Source: Thermotoga neapolitana DSM 4359 (lineage in GTDB: Bacteria; Thermotogota; Thermotogae; Thermotogales; Thermotogaceae). Taken from it: a stretch of DNA of 64,000 bases. Made by a program: the position numbers and the translations under genes. The notes under the pieces were generated by a model. It saw only the letters and a list, made by a program, of their open reading frames with translations, was not told the origin of the DNA and made no database searches. Below are positions 1-64,000 of this stretch, one piece after another; positions within the stretch are counted from its first letter, which is position 1; the number at the start of each line of letters is the position of its first letter. The stretch spans positions 62,001 to 126,000 of the forward strand of contig NC_011978.1 of NCBI RefSeq assembly GCF_000018945.1. Reading direction: 5' to 3'.

Positions 1-371
1 CTTCTTCTGTAGTCCAGACTGATGCGCACTCCCTTTTTTGAAAGAACGTCCGCACGTGCCTTATCGAGAACGACCTTTTCACCCCTTATGAGACGAAGGA
101 CCTCCTCTGATGTGAGAAGACCTGTTTTTTTCAGTTCATCGATGTTGTTCAACCACGGATCGAGAACGTACACCTCCTCGTCTCTGGCAAGGACCTTTCC
201 ATCACTGGTGAGGATCTTTCCTCTGGGAGCAGGCACCTTCACAATCCTCGTCTGAAGAAGTTCCAGATACTTTCTGTGTTCCTCGTGCTCGAGGATCTGA
301 ACCTGAAAAGCCTTGATGATGATCAGAACGAACGAAAGTGCCATGAAAAGCAATATCAATCTGTTCTTCAC
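1..371 (-). CDS. mrdA: Penicillin-binding protein 2 (MrdA type), N-terminal part, cut by window edge
   Basis: Peptidoglycan transpeptidase of the elongation machinery, acting in the periplasm and anchored by an N-terminal helix. The minus strand reads through to base 1 without a stop. It shows a short basic start, one hydrophobic segment (LILLFMALSFVLIIIKAF), then RGKILTSDGKVLARD, the PBP2 signature just after the membrane anchor. The likely start is GTG at 371-369, overlapping the mreD stop as GTGA; another in-frame GTG lies at 386. It is the last visible gene of mreB-mreC-mreD-mrdA, the usual partner set for rod-shape synthesis. The transpeptidase domain is outside the window. Confidence 0.88.
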   Translation of the reverse strand, partial: MKNRLILLFMALSFVLIIIKAFQVQILEHEEHRKYLELLQTRIVKVPAPRGKILTSDGKVLARDEEVYVLDPWLNNIDELKKTGLLTSEEVLRLIRGEKVVLDKARADVLSKKGVRISLDYRR

Positions 372-702
372 CGCCGCCTCACCCACAACAGAAGGAATAT
401 CCCGGAAAGAGCAGACAGAACAAGAGAAACAGAGTCAGAAGGGATACATCCCATCACGATCAAAACAGAAGCGGGCAGGATCATCGATGAGAAATGACCC
501 CTGAGTGCGTCAAGAACAAGAAACGAAAGGAGGATGATCACGTACCAGTAGCTGGGCATGGCAAGGAACCTGATCAAGAGAACAAGAAAAAAGAGGGTGT
601 TTTTCCTTCTGTAGAGAGCAAGTCCAAGAAAGGCAGGGAAAAACATCAGAACGTCTTTGAAGACAAAATCCCAGAGAACACTCAGGACGGCAAGAGCGTA
701 GA

Positions 703-706
<4 letters not shown>
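368..706 (-). CDS. mreD: MreD-like rod-shape membrane protein
   Basis: A 112-residue, very hydrophobic protein with about four membrane segments, starting MIYALAVLSVLWDFVFKD. It is shorter than typical MreD (about 160 aa) and poorly conserved, so the call rests mainly on its position between mreC and the PBP2 gene. The ATG at 706-704 overlaps the mreC stop as ATGA. A longer in-frame reading to 829 would lie inside mreC and starts with an implausible arginine-rich stretch, so I rejected it. MreD is thought to link MreC and MreB to the PBP2/RodA synthase in the inner membrane. Confidence 0.72.
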
Positions 707-2366
<1,660 letters not shown>

Positions 2367-2372
2367 TTAAGG

Positions 2373-2378
2373 ATTATA
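2373..2378 (-). promoter_or_regulatory. Probable -10 element for the mre operon
   Basis: Perfect TATAAT on the minus strand, 37 bp before the mreB start, in the short divergent region shared with the pyrophosphatase gene. I see no convincing -35 hexamer at 16-18 bp, so only the -10 is called. Confidence 0.5.
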
Positions 2379-2414
2379 CCATCTGATAGAATTTCTAGTA
2401 CGGAGGTGAAGACT

Positions 2415-4055
2415 TTGGAAAGAGTGTACGTGGTGGGACACAGAAATCCGGACACGGACAGTGTGTGCTCTGCAATAGGGTACGCCCATTACAAGGCTGA
2501 AGTGGAAAAGAAAAAACAATTCATCCCAGCACGGTGCGGGGAGCTGACGAACGAAGCACTGTTTGTCCTCGATTATTTCAAGGTGAGGCCACCAATCTTT
2601 CTTGAAACGCTGGAGCCCACCGTTGAAGACCTCGAGTTGAAAGATCCGATCTTCGTCTCCCCTGACACACCGGTTTACGATGTCGCCATGCTGATGGAAG
2701 GAAAGGGAATAAAGAACGTTCCCGTAGTGTCCAGAGGGAAGATGATAGGAGTGGTCACAGAGAGCAACCTTGCCCGGGTTTATGTGAGAAGGTTGAAGAT
2801 AGAACCACTAGTCATACATCCCGTTCCTCTTGAACAACTCGTCAGAGTGTTGAAAGCAGAAGTCGTGTGCGATCACCTGAAAGAAAAAACCATCTCCGGA
2901 AAGGTCCACATCGCCGTTGACGCGCTCCACGTGCTCCTTGGAAAGATCGAAATAGGTGACGTGGTCATTGTTGGAGACAACGAACCATCCCAGATAGCGC
3001 TTTTAGAAAAGGGAGCAAAACTCATGATAATCGTGAACAACGCGCCCGTTTCCAGCAGGGTACTTGAGATCGCAAAGGAGAAAGGTGCCGCCGTCCTGAG
3101 AGTGAAGTTCGACGCTTTCGGTGCGGCAAAGCTCATAAACCTGGCTCTTCCTGTGACACTGGTGATGAGCAAAAAATTTCCAACGGTGACCAAAAGAGAC
3201 ACGCTCGAAGACGTGAAAAACATCGTGTTCACCTCCAAACTGAGGGCAGCGTTCGTGGAGGACGAAAAAGGAAAACTTCTTGGTGTGATAACGAGAACAG
3301 ACCTGATGAAGGATGTGAGAAAAAAGGTCATCCTGGTGGACCACAACGAGATCACACAGGCGCCGGAGGGCGTGGAAAAGGCGGAGATCCTTGAGATCAT
3401 CGACCATCACAGGCTCGGTGGTTTGAGTACCCTGAACCCCGTCTTTTTCTACAACGAACCCGTGGGCAGCACCTCCACGATCGTCACGGAGTTTTTCCTG
3501 AGAGACGGTGTGAAGATGGAAAGAGAAATCGCCGGGGTTCTTCTTGCCGGGATCGTATCCGACACCCTCTTCTTCAAGCTTTCCACGACGACAGAGAAAG
3601 ACAGAGCGATGGCAGGTTTCCTTGCCAGGATCACAAAGCTCGATCTGGAAAAGTTCGCAAAAAAGGTGCTGAAGGAAGGAATGAAGATCCCGGAAAACGT
3701 CGATCCCCTCGATCTGCTGAAGAGGGACGTGAAGGTGTACGAGATGGGTGAGGAATCATTTGCAGTTTCCCAGATCATGACGTCAGATTTCTCCGTCCTT
3801 TTGAAAGAAAAAGAAAAGTTCGCTACTGCCCTGAAGAGCCTCAAAGGAGAGCTCGGTGTGACGCACTGTTTTGTTCTCTTCACCAATCCGATAGAAGAGG
3901 CGAGCCTTGTGATGGTGGAGGGAGATCAGAGGATACTGGAGAAAGCCTTCGATGGTGCAGAAAAGAAAGACGGTCTCTTCCTTTTGAAGGGTGTCATGTC
4001 CAGAAAGAAGGATTTTGTTCCAAGGATCGGAGATATCCTGAGAAGGGAGAGATGA
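2415..4055 (+). CDS. ppaC: Manganese-dependent inorganic pyrophosphatase with CBS-DRTGG insert (DHH family)
   Basis: Cytoplasmic hydrolase of pyrophosphate (family II). The N-terminal DHH part carries VVGHRNPDTDS; two CBS domains and a DRTGG-like domain follow in the middle; VDHNE, IDHHRLGG and the DHHA2 part close the protein. CBS domains in this subfamily bind adenine nucleotides and regulate activity. I place the start at the TTG at 2415, seven bases after the GGAGGTG at 2402-2408. The reading frame opens at 2361, but that leaves a poor N-terminus lying over the promoter region. The protein is 546 aa from this start. Divergent from mreB; the next gene starts four bases after its stop. Confidence 0.92.
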   Translation: MERVYVVGHRNPDTDSVCSAIGYAHYKAEVEKKKQFIPARCGELTNEALFVLDYFKVRPPIFLETLEPTVEDLELKDPIFVSPDTPVYDVAMLMEGKGIKNVPVVSRGKMIGVVTESNLARVYVRRLKIEPLVIHPVPLEQLVRVLKAEVVCDHLKEKTISGKVHIAVDALHVLLGKIEIGDVVIVGDNEPSQIALLEKGAKLMIIVNNAPVSSRVLEIAKEKGAAVLRVKFDAFGAAKLINLALPVTLVMSKKFPTVTKRDTLEDVKNIVFTSKLRAAFVEDEKGKLLGVITRTDLMKDVRKKVILVDHNEITQAPEGVEKAEILEIIDHHRLGGLSTLNPVFFYNEPVGSTSTIVTEFFLRDGVKMEREIAGVLLAGIVSDTLFFKLSTTTEKDRAMAGFLARITKLDLEKFAKKVLKEGMKIPENVDPLDLLKRDVKVYEMGEESFAVSQIMTSDFSVLLKEKEKFATALKSLKGELGVTHCFVLFTNPIEEASLVMVEGDQRILEKAFDGAEKKDGLFLLKGVMSRKKDFVPRIGDILRRER

Positions 4056-4059
4056 TCCC

Positions 4060-4956
4060 TTGGAGAGGTTTTTTGCGTGGCTTGTGATAGTGCTCTGGGG
4101 TGTTTCTTTTCTTGCAACAAAGGTGGTTGTACAGGTTCTGAATCCTTTCCTTGCAGGCTTTTTGAGATTTCTGCTTTCTTTCCTCTTTCTGAGCCTGGTA
4201 TCGGGAAGGCCGAAGATCTTCAACAGAGATATCTTCATGGCGGGTTTCTGGGGCGTTTTTGGTTACTTTGCCTTTGAGAACTCTGCTCTCATGTTCACAG
4301 AACCTACCAACGCTGCGATCATCGTCTCATCTGCTCCCATCTTCTTTCTTCTCTTCTCACACATCGTCCAGAAGAAGAAAACCACGGCGGGCATGTACCT
4401 TGGCGTGCTGCTTTCTTTTCTGGGAGTTGTCCTCGTCATACTGAACGGACGGTTCGTTCTCAAACTCAATCCGATTGGAGACCTTCTCGCCTTCGGGGCG
4501 GCCCTGTCGTGGGTCTTCTACACACACCATGTGGAAAGACTGGGAAGTCTTTCTTTCAAAGAGAACGCCGGTATCATGTTCTGGGGAATGGTTCTTTTTC
4601 TTCCCTTTTCTGCTGGAAAGTTCCATCAGGTGCTGGACATGAATGCCTCTGTAATCGTGTCTCTGATCTATCTTGGGATTTTGTGTTCTGGCCTTGCATA
4701 CTTTCTCTGGAACAGGGCGATCGAGAAACTTGGAAGCAGGAGAACAACGAACATGATATACTACATACCAGTTGTAACGGCCGTGGTTGAACACACTGTG
4801 AAGATGAGGTTTCCGTCTGCTCTTTTGATCGGAGGAGTTGTGCTCGTTGTTCTGGGACTTTCCATCTTCGAAAGGGAGGCAGAACATGAAACTGAGAGTA
4901 GCACTGATAGGATGCGGAAGGATCGGCCAGAAAAAGCACGTTCCTGCTCTGATTGA
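4060..4956 (+). CDS. EamA/DMT-family transporter
   Basis: A 298-residue integral membrane protein with about ten hydrophobic segments in two EamA repeats (first repeat WLVIVLWGVSFLATKVV, second ending ALLIGGVVLVVLGLSIF). The family exports or exchanges small metabolites; the substrate cannot be told from sequence. The start is TTG at 4060, after GGGAG. The membrane part ends near base 4882, and the last 25 or so residues are a charged tail (EREAEHETESSTDRM...) read 71 bp into the next gene in another frame. Such a tail is unusual and may mean that an original stop was lost. Confidence 0.85.
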   Translation: MERFFAWLVIVLWGVSFLATKVVVQVLNPFLAGFLRFLLSFLFLSLVSGRPKIFNRDIFMAGFWGVFGYFAFENSALMFTEPTNAAIIVSSAPIFFLLFSHIVQKKKTTAGMYLGVLLSFLGVVLVILNGRFVLKLNPIGDLLAFGAALSWVFYTHHVERLGSLSFKENAGIMFWGMVLFLPFSAGKFHQVLDMNASVIVSLIYLGILCSGLAYFLWNRAIEKLGSRRTTNMIYYIPVVTAVVEHTVKMRFPSALLIGGVVLVVLGLSIFEREAEHETESSTDRMRKDRPEKARSCSD

Positions 4957-5965
4957 AACGAGGGATCTTTTCGATACGGTGGCCGTATGCGATCTGGTGG
5001 AAGAGAGGATGAACGTGGCCGCCGATCAGTTTGAGAAAGCGGGTCTTAAAAGACCTGAGACTGTGAAGGATTACAGGGAAATTCTCAGAAGAGACGACAT
5101 AGATGTTGTATCCATCGCAACAGAGAGCGGAAAGCACTATCAAATGACGATGGAGGCACTGGAGAGCGGAAAGCACGTTCTTGTGGAAAAACCCATGGCA
5201 CTCTCTACACGGCACATGAACGAGATGGTGGAACTTTCGAAGAGAAAGAACCTGAAACTCGGTGTGTTCTTTCAGAACCGGTTCAATCCGCCTGTGCAGG
5301 AGGTCAGAAAAAAGCTGGATTCTGGGGCTTTCGGAAGGGTGTTCTATGCGTCCGTGGCGGTGAGGTGGAACAGAAACGAAGCGTACTACAGGCAGGCAAA
5401 ATGGAGGGGTACCTGGGAGATGGATGGAGGAGTGCTGATGAACCAGTCCACCCACGCCATAGACCTCCTTCAGTGGTTTCTCGGTGGAGAGATCGAGGAG
5501 ATATACGGCCACATAGCGAACACGAACCACCCTTACATAGAGGCTGAAGACACCGGGTTTGCCATTGTGAAGTTCAAAGGAGGAAAAACGGGTCTGATAG
5601 AAGCAACAAGTAACGTGTTCCCGAGAAATCTCGAGGAAACACTCGCCATCTTTGGAGAAAAAGGAACCGTCGTCGTTGGAGGGCTTGCGGTCAACAGGAT
5701 CCTCACCTGGAGGTTCGAAAAAGAAGAGTCCCATCCGTTCATGAACCTGCCAGATCCGGACACGGTGTATGGAGACAGTCACAAGTACGTGTACAGAGAC
5801 TTCTACGAAGCGGTCCTCAAAGACAGAAAACCCTACATCTCAGGAGAAGATGGAAAGAAGGCTGTGGAGATAGTGCTCGGGATATACAAGTCCTTCCTGG
5901 AGGGAAGACCGGTGAAGTATCCGTTCGATTTTTCCACAGAGGAAATGAAGGGAGTAAAGCTGTGA
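4886..5965 (+). CDS. Gfo/Idh/MocA-family oxidoreductase, WlbA/WbpB-like
   Basis: A 359-residue NAD(P)-dependent sugar dehydrogenase. It has an N-terminal Rossmann motif (VALIGCGRIG), the family signature VEKPMA near residue 97, and GGVLMNQSTHAIDLLQWF with the catalytic-type histidine. The last stretch and WRGTWEMDGG resemble WlbA/WbpB, which oxidise UDP-N-acetylglucosaminuronate at C3. A WbpA-like dehydrogenase (6659-7963) and a DegT/WbpE-like aminotransferase (22521-23672) in the same window support that reading, though they are not contiguous. The start is ATG at 4886 after GGGAGG, inside the end of the EamA gene. The substrate is inferred. Confidence 0.82.
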   Translation: MKLRVALIGCGRIGQKKHVPALIETRDLFDTVAVCDLVEERMNVAADQFEKAGLKRPETVKDYREILRRDDIDVVSIATESGKHYQMTMEALESGKHVLVEKPMALSTRHMNEMVELSKRKNLKLGVFFQNRFNPPVQEVRKKLDSGAFGRVFYASVAVRWNRNEAYYRQAKWRGTWEMDGGVLMNQSTHAIDLLQWFLGGEIEEIYGHIANTNHPYIEAEDTGFAIVKFKGGKTGLIEATSNVFPRNLEETLAIFGEKGTVVVGGLAVNRILTWRFEKEESHPFMNLPDPDTVYGDSHKYVYRDFYEAVLKDRKPYISGEDGKKAVEIVLGIYKSFLEGRPVKYPFDFSTEEMKGVKL

Positions 5966-6672
5966 TGAGAAAAAGGGCTGTTTATTTCATTCTTCTGTTC
6001 AACGCGTTCATATTCGTGTTGATGGCGCTTTCCGGGGTTTTCTCCACAAGAGAGCCCATTCTTCAGATGCTTCTTCTTCTCAGATACGGTGCCCAGTACG
6101 GTCCCAGAGTCGATGCGGGAGACTGGTTCAGGTTGATCACGGCCCTCTTTGTCCACGGAGGAATCCTCCACATTCTCTTCAACTCCTATGCCCTATACTA
6201 CTTCGGGCTGATCGTGGAGGACATATACGGTTCGGAGAAGTTCCTGTTCAGTTACTTTTTCACGGGAGTGGTTGGAAACATCGCAACGCACATTTTCTAC
6301 CACGACACGATCTCTGTTGGTGCAAGTGGTGCGATCTTTGGCCTCATAGGAGTGCTCTTTGCGGCAGGCTTCAGAAAGGACACACCCTTTTTCATGAAGC
6401 CGGTGACCGGTGTTTCTCTTCTTCCCATCATTCTGATAAACGTGGTGTACGGGTTTCTTCCCGGAACGAACATCAACAACGCGGCGCACCTTGGAGGATT
6501 TCTGTCTGGGATGCTCCTTGGATACACAATGAAGCCCTTCTCGTGGAAGAGAAGGGCCCTCTGGAAAGCCATTGCCATTCTCACCGTTTCACTTGTGGTT
6601 CTCTCTTATGTTTTCCTGATCAGACAGATCCCGGAGATCGATGAGGCGATCAGAAGGTTCAGAGCAGGATGA
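5962..6672 (+). CDS. Rhomboid-family intramembrane serine protease
   Basis: A 236-residue polytopic protein. It has the conserved HGGILHILFNSYALYYFG (HxxxN region), the catalytic serine in GASGAIFGLIG and the catalytic histidine in NAAHLGGFLSGMLLG, so the Ser-His dyad is intact. Rhomboids cut single-pass membrane proteins within the bilayer; the substrate is unknown. The start is GTG at 5962 or ATG at 5965, overlapping the oxidoreductase stop, with GGGAG at 5950-5954. The 3' end overlaps the convergent UDP-sugar dehydrogenase by 14 bp. Confidence 0.93.
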   Translation: MMRKRAVYFILLFNAFIFVLMALSGVFSTREPILQMLLLLRYGAQYGPRVDAGDWFRLITALFVHGGILHILFNSYALYYFGLIVEDIYGSEKFLFSYFFTGVVGNIATHIFYHDTISVGASGAIFGLIGVLFAAGFRKDTPFFMKPVTGVSLLPIILINVVYGFLPGTNINNAAHLGGFLSGMLLGYTMKPFSWKRRALWKAIAILTVSLVVLSYVFLIRQIPEIDEAIRRFRAG

Positions 6673-7963
6673 TCTTTTCTCTGTTTTCCTTCACATCCTT
6701 TGTGATGTTCTTGGTGTCGAAGACAACGGGTGCGTGCTTTACAACGAAGTTGTAATCCACTCCGTTTTTGTGAGCAGTTGTTATCACGACGATGTCCACG
6801 CTCTTCAGGTACTCTTCTGTGAGTTCGACCCTTCTGTGGATTTTCTCTCCTCTCTTCACCTCAGGAACGTAGGGGTCGAAGAACTCGACGATCGCTTTTT
6901 TCTTTTCGAGATGATCCCATACCTTGAGGGCAGGTGACTCCCTCACGTCGTCTATATCGCCCTTGTAGGCAACCCCGAGGAGAAGGACCTTCGAGCCGTT
7001 CAGAGGTTTTTTTCTCTCGTTGAGTATGTCCTGGACCCTCATCACAACGTACTCGGGCATGAAATCGTTTATCTCCCCTGCCATCTCCACAAGATCGAGT
7101 CTCACGTCGTACTCTTTTGCCTTGTAAGCGAGGTAGAATGGATCTATCGGTATGCAGTGGCCACCCGCTCCAGGACCGGGATAGAAGGGCATGAAACCAA
7201 AGGGCTTCGTAGCGGCAGCGTCTATCACTTCCCATATGTTGATTCCCATCCTTCTTGCAAGGATCGCCACCTCGTTTATGAGTGAGATGTTCACGAGTCT
7301 GAAAGTGTTTTCGAGTACTTTTGACATCTCCGCTGCTCTTGGGGAGGAGACGGTGTGCACCGGTGCTTCGAGCACGTTCTCGTAGAGGATCTTCGCAAGT
7401 TCAGTGCACTTTTCTGTGACTCCACCCACCACCTTCGGTGTGTTCTTCGTCTTGTAGATTCTGTTTCCAGGGTCCACCCTCTCTGGACTGAACGCAAGGT
7501 AGAAATCTTCTCCTACTTTCAAACCAGTGGACTCCAGTATGGGAAGAACGACCTCCTCTGTGGTACCGGGGTAGGTCGTGCTCTCAAGGACAACGAGCAT
7601 TTCCCTGTGGAGGTACTTTGCTATCTCTTTGGCGGTGTTTATCACGTAGGTCAGATCGGGCTCTTTGTATTTTCCCAGTGGGGTCGGGACACAGATCGTT
7701 GCAACGTCGCAGTTTTTCAGTTCAGAAAAATCTGTGGTGGCCCTGATCATCCCCTTTTCCACAAGATCCTTTAGCTCTTCATCCACCACGTCCCCTATGT
7801 AGTTTATTCCCGCGTTCACCATATCGACCCTCTTTTTCTGGATATCGAAGCCGATCACTCTGTATCCTGCTTTTGCTTTCTCCACGGCCAGAGGAAGTCC
7901 CACGTATCCAAGACCGATGACACCTACCACTGCCGTTCTGCTCACAAGTTTTTCCTTCAACAC
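6659..7963 (-). CDS. UDP-N-acetylglucosamine/UDP-glucose-type 6-dehydrogenase (WbpA-like)
   Basis: A 434-residue nucleotide-sugar dehydrogenase oxidising a UDP-sugar C6 hydroxyl to a carboxylate with two NAD+. It shows the Rossmann motif GVIGLGYVGLPLA, the central-domain motif RLVNISLINEVA and the catalytic cysteine in GPGAGGHCIPIDPFYL, followed by the C-terminal UDP-binding domain. The GFMPFYPGPGAGGHC version is closer to UDP-HexNAc dehydrogenases than to UDP-glucose dehydrogenase. I chose GTG at 7963, eight bases after GGGAGG; the longer frame would run into the upstream radical SAM gene. It probably works with the WlbA-like and DegT-like enzymes in making an amino-uronic acid. Confidence 0.88.
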   Translation of the reverse strand: MLKEKLVSRTAVVGVIGLGYVGLPLAVEKAKAGYRVIGFDIQKKRVDMVNAGINYIGDVVDEELKDLVEKGMIRATTDFSELKNCDVATICVPTPLGKYKEPDLTYVINTAKEIAKYLHREMLVVLESTTYPGTTEEVVLPILESTGLKVGEDFYLAFSPERVDPGNRIYKTKNTPKVVGGVTEKCTELAKILYENVLEAPVHTVSSPRAAEMSKVLENTFRLVNISLINEVAILARRMGINIWEVIDAAATKPFGFMPFYPGPGAGGHCIPIDPFYLAYKAKEYDVRLDLVEMAGEINDFMPEYVVMRVQDILNERKKPLNGSKVLLLGVAYKGDIDDVRESPALKVWDHLEKKKAIVEFFDPYVPEVKRGEKIHRRVELTEEYLKSVDIVVITTAHKNGVDYNFVVKHAPVVFDTKNITKDVKENREKIILL

Positions 7964-9414
7964 AGCCTTTTCCTCCCTTCGTTGAAGATCATCTTTCTGA
8001 AACGCTTCTTGTTTTCGAACGACTTCACCCACTCGACTATCTCTTCTCTGGAAGCACGTGCTATCGTGTACTGTATCACAGATTCTCTGATGCTCTCAAA
8101 GTCAACCCTGAAACCTTTGAGATATTCTTTCAGAAACTTTTCTTTTTCTCTCAGAACATCCACGGGCTCCATTCTTCTTTCTTCAAAGTCCGTTCCCGGT
8201 TTTGGAATGAGAGGGTTGAAGCTCATATGGACCTCCCTGTAGCCCATCTGGAGTGCGAGCTCTCCTATCTTTCTGAAAGCCCTGAGGTCTTCTTCTGTTT
8301 CCTCTTCAAGACCGTATATGAAGTACATCTTTATTCTATCAAAACCGACGTTTCTTGCCATTTTCAGGGCGATTTCGATCTGTTCATCCGTTATGTCCTT
8401 CTTCAGTATGTCTCTGATCTTCTGAGAGCCGGCCTCCGGGGCTATTGTGAAGGATCTCTGCCCCGATTCTTTCAGTACCTTCAGAAGTCTTTCAGAAAGG
8501 CGGTCGAGTCTCAGGGAGGAGACCGAGATCTTCAACTGATGCCTTTCAACAACGTCGAGGAGTTCGTTGAGCCATGGATAATCGGTTATGGTGGCACTTA
8601 TGAGCCCGTATTCCTTCCAGGGTATTTCCTCCACAAGACTCTCAAACCTGTCCGGTCTCACAAACCGGGCGGGCTTTAAATTCTTTCCAAATATGCAGAA
8701 GGCACACCTTCTTATACAGCCTCTTCCCAGCTCCACCAGGAGTTTTCCGAGAAAGACACCAGCATCCGAAACGATGTGTGCATGGGGAAGAAACTCATCT
8801 ACGATCACACCGGTTGCTATCTCCGAGTGTTTCTTTCCCAGAGAAGGAACGTTCATCGAAGGAATCTCGGCGAGTGCTTTCAGAATGTCTTCTTTTTTCT
8901 CTCCGGTGAGAGCTTCTGAGAACTCTTCAAGGTGTTTTTCCAGCTCACCGTAGTAGACCGCATCAGCAACGGGAAGAAGAAACTCGGTGTTCAGATAGGT
9001 CACAGCACCACCTGCCACAACAAGGGGATGATGCTCTTCTCTGTCTTTCCAGAGAAGAGGGATTCCCTTTTTTTTGAGAAGATCGAGGAGGTTCAAAAGA
9101 TCGTTCTCAAAGCTCACAGAGAAAAGCCAGATGGGAAACTCATCAAGGGGAGTCTGTGTCTCAAGAGAATAGTATTTTGAAAAGGATTCGTCGTAGAAGA
9201 ACCTTTCGCACCTGATACGTGGATGATGGTTGAGAAGTTTTTGAACGTAATAGAAGGCAAGTCCAGAACTTGCAACGATGTAATCGTTGGGAACAATGAG
9301 GGCGACACGAACGTCGCCCTCGAGTTTCAGATTTTCAACCTGTCTTTCTTTGCTTTTGAAGCCCAGGACCTTTTCATATTCCAAAAAATCCTGGGGTCTT
9401 CTCGGTTTTCTCAA
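7957..9414 (-). CDS. Radical SAM protein with N-terminal B12-binding-like domain
   Basis: A 485-residue protein. The N-terminal third ([20 protein letters not shown]...) resembles a cobalamin-binding-type Rossmann domain but lacks a clear DxHxxG motif. The radical SAM barrel has the cluster motif [11 protein letters not shown] (CxxxCxxC). A helical C-terminal part ends in a basic tail. Related proteins are annotated only as B12-binding/radical SAM enzymes, and I cannot assign a reaction. The start is TTG at 9414 after GGAGGGT, overlapping the thioesterase gene by 41 bp. It sits downstream of ftsH and the thioesterase gene on the same strand. Confidence 0.85.
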
Positions 9415-9799
9415 GCGCTACCCTCCGCAAGTAATTCCTGGAAACGATAGCTCTTACAAATTCTGCCTCCAGAATTTTTTCATCGCCACTCATCACGATT
9501 CCCCTGAACTTCACCCGGTTTCCTGTGACTCCGATCACCCTCACACCAACAGCTACTCTTGTTCCTGTGGGAATGGCTTTCACATGCCTTACACAGCTTT
9601 CCACGACAACAGCCGTGTAGTCGTCGGGAAGGTATCTGCTCAAAAGGTCGTAGGACACCCTGTGTACAACTCCCATGAGAGCAGATGTGGAGACAAGATG
9701 AAGATCGAGCATCATCACGTCCTCATTCCATGCCATCGTTTCATCGAGCGCCACGTCTTCCGTTAGCCTCTTTCCCTCAAGAAAGTCAAATTCCATCAT
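9374..9799 (-). CDS. Hotdog-fold thioesterase, FlK-like
   Basis: A 141-residue single-domain hotdog protein ([19 protein letters not shown]..., then the conserved [21 protein letters not shown] strands). This pattern matches the fluoroacetyl-CoA-specific thioesterase-like subfamily, whose usual substrates are unknown. It begins at ATG 9799, overlapping the ftsH stop as ATGA, so it is translationally coupled to ftsH. An extra ATG at 9796 is an alternative start. Confidence 0.75.
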
Positions 9800-11628
9800 T
9801 CCACCACCTTTTCAAACTCCTCAGAGAGGATCTTCCTGAGCTCTTCTCCCTCAATGGTCTCTTTTTCCAGAAGAATTTCCACAATGTTGTCAAGTTGTTT
9901 TCTGTACTTTCTTATGATCTCTTTTGCACGCTCGTAGCAGTTCGTCACGATCTTTTTCACTTCCTCATCGATTTTGCTCGCCACTTCTTCACTGTAGTTT
10001 CTCAGACGTGTGATCTCCTTTCCAAGGAAGACCTCCTGCTCTTCCTTGCCCCAGGCAAGGGGACCGAGTTCTTCACTCATACCAAGCTGGCACACCATGT
10101 TTCTGGCGATCTCGGTTGCCCTCTCTATATCGTTGGCTGCTCCACTCGTCACATCTCCGAAGACCACTTCTTCCGCTGCCCTTCCCCCGAGCAAGGCGGT
10201 GAGCTTGTCGAGGAGTTCATTTTTCGTAACAAGATACTTGTCTTCCTCTGGAAGATGAAGAGTGTATCCGAGTGCTTTGTAACCTCTTGGAATTATCGAG
10301 ATTCTGTGAACGAGTTCTCCGTTGGGAACAACGGTTGAGACAACTGCGTGCCCTGCCTCATGGTATGCGATGATGCGCTTTTCTTTTGGACTAATGAGAC
10401 GGGATTTTCTAGCAGGACCGGCTATCACCCTGTCTATCGCCTCTTCGAAATCTTTCATCGTGATCTTTTCTCTTCCATCTCTTGCCGCAAGAAGCGCTGC
10501 TTCGTTGACAAGGTTTTCCAGATCGGCGCCCACAAAACCAGGGGTTCTCTTTGCGAGGATCTCCAAATCGACATCCTCAGCGAGGGGTTTGTTCCTTGTG
10601 TGTATTTCCAGTATCTTTTTTCTTCCAAGCATATCAGGTGGATCCACCACGATCTTTTTGTCGAACCTTCCAGGTCTCAGGAGGGCCGGGTCAAGGATGT
10701 CCGGTCTGTTCGTGGCGGCCATGACTATGATTCCTTCTTTCGAGTCAAAACCGTCCATCTCCACGAGGAGTTGGTTCAGCGTTTGCTCCCTTTCATCGTG
10801 TCCCCCACCAAGACCCGCTCCTCTGTGTCTTCCCACCGCATCTATCTCATCGATGAAGACGATACAGGGAGCGTGGGCTTTCGCCTGTGCAAAAAGATCC
10901 CTCACTCTTGCCGCTCCAACTCCGACGAAGAGTTCTACAAAGTCGGATCCACTGATGTGGAAAAATGGAACGTTCGCTTCACCGGCAACGGCCCTGGCAA
11001 GGAGAGTTTTTCCGGTACCCGGTGGTCCAACGAGTAGAATTCCTTTCGGCATTCTGGCTCCGATTCTGTTGAACTTCGATGGGTCTTTCAGAAATTCCAC
11101 GACTTCTTTTAATTCTTCTATCGCCTCGTCTGCTCCACCCACATCCTTGAAGGTGACTCTCTTGCTTCCAGAAGGTTTGTACATGGTTGCCCTGCTCTTT
11201 GTGAAGGTGAAAGCCTGACTGTTTCTACCAGAAAGACTCCTCATTATGAAGAGCCAGACGATTATGAAGAGAATCGTCGGTATGAGAGTTCCCAGGACGT
11301 TTATCCAGAAGGAACTGCTGCCACTTCTTTCACCGGAAACTTTTACTCCTTTCGAGACGAGTTTTTCGATGAACTGTGAGTCGTTCACCACCCATGGAGC
11401 GTCAACTTCGTAAACCCTTCCGTCTTTGGTGTAAACCCTCAACACTCCATCGTCCCTGATGACCACTTCGGATACCAGTCCTCTATCGTCCTCCACCATC
11501 TGAACAAAACTCGTGTAACTCAGCTTGGAAACGGGAGAACTTTCGATGTAGAAAAATCTTGCGAGCCAGAACAGAGAGACTATTATGAGAATCGTAAACA
11601 ATAGATTCCAGATACTAGACCTGTTCAA
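9796..11628 (-). CDS. ftsH: ATP-dependent zinc metalloprotease FtsH
   Basis: A 610-residue membrane AAA+ protease that degrades damaged membrane proteins and regulatory substrates. It has two N-terminal membrane helices (about residues 8-27 and 108-128) flanking a small periplasmic domain. Walker A GPPGTGKT is at 201-208, Walker B IVFIDEID at 256-263, the second region of homology includes RPGRFD, and the zinc motif HEAGH is at 423-427. The length matches T. maritima FtsH. The start is TTG at 11628, seven bases after AAAGGAGGT and inside the 3' end of tilS, the gene order seen in many bacteria. Confidence 0.98.
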
Positions 11629-12874
11629 AACTCGTACCTCCTTTCACGTAACCGATCGGAAATTCTAAAAGTTCCACGTTCACTTCCGGTGGAAACTCGT
11701 CTGAAAATGCGATCCCCGGTACCCAGAGAACCCTGCCCTGTTCGTCAACGAGCAGGGGCACTCTGTCCCGGTAAAACACTGGCACTTTCTTTTCAATGAA
11801 AATGTCCTTCAGTTTTTCTTCCGAGCCGTTGATTATAATTCTATCACCTTTTCTTCTATTTCTGAGCCAGAACGCACGTTCAATTCCGTGGAGGTTCACC
11901 TTTATTTTAAACCCTTCGATGTCGAAAATGCCATCTTTCACCTCCAACCTGTACTTCTTTTTGAACAGAGTTTTCCCCACCGCCCCGTATCCAAACGATC
12001 TTTCCACAAACACATCTTTCCAGAGCTCAACCCTTCTTGATTTCAACGATTCTATTAACTTTTCGTAATCCGGTGTTCTTCCATAGAGGGTTTTCAGCAC
12101 CCATCTTGTGACTTCAAGAAACAGGAACTGGTTCTTCGGCTCTTCGAAGACGGCAAAATCCTTGTAAAAATGAACTTTTTCTTTCACGAAGTTCTGAACA
12201 GTCTCCTCAACGAATTCTCTCAACATGAAACTGATCGAAACCAGTCTGTAAACAGCATCTTCTACGTTCGGGTTTAGTTTCTTGAGAAGAGGAACAACCC
12301 TGTGTCTTATGAAGTTTCTGGTGTATTTGATGTCGTAGTTCGTTTCATCCACGACGAACGGGATCTTCTGTTTTTGAGCGTAGTCCTCTATCTCAGATCT
12401 CTTGAAAACAAGAAAGGGCCTTATGTACTTTTCTCTCTTCACCGGAATACAAGCAATTCCCAGAGGGCCGGTGCCTCTCACCAGTCTGTGAAGGACTGTT
12501 TCCAAAAGATCGTTCTTGTGATGAGCAAGAGCGATCTTTGTTGCCCCGAGTTTTTTTGCCACTTTCTCAAGAAAACTGTACCTCACCTCTCTTGCCACTT
12601 CTTCCAGAGTCTTTCCAGAGCCCTTCCACAGTGCAGGAACGTCCACAACAGCAGTTTCCACAGGAACGTTCCATTGACGACAGATGTCTTCTACGAATTT
12701 TCTGTCCCTTTCTGAACTTTCTCTTATTCTGTGATCGAGATGAGCACCCAGAACTTCGATCTTCAAAAGGGGGGAGAGTTTCTTCAGGATGTACAGGAGG
12801 GTCATCGAATCTATTCCACCGGAGACGGCAACGAGAACAATGTCACCTTCACCGATCAAGCGATTTTCCTTCAC
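11615..12874 (-). CDS. tilS: tRNA(Ile)-lysidine synthetase
   Basis: Converts C34 of the CAU-anticodon tRNA-Ile to lysidine using lysine and ATP, which switches decoding to AUA. The N-terminal PP-loop motif VAVSGGIDSMTLLY, the HHKNDLLETVLHRLVRGTG stretch and a C-terminal TilS domain are present (419 aa). GTG at 12874 is the first ordinary start codon. However, the frame stays open upstream to a TGA, and an ATT at 12910-12908 lies eight bases after GAGGGG; that start adds NITEEFEERFLEF-type residues common in this family. The gene lies directly behind tRNA-Thr on the same strand. Confidence 0.93.
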   Translation of the reverse strand: MKENRLIGEGDIVLVAVSGGIDSMTLLYILKKLSPLLKIEVLGAHLDHRIRESSERDRKFVEDICRQWNVPVETAVVDVPALWKGSGKTLEEVAREVRYSFLEKVAKKLGATKIALAHHKNDLLETVLHRLVRGTGPLGIACIPVKREKYIRPFLVFKRSEIEDYAQKQKIPFVVDETNYDIKYTRNFIRHRVVPLLKKLNPNVEDAVYRLVSISFMLREFVEETVQNFVKEKVHFYKDFAVFEEPKNQFLFLEVTRWVLKTLYGRTPDYEKLIESLKSRRVELWKDVFVERSFGYGAVGKTLFKKKYRLEVKDGIFDIEGFKIKVNLHGIERAFWLRNRRKGDRIIINGSEEKLKDIFIEKKVPVFYRDRVPLLVDEQGRVLWVPGIAFSDEFPPEVNVELLEFPIGYVKGGTSFEQV

Positions 12875-12936
12875 GAATTCTAGGAACCTTTCCTCAAATT
12901 CTTCGGTAATGTTTCACACCCCTCTATGAAAAGAAA

Positions 12937-13012
12937 TGGAGCCAGCGGTGGGACTCGAACCCACAACCTGCGCATTACGAATGCGCCGCTCTGCCGGTTG
13001 AGCTACGCTGGC
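12937..13012 (-). tRNA. tRNA-Thr (CGT anticodon)
   Basis: A complete cloverleaf on the minus strand. Acceptor GCCAGCG pairs with CGCTGGC, the D stem is GCTC/GAGC, and the anticodon stem is GCGCA/TGCGC around loop TTCGTAA (anticodon CGT, reading ACG). The T stem is GTGGG/CCCAC with TTCGAGT. The discriminator is U, and CCA is encoded (12939-12937). Its upstream flank holds a promoter, and tilS follows about 27-60 bp downstream. Confidence 0.97.
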
Positions 13013-13027
13013 CTCCCTCTAGTTTCT

Positions 13028-13055
13028 ATTTTACCAGCAGGTGGGAGAATTTCAA
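13028..13055 (-). promoter_or_regulatory. Promoter of tRNA-Thr
   Basis: On the minus strand, TTGAAA (13055-13050) and TAAAAT (13033-13028) are 16 bp apart and end about 15 bp before the tRNA 5' end. This matches a sigma-A type promoter and would also transcribe tilS. Confidence 0.65.
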
Positions 13056-13114
13056 GACCGGTTGGTAAAAGATTCCCCAGTGAGAGTATGGGGAGATAAT
13101 GAATGTTTTTCAAA

Positions 13115-13482
13115 AGGGTTATACCTCTAAGGAAGTATTGAAACCGAAATCGTGGTTTACTTCCAGAATGCCGGTGGATTGTTTCCATACCTCAAAGGAA
13201 GTATTGAAACGTGCTGTAATAGGATTTTTCCTCAGAAAGAAACTTTTTGGTTTCCATACCTCAAAGGAAGTATTGAAACCAAAAGAGACTTTCCCCAACC
13301 ACTCTCCAAACCAGAAGTTTCCATACCTCTAAGGAAGGATTGAAACTTGGAAACTTGGGAAGGAGGAGTCTTGTTTGGTTTAGTTTCCATACCTCTAAGG
13401 AAGGATTGAAACCAAGAACGAATCGATGCCGTATTCGTTCCGTGTCAGAACGGTTTCCATACCTCTAAGGAAGGATTGAAAC
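13115..13482 (-). CRISPR. CRISPR array, 6 repeats and 5 spacers
   Basis: Repeats of 30 bp lie at 13115-13144, 13181-13210, 13250-13279, 13317-13346, 13383-13412 and 13453-13482. The plus-strand core is CATACCTCTAAGGAAG with GTTTC...GAAAC ends. Spacers are 36, 39, 37, 36 and 40 bp. The first repeat is degenerate in its first six bases (AGGGTT instead of GTTTCC), as at the trailer end. A minus-strand promoter sits just outside the last repeat, so transcription runs leftward. Repeats 4-6 carry GGATTG where repeats 1-3 carry GTATTG; repeats 2 and 3 also have CAAAGG for CTAAGG. No cas gene is within the window. The repeat type is one I associate with Thermotoga. Confidence 0.97.
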
Positions 13483-13499
13483 CGTTGGATTTCAAAGAA

Positions 13500-13528
13500 A
13501 TTATACCACAAGGCATTTCAAAAAGCAA
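13500..13528 (-). promoter_or_regulatory. Promoter reading into the CRISPR array
   Basis: On the minus strand, TTGCTT (13528-13523), a 17-bp spacer and a perfect TATAAT (13505-13500) place the transcription start near 13493, about ten bases before the first repeat. This marks the right flank as the leader side. Confidence 0.72.
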
Positions 13529-14065
13529 GAGTACATGAGAACATACAGAGGGTGTTTCATCACAGGTGATTCTAACACACAGAAAGATTCAGTCAAGTAC
13601 TGTTTGGAAAAATGGAATAATTGCATAGTCAATGAAAAGCCTAAAGAAAGACAAAATCAAAAGATAAATTATCCTAACCTAGGTCAGGGCATTTTGGAGT
13701 GTTTCAAGGGAAAACCGTCTAGTTCCTGTTTTCACAAGTTTGTTCAAAAAGGTCCCCCTTAAAAGGTTAGAGACTAAGTGTGTGGTTTCTTTATTCATGA
13801 TAGATACATAAACACAGATGAAGACATATTCTCATATCATGTTTCACATTCTCGCTCATTATTCCATTTTCCATGCATACATCACCTCTCTCAAACCCGC
13901 ATGAATTTTTTCGTTACCGGTAATTGCATACTCTGTATCACACATCCAATGCCAGTTACAATCACCACCCACCTTGTGAATAAATGGAACTTACCGTATT
14001 TTAGTGAATAAAACTGTATTACCTTCTATTTACTAATTTTCTTCTAACAACAAGGAACGAAATTG

Positions 14066-14071
14066 TATAAT
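14066..14071 (+). promoter_or_regulatory. -10 element for proC
   Basis: TATAAT 30 bp before the proC start, followed by GGAGGGAAG before ATG. A weak TTCTAA lies 18 bp upstream as a possible -35. Confidence 0.5.
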
Positions 14072-14100
14072 ATTCACAAACCAATGTCGGAGGGAAGAGT

Positions 14101-14868
14101 ATGAAGGTATCCGTTATCGGTGTTGGAAACATGGGGTCTATCTTTGCAGAGAAACTGTCTGAGAAGGCAGAAAAGGTGCTTCTTGTTGAAAAAGTGCCGG
14201 AAAAACTTGCTCGTTTCAAAAGAGAACCATTCGAGATAGTCGATATCGAAACGGCAAAACTTTCTGACTACATCGTACTTGCTGTGAAACCACAGGACGC
14301 CTCAAGCATCCTGGAGAAACTGAAAGGATACAGCGGTGTTCTCATATCCATAGTTGCCGGGTTGAAGATATCAACGATAGAAGAATACGGCATCCTGAAG
14401 GTGGCGCGTGTCATGCCAAATGTCGGTGTGAGGGTGAAAGAAGGTGTTCTTGCCGTCAGTTACAGTGAAAAAGTCCGTTCCGAAGAAAAAGAAGGTGTGA
14501 AATCACTTCTTGAAAGCCTCGGTCTTGTTGTGGAAATAGAGGAGAAACACTTTCCTGCGATAACTGCCCTCACAGGAAGTGGACCGGCCTTTGTCTTTGT
14601 AATGACAGAGGCTTTCCTCGATGCCGCATTGAAGATGGGGCTTTCCTTTGAGGTGGCCAGGGATCTTGTGTACAAACTCTTTGAAGGCTCTGCAAGACTT
14701 CTTTTTGAGACAAAAGAACATCCTGCCGTCTGGAAACACAGGGTCACCTCACCGGCAGGAACCACCATCGAAGGGATAGTTGCAATGGAAAAATCTGCCG
14801 TGAGAGGTGGGATCATAGAATCTCTACTTGCATCTCATAGAAAAGCTCTAGAACTGGAGGGAAAATGA
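14101..14868 (+). CDS. proC: Pyrroline-5-carboxylate reductase
   Basis: Last step of proline synthesis, the NAD(P)H reduction of pyrroline-5-carboxylate. The 255-residue protein has an N-terminal Rossmann motif (VIGVGNMGSIFAEKL), VARVMPNVGVRVKEGV and the C-terminal signature HRVTSPAGTTIEGIVAMEKS. ATG at 14101 follows GGAGGGAAGAGT. The GNAT gene starts at the base after its stop, so they form a two-gene operon. Confidence 0.96.
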   Translation: MKVSVIGVGNMGSIFAEKLSEKAEKVLLVEKVPEKLARFKREPFEIVDIETAKLSDYIVLAVKPQDASSILEKLKGYSGVLISIVAGLKISTIEEYGILKVARVMPNVGVRVKEGVLAVSYSEKVRSEEKEGVKSLLESLGLVVEIEEKHFPAITALTGSGPAFVFVMTEAFLDAALKMGLSFEVARDLVYKLFEGSARLLFETKEHPAVWKHRVTSPAGTTIEGIVAMEKSAVRGGIIESLLASHRKALELEGK

Positions 14869-15408
14869 GTGTTTCCAAAAAGGGTTCTACTCAAAGACGG
14901 ATCCTCTCTCATGATACGTGAAGCAAACATCTGGGACGCAAAAAGGATCGTTGAATACATGAAAGAGGTCACCTCTGAGACGGACTTTCTCATAACAAGG
15001 CCGGATGAGGTGTACGACGTTTCTACCGAGAGAAGTTACATAAAAATGTACAGAAACGATCCCAGAAAACTCATGCTCTTAGGGGAGATCAACAGAGAGA
15101 TCGTTTCCATGCTGACCTTCACGGGATTTGGTAGAAAAAGAACAAGGCACGTTGGTGAACTCGGAATAAGCGTCAAAAGAAGGTACTGGGGCCTTGGTAT
15201 AGGAACGGCAATGATGACATGCGCTATCGAATGGGCAAAGGAGAACGGTTTCAAGAGGATTCAGCTGGAGGTTTTGAAATCAAACGAAAGAGCGATAGGC
15301 CTCTACAGAAAACTCGGTTTCGAGGTGGAAGGTGTGAAGAAAAAAGCCGTCAGAAAAGACGACGGCTCCTATGAAGATGTACTCATCATGGCACTTCTTT
15401 TCGATTAA
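14869..15408 (+). CDS. GNAT-family N-acetyltransferase
   Basis: A 179-residue acetyl-CoA-dependent acetyltransferase. Motif A, GELGISVKRRYWGLGIGTAMM (acetyl-CoA pyrophosphate loop), and motif B, ERAIGLYRKLGFEVEG, are clear. The closing sequence KDDGSYEDVLIMALL is typical of the RimI/RimJ-like or PhnO-like branch with small-molecule or protein-amine substrates; the substrate is unknown. It starts at GTG 14869 directly after proC, and its last 4 bp overlap the convergent polC gene. Confidence 0.88.
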   Translation: MFPKRVLLKDGSSLMIREANIWDAKRIVEYMKEVTSETDFLITRPDEVYDVSTERSYIKMYRNDPRKLMLLGEINREIVSMLTFTGFGRKRTRHVGELGISVKRRYWGLGIGTAMMTCAIEWAKENGFKRIQLEVLKSNERAIGLYRKLGFEVEGVKKKAVRKDDGSYEDVLIMALLFD

Positions 15409-18400
15409 AAGAGCGTGAACTGTTCCGTTTCTGGAAGGTCTCTCAGAACCCCCAGACTCTTCATCAGTTCGACGTGGTTTTTGTTCACCTTCGTCCTTCG
15501 AACGAGGTCCTCTATTGAGGTGAACGGTTTCTCTTCACGTGCCCGAACGATAGATTCTGCAACGCTGTCACCAAGCCCTGGAAGTTTGTTGAAGGGGATT
15601 CTGAGGGCGTTTCCTTCTATCAGAAACTTCTTTGCATCCGACTTGAATATATCCGGTGGAAGGAACGAAAATCCCCTCAGTATCATCTCCAGGGCAACTT
15701 CCAGAACACTCTCTTCGTTTTTCTTCTGAGCATCCTTTCCTGTCATCATCTTCAGTTCCCTGAGACGCGCTTTGATGGCCTCTTTGCCCTTCAACACAAG
15801 GGTGGGATCGAACTGATCACCCTTTATCGTGAAGTACGCCGCGTAGAACTGAAGCGGATAGTGAACCTTGAAATAGGCGATCCTGAAAGCCATGCTCACG
15901 TACGCCACAGCGTGGGCTTTGGGGAAGAGGTACTTTATTCTTTTACACGACTCTATGAACCACTCCGGTGTTTTCAGCCTTCTCATCTCTTTTTCCATCT
16001 CTTCTGTGATGCCCTTTCCCTTTCTCACGCTCTCCATGATCTTGAACGCAAGAGATGGTTCCATTCCCTTGTGGATGAGAAAGTTCATGATGTCGTCCCT
16101 ACAGGATATCACCTCGGAGAGTTTGGCATAGCCCAGGTTTATCCAGTCTCTCGCGTTGTTCAGCCACACATCCGTCCCGTGCGAAAGTCCAGAAATCCTC
16201 ACGAGTTCTGCAAAGCTCTTTGGCCTCGTTTCAACAAGCATTCCTCTCACAAATTCCGTTCCAAACTCTGGAATGCCGTACGTTCCCACATCGCTTCCCA
16301 GTTCCACGGGATCCACACCAAGAGGCTTCACCGAACTGAATATGGCGAGGGTATCGGGGTCATCCATGGGAACGCTCATGGGATCGATCCCGGTGAGATC
16401 TTTGAGCATCTTGATGAAGGTGGGATCGTCGTGACCGAGTGCATCTATCTTCACAAGGTCGTCGTGTATCGTTTCGTAGGCAAAGTGCGTGGTGAACACT
16501 CCCGCTTCTCTGTCGTTTGCAGGATACTGTATCGGAGTGAAATCGTAGACTTCTTTGTCTTTCGGTATGATCATGAGACCGCCGGGGTGCTGTCCTGTTG
16601 TTCTCTTCACGCCGGTGATCATAGAGACGAGTCTTTCCATCTCTGCCCTTCTCAGTTTTTTGCCCGTTTTTTCTTCGTAACTTTTCACGTAACCAACGGC
16701 GCTCTTTTCCGCTATGGTGTTTATCGTTCCCGCTCTGTAGACATGGTCCTTGCCGAAGAGTTCTTCAACAAACCGATGTGCCTGATCCTGATACTCACCT
16801 GAGAAGTTCAAGTCTATATCGGGTACTTTGTCTCCTTCAAATCCCATGAACGTTTCGAAGGGTATATCGTGTCCATCTTTTTTCAGTGGAGTTCCACACT
16901 TCGGGCAGCTTTTGTCTGGAAGGTCGTAGCCTGCACCGTACCTGTCGTCTTCCACTATCTCGAAGTATTTGCACCTGGGGCAGCGATAGTGAGGAGGAAG
17001 CGGATTCACCTCGGTGATTCCAAGAAGGTGGGCAACCAGTGAAGATCCAACAGAGCCCCTTGAACCAACAACGTAACCATCGCTCATGGATTTCTGAACG
17101 AGTTCCTTCGCTATGAGATACAAAACGGCGTAACCGTGGTTTATTATCGCATCGAGTTCCTTTTTTATCCTCTTTTCAACGATCTCGGGAAGCGGGTCCC
17201 CGTAGAGTTCGTGTGCCCTTTCCATGGTGAGATTTCTCACGATCTCGTCCGCGTTCTCTATGACGGGTGGATGGAGTTTTTTCTCAAGAGGCTGGACTTC
17301 CTCTATCATTTCGGCTATTCTGTTTGGATTTTCTACAACCACTTCCTTTGCTATTTCTTCATCTTCGAATATCTCCATCGCCTTTTCCAGCATTTCTTCC
17401 GTTGTTCTGAGATAGAGAGCGGGCTGTCTTTCAAAATTCCTGCTTTGAGGAGCAAGGAGTGCGGAGCGTCCCTTTGCATCCTCTGGATCCAGGAAGTGAA
17501 CGTCCCCTGTCATGACAACCGGTTTGTTCAATCTCTTTGCGATTCTGTAGAGTTTTCTGTAGACCTCTTTGAGCCTTTCCCTGTCGACCTCTTCGTCCTC
17601 TTCTATTACATCCAGGGGCATGATCTCTATGTAATCGTAGAACTTTGCTATCTCTTCGAGTTCAGAGTCACTGGCTCCTTCAAGCGCTGCACGTGCAAGT
17701 TCACCTGAGATGCAGGCACTTCCCACGATCAAACCCTCTCGTTTTTCTATCAGTTCGCTCTTCAGAATTCTTGGTACGCTGTGGAAATACTTCGTGTAGG
17801 AGTCGGATACCAGCCTGTAGAGGTTTTTCAGGCCTGTTCTGTTCTGAACGAGTATCGTGCAGTGATAGGGTTTCTGCGCGGTGAAATCCACGGAGTCCTT
17901 CAGTTTTTCCATCTCGGAGAGCTTAGTGATTCCGATCTTTTTCATCATTTCGATGAATCTGAGGAAGACCTGAGCGGTGACTCTTGCATCGTCCAGTGCC
18001 CGGTGGTGTCGGAAAGAACCAAGACCCAGTTTTTTCACAACGGAATCAAGAGAATAACTCTTCAGTCTCAGAAGGGATTTGGCAAGTGCAAGGGTGTCAA
18101 CGTAGGGTTTTTCCCAATCTTTTCCAAGTACCTTTTTGATCCAGAGCCTCAAAAACCTGTAATCGAAGTTCGCGTTGTGCGCAACCAGGATGGAATCTTC
18201 CAGGAACTCAAGGAACTCCGGTAGAACTTCTTCGATGGCCCTTTCTCCTTCGAGCATTTCCTGAGTGATTCCTGTGATCTCAGCACTTTTCCTGGAAATG
18301 GTTCCGGACGGTTTTATGAGCGTGTGGTATTCATCGATGATACGTCCTTCTTTTATCTTCACCGCTCCTATTTCAATGATTTCATCCACCTGAGGATCGA

Positions 18401-19508
18401 GACCGGTTGTTTCAAAATCGAAAACGACGAAGGTGACATCCTCGAACGTTGCATTGCCCGAAAAGTTCTTCAGTATGGGTTCCACATCGCTCACAAGATA
18501 CGCCTCTATTCCGAATATGGGCTTTATCCCGGCACTCTTTGCTGCGTCGTAGAAATAAGGAATCGCCTGAACGTTTCCGTGGTCTGTGATTGCCACAGCC
18601 GGAAATCCCCACTCTTTCGCACGATTGACATATGATTCAATATCCATTATTGCATCAAGATCGCTGAACTTGGTATGGGCATGAAGTTCCACCCTTTTAA
18701 TGGGAGAGTTGTCCACTCTTTTCTCTTCGGGAAGTTTGGTCACACCCTTCACGTAAAGAACCGGCTCTCCATTTTCCTGAGCCAGATCCCCTGTCACAAC
18801 AACGACGTCACCTACCGATACTCCCTTTTCTATCTCTTCTATGCCGTTGAAGGCCTTGCAGATGAGAGAGTCTTCACCGTCTGTGAGATAGAGTAGGAGA
18901 AGTGTCCTTTTGCCGTCCACTTTTTCCATCTTGAAGACTTTTCCTTTTATGGAGGTTTTCTTGTTGTATTCGAACACCTTCGAGGGGGTGAAGACGATCT
19001 TTCTTGGTTTCTGCCCGAACACGTGGTTGCTGTCTTCGACCTTCACTTCTTCACCTTCAGACTTTTTCTCATCTTCTGGCTCTATCTGCGGGAGGATTTT
19101 CTTCAGAAGATCATCAGAAGGTTCTATAACTTCCAGCATGATCTCAACACCGGAGGGTAGAATATTATTCAGTTCCCTTCTCATGCTTCTGAGTTTTGAT
19201 GCGATTCTTTCACGGGCAAAATCTCCCAGGACTTTCAGTACGAGCCTGTTTCCCTCAAGCACGACATCCTTTATGTAGGGAACGTTTCCATTCAGAATGG
19301 AAAGGATCTTCTCTTTCAGATCACTACCATCTCTGTGGTATCCGTTCAGCACGACGCGAAACCTCGTCTCCTTCTCCAGAGACCGAACGAGATCTTCAAC
19401 TTCCTCGGAGTAGTTCTCAACAGATATGGTCACGACGCCGGTACCAGGATCGATCACCAGACTTTTCAGGGTGATGTTTTTCCATCTCAGGTTTTCAATC
19501 TTTTCCAT
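15405..19508 (-). CDS. polC: DNA polymerase III alpha subunit, PolC type
   Basis: Replicative polymerase with built-in proofreading, 1367 aa. In order: N-terminal domain; OB fold near 180-260; PHP domain starting [17 protein letters not shown] near 273; a DEDDh exonuclease inserted in the PHP domain ([10 protein letters not shown] near 361, HHRALDDA later); rest of PHP; polymerase core with [16 protein letters not shown], a four-cysteine zinc module (CPRC...CPKC), [12 protein letters not shown] and a C-terminal helix-hairpin-helix ([18 protein letters not shown]). PolC in Thermotoga is well known and resembles Gram-positive enzymes. It overlaps ruvC by 14 bp. Confidence 0.98.
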
Positions 19509-19992
19509 GTGTTACCCTCCTCATTCTGCTCTGAAGGGCGTGACACCACGCTATGGCAAGGGCATCCGCAGCATCATCGGGCCTGGGAATCTCGGAAAGT
19601 CCAAGAAAACGCTTCACGTTCTCCTGAACCTGTCTTTTGCTCGCTCTTCCGTATCCCGTCAGAGAGATCTTCACTTCGTTTGGAGCGTATTCGAAAACAG
19701 GAACGCCCTTTTCCTCCAGGGCAAGAAGAATCACTCCACGTGCTTCTCCAACACCTATGGCGGTGGTAACGTTCTTGACGAAAAACAGCGTTTCCATGGC
19801 ACACTCATCGGGAGAGAATTTCTCCAGAATCCTCAAAAATTCTTCGTGTATCTGCTTCAATCTTTTCCCCCTGGGAAGATCTTTGGAGGTTTCTATCGCC
19901 CCATGGAAGACATGGGATATCCTGTTTCCAGAGATCTCAATGATGCCTATTCCCACTATTCCATACCCGGGATCAACACCGAGGATTCTCAA
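19495..19992 (-). CDS. ruvC: Holliday junction resolvase RuvC
   Basis: Endonuclease that cuts Holliday junctions with RuvAB, 165 aa. The first catalytic Asp is in [15 protein letters not shown], Glu in [12 protein letters not shown], and the C-terminal acidic pair in [12 protein letters not shown] start it at TTG 19992, seven bases after GGAGGT. The frame is open to 20019, but the ATG there includes the ribosome site itself, so the longer form is unlikely. It lies directly upstream of polC with a small overlap. Confidence 0.94.
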
Positions 19993-20073
19993 CCGTCCGA
20001 CCTCCATTATACTGTTCACATATTTTCGGTTTTTATACCATCTGTTTAAGAGAAAGTCGTGTTTTCCAAACCG

Positions 20074-21081
20074 CTACAGAATCAGCATCGCATCACCGAA
20101 AGAGAAGAATCTGTATCTTCTCTTCACAGCCTCCCTGTAGGCTTCCATGATGAAGTCCTTTCCGGCGAACGCCGCAACCAGCATGAGGAGGGTTGATCTG
20201 GGAAGATGAAAGTTCGTGATCAGTGCATCGACCATCTTGAACTCGAAAGGAGGGTATATGAAAAGATCCGTCTTTCCCGCGTACTCCTCCTGCTCGGGAA
20301 GCCGGGCTATCGTCTCCAGAGTCCTCACGGTTGTGGTCCCAACCGCCACAACCCTCTTTCCTTTCTCTTTTGTTTCTCTGATCTTTCTGACGGCCTCCCT
20401 GGGTACCCGGTAGTATTCCTCGTGCATTCTGTGTTTTTCCACTTCTTCTACCTTCACCGGCCTGAAGGTCCCTATTCCAACATGAAGAACGATCTCGGCA
20501 AATTCTACTCCCTTCTCTTTCAACTTCTCTATCAACTCAGGTGTGAAATGAAGCCCGGCAGTCGGTGCTGCAACGGACCCGTTTTCTTTTGCATAGACAG
20601 TCTGATACCTGTCCAGCGGAACTTCCTTCTTTATGTAGGGAGGAAGCGGGGCTTTTCCTTTTTTGAGGATGAGGTCGTCGTTTTTCGGTCGAAACTCCAG
20701 TATCCTTGTTCCATCCTCGCTTCTGTCGAGACAGACTGCCGAAAGATTGTTATCGATCAACAGTTCAGTTCCCTTCTTCACCTTCTGGCCGGGCTTCACA
20801 AGACAGCGCCAGATTCCTTCCTCCAGGCGATCAAGAAGGAGTATCTCTATGTGTGCACCTGTTTTCTTCTTTGCGTAAAGGCGAGCAGGTATCACCTTTG
20901 AAACGTTCAGAACGAGAAGATCACCAGGTTCCAGATACTCTACTATTTCACGAAAGATACGATGTTCTATCTTTTTTGTCTTTCTGTGAAGAACCATGAG
21001 ACGCGAGGCGTCACGCGGTTCTACCGGCTCCTGTGCGATGAGCTCTGGCGGAAGTTCGTAATCGAACTCTGAAACCTTCAT
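20074..21081 (-). CDS. queA: tRNA preQ1(34) S-adenosylmethionine ribosyltransferase-isomerase
   Basis: Adds the epoxycyclopentane moiety from SAM to preQ1 in tRNA during queuosine synthesis; 335 aa. Family motifs are FDYELPPELIAQEPVEPRDASRLMV at the N-terminus, SVAAPTAGLHFTPELI in the middle and ALITNFHLPRSTLLMLVAAFAG near the end. ATG at 21081 is chosen because MKVSEFDYELP is the normal QueA start; the frame extends a further 14 codons upstream without similarity. It follows lnt by about ten bases. Confidence 0.96.
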   Translation of the reverse strand: MKVSEFDYELPPELIAQEPVEPRDASRLMVLHRKTKKIEHRIFREIVEYLEPGDLLVLNVSKVIPARLYAKKKTGAHIEILLLDRLEEGIWRCLVKPGQKVKKGTELLIDNNLSAVCLDRSEDGTRILEFRPKNDDLILKKGKAPLPPYIKKEVPLDRYQTVYAKENGSVAAPTAGLHFTPELIEKLKEKGVEFAEIVLHVGIGTFRPVKVEEVEKHRMHEEYYRVPREAVRKIRETKEKGKRVVAVGTTTVRTLETIARLPEQEEYAGKTDLFIYPPFEFKMVDALITNFHLPRSTLLMLVAAFAGKDFIMEAYREAVKRRYRFFSFGDAMLIL

Positions 21082-21091
21082 TATCATCACC

Positions 21092-22528
21092 TCACAGTTT
21101 CGATAGCACCCAGGAAAGACCACTGAGAAGAATCGAGAAGTAGAAGAACCAGTCTCCGAATTTCACGTAGAAAGTTTCTCCCTTTCTCGGTTTCACATGA
21201 AACAGTCCCAGAAGCCTTTCTTCAGATGGAAGCACCCTGAGAATTCTACCGTACTCGTCTATCAGCCCGGTGATACCCGTGTTTGCAACCTGAAGAAACT
21301 GTCTTCTTGTTTCAGCGGCCCTGAAGACTCCCTGAACAAAGTGGTTGATCAGCGCCACTTTGTAGTGAAACCATCCGTCGTTCGTCACGGTCACAAGGAA
21401 CTCGCTTCCGTTTTTCACGAAGTTTCGGGACACCTCCGGAAAGTAACTCTCAAAACATATCTGAACGGAAAACGAAGGACTTTCTCTCACTTTGAAGACG
21501 GAAAATTCTTCACCGGGTTCATAGTAAGAGAGCCCTCTCAAAAAACTGAAGACACCAAAGACTTTAGGATAAGGAAGTGTTTCGACGAAGGGAAAGAGTT
21601 TCACCTTCGAGTAGACTCTTTTGAACTCACCGTTTTCCAGCAGAAAAACACTGTTTCTTCCACTGGCCGGAAAGCCAAGGATGATCGAGTTTTTTCTTGA
21701 AATCTCCTTCAAACTGTTCGAAACAGATGAATACCTGACATCTTCCAGGAAAAACGCCTCGGGTGTGATCACAACGTGGTCTTCTTTTCCTTTCAACATA
21801 TCTTCGAGGATGTTGAGCATGTTCTCGCTCGACGTGAAGTACTTCAAAGAGGTGGAAACGTTGGGCTGAAGAGCCATCACTTCGAACGTTCCACTCTCCG
21901 GTAGTGGAAGAAGATGTTCCACCGTGGCGTTGAGGATGTAAACAAGAGCGATCAGCACAAAAATGAAAACAGCCTTTCTTTTCTTCAGAAGTTCGTAGAA
22001 GACGGTGTTCAGAAACACTATCAGAAACACAAGACCCAGTGTTCCCGTGACAGAAACAACTTGCAAAAGACCGGTGTGTCTGAACAGGGCCTCGGAGATC
22101 CTTCCTCCTGTGAACCCCAGTTCTCCGATCCCACGGATGTACTCAAACATCGTGTAGATGGAAGCAAGATAGAGTGACCTCAGAAGCGTTCCACGCGGTG
22201 CAAAGTGGGAAAGGAATCCAAAACCAAAGAACGGAGCAGCCTCTATGACTCCCATCAAAAGATACACCACAACACCGAGCCACGACGGGTACCTTCCAAA
22301 AACAAAAGGAAGGTTCTCCGTCAATGTTGGAAGAACCCAGAAGAAGGTAATTAGAATGTGTGTGAAGAAGTAGAGAAACGAAAGGAGTGCCTTCTTCCAG
22401 ATCCCCACCCGCTCCATGGCGAAGAGAAGAGGGATCAGGGAAAACCAGATCAAAGCCCCGGATAGAAAGCCGGGCATTGAAAGGGCCGTGAGAACCCCAG
22501 ATAAAACACTGAGAAAAAAACTAGCCAA
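21092..22528 (-). CDS. lnt: Apolipoprotein N-acyltransferase
   Basis: Membrane enzyme that N-acylates the lipid-modified cysteine of lipoproteins. It has several N-terminal membrane helices, then a nitrilase-like periplasmic domain with the triad Glu in VITPEAFFLED, Lys in SKVKLFPFVE and Cys in QICFESYFP. I place the start at TTG 22528 (478 aa), so that the protein begins with the first helix. The longer reading to 22564 adds a basic stretch inside the aminotransferase gene. A lipoprotein with a clear lipobox is encoded at 26777 in the same window. Confidence 0.92.
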   Translation of the reverse strand: MASFFLSVLSGVLTALSMPGFLSGALIWFSLIPLLFAMERVGIWKKALLSFLYFFTHILITFFWVLPTLTENLPFVFGRYPSWLGVVVYLLMGVIEAAPFFGFGFLSHFAPRGTLLRSLYLASIYTMFEYIRGIGELGFTGGRISEALFRHTGLLQVVSVTGTLGLVFLIVFLNTVFYELLKKRKAVFIFVLIALVYILNATVEHLLPLPESGTFEVMALQPNVSTSLKYFTSSENMLNILEDMLKGKEDHVVITPEAFFLEDVRYSSVSNSLKEISRKNSIILGFPASGRNSVFLLENGEFKRVYSKVKLFPFVETLPYPKVFGVFSFLRGLSYYEPGEEFSVFKVRESPSFSVQICFESYFPEVSRNFVKNGSEFLVTVTNDGWFHYKVALINHFVQGVFRAAETRRQFLQVANTGITGLIDEYGRILRVLPSEERLLGLFHVKPRKGETFYVKFGDWFFYFSILLSGLSWVLSKL

Positions 22529-23672
22529 CCCTTTCCACCGCCTCCTCGAGGATTTCCACCACACGCTCCTGTTCTTTCGGGGATATGTTTGTGAAGAAGG
22601 GAAGCGCGAGCGTCTTTTTAGATTCTTCTTCCGTTACGGGCAGAAGTCCTCTCATGTTTCCAAACGTCTTCTCGTAAAAGGGCTGAAGATGAACGGGATG
22701 GAAGTAATTTCTCACCTGAACACCCTTTTCTTCCATGTATTTCATAACGCGGTCTCTGTCCGGTCCGTTCAGTCTGATCACGTAAACGAACCAGCTCATT
22801 CTGGTCACGTATTCTTCGACAACGGGAACCTGAACCCATGGAAGATCCTTCAGCATCTTCGAGTATCTGTCTGCCGCCTCTGAACGCTTTTCCAGTATCC
22901 TGTCGATCCTCTCCATCTGCGATAAACCGAGTGCAGCGGACATCTCATCGATCCTGTAGTTGTAGCCAAACCTCACATGATAAAGCCACTTCTCGTCTTC
23001 TCCCCTTCCCTGGTTGCTCATGCTCTTTACGAGTGTGAAGATCTGTTCGCTGTCTGTCACAACGACCCCACCTTCTCCGGTGGTGATCTGCTTGTTCGGG
23101 TAAAAGGCAAAAGCTCCCGCCACACCGAAGGTTCCCGTTTTCTTTCCTTTGTATTCTGAACCGAGGGCCTCACATGAATCCTCTATCACAGTGATCCCGT
23201 ACCTGCTGCAAACTTCCAGCACACCGTCCCAGTCGAGGGGATGCCCGAACACATCCACCGCCATGAAGAACCCGGGAACACCTTTTATGTGAACATCTCC
23301 CTGTTTGAATCCCTTCAGACACCTTTTGATGGCATCTTCAAGTGTCTCAGAAGAGACGTTCAGTGTTCTTCTGTCCACGTCCACAAAAACGGGAATTGCC
23401 TTTTTCATGAGGATGACGTTCACAGAAGCAATGAAAGTGAAGGAGGGAACAAGAACGATGTCTCCTTCTTTCACGTCCAAACTCTCCAGTATGAGATGAA
23501 GGGCTGCGGTTCCGCTGCTGACGGGCCAGCCGTACTTTGCTCCTACGTACTGGGCCACGACTTCGCCGAACTTTCTGGTGTGATCTCCCAGGCTCAGTCT
23601 GCCACTCTTCAGAACTTCCACGACTTCTTCTATGTCTTCTTCTGTTATATCCGGTCTGGAAAGTGGTATCAT
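22521..23672 (-). CDS. DegT/DnrJ/EryC1-family PLP-dependent sugar aminotransferase
   Basis: A 383-residue aminotransferase for keto-sugar nucleotides. It starts MIPLSRPDITEEDIEEV, with SGTAALHLILESL for PLP binding, VIEDSCEALGSEYKG and the Schiff-base lysine in FYPNKQITTGEGG. ATG at 23672 follows GAGGTGAGAAGG. It resembles WbpE/WlbC enzymes that act after WbpA and WbpB, and homologues of both lie in this window. It may thus aminate a 3-keto-UDP-GlcNAc uronate, but this is inference. It overlaps the start of lnt by 8 bp. Confidence 0.88.
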   Translation of the reverse strand: MIPLSRPDITEEDIEEVVEVLKSGRLSLGDHTRKFGEVVAQYVGAKYGWPVSSGTAALHLILESLDVKEGDIVLVPSFTFIASVNVILMKKAIPVFVDVDRRTLNVSSETLEDAIKRCLKGFKQGDVHIKGVPGFFMAVDVFGHPLDWDGVLEVCSRYGITVIEDSCEALGSEYKGKKTGTFGVAGAFAFYPNKQITTGEGGVVVTDSEQIFTLVKSMSNQGRGEDEKWLYHVRFGYNYRIDEMSAALGLSQMERIDRILEKRSEAADRYSKMLKDLPWVQVPVVEEYVTRMSWFVYVIRLNGPDRDRVMKYMEEKGVQVRNYFHPVHLQPFYEKTFGNMRGLLPVTEEESKKTLALPFFTNISPKEQERVVEILEEAVERVG

Positions 23673-23698
23673 CCTTCTCACCTCGTTTCTATGATATC

Positions 23699-23726
23699 AA
23701 AAAAAATCCCCCTCCACTGGAGGGGG
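23699..23726 (-). terminator. Rho-independent terminator after htrA
   Basis: A perfect 9-bp stem, CCCCCTCCA/TGGAGGGGG, around one central base (23708-23726) is followed on the minus strand by eight T residues (23706-23699). It lies 43 bp after the htrA stop and separates it from the aminotransferase gene. Confidence 0.88.
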
Positions 23727-23768
23727 AACCACCGCAGGGGGCTTTATTGACATTGAGGGGAGGTTCCT

Positions 23769-25151
23769 CTATCTCTGATAGATAAAACTCACAAACACCC
23801 TCGCACCGTTTCTGTAGATGTACAGAGCCACATAGTCTCCTTTCTTGATTCCTGAAGCGACTCTTTCGAGATCCTCCACTGAATTTATATCATATCTTCT
23901 TCCATTTATGTAAACTGCTACGATGATGTCTCCTTTCTGGATTCCGAACTTTCCGCTGCTCTCTCTTACTATGACTCCCCGGATCTCTTCTGGGATCGAA
24001 TAAGTTTCTCTGTCCGCCGGTGTGATGTTGGCCACCGTGATTCCGAGAACGTCTATCGTTTTTTCTCCTTCTGCTGCCGCGGTTTCCTCTTCAGAGGAAG
24101 ATCCGAACGTTACCTGAACTTTCATGATCTTTCCTTTCCTCTCTATGGTGAGAGTTGCGGTGTCTCCTGGTTTGTAGGTGTGGATGATGGAAACGAGTTC
24201 TTCGTGACTCCTCACATCCTGATCATCGACTTTGAGAATCACGTCACCTTCCTTGAGGCCGGCTTTTTCTGCGGGAGAGCCTTTCTGTACACTCGTTATG
24301 AGGGCACCGCTTGTGGTTTCAAGTCCCAGGGCTTTGGCCGTCTCTTCTGTGAGGGTCATGACGGTCACACCGAGGTAGGCTTTCTCAACCTTCTTTTTGG
24401 TGAGAATGGTGTCCAGGAACTTCTTCACTGTGTTTATGGGTATGGCGAACCCAAGGTTCACCGCCTCTTGAGGATTGACTATTGCGGTGTTTATTCCGAT
24501 CACCTCACCGTGGATGTTCAGAAGAGGACCTCCACTGTTTCCGGGGTTTATCGCTGCGTCCGTCTGGATGAGTCCCACGTAATATCCGCTGCCATCGGGC
24601 TTTGGTATTTTTCTGTTCGTAGCACTGACCACACCCACGGTCACCGTGTGCTGGAATCCAAGCGGATTTCCTATGGCTATTGCCCACTCACCGATTTTCA
24701 CCTTGTCCGAATCACCAAACCCAAGGTATGGAAATTTTTTGTCTGTTGCCTTGATCTTTATAACGGCGATGTCGAGTTCTTCGTCACCACCTATGTACTC
24801 TGCATCGTACTTGCTTCCATCCAGCAGCGTCACGGTGATGTTGTCGGCCCCACCGACCACGTGGTAGTTGGTGAGGATGTAACCTTCAGGATCGAAGATG
24901 AAACCAGATCCAAGGCTGGAAACCTGTCTTTCAAAACCCGGAGGGAGTTCTCCAAACCACTTCCTGAAGAAGTCCTCAAAATAGGGGTCAAAGAAGGAGG
25001 TTCTCACCGTTTTCGTCACATCTATCTTCACAACGGCCGGTGCACACGCCTCCACAACCTTCACGATGGGACTTTCGTAGTCGGGATTGACGTATGGAAA
25101 GACGCTGGAGAGAACAACCACAGTTAAGATGAGTGCGAGAAATTTCTTCAT
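23769..25151 (-). CDS. htrA: HtrA/DegP-family periplasmic serine protease
   Basis: Heat-shock serine protease and chaperone of the cell envelope, 460 aa. An N-terminal signal or anchor helix (MKKFLALILTVVVLSSVFPYV) is followed by the trypsin-like domain with His in TNYHVVGG, Asp in ELDIAVIKI and Ser in GNSGGPLL, then two PDZ domains, the second divergent. ATG at 25151 follows GAAGGAGGGATCAAGG; the frame opens 14 codons earlier without a signal sequence. It is divergent from ftsY and ends in a strong terminator. Confidence 0.96.
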   Translation of the reverse strand: MKKFLALILTVVVLSSVFPYVNPDYESPIVKVVEACAPAVVKIDVTKTVRTSFFDPYFEDFFRKWFGELPPGFERQVSSLGSGFIFDPEGYILTNYHVVGGADNITVTLLDGSKYDAEYIGGDEELDIAVIKIKATDKKFPYLGFGDSDKVKIGEWAIAIGNPLGFQHTVTVGVVSATNRKIPKPDGSGYYVGLIQTDAAINPGNSGGPLLNIHGEVIGINTAIVNPQEAVNLGFAIPINTVKKFLDTILTKKKVEKAYLGVTVMTLTEETAKALGLETTSGALITSVQKGSPAEKAGLKEGDVILKVDDQDVRSHEELVSIIHTYKPGDTATLTIERKGKIMKVQVTFGSSSEEETAAAEGEKTIDVLGITVANITPADRETYSIPEEIRGVIVRESSGKFGIQKGDIIVAVYINGRRYDINSVEDLERVASGIKKGDYVALYIYRNGARVFVSFIYQR

Positions 25152-25210
25152 CCTTGATCCCTCCTTCGGTGAGGTTTCCGGTTTCTTAGACACACATCTT
25201 CCCCAGACGG

Positions 25211-25240
25211 TTCAAAAAACACATGTGGTATTCTTATATT
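25211..25240 (+). promoter_or_regulatory. Possible promoter of ftsY
   Basis: TTCAAA (25211-25216) and TATATT (25235-25240) are 18 bp apart, ahead of GGGAGGTAG and the ftsY ATG. The match is moderate. Confidence 0.4.
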
Positions 25241-25266
25241 GATGGAAAAATCGGGAGGTAGAAAAG

Positions 25267-26151
25267 ATGGGACTCTTTGACTTTCTGAAAAAGGGTCTTC
25301 AGAAAACAAAAGATGCGTTCTTTGGAAAAGTGGTGAGTCTTCTTAAAGGAAAGAAACTCGACGACGAAACCCGCGAAAAACTCGAAGAACTTCTCATTCA
25401 GGCAGACGTTGGTATTGAAACAACAGAGTACATTTTGGAAAGGCTCGAGGAGAAAGATGGAAACGCCCTGGAAGCACTGAGAGAAACCCTTCTTGAAATT
25501 CTGAACTTCGACACAGCACTGAACGAACCGGACAACCCCCCCTTCGTGATAACCGTGGTCGGTGTGAACGGAACGGGAAAGACCACATCCTGTGGCAAAC
25601 TCGCAAAGATGTTCGCTGATAGAGGAAAAAGCGTTGTACTGGCAGCCGCCGACACCTTCAGAGCCGCTGCCATAGAACAGCTCAAACTCTGGGGAGATCG
25701 CGTCGGCGCCACCGTGATAGCCCATTCAGAAGGTGCAGATCCCGCTGCCGTTGCGTTCGATGCCGTCTCCCACGCTCTTGCCAGAAACAAGGACGTGGTG
25801 ATAATAGACACCGCTGGAAGGCTTCACACGAAGAAGAACCTCATGGAAGAACTGAGAAAGGTCCACAGGGTGATAAAGAAAAAGATCCCGGAGGCTCCAC
25901 ACGAGGTGCTCCTTGTGATAGACGCCACCACAGGGCAGAACGGACTCGTTCAGGCGAAGGTGTTCAAAGATGCGGTGGACGTCACAGGAATCATTCTGAC
26001 AAAGCTCGATGGTACCGCAAAGGGTGGAATTGTCCTTGCCATAGCAAAGGAGTTGGGAATTCCCATAAAGTTCGTGGGAGTTGGTGAAAAAGAAGACGAC
26101 CTGAAACCTTTCGACCCCAACGCGTTCGTGGAGGTGCTCCTTTCCGAATGA
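25267..26151 (+). CDS. ftsY: Signal recognition particle receptor FtsY
   Basis: SRP-GTPase that docks the ribosome-SRP complex at the membrane; 294 aa with only a short N-terminal region, as in thermophiles. The N-terminal helical bundle is followed by the GTPase with [17 protein letters not shown] (P-loop), [39 protein letters not shown] and [16 protein letters not shown]. The start follows GGGAGGTAGAAAAG. The next gene overlaps its stop as ATGA. Confidence 0.97.
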
Positions 26152-26801
26152 GAACCTTCTGGGAAAAAGAGTTCACGTGCCCTTTCTGCGGACACAGGTT
26201 CAAAAAAAAGATGGTCTTCTTCGATGCGGTGAAGATCAAATCGAGAGACATCGACCTGAAACCAATCTTTGAGGATGTAAATCCCATGCTCTACGAGGTA
26301 GTAACGTGTCCAAACTGCTACTTTTCCGCGTTCGACAGGGATTTTGAAACCATCAAAATAAAAGGTGAGGAAACAGAGAAAAAACTCAAAAAACTGCTCG
26401 AAGAGGCCAGAAAGAAGATCAAAATAAAGGACGAAGAAACACCCACAGAAGCGATAAAGCGGTACGCACTGAGCGGAATCGTGTACTCTGTTTTGAATCA
26501 GCGGAAGAAAGTGGCAATTTCCTACCTCAAGATCGCCTGGATCTTCAGAGAAATGGGAAAACCAGAAGATGAAAAGCGATACCTTGAGCGTGCTCTGAGG
26601 GAATTTGAAAATCACTTCAAATACGACAGTTATGAAGAGTCGGATGAGCCCATGATACTCTTCTACCTCGGAGTGTTGAATCAGATCCTTGGAAACAGGA
26701 AAGAAGCTGCAAGGTGGTACGAGCGTCTCCTTGGAAAGCACAGAGATTCCCTGTATGCGAAAGTGGGGAGAGAAAGATGGCAGGACTTAAGAAGATCGTG
26801 A
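26148..26801 (+). CDS. DUF2225 protein with two CxxC motifs and TPR-like helices
   Basis: A 217-residue cytoplasmic protein of unknown role. The N-terminus has CPFCGHRF and, about 40 residues later, CPNCYFSAF, the paired knuckles of the DUF2225 family and a likely zinc site. The rest is helical and TPR-like (EAIKRYALSGIVYSVLNQRKKVAISYLKIAWIFREMG; GVLNQILGNRKEAARWYERLL). It overlaps ftsY by 4 bp and the lipoprotein gene by 25 bp, so it is co-transcribed with both. The role is not known. Confidence 0.85.
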   Translation: MRTFWEKEFTCPFCGHRFKKKMVFFDAVKIKSRDIDLKPIFEDVNPMLYEVVTCPNCYFSAFDRDFETIKIKGEETEKKLKKLLEEARKKIKIKDEETPTEAIKRYALSGIVYSVLNQRKKVAISYLKIAWIFREMGKPEDEKRYLERALREFENHFKYDSYEESDEPMILFYLGVLNQILGNRKEAARWYERLLGKHRDSLYAKVGRERWQDLRRS

Positions 26802-28441
26802 TCTTCCTTCTGGTACTGGTTCTTCTTGGAGCGTGTGTGCCTTCTGAATGGAGAGAAAAACTGGACAGAGTGGAGGAACAGATCAGGCAGATCAACGCCC
26901 ATATGGATCTTCTGGAGAAAAAGATCGACGATCTTCAAAAAAGAGTGAACTCCCAGGACGCCTCTCAGGAGGAGATGGAGTCGCTGAAGAGAGAAATGGA
27001 GTACCTGAAAAAGGATCTTTCTTCCCTGCAGGAAGAATTCCGCACAAGACTGGATGAGATCGAAGGTAGCTACTACACCATTTCCATGAAACTTCCTGCC
27101 GTTGAGAAGGCTGTCTCTGTTCTGTCTGATCTTGAAGATCTGAAGACGAAGGTCTCAGAACTCGAAAGAAAGATGAGCATAGCCACCCTCGGAAGTTCCC
27201 CATCCCCTTCTGAAGATCTCAAGCACATCCTCCTTGATCTGGAGGAGAGGGTCTCCCGTCTGGAGAGAAACTCTTCGCGTGTTGACGAAATGGAGAAAAG
27301 ACTGGAAAGTTCAGAAAAACTTCTCTCCAAGGTGGCTCTGCGCGTGCTGTCACAGAACGAGGCCAGAGAAACGGTCGTGTACACCACAAACGATGAGATC
27401 GAAAGCCGCATCGAACAAATAGAGAACAGACTCTCGCAGCTGGAAAACAACCAGAAGAACCTGGAGCAAGTAGTGCAGGAGATGAAAAACATCGATACTT
27501 CCCAGTTTGTGAATGTGAATCCGGCATCGTACACCGAGCAGTTGAGGAAGTACCTGGACGAGTTCAGAAGGCTGGTGAGAAGTTACGAGATAGCCAGAAT
27601 TCTTGGAATCGAAGAGGGATACGTTTTCGTCAGGGTGGAGCGGGGAGACACCCTTGCAAAGATCAGCGATGCCTTCAATCTAGGACCGGACGGAGTGGAG
27701 AAGATCATGAAACTCAACGGAATAGAAGACCCCAGAAAGCTCATAGCGGGACAGATCATAAAAGTGCCCGTGACGAATCTTTCTGCGAGTTTCCCGGTGG
27801 GAGAAAAGCCCGATCCAAAGATCGTGGTCGCTGGATTCGGCCTGAAATCGGATGGCTCGTTCTCTTCGGGAGTTGTGCTGGAAAGTTCCGGCCAGAAGGT
27901 GAAGGCTGCTCTTCCGGGAAGGGTGAAGAGCGTAAAAGATGGAACGGTCGTTGTGTACCATGGAAACGACGTGGAGACCGTGTACAGGAATCTTTCCGTT
28001 GTGAGAGTCAACGTCGGTGACTGGGTTGGTGCGGGAGAGACGATCGGATACGGAGGAAGCAACGTGGAGTTCGAACTCTACGTGGAGGGAGAACCGAAGG
28101 ATCCCATGCTCCTGTTCTTTTCGAACATGGGAGAGTTCGAAATCAGTTTCTACACAGAGTGGGAGGACGGAAAACTTCCTGAACATCCTGCTTTCAGGCT
28201 CACAAAATCCGGGAAAATACCGAAGGAGTGGCAAACGGCCGCGGCTGACACGTCTGTCTTCCCCATCGGGTCCGTTCTTTACATTCCTGAACTCAGAGAC
28301 GCCCCAAACGGTGGTGTTTTCGTCGTGGAAGACATCGGAGGAGTCATAAAGGGAAGAAAGATCGACATATACCTGGACAGCATAAGAGAGGCGCTTCACA
28401 ACCGAAAGATCGTGTCCAGAGTTTTCGTCTGGAGGGATTGA
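26777..28441 (+). CDS. Envelope lipoprotein: coiled coil, LysM, degenerate M23 and 3D domain
   Basis: A 554-residue predicted lipoprotein. The signal sequence ends in the lipobox LLGAC (Cys near residue 20). Residues 25-250 are a long heptad-rich coiled coil. A LysM domain follows (VRVERGDTLAKISDAF...LIAGQIIKVPV). Next is an M23-like beta domain (GRVKSVKDGTVVVYHGNDVETVYRNLSVV) in which HLHFE is replaced by VEFEL, so it is probably not a peptidase. The end (AADTSVFPIGSVLYIPEL...GRKIDIYLD) matches the 3D domain seen in some lytic transglycosylase-like proteins. It probably binds peptidoglycan. Start ATG 26777; an in-frame start at 26714 would bury the signal. Confidence 0.85.
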   Translation: MAGLKKIVIFLLVLVLLGACVPSEWREKLDRVEEQIRQINAHMDLLEKKIDDLQKRVNSQDASQEEMESLKREMEYLKKDLSSLQEEFRTRLDEIEGSYYTISMKLPAVEKAVSVLSDLEDLKTKVSELERKMSIATLGSSPSPSEDLKHILLDLEERVSRLERNSSRVDEMEKRLESSEKLLSKVALRVLSQNEARETVVYTTNDEIESRIEQIENRLSQLENNQKNLEQVVQEMKNIDTSQFVNVNPASYTEQLRKYLDEFRRLVRSYEIARILGIEEGYVFVRVERGDTLAKISDAFNLGPDGVEKIMKLNGIEDPRKLIAGQIIKVPVTNLSASFPVGEKPDPKIVVAGFGLKSDGSFSSGVVLESSGQKVKAALPGRVKSVKDGTVVVYHGNDVETVYRNLSVVRVNVGDWVGAGETIGYGGSNVEFELYVEGEPKDPMLLFFSNMGEFEISFYTEWEDGKLPEHPAFRLTKSGKIPKEWQTAAADTSVFPIGSVLYIPELRDAPNGGVFVVEDIGGVIKGRKIDIYLDSIREALHNRKIVSRVFVWRD

Positions 28442-28442
28442 C

Positions 28443-28859
28443 GTGTTCACGATGCGGAGTGAGTACGCTCTCAGACTCATGATCGTGATGGCAAAGGAGT
28501 ACGACAGATACCTCTCGATGACGGAGATACTGGAAAAGGCAAAAAACTCCGTTCCCAGAGAGTTCGCAGAGAAAATACTCTACACCCTCAGGAAATCAGG
28601 CATCGTGGAAACAAAAAGAGGAAAGACCGGAGGATACAGGCTTGCACGACCGCCAAAGGAGATAAGAGTGTCCGATATCATCTTTCTTCTGGACAGAAAG
28701 GCCAGGGTGTTCTTCGACATGCCTGGCTGTCCCGATGAACTGGACTGTGTCATCAGATCTCTCTGGAAGAGGGTGGAAGAAGAAATAGAGAAGGTACTCG
28801 GTAGCGTCACCCTGGAAGATCTTGTGAAGGAACAGGAAGAGAAGTTGAAACAAATGTGA
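28443..28859 (+). CDS. Rrf2-family transcriptional regulator
   Basis: A 138-residue winged-helix repressor. MRSEYALRLMIVMA opens the helix-turn-helix, and RGKTGGYRLARPPKEIRVSDII forms the wing and dimer helix. IscR-like members bind an iron-sulfur cluster through three cysteines, but here only two cysteines are visible in the loop (PGCPDELDC), so cluster binding is uncertain. GTG at 28443 lies one base after the lipoprotein stop; ATG at 28452 is an alternative. No nearby iron-sulfur or cysteine genes indicate its target. Confidence 0.9.
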   Translation: MFTMRSEYALRLMIVMAKEYDRYLSMTEILEKAKNSVPREFAEKILYTLRKSGIVETKRGKTGGYRLARPPKEIRVSDIIFLLDRKARVFFDMPGCPDELDCVIRSLWKRVEEEIEKVLGSVTLEDLVKEQEEKLKQM

Positions 28860-28879
28860 GGCCCGCCTCGTGCGGGCTC
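28858..28879. terminator. Shared hairpin between convergent genes
   Basis: GCCCGC (28861-28866), loop CTCGT and GCGGGC (28872-28877), extended by GAG/CTC with one bulged base. It lies between the Rrf2 gene and the 64-residue gene. There is no strong U-run on either strand, so termination efficiency is uncertain. Confidence 0.5.
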
Positions 28880-29072
28880 ATTTCACTTTCAAACTGAGTT
28901 TCTCTTCGAAGAAGACCTTTTTCCCATCCACCTCGAATTCTCTGATTCCAGTTCTCTGAGCGTATTCTCTCAAAACCTCCTCGATTTCTTTCTTCTCCGC
29001 CCTGAGTTCCTTCATGAGGTCCTTTATCTCCACGTACCTTCTCACAAGCTGCTCGATGGTTGGATTCTCCAT
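28878..29072 (-). CDS. Small coiled-coil protein of unknown function
   Basis: A 64-residue protein: MENPTIEQLVRRYVEIKDLM, a helix rich in Lys and Glu (KELRAEKKEIEEVLREYA), then a short strand pair (FEVDGKKVFFEEKLSLKV). ATG 29072 follows GGAGGTGTAAGAG, a strong ribosome site, and the frame lies immediately downstream of sfsA, which makes it a real gene. I do not recognise a family. Confidence 0.75.
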   Translation of the reverse strand: MENPTIEQLVRRYVEIKDLMKELRAEKKEIEEVLREYAQRTGIREFEVDGKKVFFEEKLSLKVK

Positions 29073-29075
29073 CTC

Positions 29076-29744
29076 TTACACCTCCTCGCAGATCGGCAGA
29101 TTTCCCATCGAGTGGAGATACTCTCCATCATATTTTAACCTGAATACACAAACATCGACCCCTTTGCTCAAAGCGTGCCAGAAGATCTCGGAAAAGAAAG
29201 GATCAACCTTTCTGTTTGGAAGAAAACACCTGCTCTCAAGGAAAACCAGTATCAAAAGAAGCGCCCTGAAACCACTTTCAACACATCGGATCAGTTCTTC
29301 CACGTGTCTTTTTCCCCGCACTGTTGGAGCATCCGGAAACATGGCAACGCCGTTTTCTTCGAACGTACATCCCTTAACTTCCACAAAGGTTTTCCCGTCT
29401 ACCAGAAAATCCAGCACGCTGTTTCCTGAGGTCTTTTCTCTTTCTATTCTGGCACCCGGGAACATCTCCCCGAGAATCCTTTCTGCCACGAGGCTGTGGT
29501 ATCCAGAGTGAACAAAGACAAACTCTTCTCTGTATTCGACCGCAAGAAGGTCCCATTTTGTCTTTCTCCTTTCGGATTTTGCCCGCTTTAAAAGGACCCT
29601 TTTTCCAGGTGACAGCAGTGGAAGACGGCCTGTGTTGTGGATGTGTGCCTGTGTTCTCTCTTTTCCAACAGAGACGATACCCGTGAATCTGGTCTTCCTT
29701 TCAAGAAAAATCCCTTCTTCGTCGAAGGGTATCTCGAGTTTCAT
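29076..29744 (-). CDS. sfsA: SfsA-family nuclease/sugar fermentation stimulation protein
   Basis: A 222-residue protein. Family motifs are AHIHNTGRLPLLSPG near residue 35, and the nuclease-like core VLDFLVDGKTFVEVKGCTF followed by MFPDAPTVRGKRHVEEL. SfsA was named for a maltose phenotype in E. coli and is considered a PD-(D/E)XK-like nucleic-acid-binding protein; its true role is unclear. ATG at 29744 overlaps the flavin reductase stop as ATGA. An upstream extension of 42 codons in the same frame is out of character and lies inside that gene. Confidence 0.92.
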   Translation of the reverse strand: MKLEIPFDEEGIFLERKTRFTGIVSVGKERTQAHIHNTGRLPLLSPGKRVLLKRAKSERRKTKWDLLAVEYREEFVFVHSGYHSLVAERILGEMFPGARIEREKTSGNSVLDFLVDGKTFVEVKGCTFEENGVAMFPDAPTVRGKRHVEELIRCVESGFRALLLILVFLESRCFLPNRKVDPFFSEIFWHALSKGVDVCVFRLKYDGEYLHSMGNLPICEEV

Positions 29745-30214
29745 CTCTGAAGCACCTTCTCGATCTTCCCAAAAAACAACGTGTGGAAGCCGTGATCTTT
29801 GTAGAACCTGTCGATGATCTCCTGAGGAAGAACGAAGGGCTCTACGTTGTTTGCGAAAGTCACAGAGCACTCGATCAGTGTGTGTGCTTCTTTTATGGGA
29901 GCACTGAAGCCTTCCAGTTCATCCAGGTGAAGAAGTACCTTCTCGAACTTGTCTTCCTGGTATCCACTCACCCGTCCAAAGTAGTTAAGCGCCTCTCTGT
30001 GTTCTTCGCTCAGAAAGTTCAGAGTGAATCTTTTGCTCTCTTTGATGAGACGCCAGGTGAATCTCTGAGGCCTCACAGCGGTGATGAAGTACTCTTCTTC
30101 CCACATGATGCCGAAGAATCCCCACCCTATAGTCATGCCGTTAACTCTGTCCTTTGCCCTGCTCGTCAGAATCACCCTTCCTTTTCTTAAGTCTTCCAGC
30201 AGTCTTTCGTACAC
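29741..30214 (-). CDS. Flavin reductase-like FMN-binding split-barrel protein
   Basis: A roughly 157-residue flavoprotein with the split barrel: GRVILTSRAKDRVNGMTIGWGFFGIMWEEEYFITAVRP, then RFTWRLIKESKRFTLNFLS and YFGRVSGYQEDKF. Such proteins bind FMN and transfer electrons from NAD(P)H to flavin or oxygen; the partner is unknown. Three in-frame GTG codons lie at 30223, 30220 and 30214. I prefer 30214, eight bases after AAGGAG. The start lies within the last 74 bp of the MFS transporter gene. Confidence 0.83.
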   Translation of the reverse strand: MYERLLEDLRKGRVILTSRAKDRVNGMTIGWGFFGIMWEEEYFITAVRPQRFTWRLIKESKRFTLNFLSEEHREALNYFGRVSGYQEDKFEKVLLHLDELEGFSAPIKEAHTLIECSVTFANNVEPFVLPQEIIDRFYKDHGFHTLFFGKIEKVLQR

Positions 30215-31520
30215 GCTCACCACTCCTTTTCAGGATAAGATACACATCCATCAGTCTGTACACGGGCCTTCTCAGGGTGACAAATAGGGTGCTCAACATG
30301 AACGCCCTGAACGGAATGTACTGCCTCACCTTAACTTTCCTCAACAGGAATATAGCAGAGAATCTGAAGAATCCAGCCATTAAAAAGAGTATCTGAAGAC
30401 CGTAGATCTCAAAACCGCTTACGTTCACGTAGATGTCAGAAAGAAGTTTTGCGACGATCCCGCCCAGGAAAGAGCCTGCCAGACTTCCCACACTGGCAAA
30501 AGAAGCGTTCAGGCCGAAAAAGATGGGGTCCGATTCGAAGGCAACCTCCATGGGGAGAATGGCAAGCGACAGGTTTATGGCAGACCAGGCCACAGAGGAG
30601 ATCACCGCATCTGCAAACATCAAAGTCCTGTACGTTCCACCGTTCATGAAAAGCCACATCCCAGAAACAAGTGAGGCAAGCACTATTCCAAACTCTGCTA
30701 TCGTTTTGTGTCCGACGTTGTCGGAGATCTTTCCCAGAACCCTGTAGGCCAGCATCGCCACGAAATTGTTCAGTATCATCATGTAGGCGATGTAGGTGTA
30801 ACTCACGTTCAGGTTCTTCAGAAGGTGGTAATGGTAGAACGCAGAAGAGAACGTAACCGCCATGTTCCAGTAGAACGTGAAGAGAACGAACCTCATGAAG
30901 TTGTCGTCTTTGAAGACGGCCTTCAGAGGGACACCACTTCCCGATACCTTTACCGGGACGTCTGGAATCTTGTTCATCGAGAGGATGGAAAGAACAGTTC
31001 CCACCGAGGAGATGAGAAGCACAAAGACAAAACCCATGGAGAAACGATCGACCAGGAAGGAGTAGAGGTATATTATGAAGGCGTTGCCTATGGAAAGGAA
31101 CATGTTTCTGTTTCCGAACACCCTTCCCCTTTCTTCAGGGGGAATGAGATCTCTCATCCAGGAGTTCCAGGTGCTGCTTGAGAGGGCCGCAAAGATCTGT
31201 GAGATCATCAGGGAAGCGATGAAGACAATCGGATCTGTTTTTCCAAGGAGAATGAACACAACGAGCGCTGCAAAACTGAATCTGCTCAGGGCGTTGAACA
31301 CGTTGACGAGAAAGCGCCTCTTTCTGTACTTTCGCACGAAGAAAGAAGCGAAAAGTTGAAAGAACTGCATCATGGGTGGTACGGCGGCGGCGATGCTTAG
31401 GAGGAACTCATCCAGGTTGAAAAGCATCGCAAGTCCCGTAAAAACGGGACCCTGAACGAGCAAAGAATAGAACAGTGAAAAGATACCTTCGAGTGTGAGA
31501 AAAAGATAGGTGTTTTTCAT
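30141..31520 (-). CDS. Major facilitator superfamily transporter
   Basis: A 459-residue protein with about twelve membrane helices. The cytosolic loop after helix 2 has SFFVRKYRKRRFLVN, and between the halves lies PPEERGRVFGNRNMF, a typical MFS loop motif. The substrate is unknown. The C-terminal tail is basic and hydrophilic (KKRKGDSDEQGKGQS) and is read 74-83 bp into the flavin reductase gene, a longer overlap than usual here. ATG 31520 overlaps the stop of the upstream membrane protein gene. Confidence 0.87.
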   Translation of the reverse strand: MKNTYLFLTLEGIFSLFYSLLVQGPVFTGLAMLFNLDEFLLSIAAAVPPMMQFFQLFASFFVRKYRKRRFLVNVFNALSRFSFAALVVFILLGKTDPIVFIASLMISQIFAALSSSTWNSWMRDLIPPEERGRVFGNRNMFLSIGNAFIIYLYSFLVDRFSMGFVFVLLISSVGTVLSILSMNKIPDVPVKVSGSGVPLKAVFKDDNFMRFVLFTFYWNMAVTFSSAFYHYHLLKNLNVSYTYIAYMMILNNFVAMLAYRVLGKISDNVGHKTIAEFGIVLASLVSGMWLFMNGGTYRTLMFADAVISSVAWSAINLSLAILPMEVAFESDPIFFGLNASFASVGSLAGSFLGGIVAKLLSDIYVNVSGFEIYGLQILFLMAGFFRFSAIFLLRKVKVRQYIPFRAFMLSTLFVTLRRPVYRLMDVYLILKRSGERVRKTAGRLKKRKGDSDEQGKGQS

Positions 31521-32104
31521 GACCGCGGTCTCCAGAACACGTGTCCTGTCTTCTTTTTGTAGAGGATTTTGGCCATCACATAACTTCCAAGAAGGTCGAA
31601 GATGAGATCCAGCATCGTGTCGTCCAGTCCTTTTTGAGTGTTGTATCCCGGAACAACCTTGTCAGTGACGAATTCAGCGATCTCCCAGAGGAGTCCAGAG
31701 AAGGTACCAAGAAGAAAGGCCATCAGTATCGCTCCTGGAACCTCGTTCCAGTACCTGGATTTCTTTGTCAGAATCTGATAGAAAAAGTAAGTGACAACGA
31801 AAGATCCATAGAAATGAAGGTACTTGTCCCAGAAGGGGATCTTCTCGTAGAAGTTCATGAACTGCCCCAGAACGGAGTGAAGAAATATGGACGAAGAGAG
31901 CATCAGTTTTGTCTTTTCAGGCACTTCCTGGTGCACGATCTTTTCGTACACGTACGGGGAAAAACCTCCCAGCCAGAATATGAAATAACCCACCGTCTCA
32001 ACAATTTTGGCACGGATTAGAGAAAAAACGGCTGGAATTCCAAGAAAAAGTATCAATATTTTGTTCAGAACCCTTTCACTGGTTCTTTCGACCGTATCGA
32101 TTAT
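31517..32104 (-). CDS. DUF2238-like integral membrane protein, start uncertain
   Basis: A protein of about 195 residues with five or so membrane helices. PFWDKYLHFYGSFVVTYFFYQIL and GTFSGLLWEIAEFVTDKVVPGY...DDTMLDLIFDLLGSYVM match the DUF2238/YjdF pattern, with charged residues in the membrane. The role is unknown. The start is not clear: the ribosome site GGAGGTG at 32119-32113 is followed in frame by no ATG, GTG or TTG until TTG 32056. I give 32104 (ATA) as the approximate limit. An out-of-frame ATG AGG AAA TAA lies at the site. A -10 TATAAT lies at 32132-32127. Confidence 0.72.
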   Translation of the reverse strand: MIDTVERTSERVLNKILILFLGIPAVFSLIRAKIVETVGYFIFWLGGFSPYVYEKIVHQEVPEKTKLMLSSSIFLHSVLGQFMNFYEKIPFWDKYLHFYGSFVVTYFFYQILTKKSRYWNEVPGAILMAFLLGTFSGLLWEIAEFVTDKVVPGYNTQKGLDDTMLDLIFDLLGSYVMAKILYKKKTGHVFWRPRS

Positions 32105-32126
32105 TTCCTCATCACCTCCGTGCGCT

Positions 32127-32132
32127 ATTATA
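32127..32132 (-). promoter_or_regulatory. -10 element for the leftward membrane-protein operon
   Basis: TATAAT on the minus strand, about 9 bp before GGAGGTG, in the divergent region with the DedA gene. No clear -35 is visible. It would drive the DUF2238-like, MFS, flavin reductase, sfsA and 64-residue genes. Confidence 0.45.
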
Positions 32133-32154
32133 TTCGCAGAGGGAGTGAGAAAAC

Positions 32155-32688
32155 TTGAAGTATCTGTTACTCTTTTTGACAACGTTTCTTTTCGACAACT
32201 CGGGAACACCCCTTCCTATTCTAGCAGCGTCCACACTGATTTCAGCAGGGAAGATGCAGGCAGGACCGGCTTTCTTTGCGATCTACCTGGGACTTTTAAG
32301 TTGGGACTCTCTTACCTTCTTTGCGGGAAAGATGCTGAAACCTTTCTTTTCCAGACTCAACTGGAAGGTTTTTCAGAAAATCCTCAGGGAGTTTTCGAAT
32401 GTTTACATCTCTTCGGAAAAGATCCTGATTTTGTTCTGCAAGTTCGTTCCGTGGGTGGGAAAGGCCACACCGTTTCTTGCAGGATACATGGAAAGACCCT
32501 TCAGAACACTTCTTGTGATATGGGCCGGAGATCTAATATACGAAAGCGTGTTCTTCTTCACCACACTGACGGCTGGCAGGGTCTTTCTAGAGTTTTCAAA
32601 AATTCTGGGAATCGCTCTTTTTGCAGTGCTGATGGTTGTCTACTTTCTCTGGAAGAGAAAGATGAGAAAGTTCATTGAAAAACATTGA
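32155..32688 (+). CDS. DedA-family membrane protein
   Basis: A 177-residue protein with the DedA/VTT features: an N-terminal re-entrant loop region (TTFLFDNSGTPLPILAASTLISAG) and the conserved CKFVPWVGKATPFLAGYMERPFRTLLVIWAGDLIYE. DedA proteins take part in lipid flipping and membrane homeostasis, including undecaprenyl phosphate or polar lipid transport; the exact lipid is unknown. The start is TTG at 32155, after GAGGGAGTG. It is divergent from the DUF2238-like gene. Confidence 0.85.
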   Translation: MKYLLLFLTTFLFDNSGTPLPILAASTLISAGKMQAGPAFFAIYLGLLSWDSLTFFAGKMLKPFFSRLNWKVFQKILREFSNVYISSEKILILFCKFVPWVGKATPFLAGYMERPFRTLLVIWAGDLIYESVFFFTTLTAGRVFLEFSKILGIALFAVLMVVYFLWKRKMRKFIEKH

Positions 32689-32691
32689 AAG

Positions 32692-32706
32692 GGGGGCCAG
32701 GCCCCC
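32692..32706. terminator. Hairpin between the DedA gene and the ATP-grasp remnant
   Basis: GGGGGCC and GGCCCCC arms with one central base. On the minus strand it is followed by CTTTTC, so it suits termination after the leftward remnant; it also lies four bases after the DedA stop. Confidence 0.6.
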
Positions 32707-32711
32707 GTGCT

Positions 32712-33265
32712 TCACCTGATGTTCAACCTCTCCTCTGCCGCTTTGAGTATTGCCTCCAGCATTTCTGCGTAGGACATTCCTGCTATCTTTGCCATCTTTG
32801 CAAGATGACCATCCCAGCACCATCCGGGATTTGGATTCACCTCGAGAAGTTTCGGATTTCCTTCAGCGTCGAGCCGCCAGTCGAATCTGCAGTAATCTCT
32901 GCACTCCAGCCTTTCGAACAGTTTCAAACAACATTCGATTATGAACTTTTCCGTTTCCTCTGGAAGTTGTGCGGGGACAGACTTTATGTTCCAGTATGGA
33001 GAATCGGGCAACCATTTCGCTTCATACCCACATATTCTTGGGAGTTCTGGAGGAAGTGCAGAATAGTCCTCTTCTATTATGGGAAGTACGACGTAAGATT
33101 CTGGTGGGTTTCCTATGATACCCACACTCAGATCCTTCCCCGTCAGAAATTCCTCTACCAGGATTGGTTTGTCATAACCAAACCTGTCTCTTATCTCTGA
33201 AACGGCGTTTATCAGCTCTTCAGGAGAGTAAACAACACTTCTTTGAGTGATACCGAAAAACTACT
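32712..33265 (-). pseudogene. Truncated and frameshifted D-Ala-D-Ala ligase-like ATP-grasp gene
   Basis: The C-terminal half of an ATP-grasp ligase. From about 33243 the minus strand reads GITQRSVVYSPEELINAV, then KPILVEEFLTGKDLSVGIIG, FDWRLDAEGNPKLLEVNPNPGW and a final helix. That is the D-Ala-D-Ala ligase/carboxylate-amine pattern with the Mg-binding EVNPNPG. Upstream, the expected GSSxGI loop is split: GGG AGT AGT is followed by a T-run that puts GGT ATC out of frame by one base. The whole N-terminal half is missing. The open stretch 33125-32712 could only make a 137-residue fragment without the ATP-binding loop. Confidence 0.82.
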
Positions 33266-33303
33266 CCCATCATCATTACAACTCAAAAGTCAAAATTCTC
33301 ATC

Positions 33304-34359
33304 TCATAACCACTTCTTTTTCCTGAAATAGACCACCATCAGAAACGCTATCACACCCATCACAATGAGAACCACTGGATAACCCCATTTCCAACTGAGT
33401 TCTGGCATGTACTCGAAGTTCATACCGTAGATACCCGCTATGAAGGTGAGGGGCATGAAGATCGTTGCTATTATGGTGAGAACCTTCATCACCTCGTTCG
33501 TTCTGTTACTCATGTTCGAAAGGTACACGTCCAGAAGGCCACTCGCGATGTCCCTGAATGTTTCCACGGTGTCTGCAATCCGGATGGTGTGATCGTAAAC
33601 GTCTTTGAAGTAAGGAAGAGTTTCTTCTTTGATGAGTGAAGATTCACCTCTAGAGATTTCGTTCAGAACCTCCCTCAGAGGCCAGATCGTCTTTCGCAGT
33701 TCTATGAGGTTTCTCTTCAACACGTATATCTTCTGGACTGTGTCTTCTGCGGACATTTCCAGAACTTCTTCTTCCAGTATCTCGGTCTCGTCGTCGATCT
33801 TCTCCAGCAGGACGAAATAGTTGTCCACCAGAGCGTCCACCAGCGCATAAAGAAGATAGTCTGCTCCCCTCTTTCTTATGACCCCTCTGTTGTGTCTTAT
33901 CCTTTCTCTCACAGGATCAAAGACATCTCCCCTCTTTTCTTGAAACGTGAGAACACAGTTTCCTCTGAGAATCAAACTGATTTGCTCTGAGGTAAGTTCA
34001 GAGGAATTCTCATCGTAGGTGATCATTTTCAGTACGAGAAATACGTACTCATCGAAGAATTCGATCTTCGGTCTCTGATTGATATTTAGGATGTCCTCCA
34101 GAACAAGGAGGTGTATCCCGAAATGTTCTCCTATTCTTTCTACAACGTCTGTTCTGTGGACACCAACGATGTTTATCCACGTGGTCATTGAAGAATCTCT
34201 GAGGGAAAGAACATCCTCAACATTTGTTGTCCTGAACTCTCTGAATTCCTCAGGTGAGTAACTCATCACTTCAATCTCAAAGTCCTCTCTGTACTTTCCT
34301 GTATAAACGAGCGTTCCCGGAGGAAGACCCTTTTTGATGGACAGAACACGATCTTCCAT
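33304..34359 (-). CDS. corA: CorA-family divalent cation channel/transporter
   Basis: Pentameric Mg2+/Co2+ channel of the inner membrane. The 351-residue length equals T. maritima CorA, and the sequence is clearly similar but not identical to what I remember of it. There is an N-terminal cytosolic alpha/beta domain, a long stalk helix (VETFRDIASGLLDVYLSNMSNRTNEVMKVLTIIATIF), then the selectivity motif GMN in IAGIYGMNFEYMPEL, a second helix and the basic end FRKKKWL. ATG 34359 follows GGGAGGGATTGTG. It stands between two decayed genes. Confidence 0.97.
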   Translation of the reverse strand: MEDRVLSIKKGLPPGTLVYTGKYREDFEIEVMSYSPEEFREFRTTNVEDVLSLRDSSMTTWINIVGVHRTDVVERIGEHFGIHLLVLEDILNINQRPKIEFFDEYVFLVLKMITYDENSSELTSEQISLILRGNCVLTFQEKRGDVFDPVRERIRHNRGVIRKRGADYLLYALVDALVDNYFVLLEKIDDETEILEEEVLEMSAEDTVQKIYVLKRNLIELRKTIWPLREVLNEISRGESSLIKEETLPYFKDVYDHTIRIADTVETFRDIASGLLDVYLSNMSNRTNEVMKVLTIIATIFMPLTFIAGIYGMNFEYMPELSWKWGYPVVLIVMGVIAFLMVVYFRKKKWL

Positions 34360-34390
34360 CACAATCCCTCCCTTTTCTTTGTTCATCCTA

Positions 34391-34423
34391 TTTTAAAACA
34401 AAAGGCGCACCCTCGGGTGCGCC
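34391..34423 (-). terminator. Rho-independent terminator after the Dps-like gene
   Basis: A 9-bp perfect stem, GGCGCACCC/GGGTGCGCC (34404-34423), is followed on the minus strand by TTTTGTTTT. It is 20 bp beyond the Dps-like gene stop. Confidence 0.92.
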
Positions 34424-34443
34424 CTTTTTGATCACGGAAGCCT

Positions 34444-34992
34444 TCACTTGAGGAACTTCGAGACGAACGGTGAGGTTTCCCCGCGTCTCATGAAATGCCC
34501 GGAAGGACCTTCTCCTAAAAATTCGGAAAACCAGGACTCGTGCTCGATCTCTTCGTTTAAAATTGCAAGAGAAAGTTCGTATGTTCTGTGGTCCTTTCCT
34601 GCCGTCATGTTGCAAATTTCCGTGTAGCCTCTCACTGCACACCTTTCAGCGGCAACGAGCACCTTCAATATCTCCTGAACGGTTGGAGTGTCAGGAAGTC
34701 TTGCAGGAGGACACGCAGAAAGGTCGTGGAACTCTTTCATGCAATCTGGAAGCTTTCCTCCGAGTTCGTAGATTCTGGGAACGAGCGCTTCAAAGTGATT
34801 TCTGTCTTCAATTCTGGCCACTTCTGTGATTTCTTTGAGAGTCTCTCCTTCAAGTCCGATGAGATTTGCTCTTAAGATGGTGTAGTAGTAATAAGTTGTG
34901 AGTTCTGCCGCTGCGTTTTTTATCAGGAGTTCCAGTAAACGATCAACATCCACCCCTGCCTTTTCAACCATTTCTCTTGCTACTCTCGCCAT
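34444..34992 (-). CDS. Dps-like/thioferritin-type ferritin-like protein
   Basis: A 182-residue four-helix bundle. Diiron-type ligands appear in AAAELTTYYYYTILRANL, EDRNHFEALVPRIYELGG and NEEIEHESWFSEFL. The cysteine pair in AERCAVRGYTEICNMT is the mark of the Dps-like (DPSL) group known from archaea and anaerobes, where it joins peroxide detoxification with iron storage. ATG 34992 follows GAAGGGGG. It has its own promoter with a leader of about 80 bases and its own terminator, so it is monocistronic. Peroxide or iron control is likely but not shown. Confidence 0.85.
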   Translation of the reverse strand: MARVAREMVEKAGVDVDRLLELLIKNAAAELTTYYYYTILRANLIGLEGETLKEITEVARIEDRNHFEALVPRIYELGGKLPDCMKEFHDLSACPPARLPDTPTVQEILKVLVAAERCAVRGYTEICNMTAGKDHRTYELSLAILNEEIEHESWFSEFLGEGPSGHFMRRGETSPFVSKFLK

Positions 34993-35076
34993 GTTAACGC
35001 CCCCTTCGATCTTCCTGAAAATCGTTTAGCACTTCCGTGAAAGAACCAAACTGTTTCAATCGAAAGTGTTGGTTTA

Positions 35077-35106
35077 TGATACCATTTTCCCAGAGGAAAA
35101 GTCAAG
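35077..35106 (-). promoter_or_regulatory. Promoter of the Dps-like gene
   Basis: On the minus strand, TTGACT (35106-35101) and TATCAT (35082-35077) are 18 bp apart, giving a leader of roughly 80 bases before the ATG at 34992. The -35 falls inside the end of the PHP remnant. Confidence 0.7.
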
Positions 35107-35570
35107 TTTTTTCTCTCATCAGATAGATCGCCACATCCGTGTTCTTCCTTATCGCTTCTTTGATCGCCTCTACGTTCCTCTCCGATCTGATCAGTGTTTT
35201 CCAGGAATACACATGCCACACCTCATGGAAATCGGAGTTTGCCACGTACCGGTATTTCTTCACACCGATCGAGTTGAAAAGATCATCTCGATTCGCCACT
35301 TCCCAGGCATCGAACATGTCTTTGAAACGCTCCATGTTCACCCAGAGAAACCAGGAAAGATGTTCCTCGTCCTGTTTTTTTCTATCTGGATGTGCTGCTA
35401 TAACCAGTGCATTCTGTTCTTTCAACCTTTTCACGATCTCCTCCACCGGGAGAGAAGGGTCCACGTACCCCTTTACATCTATGGCAAGAATGTGATAGAG
35501 AAAGGTGTCCATCGCTCATGTTTGTGTGCACATGAAAATCGCACAGAAGTCATTCCACAGAATCCTTCAT
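35102..35570 (-). pseudogene. Decayed PHP-domain phosphoesterase gene
   Basis: GGAGGTGGG at 35585-35577 is followed by ATG 35570 and only six codons (MKDSVE) before an in-frame TGA. Straight after it the same frame continues CDFHVHTNMSDGHL, the metal-binding HxH start of PHP proteins. The frame is then lost near 35510, and the C-terminal part resumes in another frame (LVIAAHPDRKKQ, later YRYVANSDFHEVWHVYSW) to the stop at 35102. The central region is missing. The open frame 35512-35102 lacks the first metal ligands, so an active enzyme is not expected. Confidence 0.83.
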
Positions 35571-35585
35571 AGATTCCCACCTCCG

Positions 35586-35780
35586 TTCACATGATAGGAA
35601 GAATCCTTTAAATCTGTGTTCAGTTCTGTGAAGATAATGTATTCCAGAATCCTTTCCTTTCGGTTTTCAATGTCTGTCAGGAAAATAGCCTTCATCATTT
35701 TTGCATATAAATGTTCAAGTAGTAAATGTTTATTCCAAATTAATACCCTGTGACTTTCCTTTAATTCAAAGTAAAGAAAA
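35586..35780. other. Non-coding spacer upstream of carA
   Basis: AT-rich spacer between the decayed PHP gene and the carA promoter. I see no open frame, repeat or known RNA motif in it. Confidence 0.6.
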
Positions 35781-35809
35781 CTGACTAGCCCTTTACCTGT
35801 GGTTATAAT
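35781..35809 (+). promoter_or_regulatory. Promoter of carA-carB
   Basis: CTGACT (35781-35786), 17-bp spacer, perfect TATAAT (35804-35809). The leader is about 20 bases with AAGGAGGTG before the ATG, which leaves no room for an attenuator. Confidence 0.72.
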
Positions 35810-35835
35810 CTCTGAGAAAGGGAAGGAGGTGCAAC

Positions 35836-37008
35836 ATGAAAACGCTTCTTGCTCTGGAAGACGGATCGTTTTTTTTTGGGCAGAGTCTGGGTGCAGAGGG
35901 TGAAACCTTCGGCGAACTGGTCTTCAACACAGGAATGACCGGCTATCAGGAAGTTCTCACAGATCCCTCCTACACGGGTCAGATCGTTGTGATGACCTAT
36001 CCTGAGATAGGAATCTACGGAGTAAACGAAGAGGATGTGGAGTCGGATGGGATAAAGGTTGCGGGATTCGTTGTCTACAGAAGTGTGTCCGTTCCTTCCA
36101 ACTGGAGAGCCACCATCTCCTTTCCGGATTATCTGAAAAAACACAACATAGTTGCCATCGAAGGTGTGGACACGAGGGCCCTCACGAGGAAGATCCGTGT
36201 GAAAGGTGCCATGAAAGGTGCCATATCCACGGTGGATCTGAACCCAGAATCCCTGGTCAGACGCGTGAAGGAAAGTCCCGGCATAGTGGGAAGAGACCTG
36301 GTTGGTCTTGTTTCTCCGAAAGAGATCATCGTGGAAAACGAAGATGGGGAATTTTCAGTCGTTGTCCTGGACTCCGGGGTGAAATGGGGTATCCTCAGAG
36401 ACCTGAAGAGAGTGGGAGCACGGGTGGTGAGGGTACCCTACGGTGTGGACATAGATGACATCAAAAAGCTCAATCCGGATGGTGTTCTCATCTCCAATGG
36501 TCCCGGAGACCCGGCCGCCCTGCTGAAAACTGTCCGTCTGATAAGAGACCTTCTGAAGGAGGAAATACCCCTTGCGGGAATCTGTCTTGGACATCAGCTT
36601 CTTGGTCTTGCAATAGGAGCCAGAACCTACAAGATGAAGTTTGGACACAGAGGAATAAACCATCCTGTGAAGGATCTGAGAAATGGACGTGTTCTGATCA
36701 CCACCCACAACCACGGTTTTGCAGTGGATCCAAAGAGTTTTGGCCTACCAGAACTTGGAAGCGAAGATCAGGATGCGAACGTTCTCACCAGCAACCTTCA
36801 GAAGATATCCGTTCTTGAGGGAACCAGTCCGCAGGGAATAAAAGTTGAGATCACCCATATTTCTCTCAACGATGGAACGATAGAAGGAATGAGGCTGGTT
36901 GATTATCCAGCCTTTTCTGTTCAGTACCACCCTGAAGCCTCTCCCGGTCCTCACGATGCAAAGTACTTCTTTGAAGAATTCAAACGCCTCATAAAGGAGG
37001 TAAGGTAA
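35836..37008 (+). CDS. carA: Carbamoyl-phosphate synthase small (glutaminase) subunit
   Basis: Hydrolyses glutamine and passes ammonia to CarB for arginine and pyrimidine synthesis. The 390-residue protein has the N-terminal CPSase domain ([25 protein letters not shown]) and a class I amidotransferase domain with the nucleophile in [10 protein letters not shown] and the His-Glu in [13 protein letters not shown] 35836 follows GGAAGGAGGTGCAAC. Its TAA overlaps the carB ATG as TAATG. Confidence 0.98.
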
Positions 37009-40000
37009 TGCCCAGAAGAGAGGATATAAAGAGGATCCTCGTCATAGGATCCGGTCCGATCACGATCGGTCAGGCCGCCGAGTTCGACTACTCGGGCACT
37101 CAGGCACTCAAAGCCCTCAAAAGTGCGGGATACGAAGTGATCATAGTCAACTCAAACTCCGCAACCATAATGACGGATCCGGAGTTCTCGGACGCCGTTT
37201 ACATAGAGCCCCTGACGGTCGAGTTTCTGGAAGAGATCATAAAGAAGGAAAGGCCGGACGCTCTGCTTCCCACCCTCGGAGGACAGACCGCTCTGAACCT
37301 CGCCGTAGAACTCGCCGAAAGTGGTATTCTTGACAGGTACGGAGTTCAGTTGATCGGCGCCAAACTTGAGTCGATCAAGAAGGCTGAAGACAGAGAACTC
37401 TTCAAAAAGACCATGGAGGAAGCTGGCCTTGAAGTTCTGAGAAGCAGACTGGTGAACAACCTCACGGATGCACTGGAGACGGCAAGAGAATTCGGCTATC
37501 CCGTCATCATAAGACCCAGTTTCACACTGGGAGGAACGGGCGGAGGAGTTGCGTTCAACGAAGAGGAGTTGAGGGAGATCGTTACAAAAGGACTCATAGA
37601 AAGTCCCGTACACACCGTTCTCATAGAAGAGTCCGTCATCGGTTGGAAAGAGTACGAACTCGAAGTGGTGAGGGATGGAGCAGGAAACTTCATCGTCGTC
37701 TGTTCTATAGAGAACCTCGATCCGATGGGGATACACACGGGAGATTCCATCACGGTGGCTCCCTCCCAGACGCTCACCGACGTTGAGTACCAGAGGATGA
37801 GGGATGCAGCGTACAAAGTCATCGATGCGATAGGAATAGAAACGGGTGGTTCGAACATCCAGTTCGCCGTGGATCCGAAGACCGGTAGGATGGTCGTCAT
37901 TGAGATGAACCCGAGAGTTTCAAGATCGTCCGCTCTGGCGTCGAAGGCAACGGGATACCCCATTGCGAAGATAGCCGCACTTCTTGCCGTTGGATTCACC
38001 CTCGATGAGATCCCAAACTACATCACGGGAAAGACGCTGGCGGCCTTTGAACCTTCCATAGACTACGTCGTGGTGAAGATACCGAGGTTCCAGCTCGAAA
38101 AATTCCCCGGAGCCGATCCAAGGCTCAACACCCAGATGAAATCCGTTGGAGAAGTGATGGCAATAGGAAGAACCTTCAAAGAGGCACTGGGAAAGGCCCT
38201 TAGGTCTCTCGAACTCGATGCTGCCCCGAAACTCGATCTTGACCACATAAGGGAACACCTTGCAAATCCAACTCCTGAGAGGATCTCCTATATCTTTGCT
38301 GCGTTCAGAAACGGAATGGATGTGGAAGAAGTACACGAACTCACGAAGATAGACAGATGGTTTCTCAGGGAAATGAAGGCCTGCATAGACCTCGAGGAAG
38401 AACTGAAAGAAAAGAAATTCGACGTCGAGGTTCTCAGGAAGGCGAAACAGTGGGGATACTCCGACAGGGAAATTGCCGAGATCTGGCAGGTTTCCGAAAA
38501 AGATGTGAGGAAGATGAGAGAGAAAAACAGGATCTTTCCGGTCTACAAGATGGTGGACACCTGTGCGGCAGAGTTCGAAGCCCAGACCCCGTATTACTAC
38601 TCAACGTACAACGGAGTGGAAAATGAAGCAATACCTACAGACAAAGAGAAGATCATGATCCTCGGCTCCGGCCCAAACAGAATAGGTCAGGGTATAGAGT
38701 TCGACTACACGAACGTTCACGGTGTGTGGGCTTTTCAGGAAGAAGGGTACGAGGCGATCATGGTGAACTCCAACCCGGAGACCGTCTCGACAGACTACGA
38801 CACCTCCGACAGACTTTACTTCGAACCCCTCACGGTTGAAGATGTCCTCGAGATCGTGAGGAACGAAAAGCCAAAAGGTGTTGTGGTGGCGTTCGGTGGT
38901 CAGACTCCTTTGAGGATCGCAAGGCACCTTGTGGAAGAGGGTGTGAACATCATAGGAACGAGTTTTGAGTCGATAGAGATCGCTGAAGACAGGGAAAAGT
39001 TCGCAAAACTTCTCAAAAGGATCGGGCTCAGATGCCCCCCGTTCGGGACGGCATCTTCCGTGGAGGAAGCACTGAAGGTGGCAGAGGATCTTGGATACCC
39101 GGTTCTTGTAAGACCAAGTTACGTCCTTGGAGGAAGGGCCATGGCGATCGTCGACACACCGGAAGAACTGGAAAGATACGTCAGGGAAGCGGCGATCGTC
39201 TCACCGGGGTACCCCATACTGATAGACAAGTTCCTGGAAGATGCGATAGAACTCGATGTGGATGTTGTATCGGATGGAAAGTACGTGTGGATAGCGGGTT
39301 TGATGGAACAGATCGAAGAAGCGGGCGTTCACTCCGGAGATTCGGCGTGTGTTCTTCCGCCGGTGAGCCTCTCGGAAAAACTCGTTGAAGAGATAGAGAA
39401 AACCGTTCACAGACTGGTGAAGGCACTGAAAATAGTGGGAATCGCGAACATTCAGATGGCGGTAAAAGACGAAGAGATCTACATAATAGAGGCAAATCCA
39501 CGGGCGTCAAGAACCGTTCCATTTGTGAGCAAGGCAATTGGAATTCCTGTGGCAAAGATTGCCGCCAAGATCATGGTGGGAAGGTCCCTTCCAGAACTTC
39601 TTTCCGAGTACTTCCCCTATCCAACAAGACCGGGAACAAAGGTGGACAAATTGGGAGACAGCGAGATCCTTCCCACACCGTGGCCGAGGATGTTCTCCGT
39701 GAAGGAAGTGGTGATACCATTCCACAAGTTCCCCGGCACAGACGTTCTTCTGGGTCCTGAGATGCGCTCCACAGGAGAGGTCATGGGAATAGGAGAGGAT
39801 TTTGCAGAGGCTTTTGCGAAAGCCGAGATCGCTGCGGGAAATCCGCTCCCGACAGAGGGTGCCATCCTTGCAACGATCGCAGACAAAGACAAGAGAGACG
39901 CCATCCCACTTCTTGCACACCTTGCGGACATGGGATTCGAGATCTACGCGACCAAGGGAACGGCAAAGGCACTCCAGTCCCATGGAGTGGACGTCAAAGT

Positions 40001-40307
40001 TGTTCCCAAAGTGGGTGAAGGAAGGCCGGATGTGATCGACCTTCTGGAGCAGGGAAAGATCTCTCTTGTGGTGATCACCCAATCCAGCGATGAACCCTCA
40101 CTCGTTGCGGTCTCGCACGGAAAGGACCCCTTCAAGGTAGAGGGAAGAAGAACGGTGGGATACATGATTAGAACCACAGCACTGAAGAGAAAGATACCTT
40201 ACCTGACAACGGTGGAGGCACTCAGAGCAGCGGTGGCGGCGATCAGAAAGATGAAGAGGGGTTCGATCGTGAAGGTGAGAAAACTCACCGACACATGGAA
40301 AATGTGA
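37008..40307 (+). CDS. carB: Carbamoyl-phosphate synthase large subunit
   Basis: Makes carbamoyl phosphate from bicarbonate, ammonia and two ATP; 1099 aa. Two homologous ATP-grasp halves are visible, each opening with a glycine-rich loop ([20 protein letters not shown] and [19 protein letters not shown]) and each with a metal-binding end ([18 protein letters not shown] and [16 protein letters not shown]). The C-terminal methylglyoxal-synthase-like domain ([18 protein letters not shown]) is the allosteric site. It forms a two-gene operon with carA and converges on leuB. Confidence 0.98.
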
Positions 40308-40327
40308 AGGGCCTCTTCGGCCCTTCA
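40305..40327. terminator. Shared hairpin between convergent carB and leuB
   Basis: TGAAGGGCC and GGCCCTTCA arms (40305-40313, 40319-40327) around loop TCTTC. Each arm contains one gene's TGA stop codon, carB on the plus strand and leuB on the minus strand. No U-run follows on the plus strand. Confidence 0.6.
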
Positions 40328-41389
40328 CCATATTTCTTCAAGTTTTTTGCATATGAGATCTCCCATTTGAGAGGTGGAGACGGCCTTTTCCGGATCTTCC
40401 GCGATGTCCTTTGTCCTGTACCCTTCTTCTATGACCATCTCGACCGCCTTCTCTATCTTTCTTGCCTCTTCCACCATGCCAAAAGAGTACTCGAGCATCA
40501 TGGCGAGGGAAAGGATCTGAGCGATGGGATTGGCGATGTTTTTCCCAGCTATGTCGGGTGCCGATCCCCCCGCCGGTTCGTAGAGATTCTTGTCGCCGAA
40601 GGAAGCGGAAGGAAGAAGACCAAGAGATCCTGGAAGTGCGGCACTCTCGTCTGAGAGTATGTCTCCGAACATGTTCGTTGTGAGTATCACGTCGAACTGT
40701 GAGGGTTTCAATATGAGTTGCATGGCCGCGTTGTCCACGTACATGTGGTTGAGTTCCACGTCTGGATAATCCTTTGCAACTTCGCTCACGACCTTTCTCC
40801 AGAGCATCGAACTGTAGAGAACGTTCGCCTTATCCACGGAGGTGACCTTTTTCCTTCTGTTTCTTGCAATTTCAAAGGCGGTTCTTGCTATCCGTTCCAC
40901 GGTTTTTCTGTCGTAGATCATGGTGTCGAAACCTTTTTCCTCGTCGATACCCCTTGGCTGGCCGTAGTACACTCCGTAGGAGAGCTCTCTTACAGTGACA
41001 AGATCTACGCCGGCCTCGATCACCCTTTCCTTCAGAGGAGAGATGGATACAAGTGATCTGTAAACCTTTATCGGTCTGATGTTCGCGTAGAGATTGAGCA
41101 TCTTTCTGAGGGCAAGAAGGCCACCGATCTCCGGTCTTTTCTCAGGTGGAAGATCGTCCCACTTTGGGCCTCCCACACTCCCGAGGAAGATGGCATCTGC
41201 CTCCATGCAGATCTTTCTGGTCTCCTCTGGGAGAGGTTCGTCGAATCTGTCTATGGCATCTCCTCCGATGTGACCAAAGACCTTCTCGAAGGTTTTGCCC
41301 GTTTTTCTTTCAACAACCTCGAGGACCTTCAGGGCTTCTCTCACAACTTCAGGACCTATACCGTCTCCCGGTAGGATCGCTATCTTCAT
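40325..41389 (-). CDS. leuB: 3-isopropylmalate dehydrogenase
   Basis: NAD+-dependent oxidative decarboxylation of 3-isopropylmalate; in the citramalate route the same enzyme acts on 3-methylmalate. The 354-residue protein shows [60 protein letters not shown] and [26 protein letters not shown]. It is the last gene of the ilv-leu operon and shares a hairpin with convergent carB. Confidence 0.97.
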
Positions 41390-41392
41390 CTT

Positions 41393-41887
41393 TCACTCCC
41401 CCATCTCTTTAAGACAGTATTCGAGCCATCCACCGGCTTTCATGATATTCATGAGAAACTCGGGATAGGGCCTTATTTTGTACTCTTTTCCCTTCGAAAG
41501 ATTCTTCACGACACCGTTTTCAAGGTCCACCTCGGCAACATCACCTTCTTCGAATTCGTCCGCTTCCTTCAGCTCAACAATGGGAAGACCTATGTTTATA
41601 GCGTTTCTGAAGAATATTCTCGCAAAGGACTTGGCGATGACACAGGAGATGCCCGCAGCCTTTATGGCAACGGGGGCGTGTTCTCTTGAGGAACCACATC
41701 CGAAGTTTTCACCGGCGACGATGATGCCTCCCTTTATGTCGTCCCGCCTTCCAAAACCAGGTCTTGCATCCTCCATGCAGTACTTTGCCAGTTCCTGAGG
41801 ATCCGAGGTGTTCAGATACCTTGCGGGTATGATCTCGTCTGTGTTCACGTTGTCTCCAAAAACGAATACCTTCCCCTTTATCTTCAT
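41393..41887 (-). CDS. leuD: 3-isopropylmalate dehydratase small subunit
   Basis: Swivel subunit of the isomerase, 164 aa: [53 protein letters not shown]. This short form, ending soon after the core, is the archaeal/Thermotoga-type LeuD/HacB-like subunit. I use the ATG at 41887 ([11 protein letters not shown]), six bases after GAGGTG; in-frame starts at 41896 and 41893 overlap that site. It pairs with LeuC. Confidence 0.95.
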
Positions 41888-41897
41888 CTTCATCACC

Positions 41898-43151
41898 TCA
41901 CAGTTTCCTGGGATCTGCTATGTATCCTTTCACCGCACTGGCTGCGGCAACGGCGGGGGATGCAAGAAACACCTTGCTGTTTGGATGTCCCATTCTTCCC
42001 ACGAAGTTTCTGTTGGTTGTGGAGACGGCTATTTCTCCCTCTGCGAGGACCCCCATGTGTCCTCCAAGACAGGGACCACACGTTGGAGTGGAAACGGCGC
42101 ATCCGGCATCGAGGAAGATATCGATGAGACCCTCCTTCAGGGCCTGTTTGTAAACCTTCTGAGAGCCGGGTATGATGATGCACCGCACGTTCGGAGAAAC
42201 TGTTCTTCCCTTCAGGATCTGGGCTGCGAGTCTGAGGTCTTCTATTCTTCCGTTGGTGCAGCTTCCTATCACCACCTGATCTATTTTGATTCTCTCTTTT
42301 TCTGACTCGGAGATGTCCTTCGTGTTGGACGGCAGGAAGGGATAGGCAACCTGGGGTTCGAGCTCAGAGAGGTTCATCTCCACTTCTTTCACATACTCTG
42401 CGTCCTCATCCGGGTACATCTCTTCCACCTCTATTCCTCTTTCTTTTTCGTAGGCTATTGTTGTCTCGTCCACGGGGAAGAGACCCGTTTTCCCTCCTGC
42501 CTCGATCGCCATGTTCGATATGGTGAATCTGCCATCCATGGAGATCTCCTTCACACCTGGACCAGAAAACTCTATGGCCTTGTAGTTTGCACCGTCCACC
42601 CCGAGGATGGATATGAGTTTCAAAACAAGGTCCTTGGCGGTCACCATTTCGTTGAACTTTCCATAGAGCGTCACCTTTATGCTCTCTGGAACCCTGAGCC
42701 ACACCTTTCCGATGAGGTAGAAGCCCGCTATGTCCGTGGAACCAACGCCCGTGGCAAAGGCCCCCAGTGCCCCGTAGGTACACGTGTGAGAATCTGCCCC
42801 CACAACGAGGTCGCCAGACTTCACTATCCCTTCCTCGGGGAGTAGAACGTGCTCGATTCCCATTCTTCCTATTTCGAAGAACTTTTCTATTCCCTGCTCT
42901 CTGGCGAACTCTCTCATCATCTTCACCTGCATGGCGGACTTTATGTCTTTGTTCGGTGTGAAGTGATCTGGTACGAGAACCACCCTGTCTGGATATTTAA
43001 CCCTCTTTCCACCGTACTCTTTGAACTTCTTTATGGCAAGAGGACCCGTTATGTCGTTGGCGAGGGCAATATCTGGCTCTAGAAGGAGAAACTCGCCCGT
43101 TTCGACCTTTCTTCCGGCCTTCTTCGAGAGGATTTTTTCTGCAAGTGTCAT
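41898..43151 (-). CDS. leuC: 3-isopropylmalate dehydratase large subunit
   Basis: Aconitase-family subunit, 417 aa, carrying the 4Fe-4S cluster. Motifs are [35 protein letters not shown] with the first cluster cysteine, [16 protein letters not shown], and [25 protein letters not shown] with the other two cysteines. The compact length is that of the HacA-like or archaeal class. It likely isomerises both isopropylmalate and citramalate, since cimA is in the same operon. The ATG is one base from the leuA stop. Confidence 0.96.
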
Positions 43152-44693
43152 TCACTCAACACCTCCGTTTTTTCTCAAAAGCCCCTTTGCTATGAGATAC
43201 TTGTTTATAGCGTTTATGTAAGCGATGGCGGAGGCCTCAACGATGTCCGTGGAAACACCCCTTCCACTGTAGAGTTCACCGTCTATCTTCAGGGTCAGTT
43301 TCACCTCTCCCTGAGCGTTCTTTCCTGTTCCAACCGCCTGGATTATGTACTCCTCAAGTTTTGGTTGAAGCCCGAGTGCTTTATCTATGGCCTTGAAAAT
43401 GGCATCCACAGGGCCGTTTCCTGTTTCCGCTGCCTCTTTTTTCTCGTTTCCAACCTGAAGAACGACCGCCGCCGTGGGAAGCAGGGTGTTTCCTGTGTGC
43501 ACGTGGAAGTGAACGAGCCTGTAACCATTCAGGGGTTCCTTCAAGACTTCAGAGACGATGGAAAAGAGATCGTCATCGTAGACTTCTTTCTTTCTGTCGG
43601 CAAGCTCTGTGAATTTCTCGAACACCTTCTGGAAGGTCTCATCGTCCAGTTTTATGCCGTAACTCTCCAGTTTCTTTCTCAAGGCATGTTTCCCCGAATG
43701 CCTTCCGAGAACGAGCGTTTCAGAAGACCTTCCTATGTCCGAGGGTTTCATAATTTCGTAGGTCTCTCTGTGCTTCAGAACACCATCCTGGTGTATGCCC
43801 GACTCGTGCAAGAAGACGTTCTCTCCCACTATGGGCTTGTTTCTTGCCGGAATGAGGCCCGTTATGTGGGTGAGAAGTCTGGAAGCAGGGTATATCAACT
43901 CTGTCCTTATACCCGTTTCGTACGGGAGTCTGTCTTTTCTCACCTTGAGAGCCATTACGAACTCTTCCAGTGCACAGTTACCGGCTCTTTCTCCTATCCC
44001 GTTCAGGGTCACCTCCACCTGAGTCGCACCGTTCTGAACCGCAGCGATGGAATTTGCCACGGCAAGACCAAGATCGTTGTGGCAGTGAACGGAAAGATCG
44101 ACGTTTTCTATCCCGGGAACTCCTTCCTTCAGGGTTCTTATGAGTTCTCCGAACTCATCGGGAAGAGCGTATCCCACGGTGTCTGGAACGTTTATCGTTG
44201 TTGCGCCGGACTCTATGGCCGTTCTGTAAACCTCTATCAAAAAGGGCACTTCCGTCCTGGAGGCATCCTCTGCGGAGAACTCCACAAGATCGAAGAACTG
44301 TCTGGCGTAGGTGACGTACTTTCTCACCCTTTCGAGAATCTCTTCTTTTTCCATTCTCAGTTTGTACTTTCTGTGTATGGGAGACGTTGCTATGAAAACG
44401 TGTATCATCCTCTTGTCTTTTGGGCGATCTTTCAGGGCCTCGTACGCCGCGTCGATATCCTTTTCCACACACCTTGCAAGCCCCACCACTATGGGTCTCT
44501 GAACAGCCTCTGCCACCCTCTTCACGGCTTCGAACTGAACGGGCGAGGAGACGGGAAAGCCCGCTTCGATGAGATCGACACCGAGGTCTTCAAGCATGAG
44601 GGCCATCTCAACTTTTTCTTCAACGGACATGGAGGCTCCAGGTGATTGCTCTCCATCCCTCAGCGTTGTATCGAAGATCTTAATCCTTCTCAT
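43152..44693 (-). CDS. leuA: 2-isopropylmalate synthase
   Basis: Condenses acetyl-CoA with 2-oxoisovalerate, the first committed step to leucine; 513 aa. The DRE-TIM barrel starts [58 protein letters not shown] holds the metal histidines. The C-terminal part (VEEYIIQAV-like, [21 protein letters not shown]) is the leucine-binding regulatory domain, so feedback inhibition is likely. It overlaps cimA by 14 bp. Confidence 0.96.
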
Positions 44694-46296
44694 TTCTTCT
44701 CATCTCCTCTTCATCCCTGTGGAGTTTGTACTCCAGGGATTCAAGCAGTGCCGTCCAGGAAGCCTCTATGATGTTCGGGGAAACACCCACCGTTCCCCAT
44801 CTTCTCTTTCCATCGCTGGACTCTATGAGAACCCTCGTGGTCGCTCTGGTACCCGCCTGTTCGTTTAGGATCCTCACCTTGTAATCGGTGAGTTTTGTGT
44901 TTTTCAGGGAAGGATAGAACTTCTCAAGTGCCTTTCTCACCGCCCTGTCCAGTGCTTCGACGGGTCCTTCACCCTCTGCCGCGGTGTGTTCGAAGGGTTC
45001 ATCGTGCCCCAGCCTCTCCGCCACTTCATCGGGTACCCTTACCTTCACGGTCGCTTCTGAGAAACTCTTTTCGTCCCTGTTCTTCACGGTCATGACGGTG
45101 AAGCCAAGAAACTCGAAATACTTCCTTCTTATTCCAAGCATCTCTCTGACGAGAAGTTCAAAGGATGCCTCTGCACCCTCGAAATGATATCCCTGCGCTT
45201 CGAGTTCTTTTATCCTTTCGAGTATCTCCCTGACCTTGGGCGAGGATTCGTCTATTTCAAATCCCATCTCTTTTATTTTCTCAAGCACGTTGCTTTTTCC
45301 AGAAAGTTCGGAGATCGAGATGATCCTCCTGTTTCCCACGAGTTCTGGAGGAATGTGCTCGTAGGTTCTGGGATCTCTCTTTATGGCAGAAACGTGCACT
45401 CCACCTTTGTGTGCAAAGGCATAATCTCCCACATAGGGCATGTTTTCAATGTGTGGCCTTCCGGAAAGTTCGGCCACAAGATGTGCGACGTCGAAGAGTT
45501 TTTTCAGGTTCTCCTTCGGTATGACCTCAAGTCCCATCTTGAGAACGAGGTTCGGAATCACAGAACAGAGATTCGCATTGCCACATCTTTCGCCAAGGCC
45601 GTTTATGGTTCCCTGAACGTGTACCGCTCCCTTTCTCACGGCAGCGAGCGTGTTGGCTACGGCCACATCGGAATCGTTGTGTGCGTGTATTCCTATGGGA
45701 GCCTTCACATGTTTTTTCACCTCTTCTACGATCTCTTCGATCTCGTGGGGGAGTGTGCCGCCGTTTGTGTCGGCAAGAACAAGACAGTCTGCCCCCGCCT
45801 CCTCTGCCACCTTGAGGGTTTTGAGGGCATAGTCTTTGTTTGCCTTGTAACCGTCGAAGAAATGTTCAGCGTCGTATATCACCTCGTCGGCGAATCTTTT
45901 CAGGTAAGTGATCGTGTCGTATATCATCTTGAGGTTCTCTTCGAGAGTTGTTCGAAGGGCTTTTTCCACGTGTAGATCCCAACTTTTACCGAATATCGTG
46001 TAGACCGGTGTTTCGGCTTTTATGAGCGTCTGTATGTTTGGATCTTCTTCTATCCTCGTGTTTGGTCTTCTTGTGGAACTGAAAGCGGCCACCTTTAAAT
46101 TCTTGAAGCGCATGTTCTTCACGGCTTCGAAGAATGCAATATCTTTCGGGTTCGAACCGGGCCATCCCCCTTCGAGGTAGTGAACGCCGAGGTCATCGAG
46201 TGCCTCGGCGATTCTGATCTTGTCTTCCAGGGAAAAGGAAACTCCAAAAGCCTGAGCCCCGTCCCTGAGAGTCGTATCGTAGATCTTGATACTCAA
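44680..46296 (-). CDS. cimA: (R)-citramalate synthase
   Basis: Condenses pyruvate and acetyl-CoA to citramalate, opening the threonine-independent route to 2-oxobutyrate and isoleucine. The 538-residue LeuA paralogue has features of CimA rather than Leu[48 protein letters not shown], and [39 protein letters not shown]-terminal regulatory domain is present. TTG at 46296 follows GGAGG by seven to eight bases, 12 bp after the ilvD stop. Every further step needed, except transamination, is in this operon. Confidence 0.93.
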
Positions 46297-46308
46297 AAGA
46301 CCACCTCC

Positions 46309-49484
<3,176 letters not shown>

Positions 49485-49488
<4 letters not shown>

Positions 49489-51230
49489 CTTTCATCACCT
49501 CTCCTGCTCTCCTCGATAACCTTCAGAACCCTTTCGACGAAACTTTCATCGTAGGGTGCTTCGACAAGGGGTGTTCCCACATCCCCTCCTGGTGGGACCA
49601 TCGGAAGCACGTTCTCGGCAGGATCAACGACCGCGTGTATGAGCATGGGCTCTTTCGATCTTGCGAGTTCCTCCACCGCCCTGTCTACTTCATCTGGCTT
49701 TTCTATTCTCATCGCTTTTATACCGACTGCCTCTGCTATCTTTGCAAAGTCCGGGTTGTCGGCAAGGATGGTGGCGGAGTACCTGCAGTTGAAAAAGAGC
49801 TGCTGCCACTGCCTGACCATCCCCAGAGCCTTGTTGTCCATAACGATGATCTTCACCGGAAGGTTGTACCTTTTCACCGTCATGAGTTCCTGGATGTTCA
49901 TCTGAAAACCACCATCACCGGCGAAGATCACAACTTCCCTGTCAGGGGCTCCTATCTTCGCACCTATCCCCGCCGGAAGGGCGTATCCCATCGTTCCAAG
50001 ACCACCGGAACACAGGAAGGACCTCTGGTGTTTGAACCTGTAGTACTGCGCCACCCACATCTGGTTCTGTCCCACGTCCGCCACAACTATCGTGTCATCG
50101 GGAAAGACCTCGTTCACCTTCTCCACAATGTACTGGGGTTTTATGAGTTTTCCATCCCTTTTGTAGGTCAATGGGTACTTTTTCTTCACTTCCTGGAGTT
50201 CTTCGATCCATTCGGAAAAATCTGTGTCCAGATCGTACTTCAAGAACTCCTCAAGGACGTTTCTCAGATCTCCAACGATGGGTACATCCACGGAGACGTT
50301 CTTTCCTATCTCAGCGGGATCTATGTCAACGTGGACGATCCTGGCGTTTCTGGTGAAGGTTCGGGGATTGCCGAGTATCCTGTCACTGAATCTCACACCG
50401 AGGGCTATGATGAGATCGGCGTTCGCCACTGCGTAGTTTCCATAGTACGCACCGTGCATCCCTATTCCATCGTAGTAGAGCCTTTCATCGGACGGATTCA
50501 CTCCACGTCCCATCAGGGTGCTGACAGCCGGTACACCGAATTTATCGATGAACCTGTTCACCAGGTCCATGGCACCGGAGAGGTTCGCTCCGCCCCCAAC
50601 GATGACGATGGGACGCTTTGATTCTTTCAAAAGTTCCATTGCCTTCTTTATCTGTTTTGGGTGACCCTTCACGGTGGGTTTGTATCCCAGAATCTCTATT
50701 TCATCGGGATAGTTGAACTCTCCTTCTGCTGTCTGAATGTCTTTTGGAAAGTCCAGAACAACAGGACCTGGTCTTCCCGTTGTGGCAACATAGAACGCCT
50801 CTTTTATGGCATAAGGAAGTTCTTCTATGCTCGTGACAAGGTGATTGTGTTTTGTGATGGGCATCGTGATGCCGGTGACGTCGACTTCCTGGAAGGCATC
50901 CGTTCCAATGAAGGAGGTTGGAACCTGACCCGTGATCACAACAAGCGGTATGGAATCCATGTAAGCGGTGGCAATTCCCGTCACCGTGTTGGTGGCTCCA
51001 GGACCAGAGGTGACTATGACCACGCCTGGTTTTCCGGTGACCCTCGCGTAACCATCCGCTGCGTGTGTGGCTCCCTGTTCGTGTCTGAAGAGGTAGAAAT
51101 TTATCTTGTCTTCGTAATTGCAGAGTTCGTCGTAGACGTTGATGATGGCGCCTCCAGGGATACCAAAGATCGTATCCACACCTTCTCTCAGAAACGCCTC
51201 GAACAACATCTTGGAACCTTTCATCTTCAC
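49485..51230 (-). CDS. ilvB: Acetolactate synthase catalytic large subunit
   Basis: ThDP enzyme making acetolactate and acetohydroxybutyrate, about 581 aa. The catalytic Glu is in FRHEQGATHAADGYARV. The N-terminus has GVDTIFGIPGGAIINVYDEL, the centre has the FAD-type domain, and the ThDP/Mg motif is GDGGFQMNIQELMTVKRYNLPVKIIVMDN. GTG at 51230 is eight bases after GGAG. It heads a nine-gene operon with spacing of 12 bp or less throughout, controlled from the 51240-51340 region. Confidence 0.96.
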
Positions 51231-51258
51231 GTGGATCACTCCTCTCGGGTATTGAATG

Positions 51259-51267
51259 ATTATACCA
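51259..51267 (-). promoter_or_regulatory. Extended -10 promoter of the ilv-leu operon
   Basis: TGGTATAAT on the minus strand (51267-51259) is a TGn extended -10, which would give a leader of about 20 bases to the ilvB GTG. The leader has no T-box or leader peptide. Confidence 0.6.
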
Positions 51268-51305
51268 AAATCTTGGAATAACGAATCATGGGGGGTTTTT
51301 TAGGA

Positions 51306-51335
51306 ATAGTATCATCACGTGCTTTACAATGTCAA
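51306..51335 (-). promoter_or_regulatory. Second, upstream promoter for ilvB
   Basis: Perfect -35 TTGACA (51335-51330) and TACTAT (51311-51306) with an 18-bp spacer on the minus strand, about 40 bp upstream of the extended -10 promoter. Confidence 0.5.
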
Positions 51336-51366
51336 GTTATCGAGTCGAATTTTTTAGTATCGGTAG

Positions 51367-51385
51367 CATTTTCATCATGAAAATG
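51367..51385. promoter_or_regulatory. 19-bp perfect palindrome, possible operator between ilv-leu and thr operons
   Basis: CATTTTCAT-C-ATGAAAATG, 9-bp arms with a single central base. It is followed directly by TAAAAT, a possible -10 for the thr operon. The arm sequence suits a dimeric helix-turn-helix repressor. I cannot name the regulator. Confidence 0.6.
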
Positions 51386-51457
51386 TAAAATTCAGGATAA
51401 GAGGGGAACATATCGATCGTTTAAAATGTTCACAAATTCTGCTGAGGAGTGAGAAAG

Positions 51458-53620
51458 GTGAGGGTGGGAATTGCGGGTCTTGGAACCGTGGGTGGAAGCA
51501 TATACAGAATACTGAAGGAGAGGGGAGAAGAGATAGAGAAAAGAGTCGGTGAAAGGTTTATCGTATCGAAGGTCATAAATCGTTCCCCGCAGAAATACGA
51601 GGTCTACGGCGTGCCTCCGGAGGAAATAGCGTTCGATTTCGATGATCTGATCCTGAACAGTGACGTGGTGATAGAGGCCATCGGTGGAACGGACGTGGCC
51701 GTGGATCTTGTTAGACGAGCCCTGGAACTTGGAAGAATCGTTGTGACTCCCAACAAAAACCTCATCTCGGAGTACGGAAACGAATTCGTGGATTACATAA
51801 GAAAGAGAAAACTCTTCTTCGAAGCCTCGGTTGGTGGAGGCATTCCGATCATCTCCCTTCTTCAGGATTATCTGATCTTTCAGAAGGTGACCAGAATACG
51901 CGGGATCATGAACGGAACGACAAACTACATTCTCACAGAAATGAGCAAGGGAAGGCCTTTCGATGAGGTCTTGAAAGAGGCTCAAAAACTCGGATACGCC
52001 GAAGCAGATCCCACGAACGATGTCGAAGGATACGACGTCGCGTACAAGGTCTCGGTCCTGGCGGGCGTGGTGACGGGAAGGTTCCCCGGTATCCACAGCG
52101 TTCGATTCGAGGGGATAACGGGCATAGATCCCGAGTATCTGAAAGAAATCGTTCGCTCCGGGAAAAAACTCAAATTGATCGGGGAACTCGACTTTTCGAC
52201 GAACACCTACGAGGTACGTTTGAGGGAGGTCACGCCGGAAGATCCATTCTTCAACGTCGATGGTGTGGACAACGCCATAGAAGTGTCCACCGATCTGGCC
52301 GGGGACTTTCTTCTGAAGGGAAGGGGAGCAGGCGGATACCCGACAGCCAGTGCGGTGATAGCGGATCTGTTCAGAGTGGCAAAGTACAAGGTGCTCGGCG
52401 GTGCTGAAAAGTTCTCCGTTGTGGTGATGAAATTCGGTGGTGCGGCCATCTCCGATGTGGAAAAACTGGAAAAGGTAGCGGAGAAGATCATAAAGAGAAA
52501 GAAAAGCGGTGTAAGACCGGTTGTCGTCCTCTCGGCGATGGGTGACACCACCGACCGCTTGATAGACCTCGCAAAGACCATAGACGAGAATCCCGATCCA
52601 AGAGAACTCGATCTTCTTCTGTCAACAGGAGAGATTCAGAGTGTTGCTCTGATGAGTATTGCTCTCAGGAAAAGAGGTTACAGGGCCATCTCCTTCACCG
52701 GAAACCAGTTGAAAATCATAACGGACAAAAGGTACGGTTCTGCAAGGATCATCGATATCAACACGGACATCATCTCGAGGTATCTGAGGCAGGATTTTAT
52801 ACCGGTCATCGCGGGATTTCAGGGTATAACGGAAACGGGGGACATAACCACACTCGGAAGGGGTGGATCGGATCTCACAGCGATCGCCCTTGCGTACTCT
52901 CTCGGTGCGGACCTGTGCGAGCTTTACAAAGATGTGGACGGTGTCTACACGGCAGATCCCAAGATTGTGAAGAACGCCCGGGTTATCAAGGAACTGTCCT
53001 GGGAAGAGATGATAGAACTTTCCAGGCACGGAGCGCAGGTTCTACAGGCAAGGGCAGCGGAATTTGCAAGAAAGTACGGTGTCAAGGTGTTGATAAAGAA
53101 CGCGCACAGAGAGACGCGCGGCACTCTCATATGGGAGGGGACAAAGGTGGAAAATCCAATTGTCAGGGCGGTTACCTTCGAGGACGGCATGGCAAAGGTG
53201 GTCTTGAAAGACGTTCCCGATAAACCCGGTGTTGCTGCGAGGATCATGAGAACCCTTTCTCAGATGGATGTGAACATCGACATGATCATCCAGGGAATGA
53301 AGAGCGGTGAGTACAACACCGTGGCTTTCATCGTTCCGGAATCCCAACTTGAGAAACTGGACCTTGACCTTCTGAAAACAAGAAGCGACGCCAGAGAGGT
53401 TATAATCGAAAAGGGCCTTGCGAAGGTTTCCATAGTCGGTGTGAATCTCACCTCTTCACCGGAGATCTCCGCAACCCTCTTTGAAACACTCGCCAACGAG
53501 GGCATCAACATCGACATGATCAGCGCTTCAAGCAGCAGGATCTCTGTGATCATAGACAGCAAATACGTGGAAGACGCCGTCAAGGCGATCCACAGTAGAT
53601 TCGAACTGGACAGGGAGTGA
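51458..53620 (+). CDS. thrA: Bifunctional homoserine dehydrogenase-aspartokinase (HSD N-terminal)
   Basis: About 720 aa joining two steps of the aspartate pathway. Residues 1-320 are homoserine dehydrogenase ([61 protein letters not shown]). Residues from about 325 are aspartokinase ([54 protein letters not shown]), ending in two ACT domains ([41 protein letters not shown]). The order is the reverse of E. coli ThrA (kinase first), as I remember for T. maritima. GTG 51458 is eight bases after GAGGAG; an in-frame GTG at 51449 lies in the ribosome site. Confidence 0.95.
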
Positions 53621-53625
53621 GGAAC

Positions 53626-54666
53626 TTGGGCATACTCGAAAGGTACAGAAAGTTTCTTCCGGTGACAGAAAAAACCCCCATGATATCACTCAACGAGGGG
53701 AACACTCCGCTCATTCCTCTTGTTAACATGAGCAGGGAACTTGGGATAAAGGTCTATGTGAAGTACGAAGGGGCGAATCCAACGGGATCCTTCAAAGACA
53801 GGGGAATGGTCGTTGCCGTTGCCAAAGCCCTTGAAGAAGGTGCCAGAGCCATCATGTGTGCCTCGACGGGAAACACTTCTGCTTCTGCCGCCGCTTACGC
53901 TGCAAGAACGGGGTTGAAGGCCATCGTTCTGATACCTGAGGGGAAGATCGCTCTGGGAAAACTCGCCCAGGCGATGATATACGGTGCCGTTGTGCTGCAG
54001 GTGAAGGGAAACTTCGACAAATGTCTGGAACTGGTGAAGGAGATCACTTCCAAATATCCCATCACACTCGTGAACAGCATCAACCCTTACAGACTCGAGG
54101 GACAGAAGACTGCCGCCTTCGAAATCGTCGATGAACTCGGTGATGCTCCGGATTATCACTTCATTCCCGTGGGAAACGCCGGAAACATCTCTGCCTACTG
54201 GATGGGTTACAAGGAGTACTACCAGCATGGCCTTTCTTCTAAGCTTCCCAGGATGATGGGATTTCAGGCAGAGGGGGCAGCCCCGATCGTTCGAGGGCAT
54301 CCCATCGAAAATCCAGAAACGGTTGCCACAGCCATAAGGATAGGAAATCCTGCCAACTGGGAAAAGGCGATTCGAGCCCGTGATGAGTCGGGTGGAGAGA
54401 TCGACATGGTGAGTGACGAGGAAATCCTCAAAGCCCAGAGACTTCTGGCTCAAAAGGAAGGAATCTTCTGCGAGCCTGCATCCGCTGCATCGATAGCGGG
54501 ACTTTTGAAGAAACACCGTCAGGGACTCTTCAAAGGTGGAGAGACGGTGGTGTGCACCCTCACCGGAAACGGCCTCAAGGATCCAAACGTGGTCATTTCA
54601 CAGTTGGAGCCACCGAGGACGATAGAGGGAAAGATAGATGAGATCCTGGAGGTACTGGATCTATGA
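53626..54666 (+). CDS. thrC: Threonine synthase
   Basis: PLP enzyme converting O-phosphohomoserine to threonine, about 346 aa. [16 protein letters not shown] at the N-terminus, the Schiff-base lysine in [19 protein letters not shown], the phosphate loop [11 protein letters not shown] and LTGNGLKDP near the end are all present. This is the short bacterial/archaeal form. TTG at 53626, eight bases after GGGAG, is preferred over GTG 53617, which overlaps the upstream stop but has no spaced ribosome site. Confidence 0.95.
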
Positions 54667-55508
54667 GAATAATGGTTCCGGCAACGACCACCAATCTCGG
54701 TGCGGGTTTCGATGTGTTCGGTCTTGCCCTCGATCTCTTCAACGAGGTGTTTTTTTCTTTTGACACCGATAGAACCATCATTGAGAGCACAGGAAAGTAC
54801 GCACCGGATCTTGAAAATCACGATCTGTTCTTTGAGGTCTTCGAGTTCTTCGAGAAAAAAACAGGTTACAGAGTGCCTCCCGTGAGGATAAGCCAGGTGT
54901 GCAACATACCGATCTCCAGTGGGCTCGGGTCCAGTGCTGCTGTGATCGTTTCTGCTCTTCACATAGCAAACGTGGGAACAAAGGCGAACCTTTCTCAGTG
55001 GGACCTCATGAAACTTGCCGCAGAGATCGAAGGACATCCTGACAACGTTGTTCCGGCTTTTGTGGGGGGACTGGTTGTCTGCTATCAGGATGGGGAAAAC
55101 TTTGATTTTGAAAAGTTCGAACTGGATTTTGAGCTCACCTTCCTCGTGCCCAGCTTTTCTCTTTGCACAAACACCATGAGAAAGGTCCTCCCCAGGCAGG
55201 TTCTGTTTGAAGACGCCGTTTTCAACATCAAGAACTCCTGTCAATTCCTGGCAAAGATCGCCTCAGGTAAACTGAACGAGGCTTTCAAATACGTGGGAGA
55301 CCGTCTTCATCAGAACTACAGGATAAACGGAAACGAAAAGATGAAGGAATTCGTTGAAGCCATTCTTTCGAAAAAACCGGGATACTGGTTTGTGAGTGGT
55401 TCGGGACCCTCTGTATGTACCGACCTGGAAGATTTCGAGGGAATACCTTATCTGAAGGAAGTTCTGAAGTTGAAGGTGAACAACAGGGGGTTGATAATCT
55501 CAGAATAG
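54663..55508 (+). CDS. thrB: Homoserine kinase (GHMP family)
   Basis: Phosphorylates homoserine with ATP; 281 aa. It has the N-terminal [21 protein letters not shown], the GHMP phosphate loop [18 protein letters not shown] and the C-terminal motif [19 protein letters not shown] 54663 overlaps the thrC stop as ATGA. It completes the aspartate-to-threonine branch with the two upstream genes, apart from aspartate semialdehyde dehydrogenase, which is not in the window. Confidence 0.95.
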
Positions 55509-55519
55509 GGGGTGTTCTC

Positions 55520-56254
55520 ATGGGGGTTGTGATCGTCGAGGACCTGAAGAAAAGCATCGGAAGAAGAGAAATCCTCAAGGGGATTTCGTTTGAGATCAAA
55601 GAGGGAGAAATCTTCGGTCTCATAGGTCCCAACGGAGCGGGAAAAACCACCACTCTCAGAATCCTCTCCACCCTCATAAAACCCTCCTCCGGGAAAGTTT
55701 CCATCTTCGGAAAGGATGTGACCAGAGAGCCACACGAGGTGAGAAAACTGATCAGTTATCTCCCGGAAGAGGCAGGAGCGTACAGAAACATGAGGGGAAT
55801 CGAATATCTGAGATTCGTGGCGGGTTTCTACACGAAAAATTCCAGGGAAATGGAAGCCATGGTCGAGAAAGCCGTTGAAATCTCCGGACTCGGAGACAGA
55901 GTGAAGGACAGGATCTCCACCTACAGCAAGGGAATGGTGAGGAAACTCCTCATAGCAAGATCTCTGATGGTGAACCCACGTCTTGCCATACTGGATGAGC
56001 CCACCTCCGGACTCGACGTTCTCAACGCAAGAGAGGTGAGAAAGATTCTGAAACAGGCGGTTCGGGAAGGTCTCACCATACTGCTTTCATCCCACAACAT
56101 GCTGGAAGTGGAATACCTCTGCGACCGGATCGCCCTGATCCACGACGGCAGGATCGTTGAATCCGGTACTGTGGAAGAACTCAAGGAAAGGTACGGTGCA
56201 CAGAACGTAGAAGAGGTCTTCGAGGAGGTGGTAAAATGTTCGGAAAACTCCTGA
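55520..56254 (+). CDS. ABC transporter ATP-binding protein (ABC-2 exporter type)
   Basis: A 244-residue ATPase: Walker A GLIGPNGAGKTTTLRIL, Q-loop region YLPEEAGAYRNMRGIEYL (Glu at the usual Gln position, as common in ABC-2/NatA-like members), signature TYSKGMVRKLLIARSL, Walker B LAILDEPTSGLDV and H-loop LLSSHNMLEVE. ATG 55520 follows AGGGGGTG; an in-frame opening at 55415 is inside thrB. It overlaps the permease gene by 19 bp. The pair resembles NatAB sodium or drug exporters; the substrate is unknown. Confidence 0.93.
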   Translation: MGVVIVEDLKKSIGRREILKGISFEIKEGEIFGLIGPNGAGKTTTLRILSTLIKPSSGKVSIFGKDVTREPHEVRKLISYLPEEAGAYRNMRGIEYLRFVAGFYTKNSREMEAMVEKAVEISGLGDRVKDRISTYSKGMVRKLLIARSLMVNPRLAILDEPTSGLDVLNAREVRKILKQAVREGLTILLSSHNMLEVEYLCDRIALIHDGRIVESGTVEELKERYGAQNVEEVFEEVVKCSENS

Positions 56255-57462
56255 AGAAAGAGATAAAAGAACTTCTCAATCTTGGGGCCATCGTTTCTGT
56301 GATTGTGATCGCCGTTCTGTACGGTTCTCTGGGGAGTGTCTTCGAAAGCACGATAGAAAAGTCCACACAGAAACCGAAGATAGCGGTGGTGATGGAAGAC
56401 ACCGGAGCGTTCTCTGAACTGATAAAACAGGAACTCGGCAACATGTCGGATCTCATCTACGTGGGAAACGATTTGAAGGAAGCAGAGAAAGCGGTGATGG
56501 AAAAGAAGGCCTCTGCGATTGTTCTGATACCGGATAGTTTCTCCAGAGATCTGACATCAGGAAAGAAAACTCACGTGGAGGTCATCTGGTATCTGAAGGG
56601 AACGGGTATATCCGACAGCATCTCCACAGGGATGGTTCTTTCCCTTCTTGAGCCGATCAGGGTGAAGATCGCTTCCCTGATACTCGGTGATCCGGAAAGG
56701 GCACAGTTTCTGTTTGATCCGTTCACGATCGTTCAGCACACGTACCTGAAAGGAAAGTTTTACGAAAACCGCTCGCCAGATGCGATCATGAACATCTTCT
56801 ATTCCCAAAACATAATGATTCCCATACTGATCATGATGCTCATCATCATGTCGGGATCGTCTCTCATATCCTCCCTTGCCCTGGAGAAAGAAAACAAAAC
56901 TCTGGAGACACTCCTCACGATGCCTGTGAAAAGGGAACACATAGTACTCGCAAAGATCCTGGGAAGCACGATCGTTGGCCTGATTCTTGCAGGAATATAC
57001 ATGGTGGGGTTTTACAACTACCTGAGATCGCTAACTCAGAACACGCAGGGAATAGGTATGAGTTTTAGTGCAACGGATCTTCTACTGATAGGAACCAGTC
57101 TGTTCCTTTCCATCCTTGCCGGCCTTTCACTCTGCATGTTCCTTGGCATGATGGCAAAGGATAACAGAAGCGCACAGATTCTCACCTTTCCCATATCGAT
57201 CCTTGCTTTGATACCCATGATAGCGAACATGATCGTGGATTTTTCGAACCTTCCGGGTGCTCTTAAGGTGGTAATCTTTGCCATTCCGTTCTCTCATCCC
57301 ATCATGGCTCCAAAACTGGTCTTTTATGGAGATTACCATCTCATCGTCTCGGGAATAATCTACCTTGCTGTTTTCTCCATCATCGTCATAAGTGCTGCCT
57401 TCAGGATGTTCAACTCGGACTATGTCGTTCTTGGATGGCAAATAAAAAGACGCTCACGATGA
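56236..57462 (+). CDS. ABC-2 type permease (NatB-like)
   Basis: A 408-residue membrane partner of the ATPase. One N-terminal helix (NLGAIVSVIVIAVLYGSLGSVF) is followed by a large extracytoplasmic domain (about 45-210), then five or six helices (IPILIMMLIIMSGSSLISSLALEKENKTLETLLTMPV is the typical ABC-2 coupling region). The ABC2_membrane_3 architecture suggests export of ions, peptides or lipids. Its stop overlaps the convergent malic enzyme gene by 9 bp. Confidence 0.9.
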   Translation: MFGKLLKKEIKELLNLGAIVSVIVIAVLYGSLGSVFESTIEKSTQKPKIAVVMEDTGAFSELIKQELGNMSDLIYVGNDLKEAEKAVMEKKASAIVLIPDSFSRDLTSGKKTHVEVIWYLKGTGISDSISTGMVLSLLEPIRVKIASLILGDPERAQFLFDPFTIVQHTYLKGKFYENRSPDAIMNIFYSQNIMIPILIMMLIIMSGSSLISSLALEKENKTLETLLTMPVKREHIVLAKILGSTIVGLILAGIYMVGFYNYLRSLTQNTQGIGMSFSATDLLLIGTSLFLSILAGLSLCMFLGMMAKDNRSAQILTFPISILALIPMIANMIVDFSNLPGALKVVIFAIPFSHPIMAPKLVFYGDYHLIVSGIIYLAVFSIIVISAAFRMFNSDYVVLGWQIKRRSR

Positions 57463-58584
57463 GTTTTTGACAGCGAAATAAACGCTTTGGTGCACTCTCA
57501 TGTCGAACGCCTCGGGGATGATTCTGTCAGGATGGGGCTTGCACGAGTTTGCGATCGCATCCACAGCGGAAAAGAGCATGTTCTTTGTGATCTTTGATCT
57601 CTTTTCTACGGCCCCTTTCATGATGCCGGGAAAGGCAAGGAGGTTGTTCACCTGGTTTGGATAGTCCGACCTTCCCGTTGCAACGATGAATGCTCCCGCC
57701 TCTTTTGCAAGACGTGGATCTATTTCGGGAGTTGGATTTGCCAGTGCGAAGATAACGGGCTTTCTGTTCATCTTCCCTATCCACTCTGGTTTTACGATGT
57801 TTCCCTTCGAAACACCTATGAAGAAGTCCGCGCCTTCGAGTGCGGTTTCGAGACCACCTGAGAGTCCTTCTGGGTTGGTGATGCGGGCGATTTCGAGGTG
57901 GTACTCGTTCAGACAGGTTTCCGGGTGTTTCTCGTTGAGGATGCCGTTTCTATCCACCGCCACAACGTTCTTCACCCCAAGGTCAAGGAGGAATTTCACG
58001 ATGTTGTATCCTGCAGCCCCTATCCCGTTCACCACCACTTTCACTTCTTCTATCTTTTTCCCCACAAGTTTCAGTGCGTTGAGAAAGGCTGCAGACACAA
58101 CAACGGCCGTTCCTTGCTGATCGTCGTGGAAGACGGGGATGTTCATCTCCTCAGAAAGACGTTGAAGGATTCTGAAGCACTTCGGTGCCGCTATGTCTTC
58201 GAGGTTTATCCCCCCAAAGCTCGGCTCGAGACTCTTCACGATTTCAATGATCTTCTCCTCATCATCTTCAGAAAGGCAGATGGGAAAGGCATCAAGATCC
58301 GCGAAGGCCTTGAAAAGAAACGCCTTTCCCTCCATCACAGGAAGCGCTCCGTAAGGCCCTATGTTTCCAAGACCAAGTACGGCGCTTCCATCCGAAACGA
58401 CGGCGATCGTGTTCCATCTGGACGTGTAGGTGTAGGTATTTTCTGGATTTTCGGCACAAACCCTGGCAACTTCAGCAACACCGGGGGTGTAGAGAAGAGA
58501 AAGGATCTCTTTGTCCACCCTCTCAACGGGGAGAGAGATCCTTATCTTTCCCTTCAGAAATCTATGAATCTTCAGAGGATCCAT
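57454..58584 (-). CDS. NAD(P)-dependent malic enzyme, short bacterial type
   Basis: Oxidative decarboxylation of malate to pyruvate; 376 aa. Conserved parts are LLYTPGVAEVARVCAEN, VVSDGSAVLGLGNIGPYGALPVMEGKAFLFKAFADLDAFPICL, FHDDQQGTAVVVSAAFLNAL and VNGIGAAGYNIVKFLLDLG (cofactor). ATG 58584 follows GGAGTGAGAGA; the longer frame to 58617 enters the fumarase gene. It is co-transcribed with two fumarase subunit genes, linking fumarate, malate and pyruvate. Cofactor preference is not readable with certainty. Confidence 0.95.
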   Translation of the reverse strand: MDPLKIHRFLKGKIRISLPVERVDKEILSLLYTPGVAEVARVCAENPENTYTYTSRWNTIAVVSDGSAVLGLGNIGPYGALPVMEGKAFLFKAFADLDAFPICLSEDDEEKIIEIVKSLEPSFGGINLEDIAAPKCFRILQRLSEEMNIPVFHDDQQGTAVVVSAAFLNALKLVGKKIEEVKVVVNGIGAAGYNIVKFLLDLGVKNVVAVDRNGILNEKHPETCLNEYHLEIARITNPEGLSGGLETALEGADFFIGVSKGNIVKPEWIGKMNRKPVIFALANPTPEIDPRLAKEAGAFIVATGRSDYPNQVNNLLAFPGIMKGAVEKRSKITKNMLFSAVDAIANSCKPHPDRIIPEAFDMRVHQSVYFAVKNSS

Positions 58585-58588
58585 TCTC

Positions 58589-59083
58589 TCACTCCTTGAA
58601 GATTGTGTTTCCTTCACTGTCTATCGCCACAATGAGGGGGAACTCTTCCACCTCTATTTCGTATATGGCCTCAGGCCCTAGGTCTTCGAACGCGAGCACC
58701 CGGGCGCTCTTCACCCTTTTTGAAAGGGCAGCAGCCGTTCCACTTGGTGTTATGAAGTAGACCCTCTTCCACCTCTTACAGGCGTCGATCGCCTTTTTTG
58801 ATCTTTTTCCCTTTCCCACCGTTGCGACGACACCCAGTCTGAAGAGCATCTCCAGATAATCATCCATCCTGGCACTCGTGGTGGGACCTATGGCACCTAT
58901 CACTTTCCCCTGAGGCGTTCTGGCGGGCCCTGCGTAGAACACTATCTGCCCCTCAAGGTTCACGGGCAGCCTTTCTTCCTTTTCTAAAAGTTCTTTCAGT
59001 CTCTTCTGTGCCTGATCTCTCATGACGATGAGTTTCCCGGAGTAGCGTACCTCCTGGCCGGCTTTCAGTTCTTCAACCTTCAA
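58589..59083 (-). CDS. Class I fumarase, beta (C-terminal) subunit
   Basis: A 164-residue subunit equivalent to the C-terminal domain of iron-sulfur fumarases: VRYSGKLIVMRDQAQKRL, VFYAGPARTPQGKVIGAIGPTTSARMDDYLEML, GKGKRSKKAIDACKRWKRVYF and EFPLIVAIDSEGNT. Tartrate dehydratase shares this fold, so the substrate is inferred from the malic enzyme neighbour. The start is TTG 59083, inside the end of the alpha gene (11 bp overlap). Confidence 0.92.
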   Translation of the reverse strand: MKVEELKAGQEVRYSGKLIVMRDQAQKRLKELLEKEERLPVNLEGQIVFYAGPARTPQGKVIGAIGPTTSARMDDYLEMLFRLGVVATVGKGKRSKKAIDACKRWKRVYFITPSGTAAALSKRVKSARVLAFEDLGPEAIYEIEVEEFPLIVAIDSEGNTIFKE

Positions 59084-59891
59084 CGATCACTTTCCCCTTT
59101 CTGCAAAGATAGCAGTCCACCGAGATGGCAACGGGCAGGGTGGCGATGTGGGTTGGAAAATGCTCCACATGAACTGAATAAACGGTTTTTCCCCTTCCAA
59201 GCCCCTGAAATCCTATTCCAAGGAGGTTCAGTTCACTTTCAAGTTCTCTTTCGAGTTCGGCGTACCTTGGGTCTTCGTTTCTTTCTTTGAAGTCTCTTGT
59301 CAGAGCGAGTTTGGAAAGAAGAACTGCTTTGTCAGCCGTACCACCTATTCCGATACCCACATGAAGAGGAGGACAGGCCTTCGCTCCGTTTTCTCTGATG
59401 TGCTCAACGACGAACTCTTTGATTCTGTCCACCCCGGAGGTTGGATTCATCATGCGAAGAACTGAGAGGTTTTCGCTTCCACCACCCTTCACAAGAAATC
59501 TGATCTCAAGCCTCTTTCCCTCAACTTGAAAGAGATGAACAACGGCGGGGGTGTTGGTTTCCGTGTTGATTCTGTCGAATAGAGGATCGGAAACAACGGA
59601 GAACCTGAAAGGATATTCCCTGTAGACCTCTTCAACCGCTCTGTTCAGTGTCTGTTCGATGGGTTCTTCCAGTTCGATAGTGTGACCAAGAAAAACAAAG
59701 AACTCCACCATTCCCGTGTCCTGGCAGAGAGGAAGGTTTTCCTCTTTGGAAATACGATAGTTTTCCTTTATTATATCAGAAAAGGGGCCTTCGTATTCTT
59801 CGATGATCTCTCTGACTTCTTCGTTTATTCTTACGTTGGCCTCTACAATGGCTTTCTTCACTTTTTCAAGAACGGTGTGTGCTCTGATCAA
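59073..59891 (-). CDS. Class I fumarase, alpha (N-terminal) subunit
   Basis: The 272-residue 4Fe-4S subunit. Cluster cysteines are in [32 protein letters not shown] and [11 protein letters not shown]. It pairs with the beta subunit encoded directly downstream; together they hydrate fumarate reversibly to malate. Oxygen-sensitive fumarases of this two-subunit type are common in anaerobes. The gene is divergent from trpB2 with only 45 bp between start codons. Confidence 0.94.
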
Positions 59892-59936
59892 CTCTTTTCA
59901 CCTCAATGGAGATTATATCATCGAAGGAGGGGGATT

Positions 59937-60331
59937 ATGAGAGTTGTTGTGAATCTGAAACCTGAGGAAATTCCAAGGTACTGGTACAACGTTCTCGCAG
60001 ATCTTCCCTTCAAACTCGATCCACCTCTTGACCCAGAAACAAAAAAACCGGTCTCACCAGAAAAGCTCTCTGTGATATTTCCGATGAGTCTGATCGAACA
60101 GGAAGTTTCGGAGGAGCGATTCATCGAGATACCAGAACCCGTCCTGAGGGAGTACGCAGTCTACAGACCTACCCCACTCATCAGAGCCACCTTCTTGGAA
60201 GAGTATCTTCAGACACCTGCAAGGATCTACTACAAGTACGAAGGAGTTAGCCCTACCGGCAGCCACAAGCCAAACACGGCCATCGCACAGGCCTATTACA
60301 GAAAACTTGCCAGAAAGCACAACCCATTTAT
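59937..60331 (+). pseudogene. trpB2: trpB2 (tryptophan synthase beta-like), 5' fragment
   Basis: The first part of a TrpB2-type tryptophan synthase beta chain: [42 protein letters not shown] and the PLP lysine motif [22 protein letters not shown] 59937 follows GAAGGAGGGGGATT. After YYRK the sequence no longer resembles TrpB, and a stop comes at 60341. The segment that should follow, with the ETGAGQWG motif, is absent. The remainder of the gene lies after the tnpB element at about 61648. A functional beta chain cannot be made. Confidence 0.92.
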
Positions 60332-60383
60332 GAGATCGTGATGAACGGCAAGAAGTGTTAATATAACACTAGAGGTGCTGAAC

Positions 60384-61619
60384 ATGGCAAAACACATGAA
60401 AACATACAAATTCCCTGCACCACCTGAGTACCACACAAAATGCAAAGAACTATCAAAACTTGCTGGACGAGTATACAGCAAGACAGTTTCTCTTGTCAGA
60501 AAAATCCACAAGAAAAAAGGCTTCTGGCTTTCTATGAACACGGTACAAAAGTACATCCTTCGATGGGCACAAAACATTCCCCTTCACTCTCAGACCAAAC
60601 AAGCCCTGGTGCAAAGATACTTTGAAGCCCTCAAATCCTACTTCAAGGCAAGTAAAACAAACCAAGGCCTCAAACCACCCTTTAGAACACCAAAGTACAC
60701 AAACGTTGTCTGGAAAAACCAGGCAGTAAAACTTCTTGAAGATGGAACCCTAAGACTTGCGATGGGAAATGGAAACGATCCTCTCTACATACCAACAACC
60801 CTCCCAAAGGAAGTGGACATAAGACGTGTCGAACTTGTCTACGACAAAAGACAAGACAAATACTTCTTCCATGTGACAGTTTCATTCGAAAGCCAGACGA
60901 ACATTTCTGGTAGTAAAGTAGTCGGCGTCGACCTTGGCGTTGTGCACCCAATCGTTGCCTCAACAGAGGACAAGGCAGTTATCTACAACGGCGGAGTGCT
61001 CAACTCAAAGCTTCGCTACCGAAACAAAAAGCTCGCTGAGCTCCAAAAGAAGCTGGCAAAGAAGAAACCTGGCTCAAGACGCTACAGGAAACTTGTTCGG
61101 GCAAAAAGAAGGCTTCTTGCAAAGCTCTATAACCAGATCAAAGACATTCTCCACAAGTACACAACACACTTTGTCGGGTGGTGCCTGACAGAAGGAGTAG
61201 GCACCATCGCAATCGGAGACCTTCGAGGTATACGAGACAGGGTCGACTACAACTCTACTGCCAACCAGAAGATCCATCAGTGGCTGTTCAGAAAAATTTC
61301 TGATCTCATCAAGACCAAAGCAGAAGCACTCGGTATTGAAGTGGTCTTCGTTGACGAGTCCTACACATCACAGACGTGTCCTGTCTGTGGTGCAAAACAC
61401 AAAACATCGACGAGGAACTTCAGGTGCTTGGGTTGTGGTTTTGAATGGCACAGGGATGCGGTAGGGGCATTGAACATCAGGAAAAAGTATACAGGCGAGA
61501 GCCTGGTAGTAGGGGCTTTGGCGTCCCCCGTGGGTGTGATGTACAACTCACACCTTCGTTGCCCGGTGGCCATGTGGTCACCGTGGAAGCCCACCTTCGA
61601 GTGGGTAAAAACCTCCTGA
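60384..61619 (+). CDS. tnpB: TnpB RNA-guided nuclease homologue with displaced RuvC-II glutamate
   Basis: A 411-residue OrfB/TnpB protein. RuvC-I Asp is D183 in [11 protein letters not shown]. At the usual RuvC-II Glu the sequence is IAIGDLRG with Gly278. A glutamate occurs at E325 in [12 protein letters not shown], 47 residues later. The zinc finger is CPVC...CLGC (332-351), and RuvC-III Asp is D358 in [10 protein letters not shown]. The N-terminal wedge/REC part is complete and there is no frameshift. ATG 60384 follows GAGGTG; a GTG at 60375 is in frame. The stop lies inside the right-end hairpin. TnpB proteins cut DNA guided by RNA from the element's 3' end and help it persist. Confidence 0.94.
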
Positions 61620-61647
61620 TTTCCTTAGGGGATCGGGAGGACGTCAA
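61533..61647 (+). ncRNA. Predicted reRNA (omegaRNA) scaffold at the tnpB 3' end
   Basis: Three stems follow each other inside the last codons of tnpB: GGTGTGA/TCACACC (61533-61554), GGTGGCC/GGTCACC with a 4-base loop (61565-61582) and CCCAC/GTGGG (61590-61605). The right-end hairpin follows (61612-61640). TnpB guide RNAs arise from just this part, with the guide being the flanking DNA after the element. Here that guide would be the trpB2 sequence starting near 61648. The 5' limit is not defined. Confidence 0.55.
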
Positions 61648-62305
61648 CAGCAAAAGCCTATGAGAAAGCACATGATGAATCTGTTCGGAGGAAAGGTAAC
61701 TCCAAGCCCCAGTGAAGAAACGAACTTCGGAAAGAAGATCCTGAGTGAAGATCCAGACAATCCAGGTAGTCTTGGCATCGCCATCAGTGAGGCACTGGAA
61801 GTGGCCGTGTCTGATCCGAACACGAAGTACTCCCTCGGAAGCGTATTGAACCATGTTCTGCTCCACCAGACGGTTATAGGCCTCGAGATCAAGAAACAGC
61901 TCGAACTCATAGGTGAAAAACCAGACATCTTACTGGGATGTCACGGAGGAGGCTCGAATTTTGGAGGAACGATCCTTCCCTTCATACCGGAAAAACTTTC
62001 TGGAGAGAACATCAGATTCGTTGCCTGCGAACCGACCGCCTGTCCTTCACTGACCAGAGGAAAGTACGACTACGACTTCGGAGACACGGCCGGCCTCACA
62101 CCCCTTCTCAAGATGTACACGCTCGGAAAAGACTTCATTCCACCGAAGATACACGCGGGTGGGCTCAGATACCATGGTTCTGCACCAATAATAGCAAGAC
62201 TCGTGAAAGAGGGAAGCAAAGAAAGCGAAAGAAGAAGGAAAAGAACGTGTGATAGTATTCACTCTGAGCGGCCACGGTCTGCTCGATCTCACAGCGTACG
62301 TGTGA
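61648..62305 (+). pseudogene. trpB2: trpB2, 3' fragment with an internal deletion
   Basis: It resumes at [17 protein letters not shown] and continues through [15 protein letters not shown], the PLP-phosphate loop [11 protein letters not shown] and [23 protein letters not shown]. At about 62214 the next expected 45 or so residues are missing and the frame is shifted. The native end ([21 protein letters not shown] and on to TAYV, stop 62303-62305) is still legible in the other frame. The shifted frame runs on to 62313. This is a second lesion, separate from the insertion. Confidence 0.9.
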
Positions 62306-62318
62306 GGAGGTAAAACAC

Positions 62319-63173
62319 GTGAAGAAGAAACTGCTGTTCTCCATATGGTTGAACGCCATCATAACGCTTTCTGAAGTGGCCGGCGGCTTGATATCTGGGA
62401 GTCTCGCCCTTCTGGGCGACTCCCTTCATAATTTTTCCGATACCATGAGTCTTCTTGGAAGTTTCATCGCGATGAAGATCAGCGAGAAACCGAAGAACAA
62501 AAAGTACACCTTCGGTTACAGAAGAAGCGAAATCATTGTGGCTTTCTTGAACTCCGTATCCATCTTCGTTGTTTCAACACTCGTTGTCATCGAAGCGGTG
62601 AAAAGATTGGGGAACCCCGCCACCGTTCACACGTCGGTGCTTCTCCTCGTCTCCTCGATAGGTCTCGCTGCCAACTTCTTTTCCGTCATCCTTCTTCACA
62701 CCCACAGCAAAGAAAGTATGAACGTTCGATCCGCGTACCTGCATCTCATCGCGGACACCCTGTCCTCGATCCTTGTGGTTCTTGGGGCTGTTTTCATGAG
62801 GGTCTGGAAAATATACTGGCTCGACCCTGTTCTCGCCTTCGTTATAGCCTTATACATGTTCAAAGAGGCTTATGAAATAGTGAAAGAGTCCTTTGAGATC
62901 CTCATGGAAGCTTCACCGAACCTGGACTTTGAGAAAATAAAGGAGGAAATTGAAAAAATAGAAGGTGTGAGGAACGCCCACCATTTTCACGCCTGGAGGG
63001 TGGGAGAGAAAGAGATCCATTTCGAGTGCCATGTGGAAGTGGAGAACATGGAACTGAAAGACGCACAGAAGATCCTCGATGAAATTGAATCCAGACTGAA
63101 AAGGTTCGGTGTCACCCACGTGACCGTTCAGCTGGAATGCAACCGCTGCCACGGAGAGATGATCTGCAGTTAG
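62319..63173 (+). CDS. Cation diffusion facilitator (zinc-type exporter)
   Basis: A 284-residue CDF protein with six membrane helices: SLALLGDSLHNFSDTMSLLGS (helix 2, HxxxD) and AYLHLIADTLSSILVVLG (helix 5, HxxxD) supply the four metal ligands. The C-terminal cytosolic domain (VRNAHHFHAWRVGEKEIHFECHVEV) ends in CNRCHGEMIC. The ZitB/CzcD-like pattern suggests Zn2+ export in exchange for protons. GTG 62319 follows AGGAGG, 13 bp after the trpB2 stop, so the broken trpB2 transcript may still feed it. Confidence 0.94.
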   Translation: MKKKLLFSIWLNAIITLSEVAGGLISGSLALLGDSLHNFSDTMSLLGSFIAMKISEKPKNKKYTFGYRRSEIIVAFLNSVSIFVVSTLVVIEAVKRLGNPATVHTSVLLLVSSIGLAANFFSVILLHTHSKESMNVRSAYLHLIADTLSSILVVLGAVFMRVWKIYWLDPVLAFVIALYMFKEAYEIVKESFEILMEASPNLDFEKIKEEIEKIEGVRNAHHFHAWRVGEKEIHFECHVEVENMELKDAQKILDEIESRLKRFGVTHVTVQLECNRCHGEMICS

Positions 63174-64000
63174 AGGGTGAAGATGGGTTCTTCTCTGAGG
63201 AGCCTTCGATCACTTGTGAACAGTATCACCTGTCTTGTCCGGGCTGTCTCTTTCAGTTTTGACCAGAGAAGATCTATTTTGCCGTCGTCCAGGTCCACAA
63301 ATGTGTTGTCTATCACAAGTGGGAGATCGATTTCGAGGACACGCGATACAAAATCCTTCGCATGAAGCGCCAGAACTTTCAGAGCGGACGTATTCAGGAC
63401 TCTCATCACCGATTTTTCCTGAGGAACGTTGACGGCAACTGCCAGATGGGGAGAGACGTTGAAGACCATCGACTCACCGAAAAATTCCCTGTAAACCCTG
63501 CTCAGTTCTTTTGAAAACTCCTCGGTATAGCCCATCACAAATTCACTGTACTTTCTCTTTACCCTGTCTTTGAAGGCAGGAATGTTTTCGATGATTTTTT
63601 CCGTCAGAGCGAATTCCAGTCTCTTTTTTGTGAGCTGTTCCATCAAACCGTACGGTTCTTCGAGGGGTGGAATTTCCAGGGCTTCCAGTTCCCTTCCGAT
63701 GCTGTTCACTCTTTCTTCGAGTTCTTTTATTCTCTGGCTCGATTTCATCGATTCAACGTTTTCTTTTTCTTCGAGGAGCTTCTTCATGGTATTTTGAAGA
63801 TCTTTCTTTTCTCTCTCGAGTCTCAGGAGTTGTTCTTTCAGCTCCAGCTGTTTCAAGAGCTCTTCAACACTCTCTAAACCGACCTTTTCCAGCGCTTTTC
63901 TGAACTCTTCTTCCTGCTCTCTCATGTATTCTGTGAGCTCTTCCAGATTCTTCCTCTTTTCTGTAAGGGAAGAGGCCAGAGAGTCTTTCATCATGAGAAG
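63170..64000 (-). CDS. Coiled-coil ATPase of SMC/YhaN type, C-terminal part
   Basis: The visible 275 residues begin in a long coiled coil (EKRKNLEELTEYMREQEEEFRKAL...), continue with a globular part and end in LPLVIDNTFVDLDDGKIDLLWSKLKE and RQVILFTSDRRLL. That end is a Walker B/D-loop/H-loop-like arrangement as in YhaN and SbcC-type ATPases. The frame is open at the window edge, so the Walker A end is likely outside; a start at ATG 63994 is possible but would give only a half ATPase. A role in DNA repair with an SbcD-like nuclease is an inference from the family. It overlaps the CDF gene by 4 bp. Confidence 0.65.
   Translation of the reverse strand, partial: LLMMKDSLASSLTEKRKNLEELTEYMREQEEEFRKALEKVGLESVEELLKQLELKEQLLRLEREKKDLQNTMKKLLEEKENVESMKSSQRIKELEERVNSIGRELEALEIPPLEEPYGLMEQLTKKRLEFALTEKIIENIPAFKDRVKRKYSEFVMGYTEEFSKELSRVYREFFGESMVFNVSPHLAVAVNVPQEKSVMRVLNTSALKVLALHAKDFVSRVLEIDLPLVIDNTFVDLDDGKIDLLWSKLKETARTRQVILFTSDRRLLREEPIFTL

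What the first reader, a model, noticed from the sequence alone, without database searches (positions are those of the whole stretch)
60384..61619. TnpB with Gly at the RuvC-II position and a glutamate 47 residues downstream
The canonical iviEDL motif is IAIGDL here (Gly278), while D183 and D358 are kept and E325 sits in [10 protein letters not shown] beside the zinc finger. I recall that a TnpB subgroup with rearranged catalytic sites has its glutamate about 45 residues downstream, which would fit E325. The alternative is a nuclease-dead TnpB repurposed as a repressor, but the other two acidic residues are intact.
Basis: partly seen in the sequence, partly recalled or inferred. Interest (0 to 1): 0.62.

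Follow-up and report, generated by a model that had tools for sequence, protein, structure and literature searches.

The report
Transposon nuclease with relocated catalytic glutamate
A small mobile element in a Thermotogales-type genome carries an RNA-guided DNA cutter (TnpB) whose catalytic glutamate sits at a second, already described position, the one used by eukaryotic Fanzor enzymes, so it is most likely an ordinary active member of that known subgroup and not a dead enzyme.

Summary
The 411-aa TnpB (60384-61619, +) has D183 in VDLG, Gly278 in place of the canonical RuvC-II Glu, E325 exactly six residues before the first zinc-finger CxxC, and D358. This is the "Ealt" arrangement with a D-hydrophobic-G RuvC-I motif that Yoon et al. 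2023 (PMC10711439) described as a separate TnpB clade and as the catalytic layout of Fanzors; the protein passes their published search pattern. Among 43 homologs fetched here, 32 have non-Glu278 plus Glu325, 10 have Glu278 without Glu325, one has neither, and none has both. The swap needs about two changes on a tree built without those columns. AlphaFold places E325 just after RuvC strand beta-5 and before the zinc-finger domain, matching the Fanzor topology; the distance itself could not be measured. A dead repressor is unlikely: the gene sits in an intact 1348-bp element with TTAC target, three copies, a covarying omega RNA and dN/dS of about 0.1-0.17. Near relatives carry a Y1 TnpA directly upstream, so this is an IS200/IS605-type element that has lost tnpA. 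The element interrupts a trpB2-like pseudogene. New member of a known kind; activity is untested.

The parts
60296..60299 (+). TTAC target / inferred transposon-adjacent motif, immediately 5' of the element
   Evidence: TTAC precedes the left end in all three copies in the genome; the L002 copy splits an ABC-ATPase frame exactly after TTAC, and the joined site is contiguous in six same-genus genomes
60300..61647 (+). tnpB-only IS200/IS605-type element, 1348 bp (left end AGAAAAC..., right end ...GTCAA)
   Evidence: Alignment of the three genomic copies; flanks are unrelated outside these points; the right end GTCAA is shared with relatives
60384..61619 (+). TnpB, 411 aa, Ealt RuvC nuclease
   Evidence: Translation and family hits
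60930..60932 (+). codon of D183 (RuvC-I, VDLG)
   Evidence: invariant in A1
61215..61217 (+). codon of G278, in place of the canonical RuvC-II Glu
   Evidence: Glu at this column only in rows that lack Glu325
61356..61358 (+). codon of E325, the alternative catalytic Glu (E + 6 residues + CxxC)
   Evidence: follows predicted strand 319-324
61377..61436 (+). four-Cys zinc finger (TNB domain), C332/C335/C348/C351
   Evidence: Pfam PF07282 match at residues 302-365
61455..61457 (+). codon of D358 (RuvC-III)
   Evidence: invariant
61486..61647 (+). omega RNA scaffold overlapping the 3' end of tnpB and ending at the right end
   Evidence: Fold z = -4.97; 14 pairs with two-sided changes, 96% of cells paired against 34-48% in slid controls; dS 5-9 fold lower in codons 366-411
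61648..61667 (+). guide segment CAGCAAAAGCCTATGAGAAA (inferred), matching the trpB2 right flank
   Evidence: Sequence directly after the right end; homologous to intact trpB2 of relatives, where it follows a TAC or TAT codon
59937..60299 (+). 5' part of the interrupted trpB2-like gene
   Evidence: 73-92% nucleotide identity to intact genes in same-genus genomes
61648..62313 (+). 3' part of the trpB2-like gene; 126 bp missing at the insertion and a further internal deletion near 62220
   Evidence: the second deletion is judged from the sequence

Best explanation
The protein is a catalytically competent RNA-guided TnpB nuclease of the known Ealt (D-hydrophobic-G) subgroup. Shown here: the catalytic Glu position has moved from the end of RuvC strand beta-4 (now G278) to the loop after beta-5 (E325), and the gene lies in an IS200/IS605-type element with TTAC target, intact ends and a structured omega RNA overlapping its 3' end. 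Inferred: D183, E325 and D358 bind two Mg ions; the RNA scaffold carries the 20 nt next to the right end as guide; the complex cuts the empty site TTAC + guide left when the element is excised, which favours retention of the element. The element has lost its own tnpA, and the genome now holds no Y1 transposase, so it probably moved in trans earlier and is now stranded.
For: Motifs and the published Ealt pattern are met. G278 and E325 are invariant over the subgroup, and Ealt and Ecan are mutually exclusive in 42 of 43 homologs, the last having neither; the labels need 2-3 changes on the tree against about 10 for shuffles. Model: strand 319-324 then E325, D183 at the end of strand 178-183, D358 in helix 357-370, core pLDDT about 77-92. 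Structural matches include Cas12f, mimivirus Fanzor2 9b0l and ISDra2 TnpB. SpuFz1 Ealt E541 binds Mg with D383 and D606. Three copies at 100/99/91% identity, clean TTAC insertion, RNA covariation, dN/dS about 0.17 and 0.11. Y1 tnpA lies directly upstream of Ealt tnpB in relatives.
Against: No cleavage assay exists for this protein or, as far as the held literature shows, for any Thermotogales Ealt TnpB. The E325 distance to D183 and D358 was not measured; whole-model TM-scores to solved structures are only about 0.4 and pTM is 0.53, so domain placement is uncertain. The genome has no Y1 or serine transposase, so the element may no longer move.
Confidence: 0.88

Rival explanations
1. A nuclease-dead TnpB (TldR-like) kept as an RNA-guided repressor, with G278 as the inactivating change.
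For: The canonical Glu position is Gly, and dead TnpB repressors are known from the literature (own knowledge).
Against: Gly278 always comes with Glu325 in the clade; D183, D358 and the zinc finger are intact; the gene is still bounded by transposon ends and present in three copies, not a single fixed locus beside a regulated gene; it sits in a trpB2 pseudogene.
Confidence: 0.04
2. A decaying, non-functional remnant: tnpA is gone and the element is a relic drifting without selection.
For: No tnpA in the element and no Y1 or serine transposase in the genome; fragments of other TnpBs are also present.
Against: Three intact open frames, dN/dS about 0.17 between copies and about 0.11 to the nearest relative, and RNA-level constraint in codons 366-411. 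The selection seen may, however, predate loss of tnpA.
Confidence: 0.05
3. E325 is only a conserved structural residue and the nuclease uses D183/D358 plus another acid, or two acids alone.
Against: Glu at this column is invariant in the clade that lacks Glu278 and absent from the rows that have Glu278; the equivalent Glu binds metal in SpuFz1.
Confidence: 0.03

Closest known systems
Ealt TnpBs with DPhiG RuvC-I motif (Yoon et al. 2023, PMC10711439)
   Same: Glu six residues before the zinc finger, DLG at RuvC-I, spacing 142 residues, matches their pattern
   Different: Nothing in catalytic layout; this one is from a Thermotogales-type genome and in an IS200/IS605-type element
Fanzor2 / pro-Fanzor (for example mimivirus Fanzor2, PDB 9b0l)
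   Same: Same Ealt position by the published description; profile match E = 1.1e-21 and fold match
   Different: Fanzors and pro-Fanzors have DPG at RuvC-I and IS607-type context; this has DLG and Y1-TnpA relatives
ISDra2 TnpB (PDB 8bf8, 8exa) and AsCas12f
   Same: TnpB fold, RuvC and TNB domains, right-end guide RNA logic
   Different: AsCas12f carries the canonical Glu (QMEDL) and Pro at the E325 column; ISDra2 TnpB is canonical by own knowledge
TldR nuclease-dead TnpB repressors
   Same: Loss of the canonical RuvC-II Glu (own knowledge of TldR)
   Different: Here an alternative Glu, both Asp and the transposon ends are kept

Membership tests
TnpB family (OMEGA RNA-guided nucleases) | OrfB_IS605 RuvC core plus TNB zinc finger | tested here: met
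   PF01385, PF07282, NF040570 above cutoffs
TnpB family (OMEGA RNA-guided nucleases) | Structured right-end RNA next to a variable guide | tested here: met
   Covarying structure ending at GTCAA; variable sequence follows in each copy
TnpB family (OMEGA RNA-guided nucleases) | RNA-guided DNA cleavage | not testable with these tools
   Needs biochemistry
Ealt (rearranged RuvC-II) TnpB subgroup | No Glu at canonical RuvC-II position; Glu six residues before CxxC | tested here: met
   G278, E325, C332
Ealt (rearranged RuvC-II) TnpB subgroup | Groups with other Ealt proteins on a tree | tested here: met
   22-row all-Ealt branch with support 100/97, columns 278 and 325 left out
Ealt (rearranged RuvC-II) TnpB subgroup | Ealt placed at the RuvC metal site | tested here: inconclusive
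   Topology fits (after beta-5) but the distance was not measurable
Fanzor / pro-Fanzor | DPG at RuvC-I | tested here: not met
   DLG at 183-185
Fanzor / pro-Fanzor | IS607 serine recombinase context | tested here: not met
   No resolvase in the genome; relatives have Y1 TnpA
IS200/IS605 element | Insertion 3' of a short fixed tetranucleotide without target duplication | tested here: met
   TTAC, clean junction against six empty sites for the L002 copy
IS200/IS605 element | Y1 (HUH) TnpA | tested here: not met
   Absent from the element and genome; present upstream of tnpB in relatives, so it is described only as a tnpB-only derivative of this type
TldR repressor | RuvC catalytic triad lost, transposon ends lost | tested here: not met
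   Two Asp plus alternative Glu kept, ends intact

The most novel reading that the evidence does not exclude
The Fanzor-type catalytic layout is common in Y1/IS200-IS605-associated TnpBs of thermophilic bacteria and archaea, so it arose before and outside the IS607 context from which Fanzors came, and this Thermotogales branch would be an uncharacterised hyperthermostable Ealt nuclease. One same-genus copy (L012) even reads DPG, the Fanzor RuvC-I signature.
Probability: 0.4. Interest if true: 0.45.

Novelty: new member of a known kind. Interest (0 to 1): 0.27.

Why it matters
It settles a doubt that annotation alone leaves open: loss of the canonical RuvC-II Glu does not mean a dead enzyme when the Ealt Glu is present. 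A likely heat-stable Ealt TnpB, with target motif, guide and RNA scaffold defined here, would let the role of the relocated glutamate be tested directly outside eukaryotic Fanzors.

Tried and rejected
Dead repressor: rejected on Ealt conservation, intact ends and selection. Fanzor / pro-Fanzor membership: rejected on DLG and Y1 context. A known RNA family: no Rfam hit up to E = 1. Solo copies of the RNA or right end in the genome: none beyond the three elements. Self-target of the guide in the genome: no TTACCAGCAAAAGCC with up to one mismatch. The searches of solved structures printed only the best five alignments, so the residue-level alignment to mimivirus Fanzor2 9b0l was not seen. Two papers looked up by DOI, the PNAS census of TnpBs and the Science Advances Fanzor paper, are not held.

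Full report
Observation. The frame 60384-61619 (+) translates to 411 residues with D183 (VDLG), G278 (IAIGDL), E325 ([13 protein letters not shown]), C332/C335/C348/C351 and D358. Family models place it firmly among RNA-guided TnpBs.

Is the swap real? In an alignment of 15 relatives (30-91% identity, same genus to Micrarchaeota) D183, G278, E325 and D358 are all invariant. In 43 homologs gathered from related genomes, plasmids and a viral contig, 32 have Glu at the 325 column and a non-Glu at 278, ten have Glu at 278 and another residue at 325, one has neither, and none has both. On a maximum-likelihood tree built without these two columns, the labels need 2-3 changes against about 10 for shuffled labels, and the window protein lies in an all-Ealt branch of 22 rows (support 100/97). 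The root is not inferred, so the direction of change is not shown.

What is known. Yoon et al. 2023 (PMC10711439) separate Ecan TnpBs, with Glu about 50 residues upstream of the zinc finger, from Ealt proteins, with Glu six residues upstream of it, and split Ealt into DPhiG and DPG clades; Fanzors and cyanobacterial pro-Fanzors are DPG. Their search pattern, applied here, is matched by the window protein and by 20 other homologs with a standard zinc finger. In SpuFz1 the triad D383/E541/D606 binds two Mg ions at the scissile phosphate (PMC10432273; PMC11423790), and the latter paper places this Glu on the loop between the fifth strand and the TNB domain.

Structure. Two AlphaFold models (mean pLDDT 73.5 and 78.1) give strand 178-183 ending at D183, strand 272-279 holding G278, strand 319-324 ending just before E325, and helix 357-370 starting beside D358. 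That is the Fanzor topology. Foldseek finds Cas12f, mimivirus Fanzor2 and TnpB structures, with modest whole-chain TM-scores of about 0.4. Residues 373-411 are mostly below pLDDT 50 in the second model, in keeping with a tail whose sequence is set by the overlapping RNA.

The element. The genome (1.88 Mb, one contig) holds three full copies at 100, 99 and 91%. Comparing them sets the ends: AGAAAAC... to ...GTCAA, preceded by TTAC. For the window copy this is 60300-61647. The L002 copy splits an ABC-transporter ATPase frame exactly after TTAC; the joined flanks match contiguous DNA in six same-genus genomes. The window copy lies in a trpB2-like gene; six same-genus genomes hold the gene without the element. 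Here 126 bp between two tyrosine codons are missing at the insertion, so the present left flank is probably not the original insertion site; insertion at the second site followed by a deletion between two TTAC-like sites is my inference.

TnpA. The genome has no Y1 transposase and no serine recombinase by Pfam models, but same-genus and same-order genomes have a Y1 tnpA immediately upstream of Ealt tnpB (for example G006 804344-804691 for the Y1 domain and tnpB 803139-804344), and the Allomeiothermus homolog is also next to an IS200/IS605 tnpA. In those Thermotogales relatives the left end also begins AGAA but follows TGAC rather than TTAC.

RNA. The last 162 nt (61486-61647) plus 20 nt of guide fold far better than shuffles (z = -4.97). 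In 15 relatives 38 pairs are formed in 96% of cells, 14 with two-sided changes, against 34-48% of cells when the partners are slid. In the coding overlap (codons 366-411) dS is 0.06 against 0.35 upstream (L001-L003) and 0.21 against 1.96 (L001-L078), while overall dN/dS is about 0.17 and 0.11. Both protein and RNA have thus been under selection.

Mechanism. Shown: the catalytic swap, element ends, target motif and RNA scaffold. Inferred: two-metal catalysis by D183/E325/D358, guide of about 20 nt from 61648 on, and cutting of the empty donor site to retain the element. The dead-repressor reading has little left to support it.

Verdict. A sound observation of a known catalytic variant. Interest is modest; the IS200/IS605 setting and likely heat stability make it a useful experimental system.

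Noticed in passing
window 59937-62313: A trpB2-like gene is broken by the element, lacks 126 bp between two tyrosine codons at the insertion, and has a further internal deletion near 62220; same-genus genomes hold the gene uninterrupted.
   Followed up: partly
L012 (G001 contig 12), RuvC-I: One same-genus Ealt TnpB reads DPG at RuvC-I, the Fanzor signature, while its close sister L035 reads DLG; probably a point change, but it departs from the rule that DPG plus Ealt is confined to the Fanzor lineage.
   Followed up: no
window 61479-61616 (codons 366-411): Synonymous divergence drops 5-9 fold where tnpB overlaps its RNA, a strong sign of dual coding and RNA constraint.
   Followed up: yes
L088, L089, L027: Long-branch TnpB relatives in the same class keep the E325-like Glu but have a degraded zinc finger.
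   Followed up: no
L036-L039 (Micrarchaeota MAGs): Archaeal Ealt TnpBs in which the second zinc-finger Cys pair is broken (RCKLYG), so they miss the published Ealt pattern.
   Followed up: no
L055, L056, L058, L059 left ends: Related autonomous elements start AGAA after TGAC, whereas the window's subfamily starts AGAA after TTAC: a shift in target tetranucleotide.
   Followed up: partly
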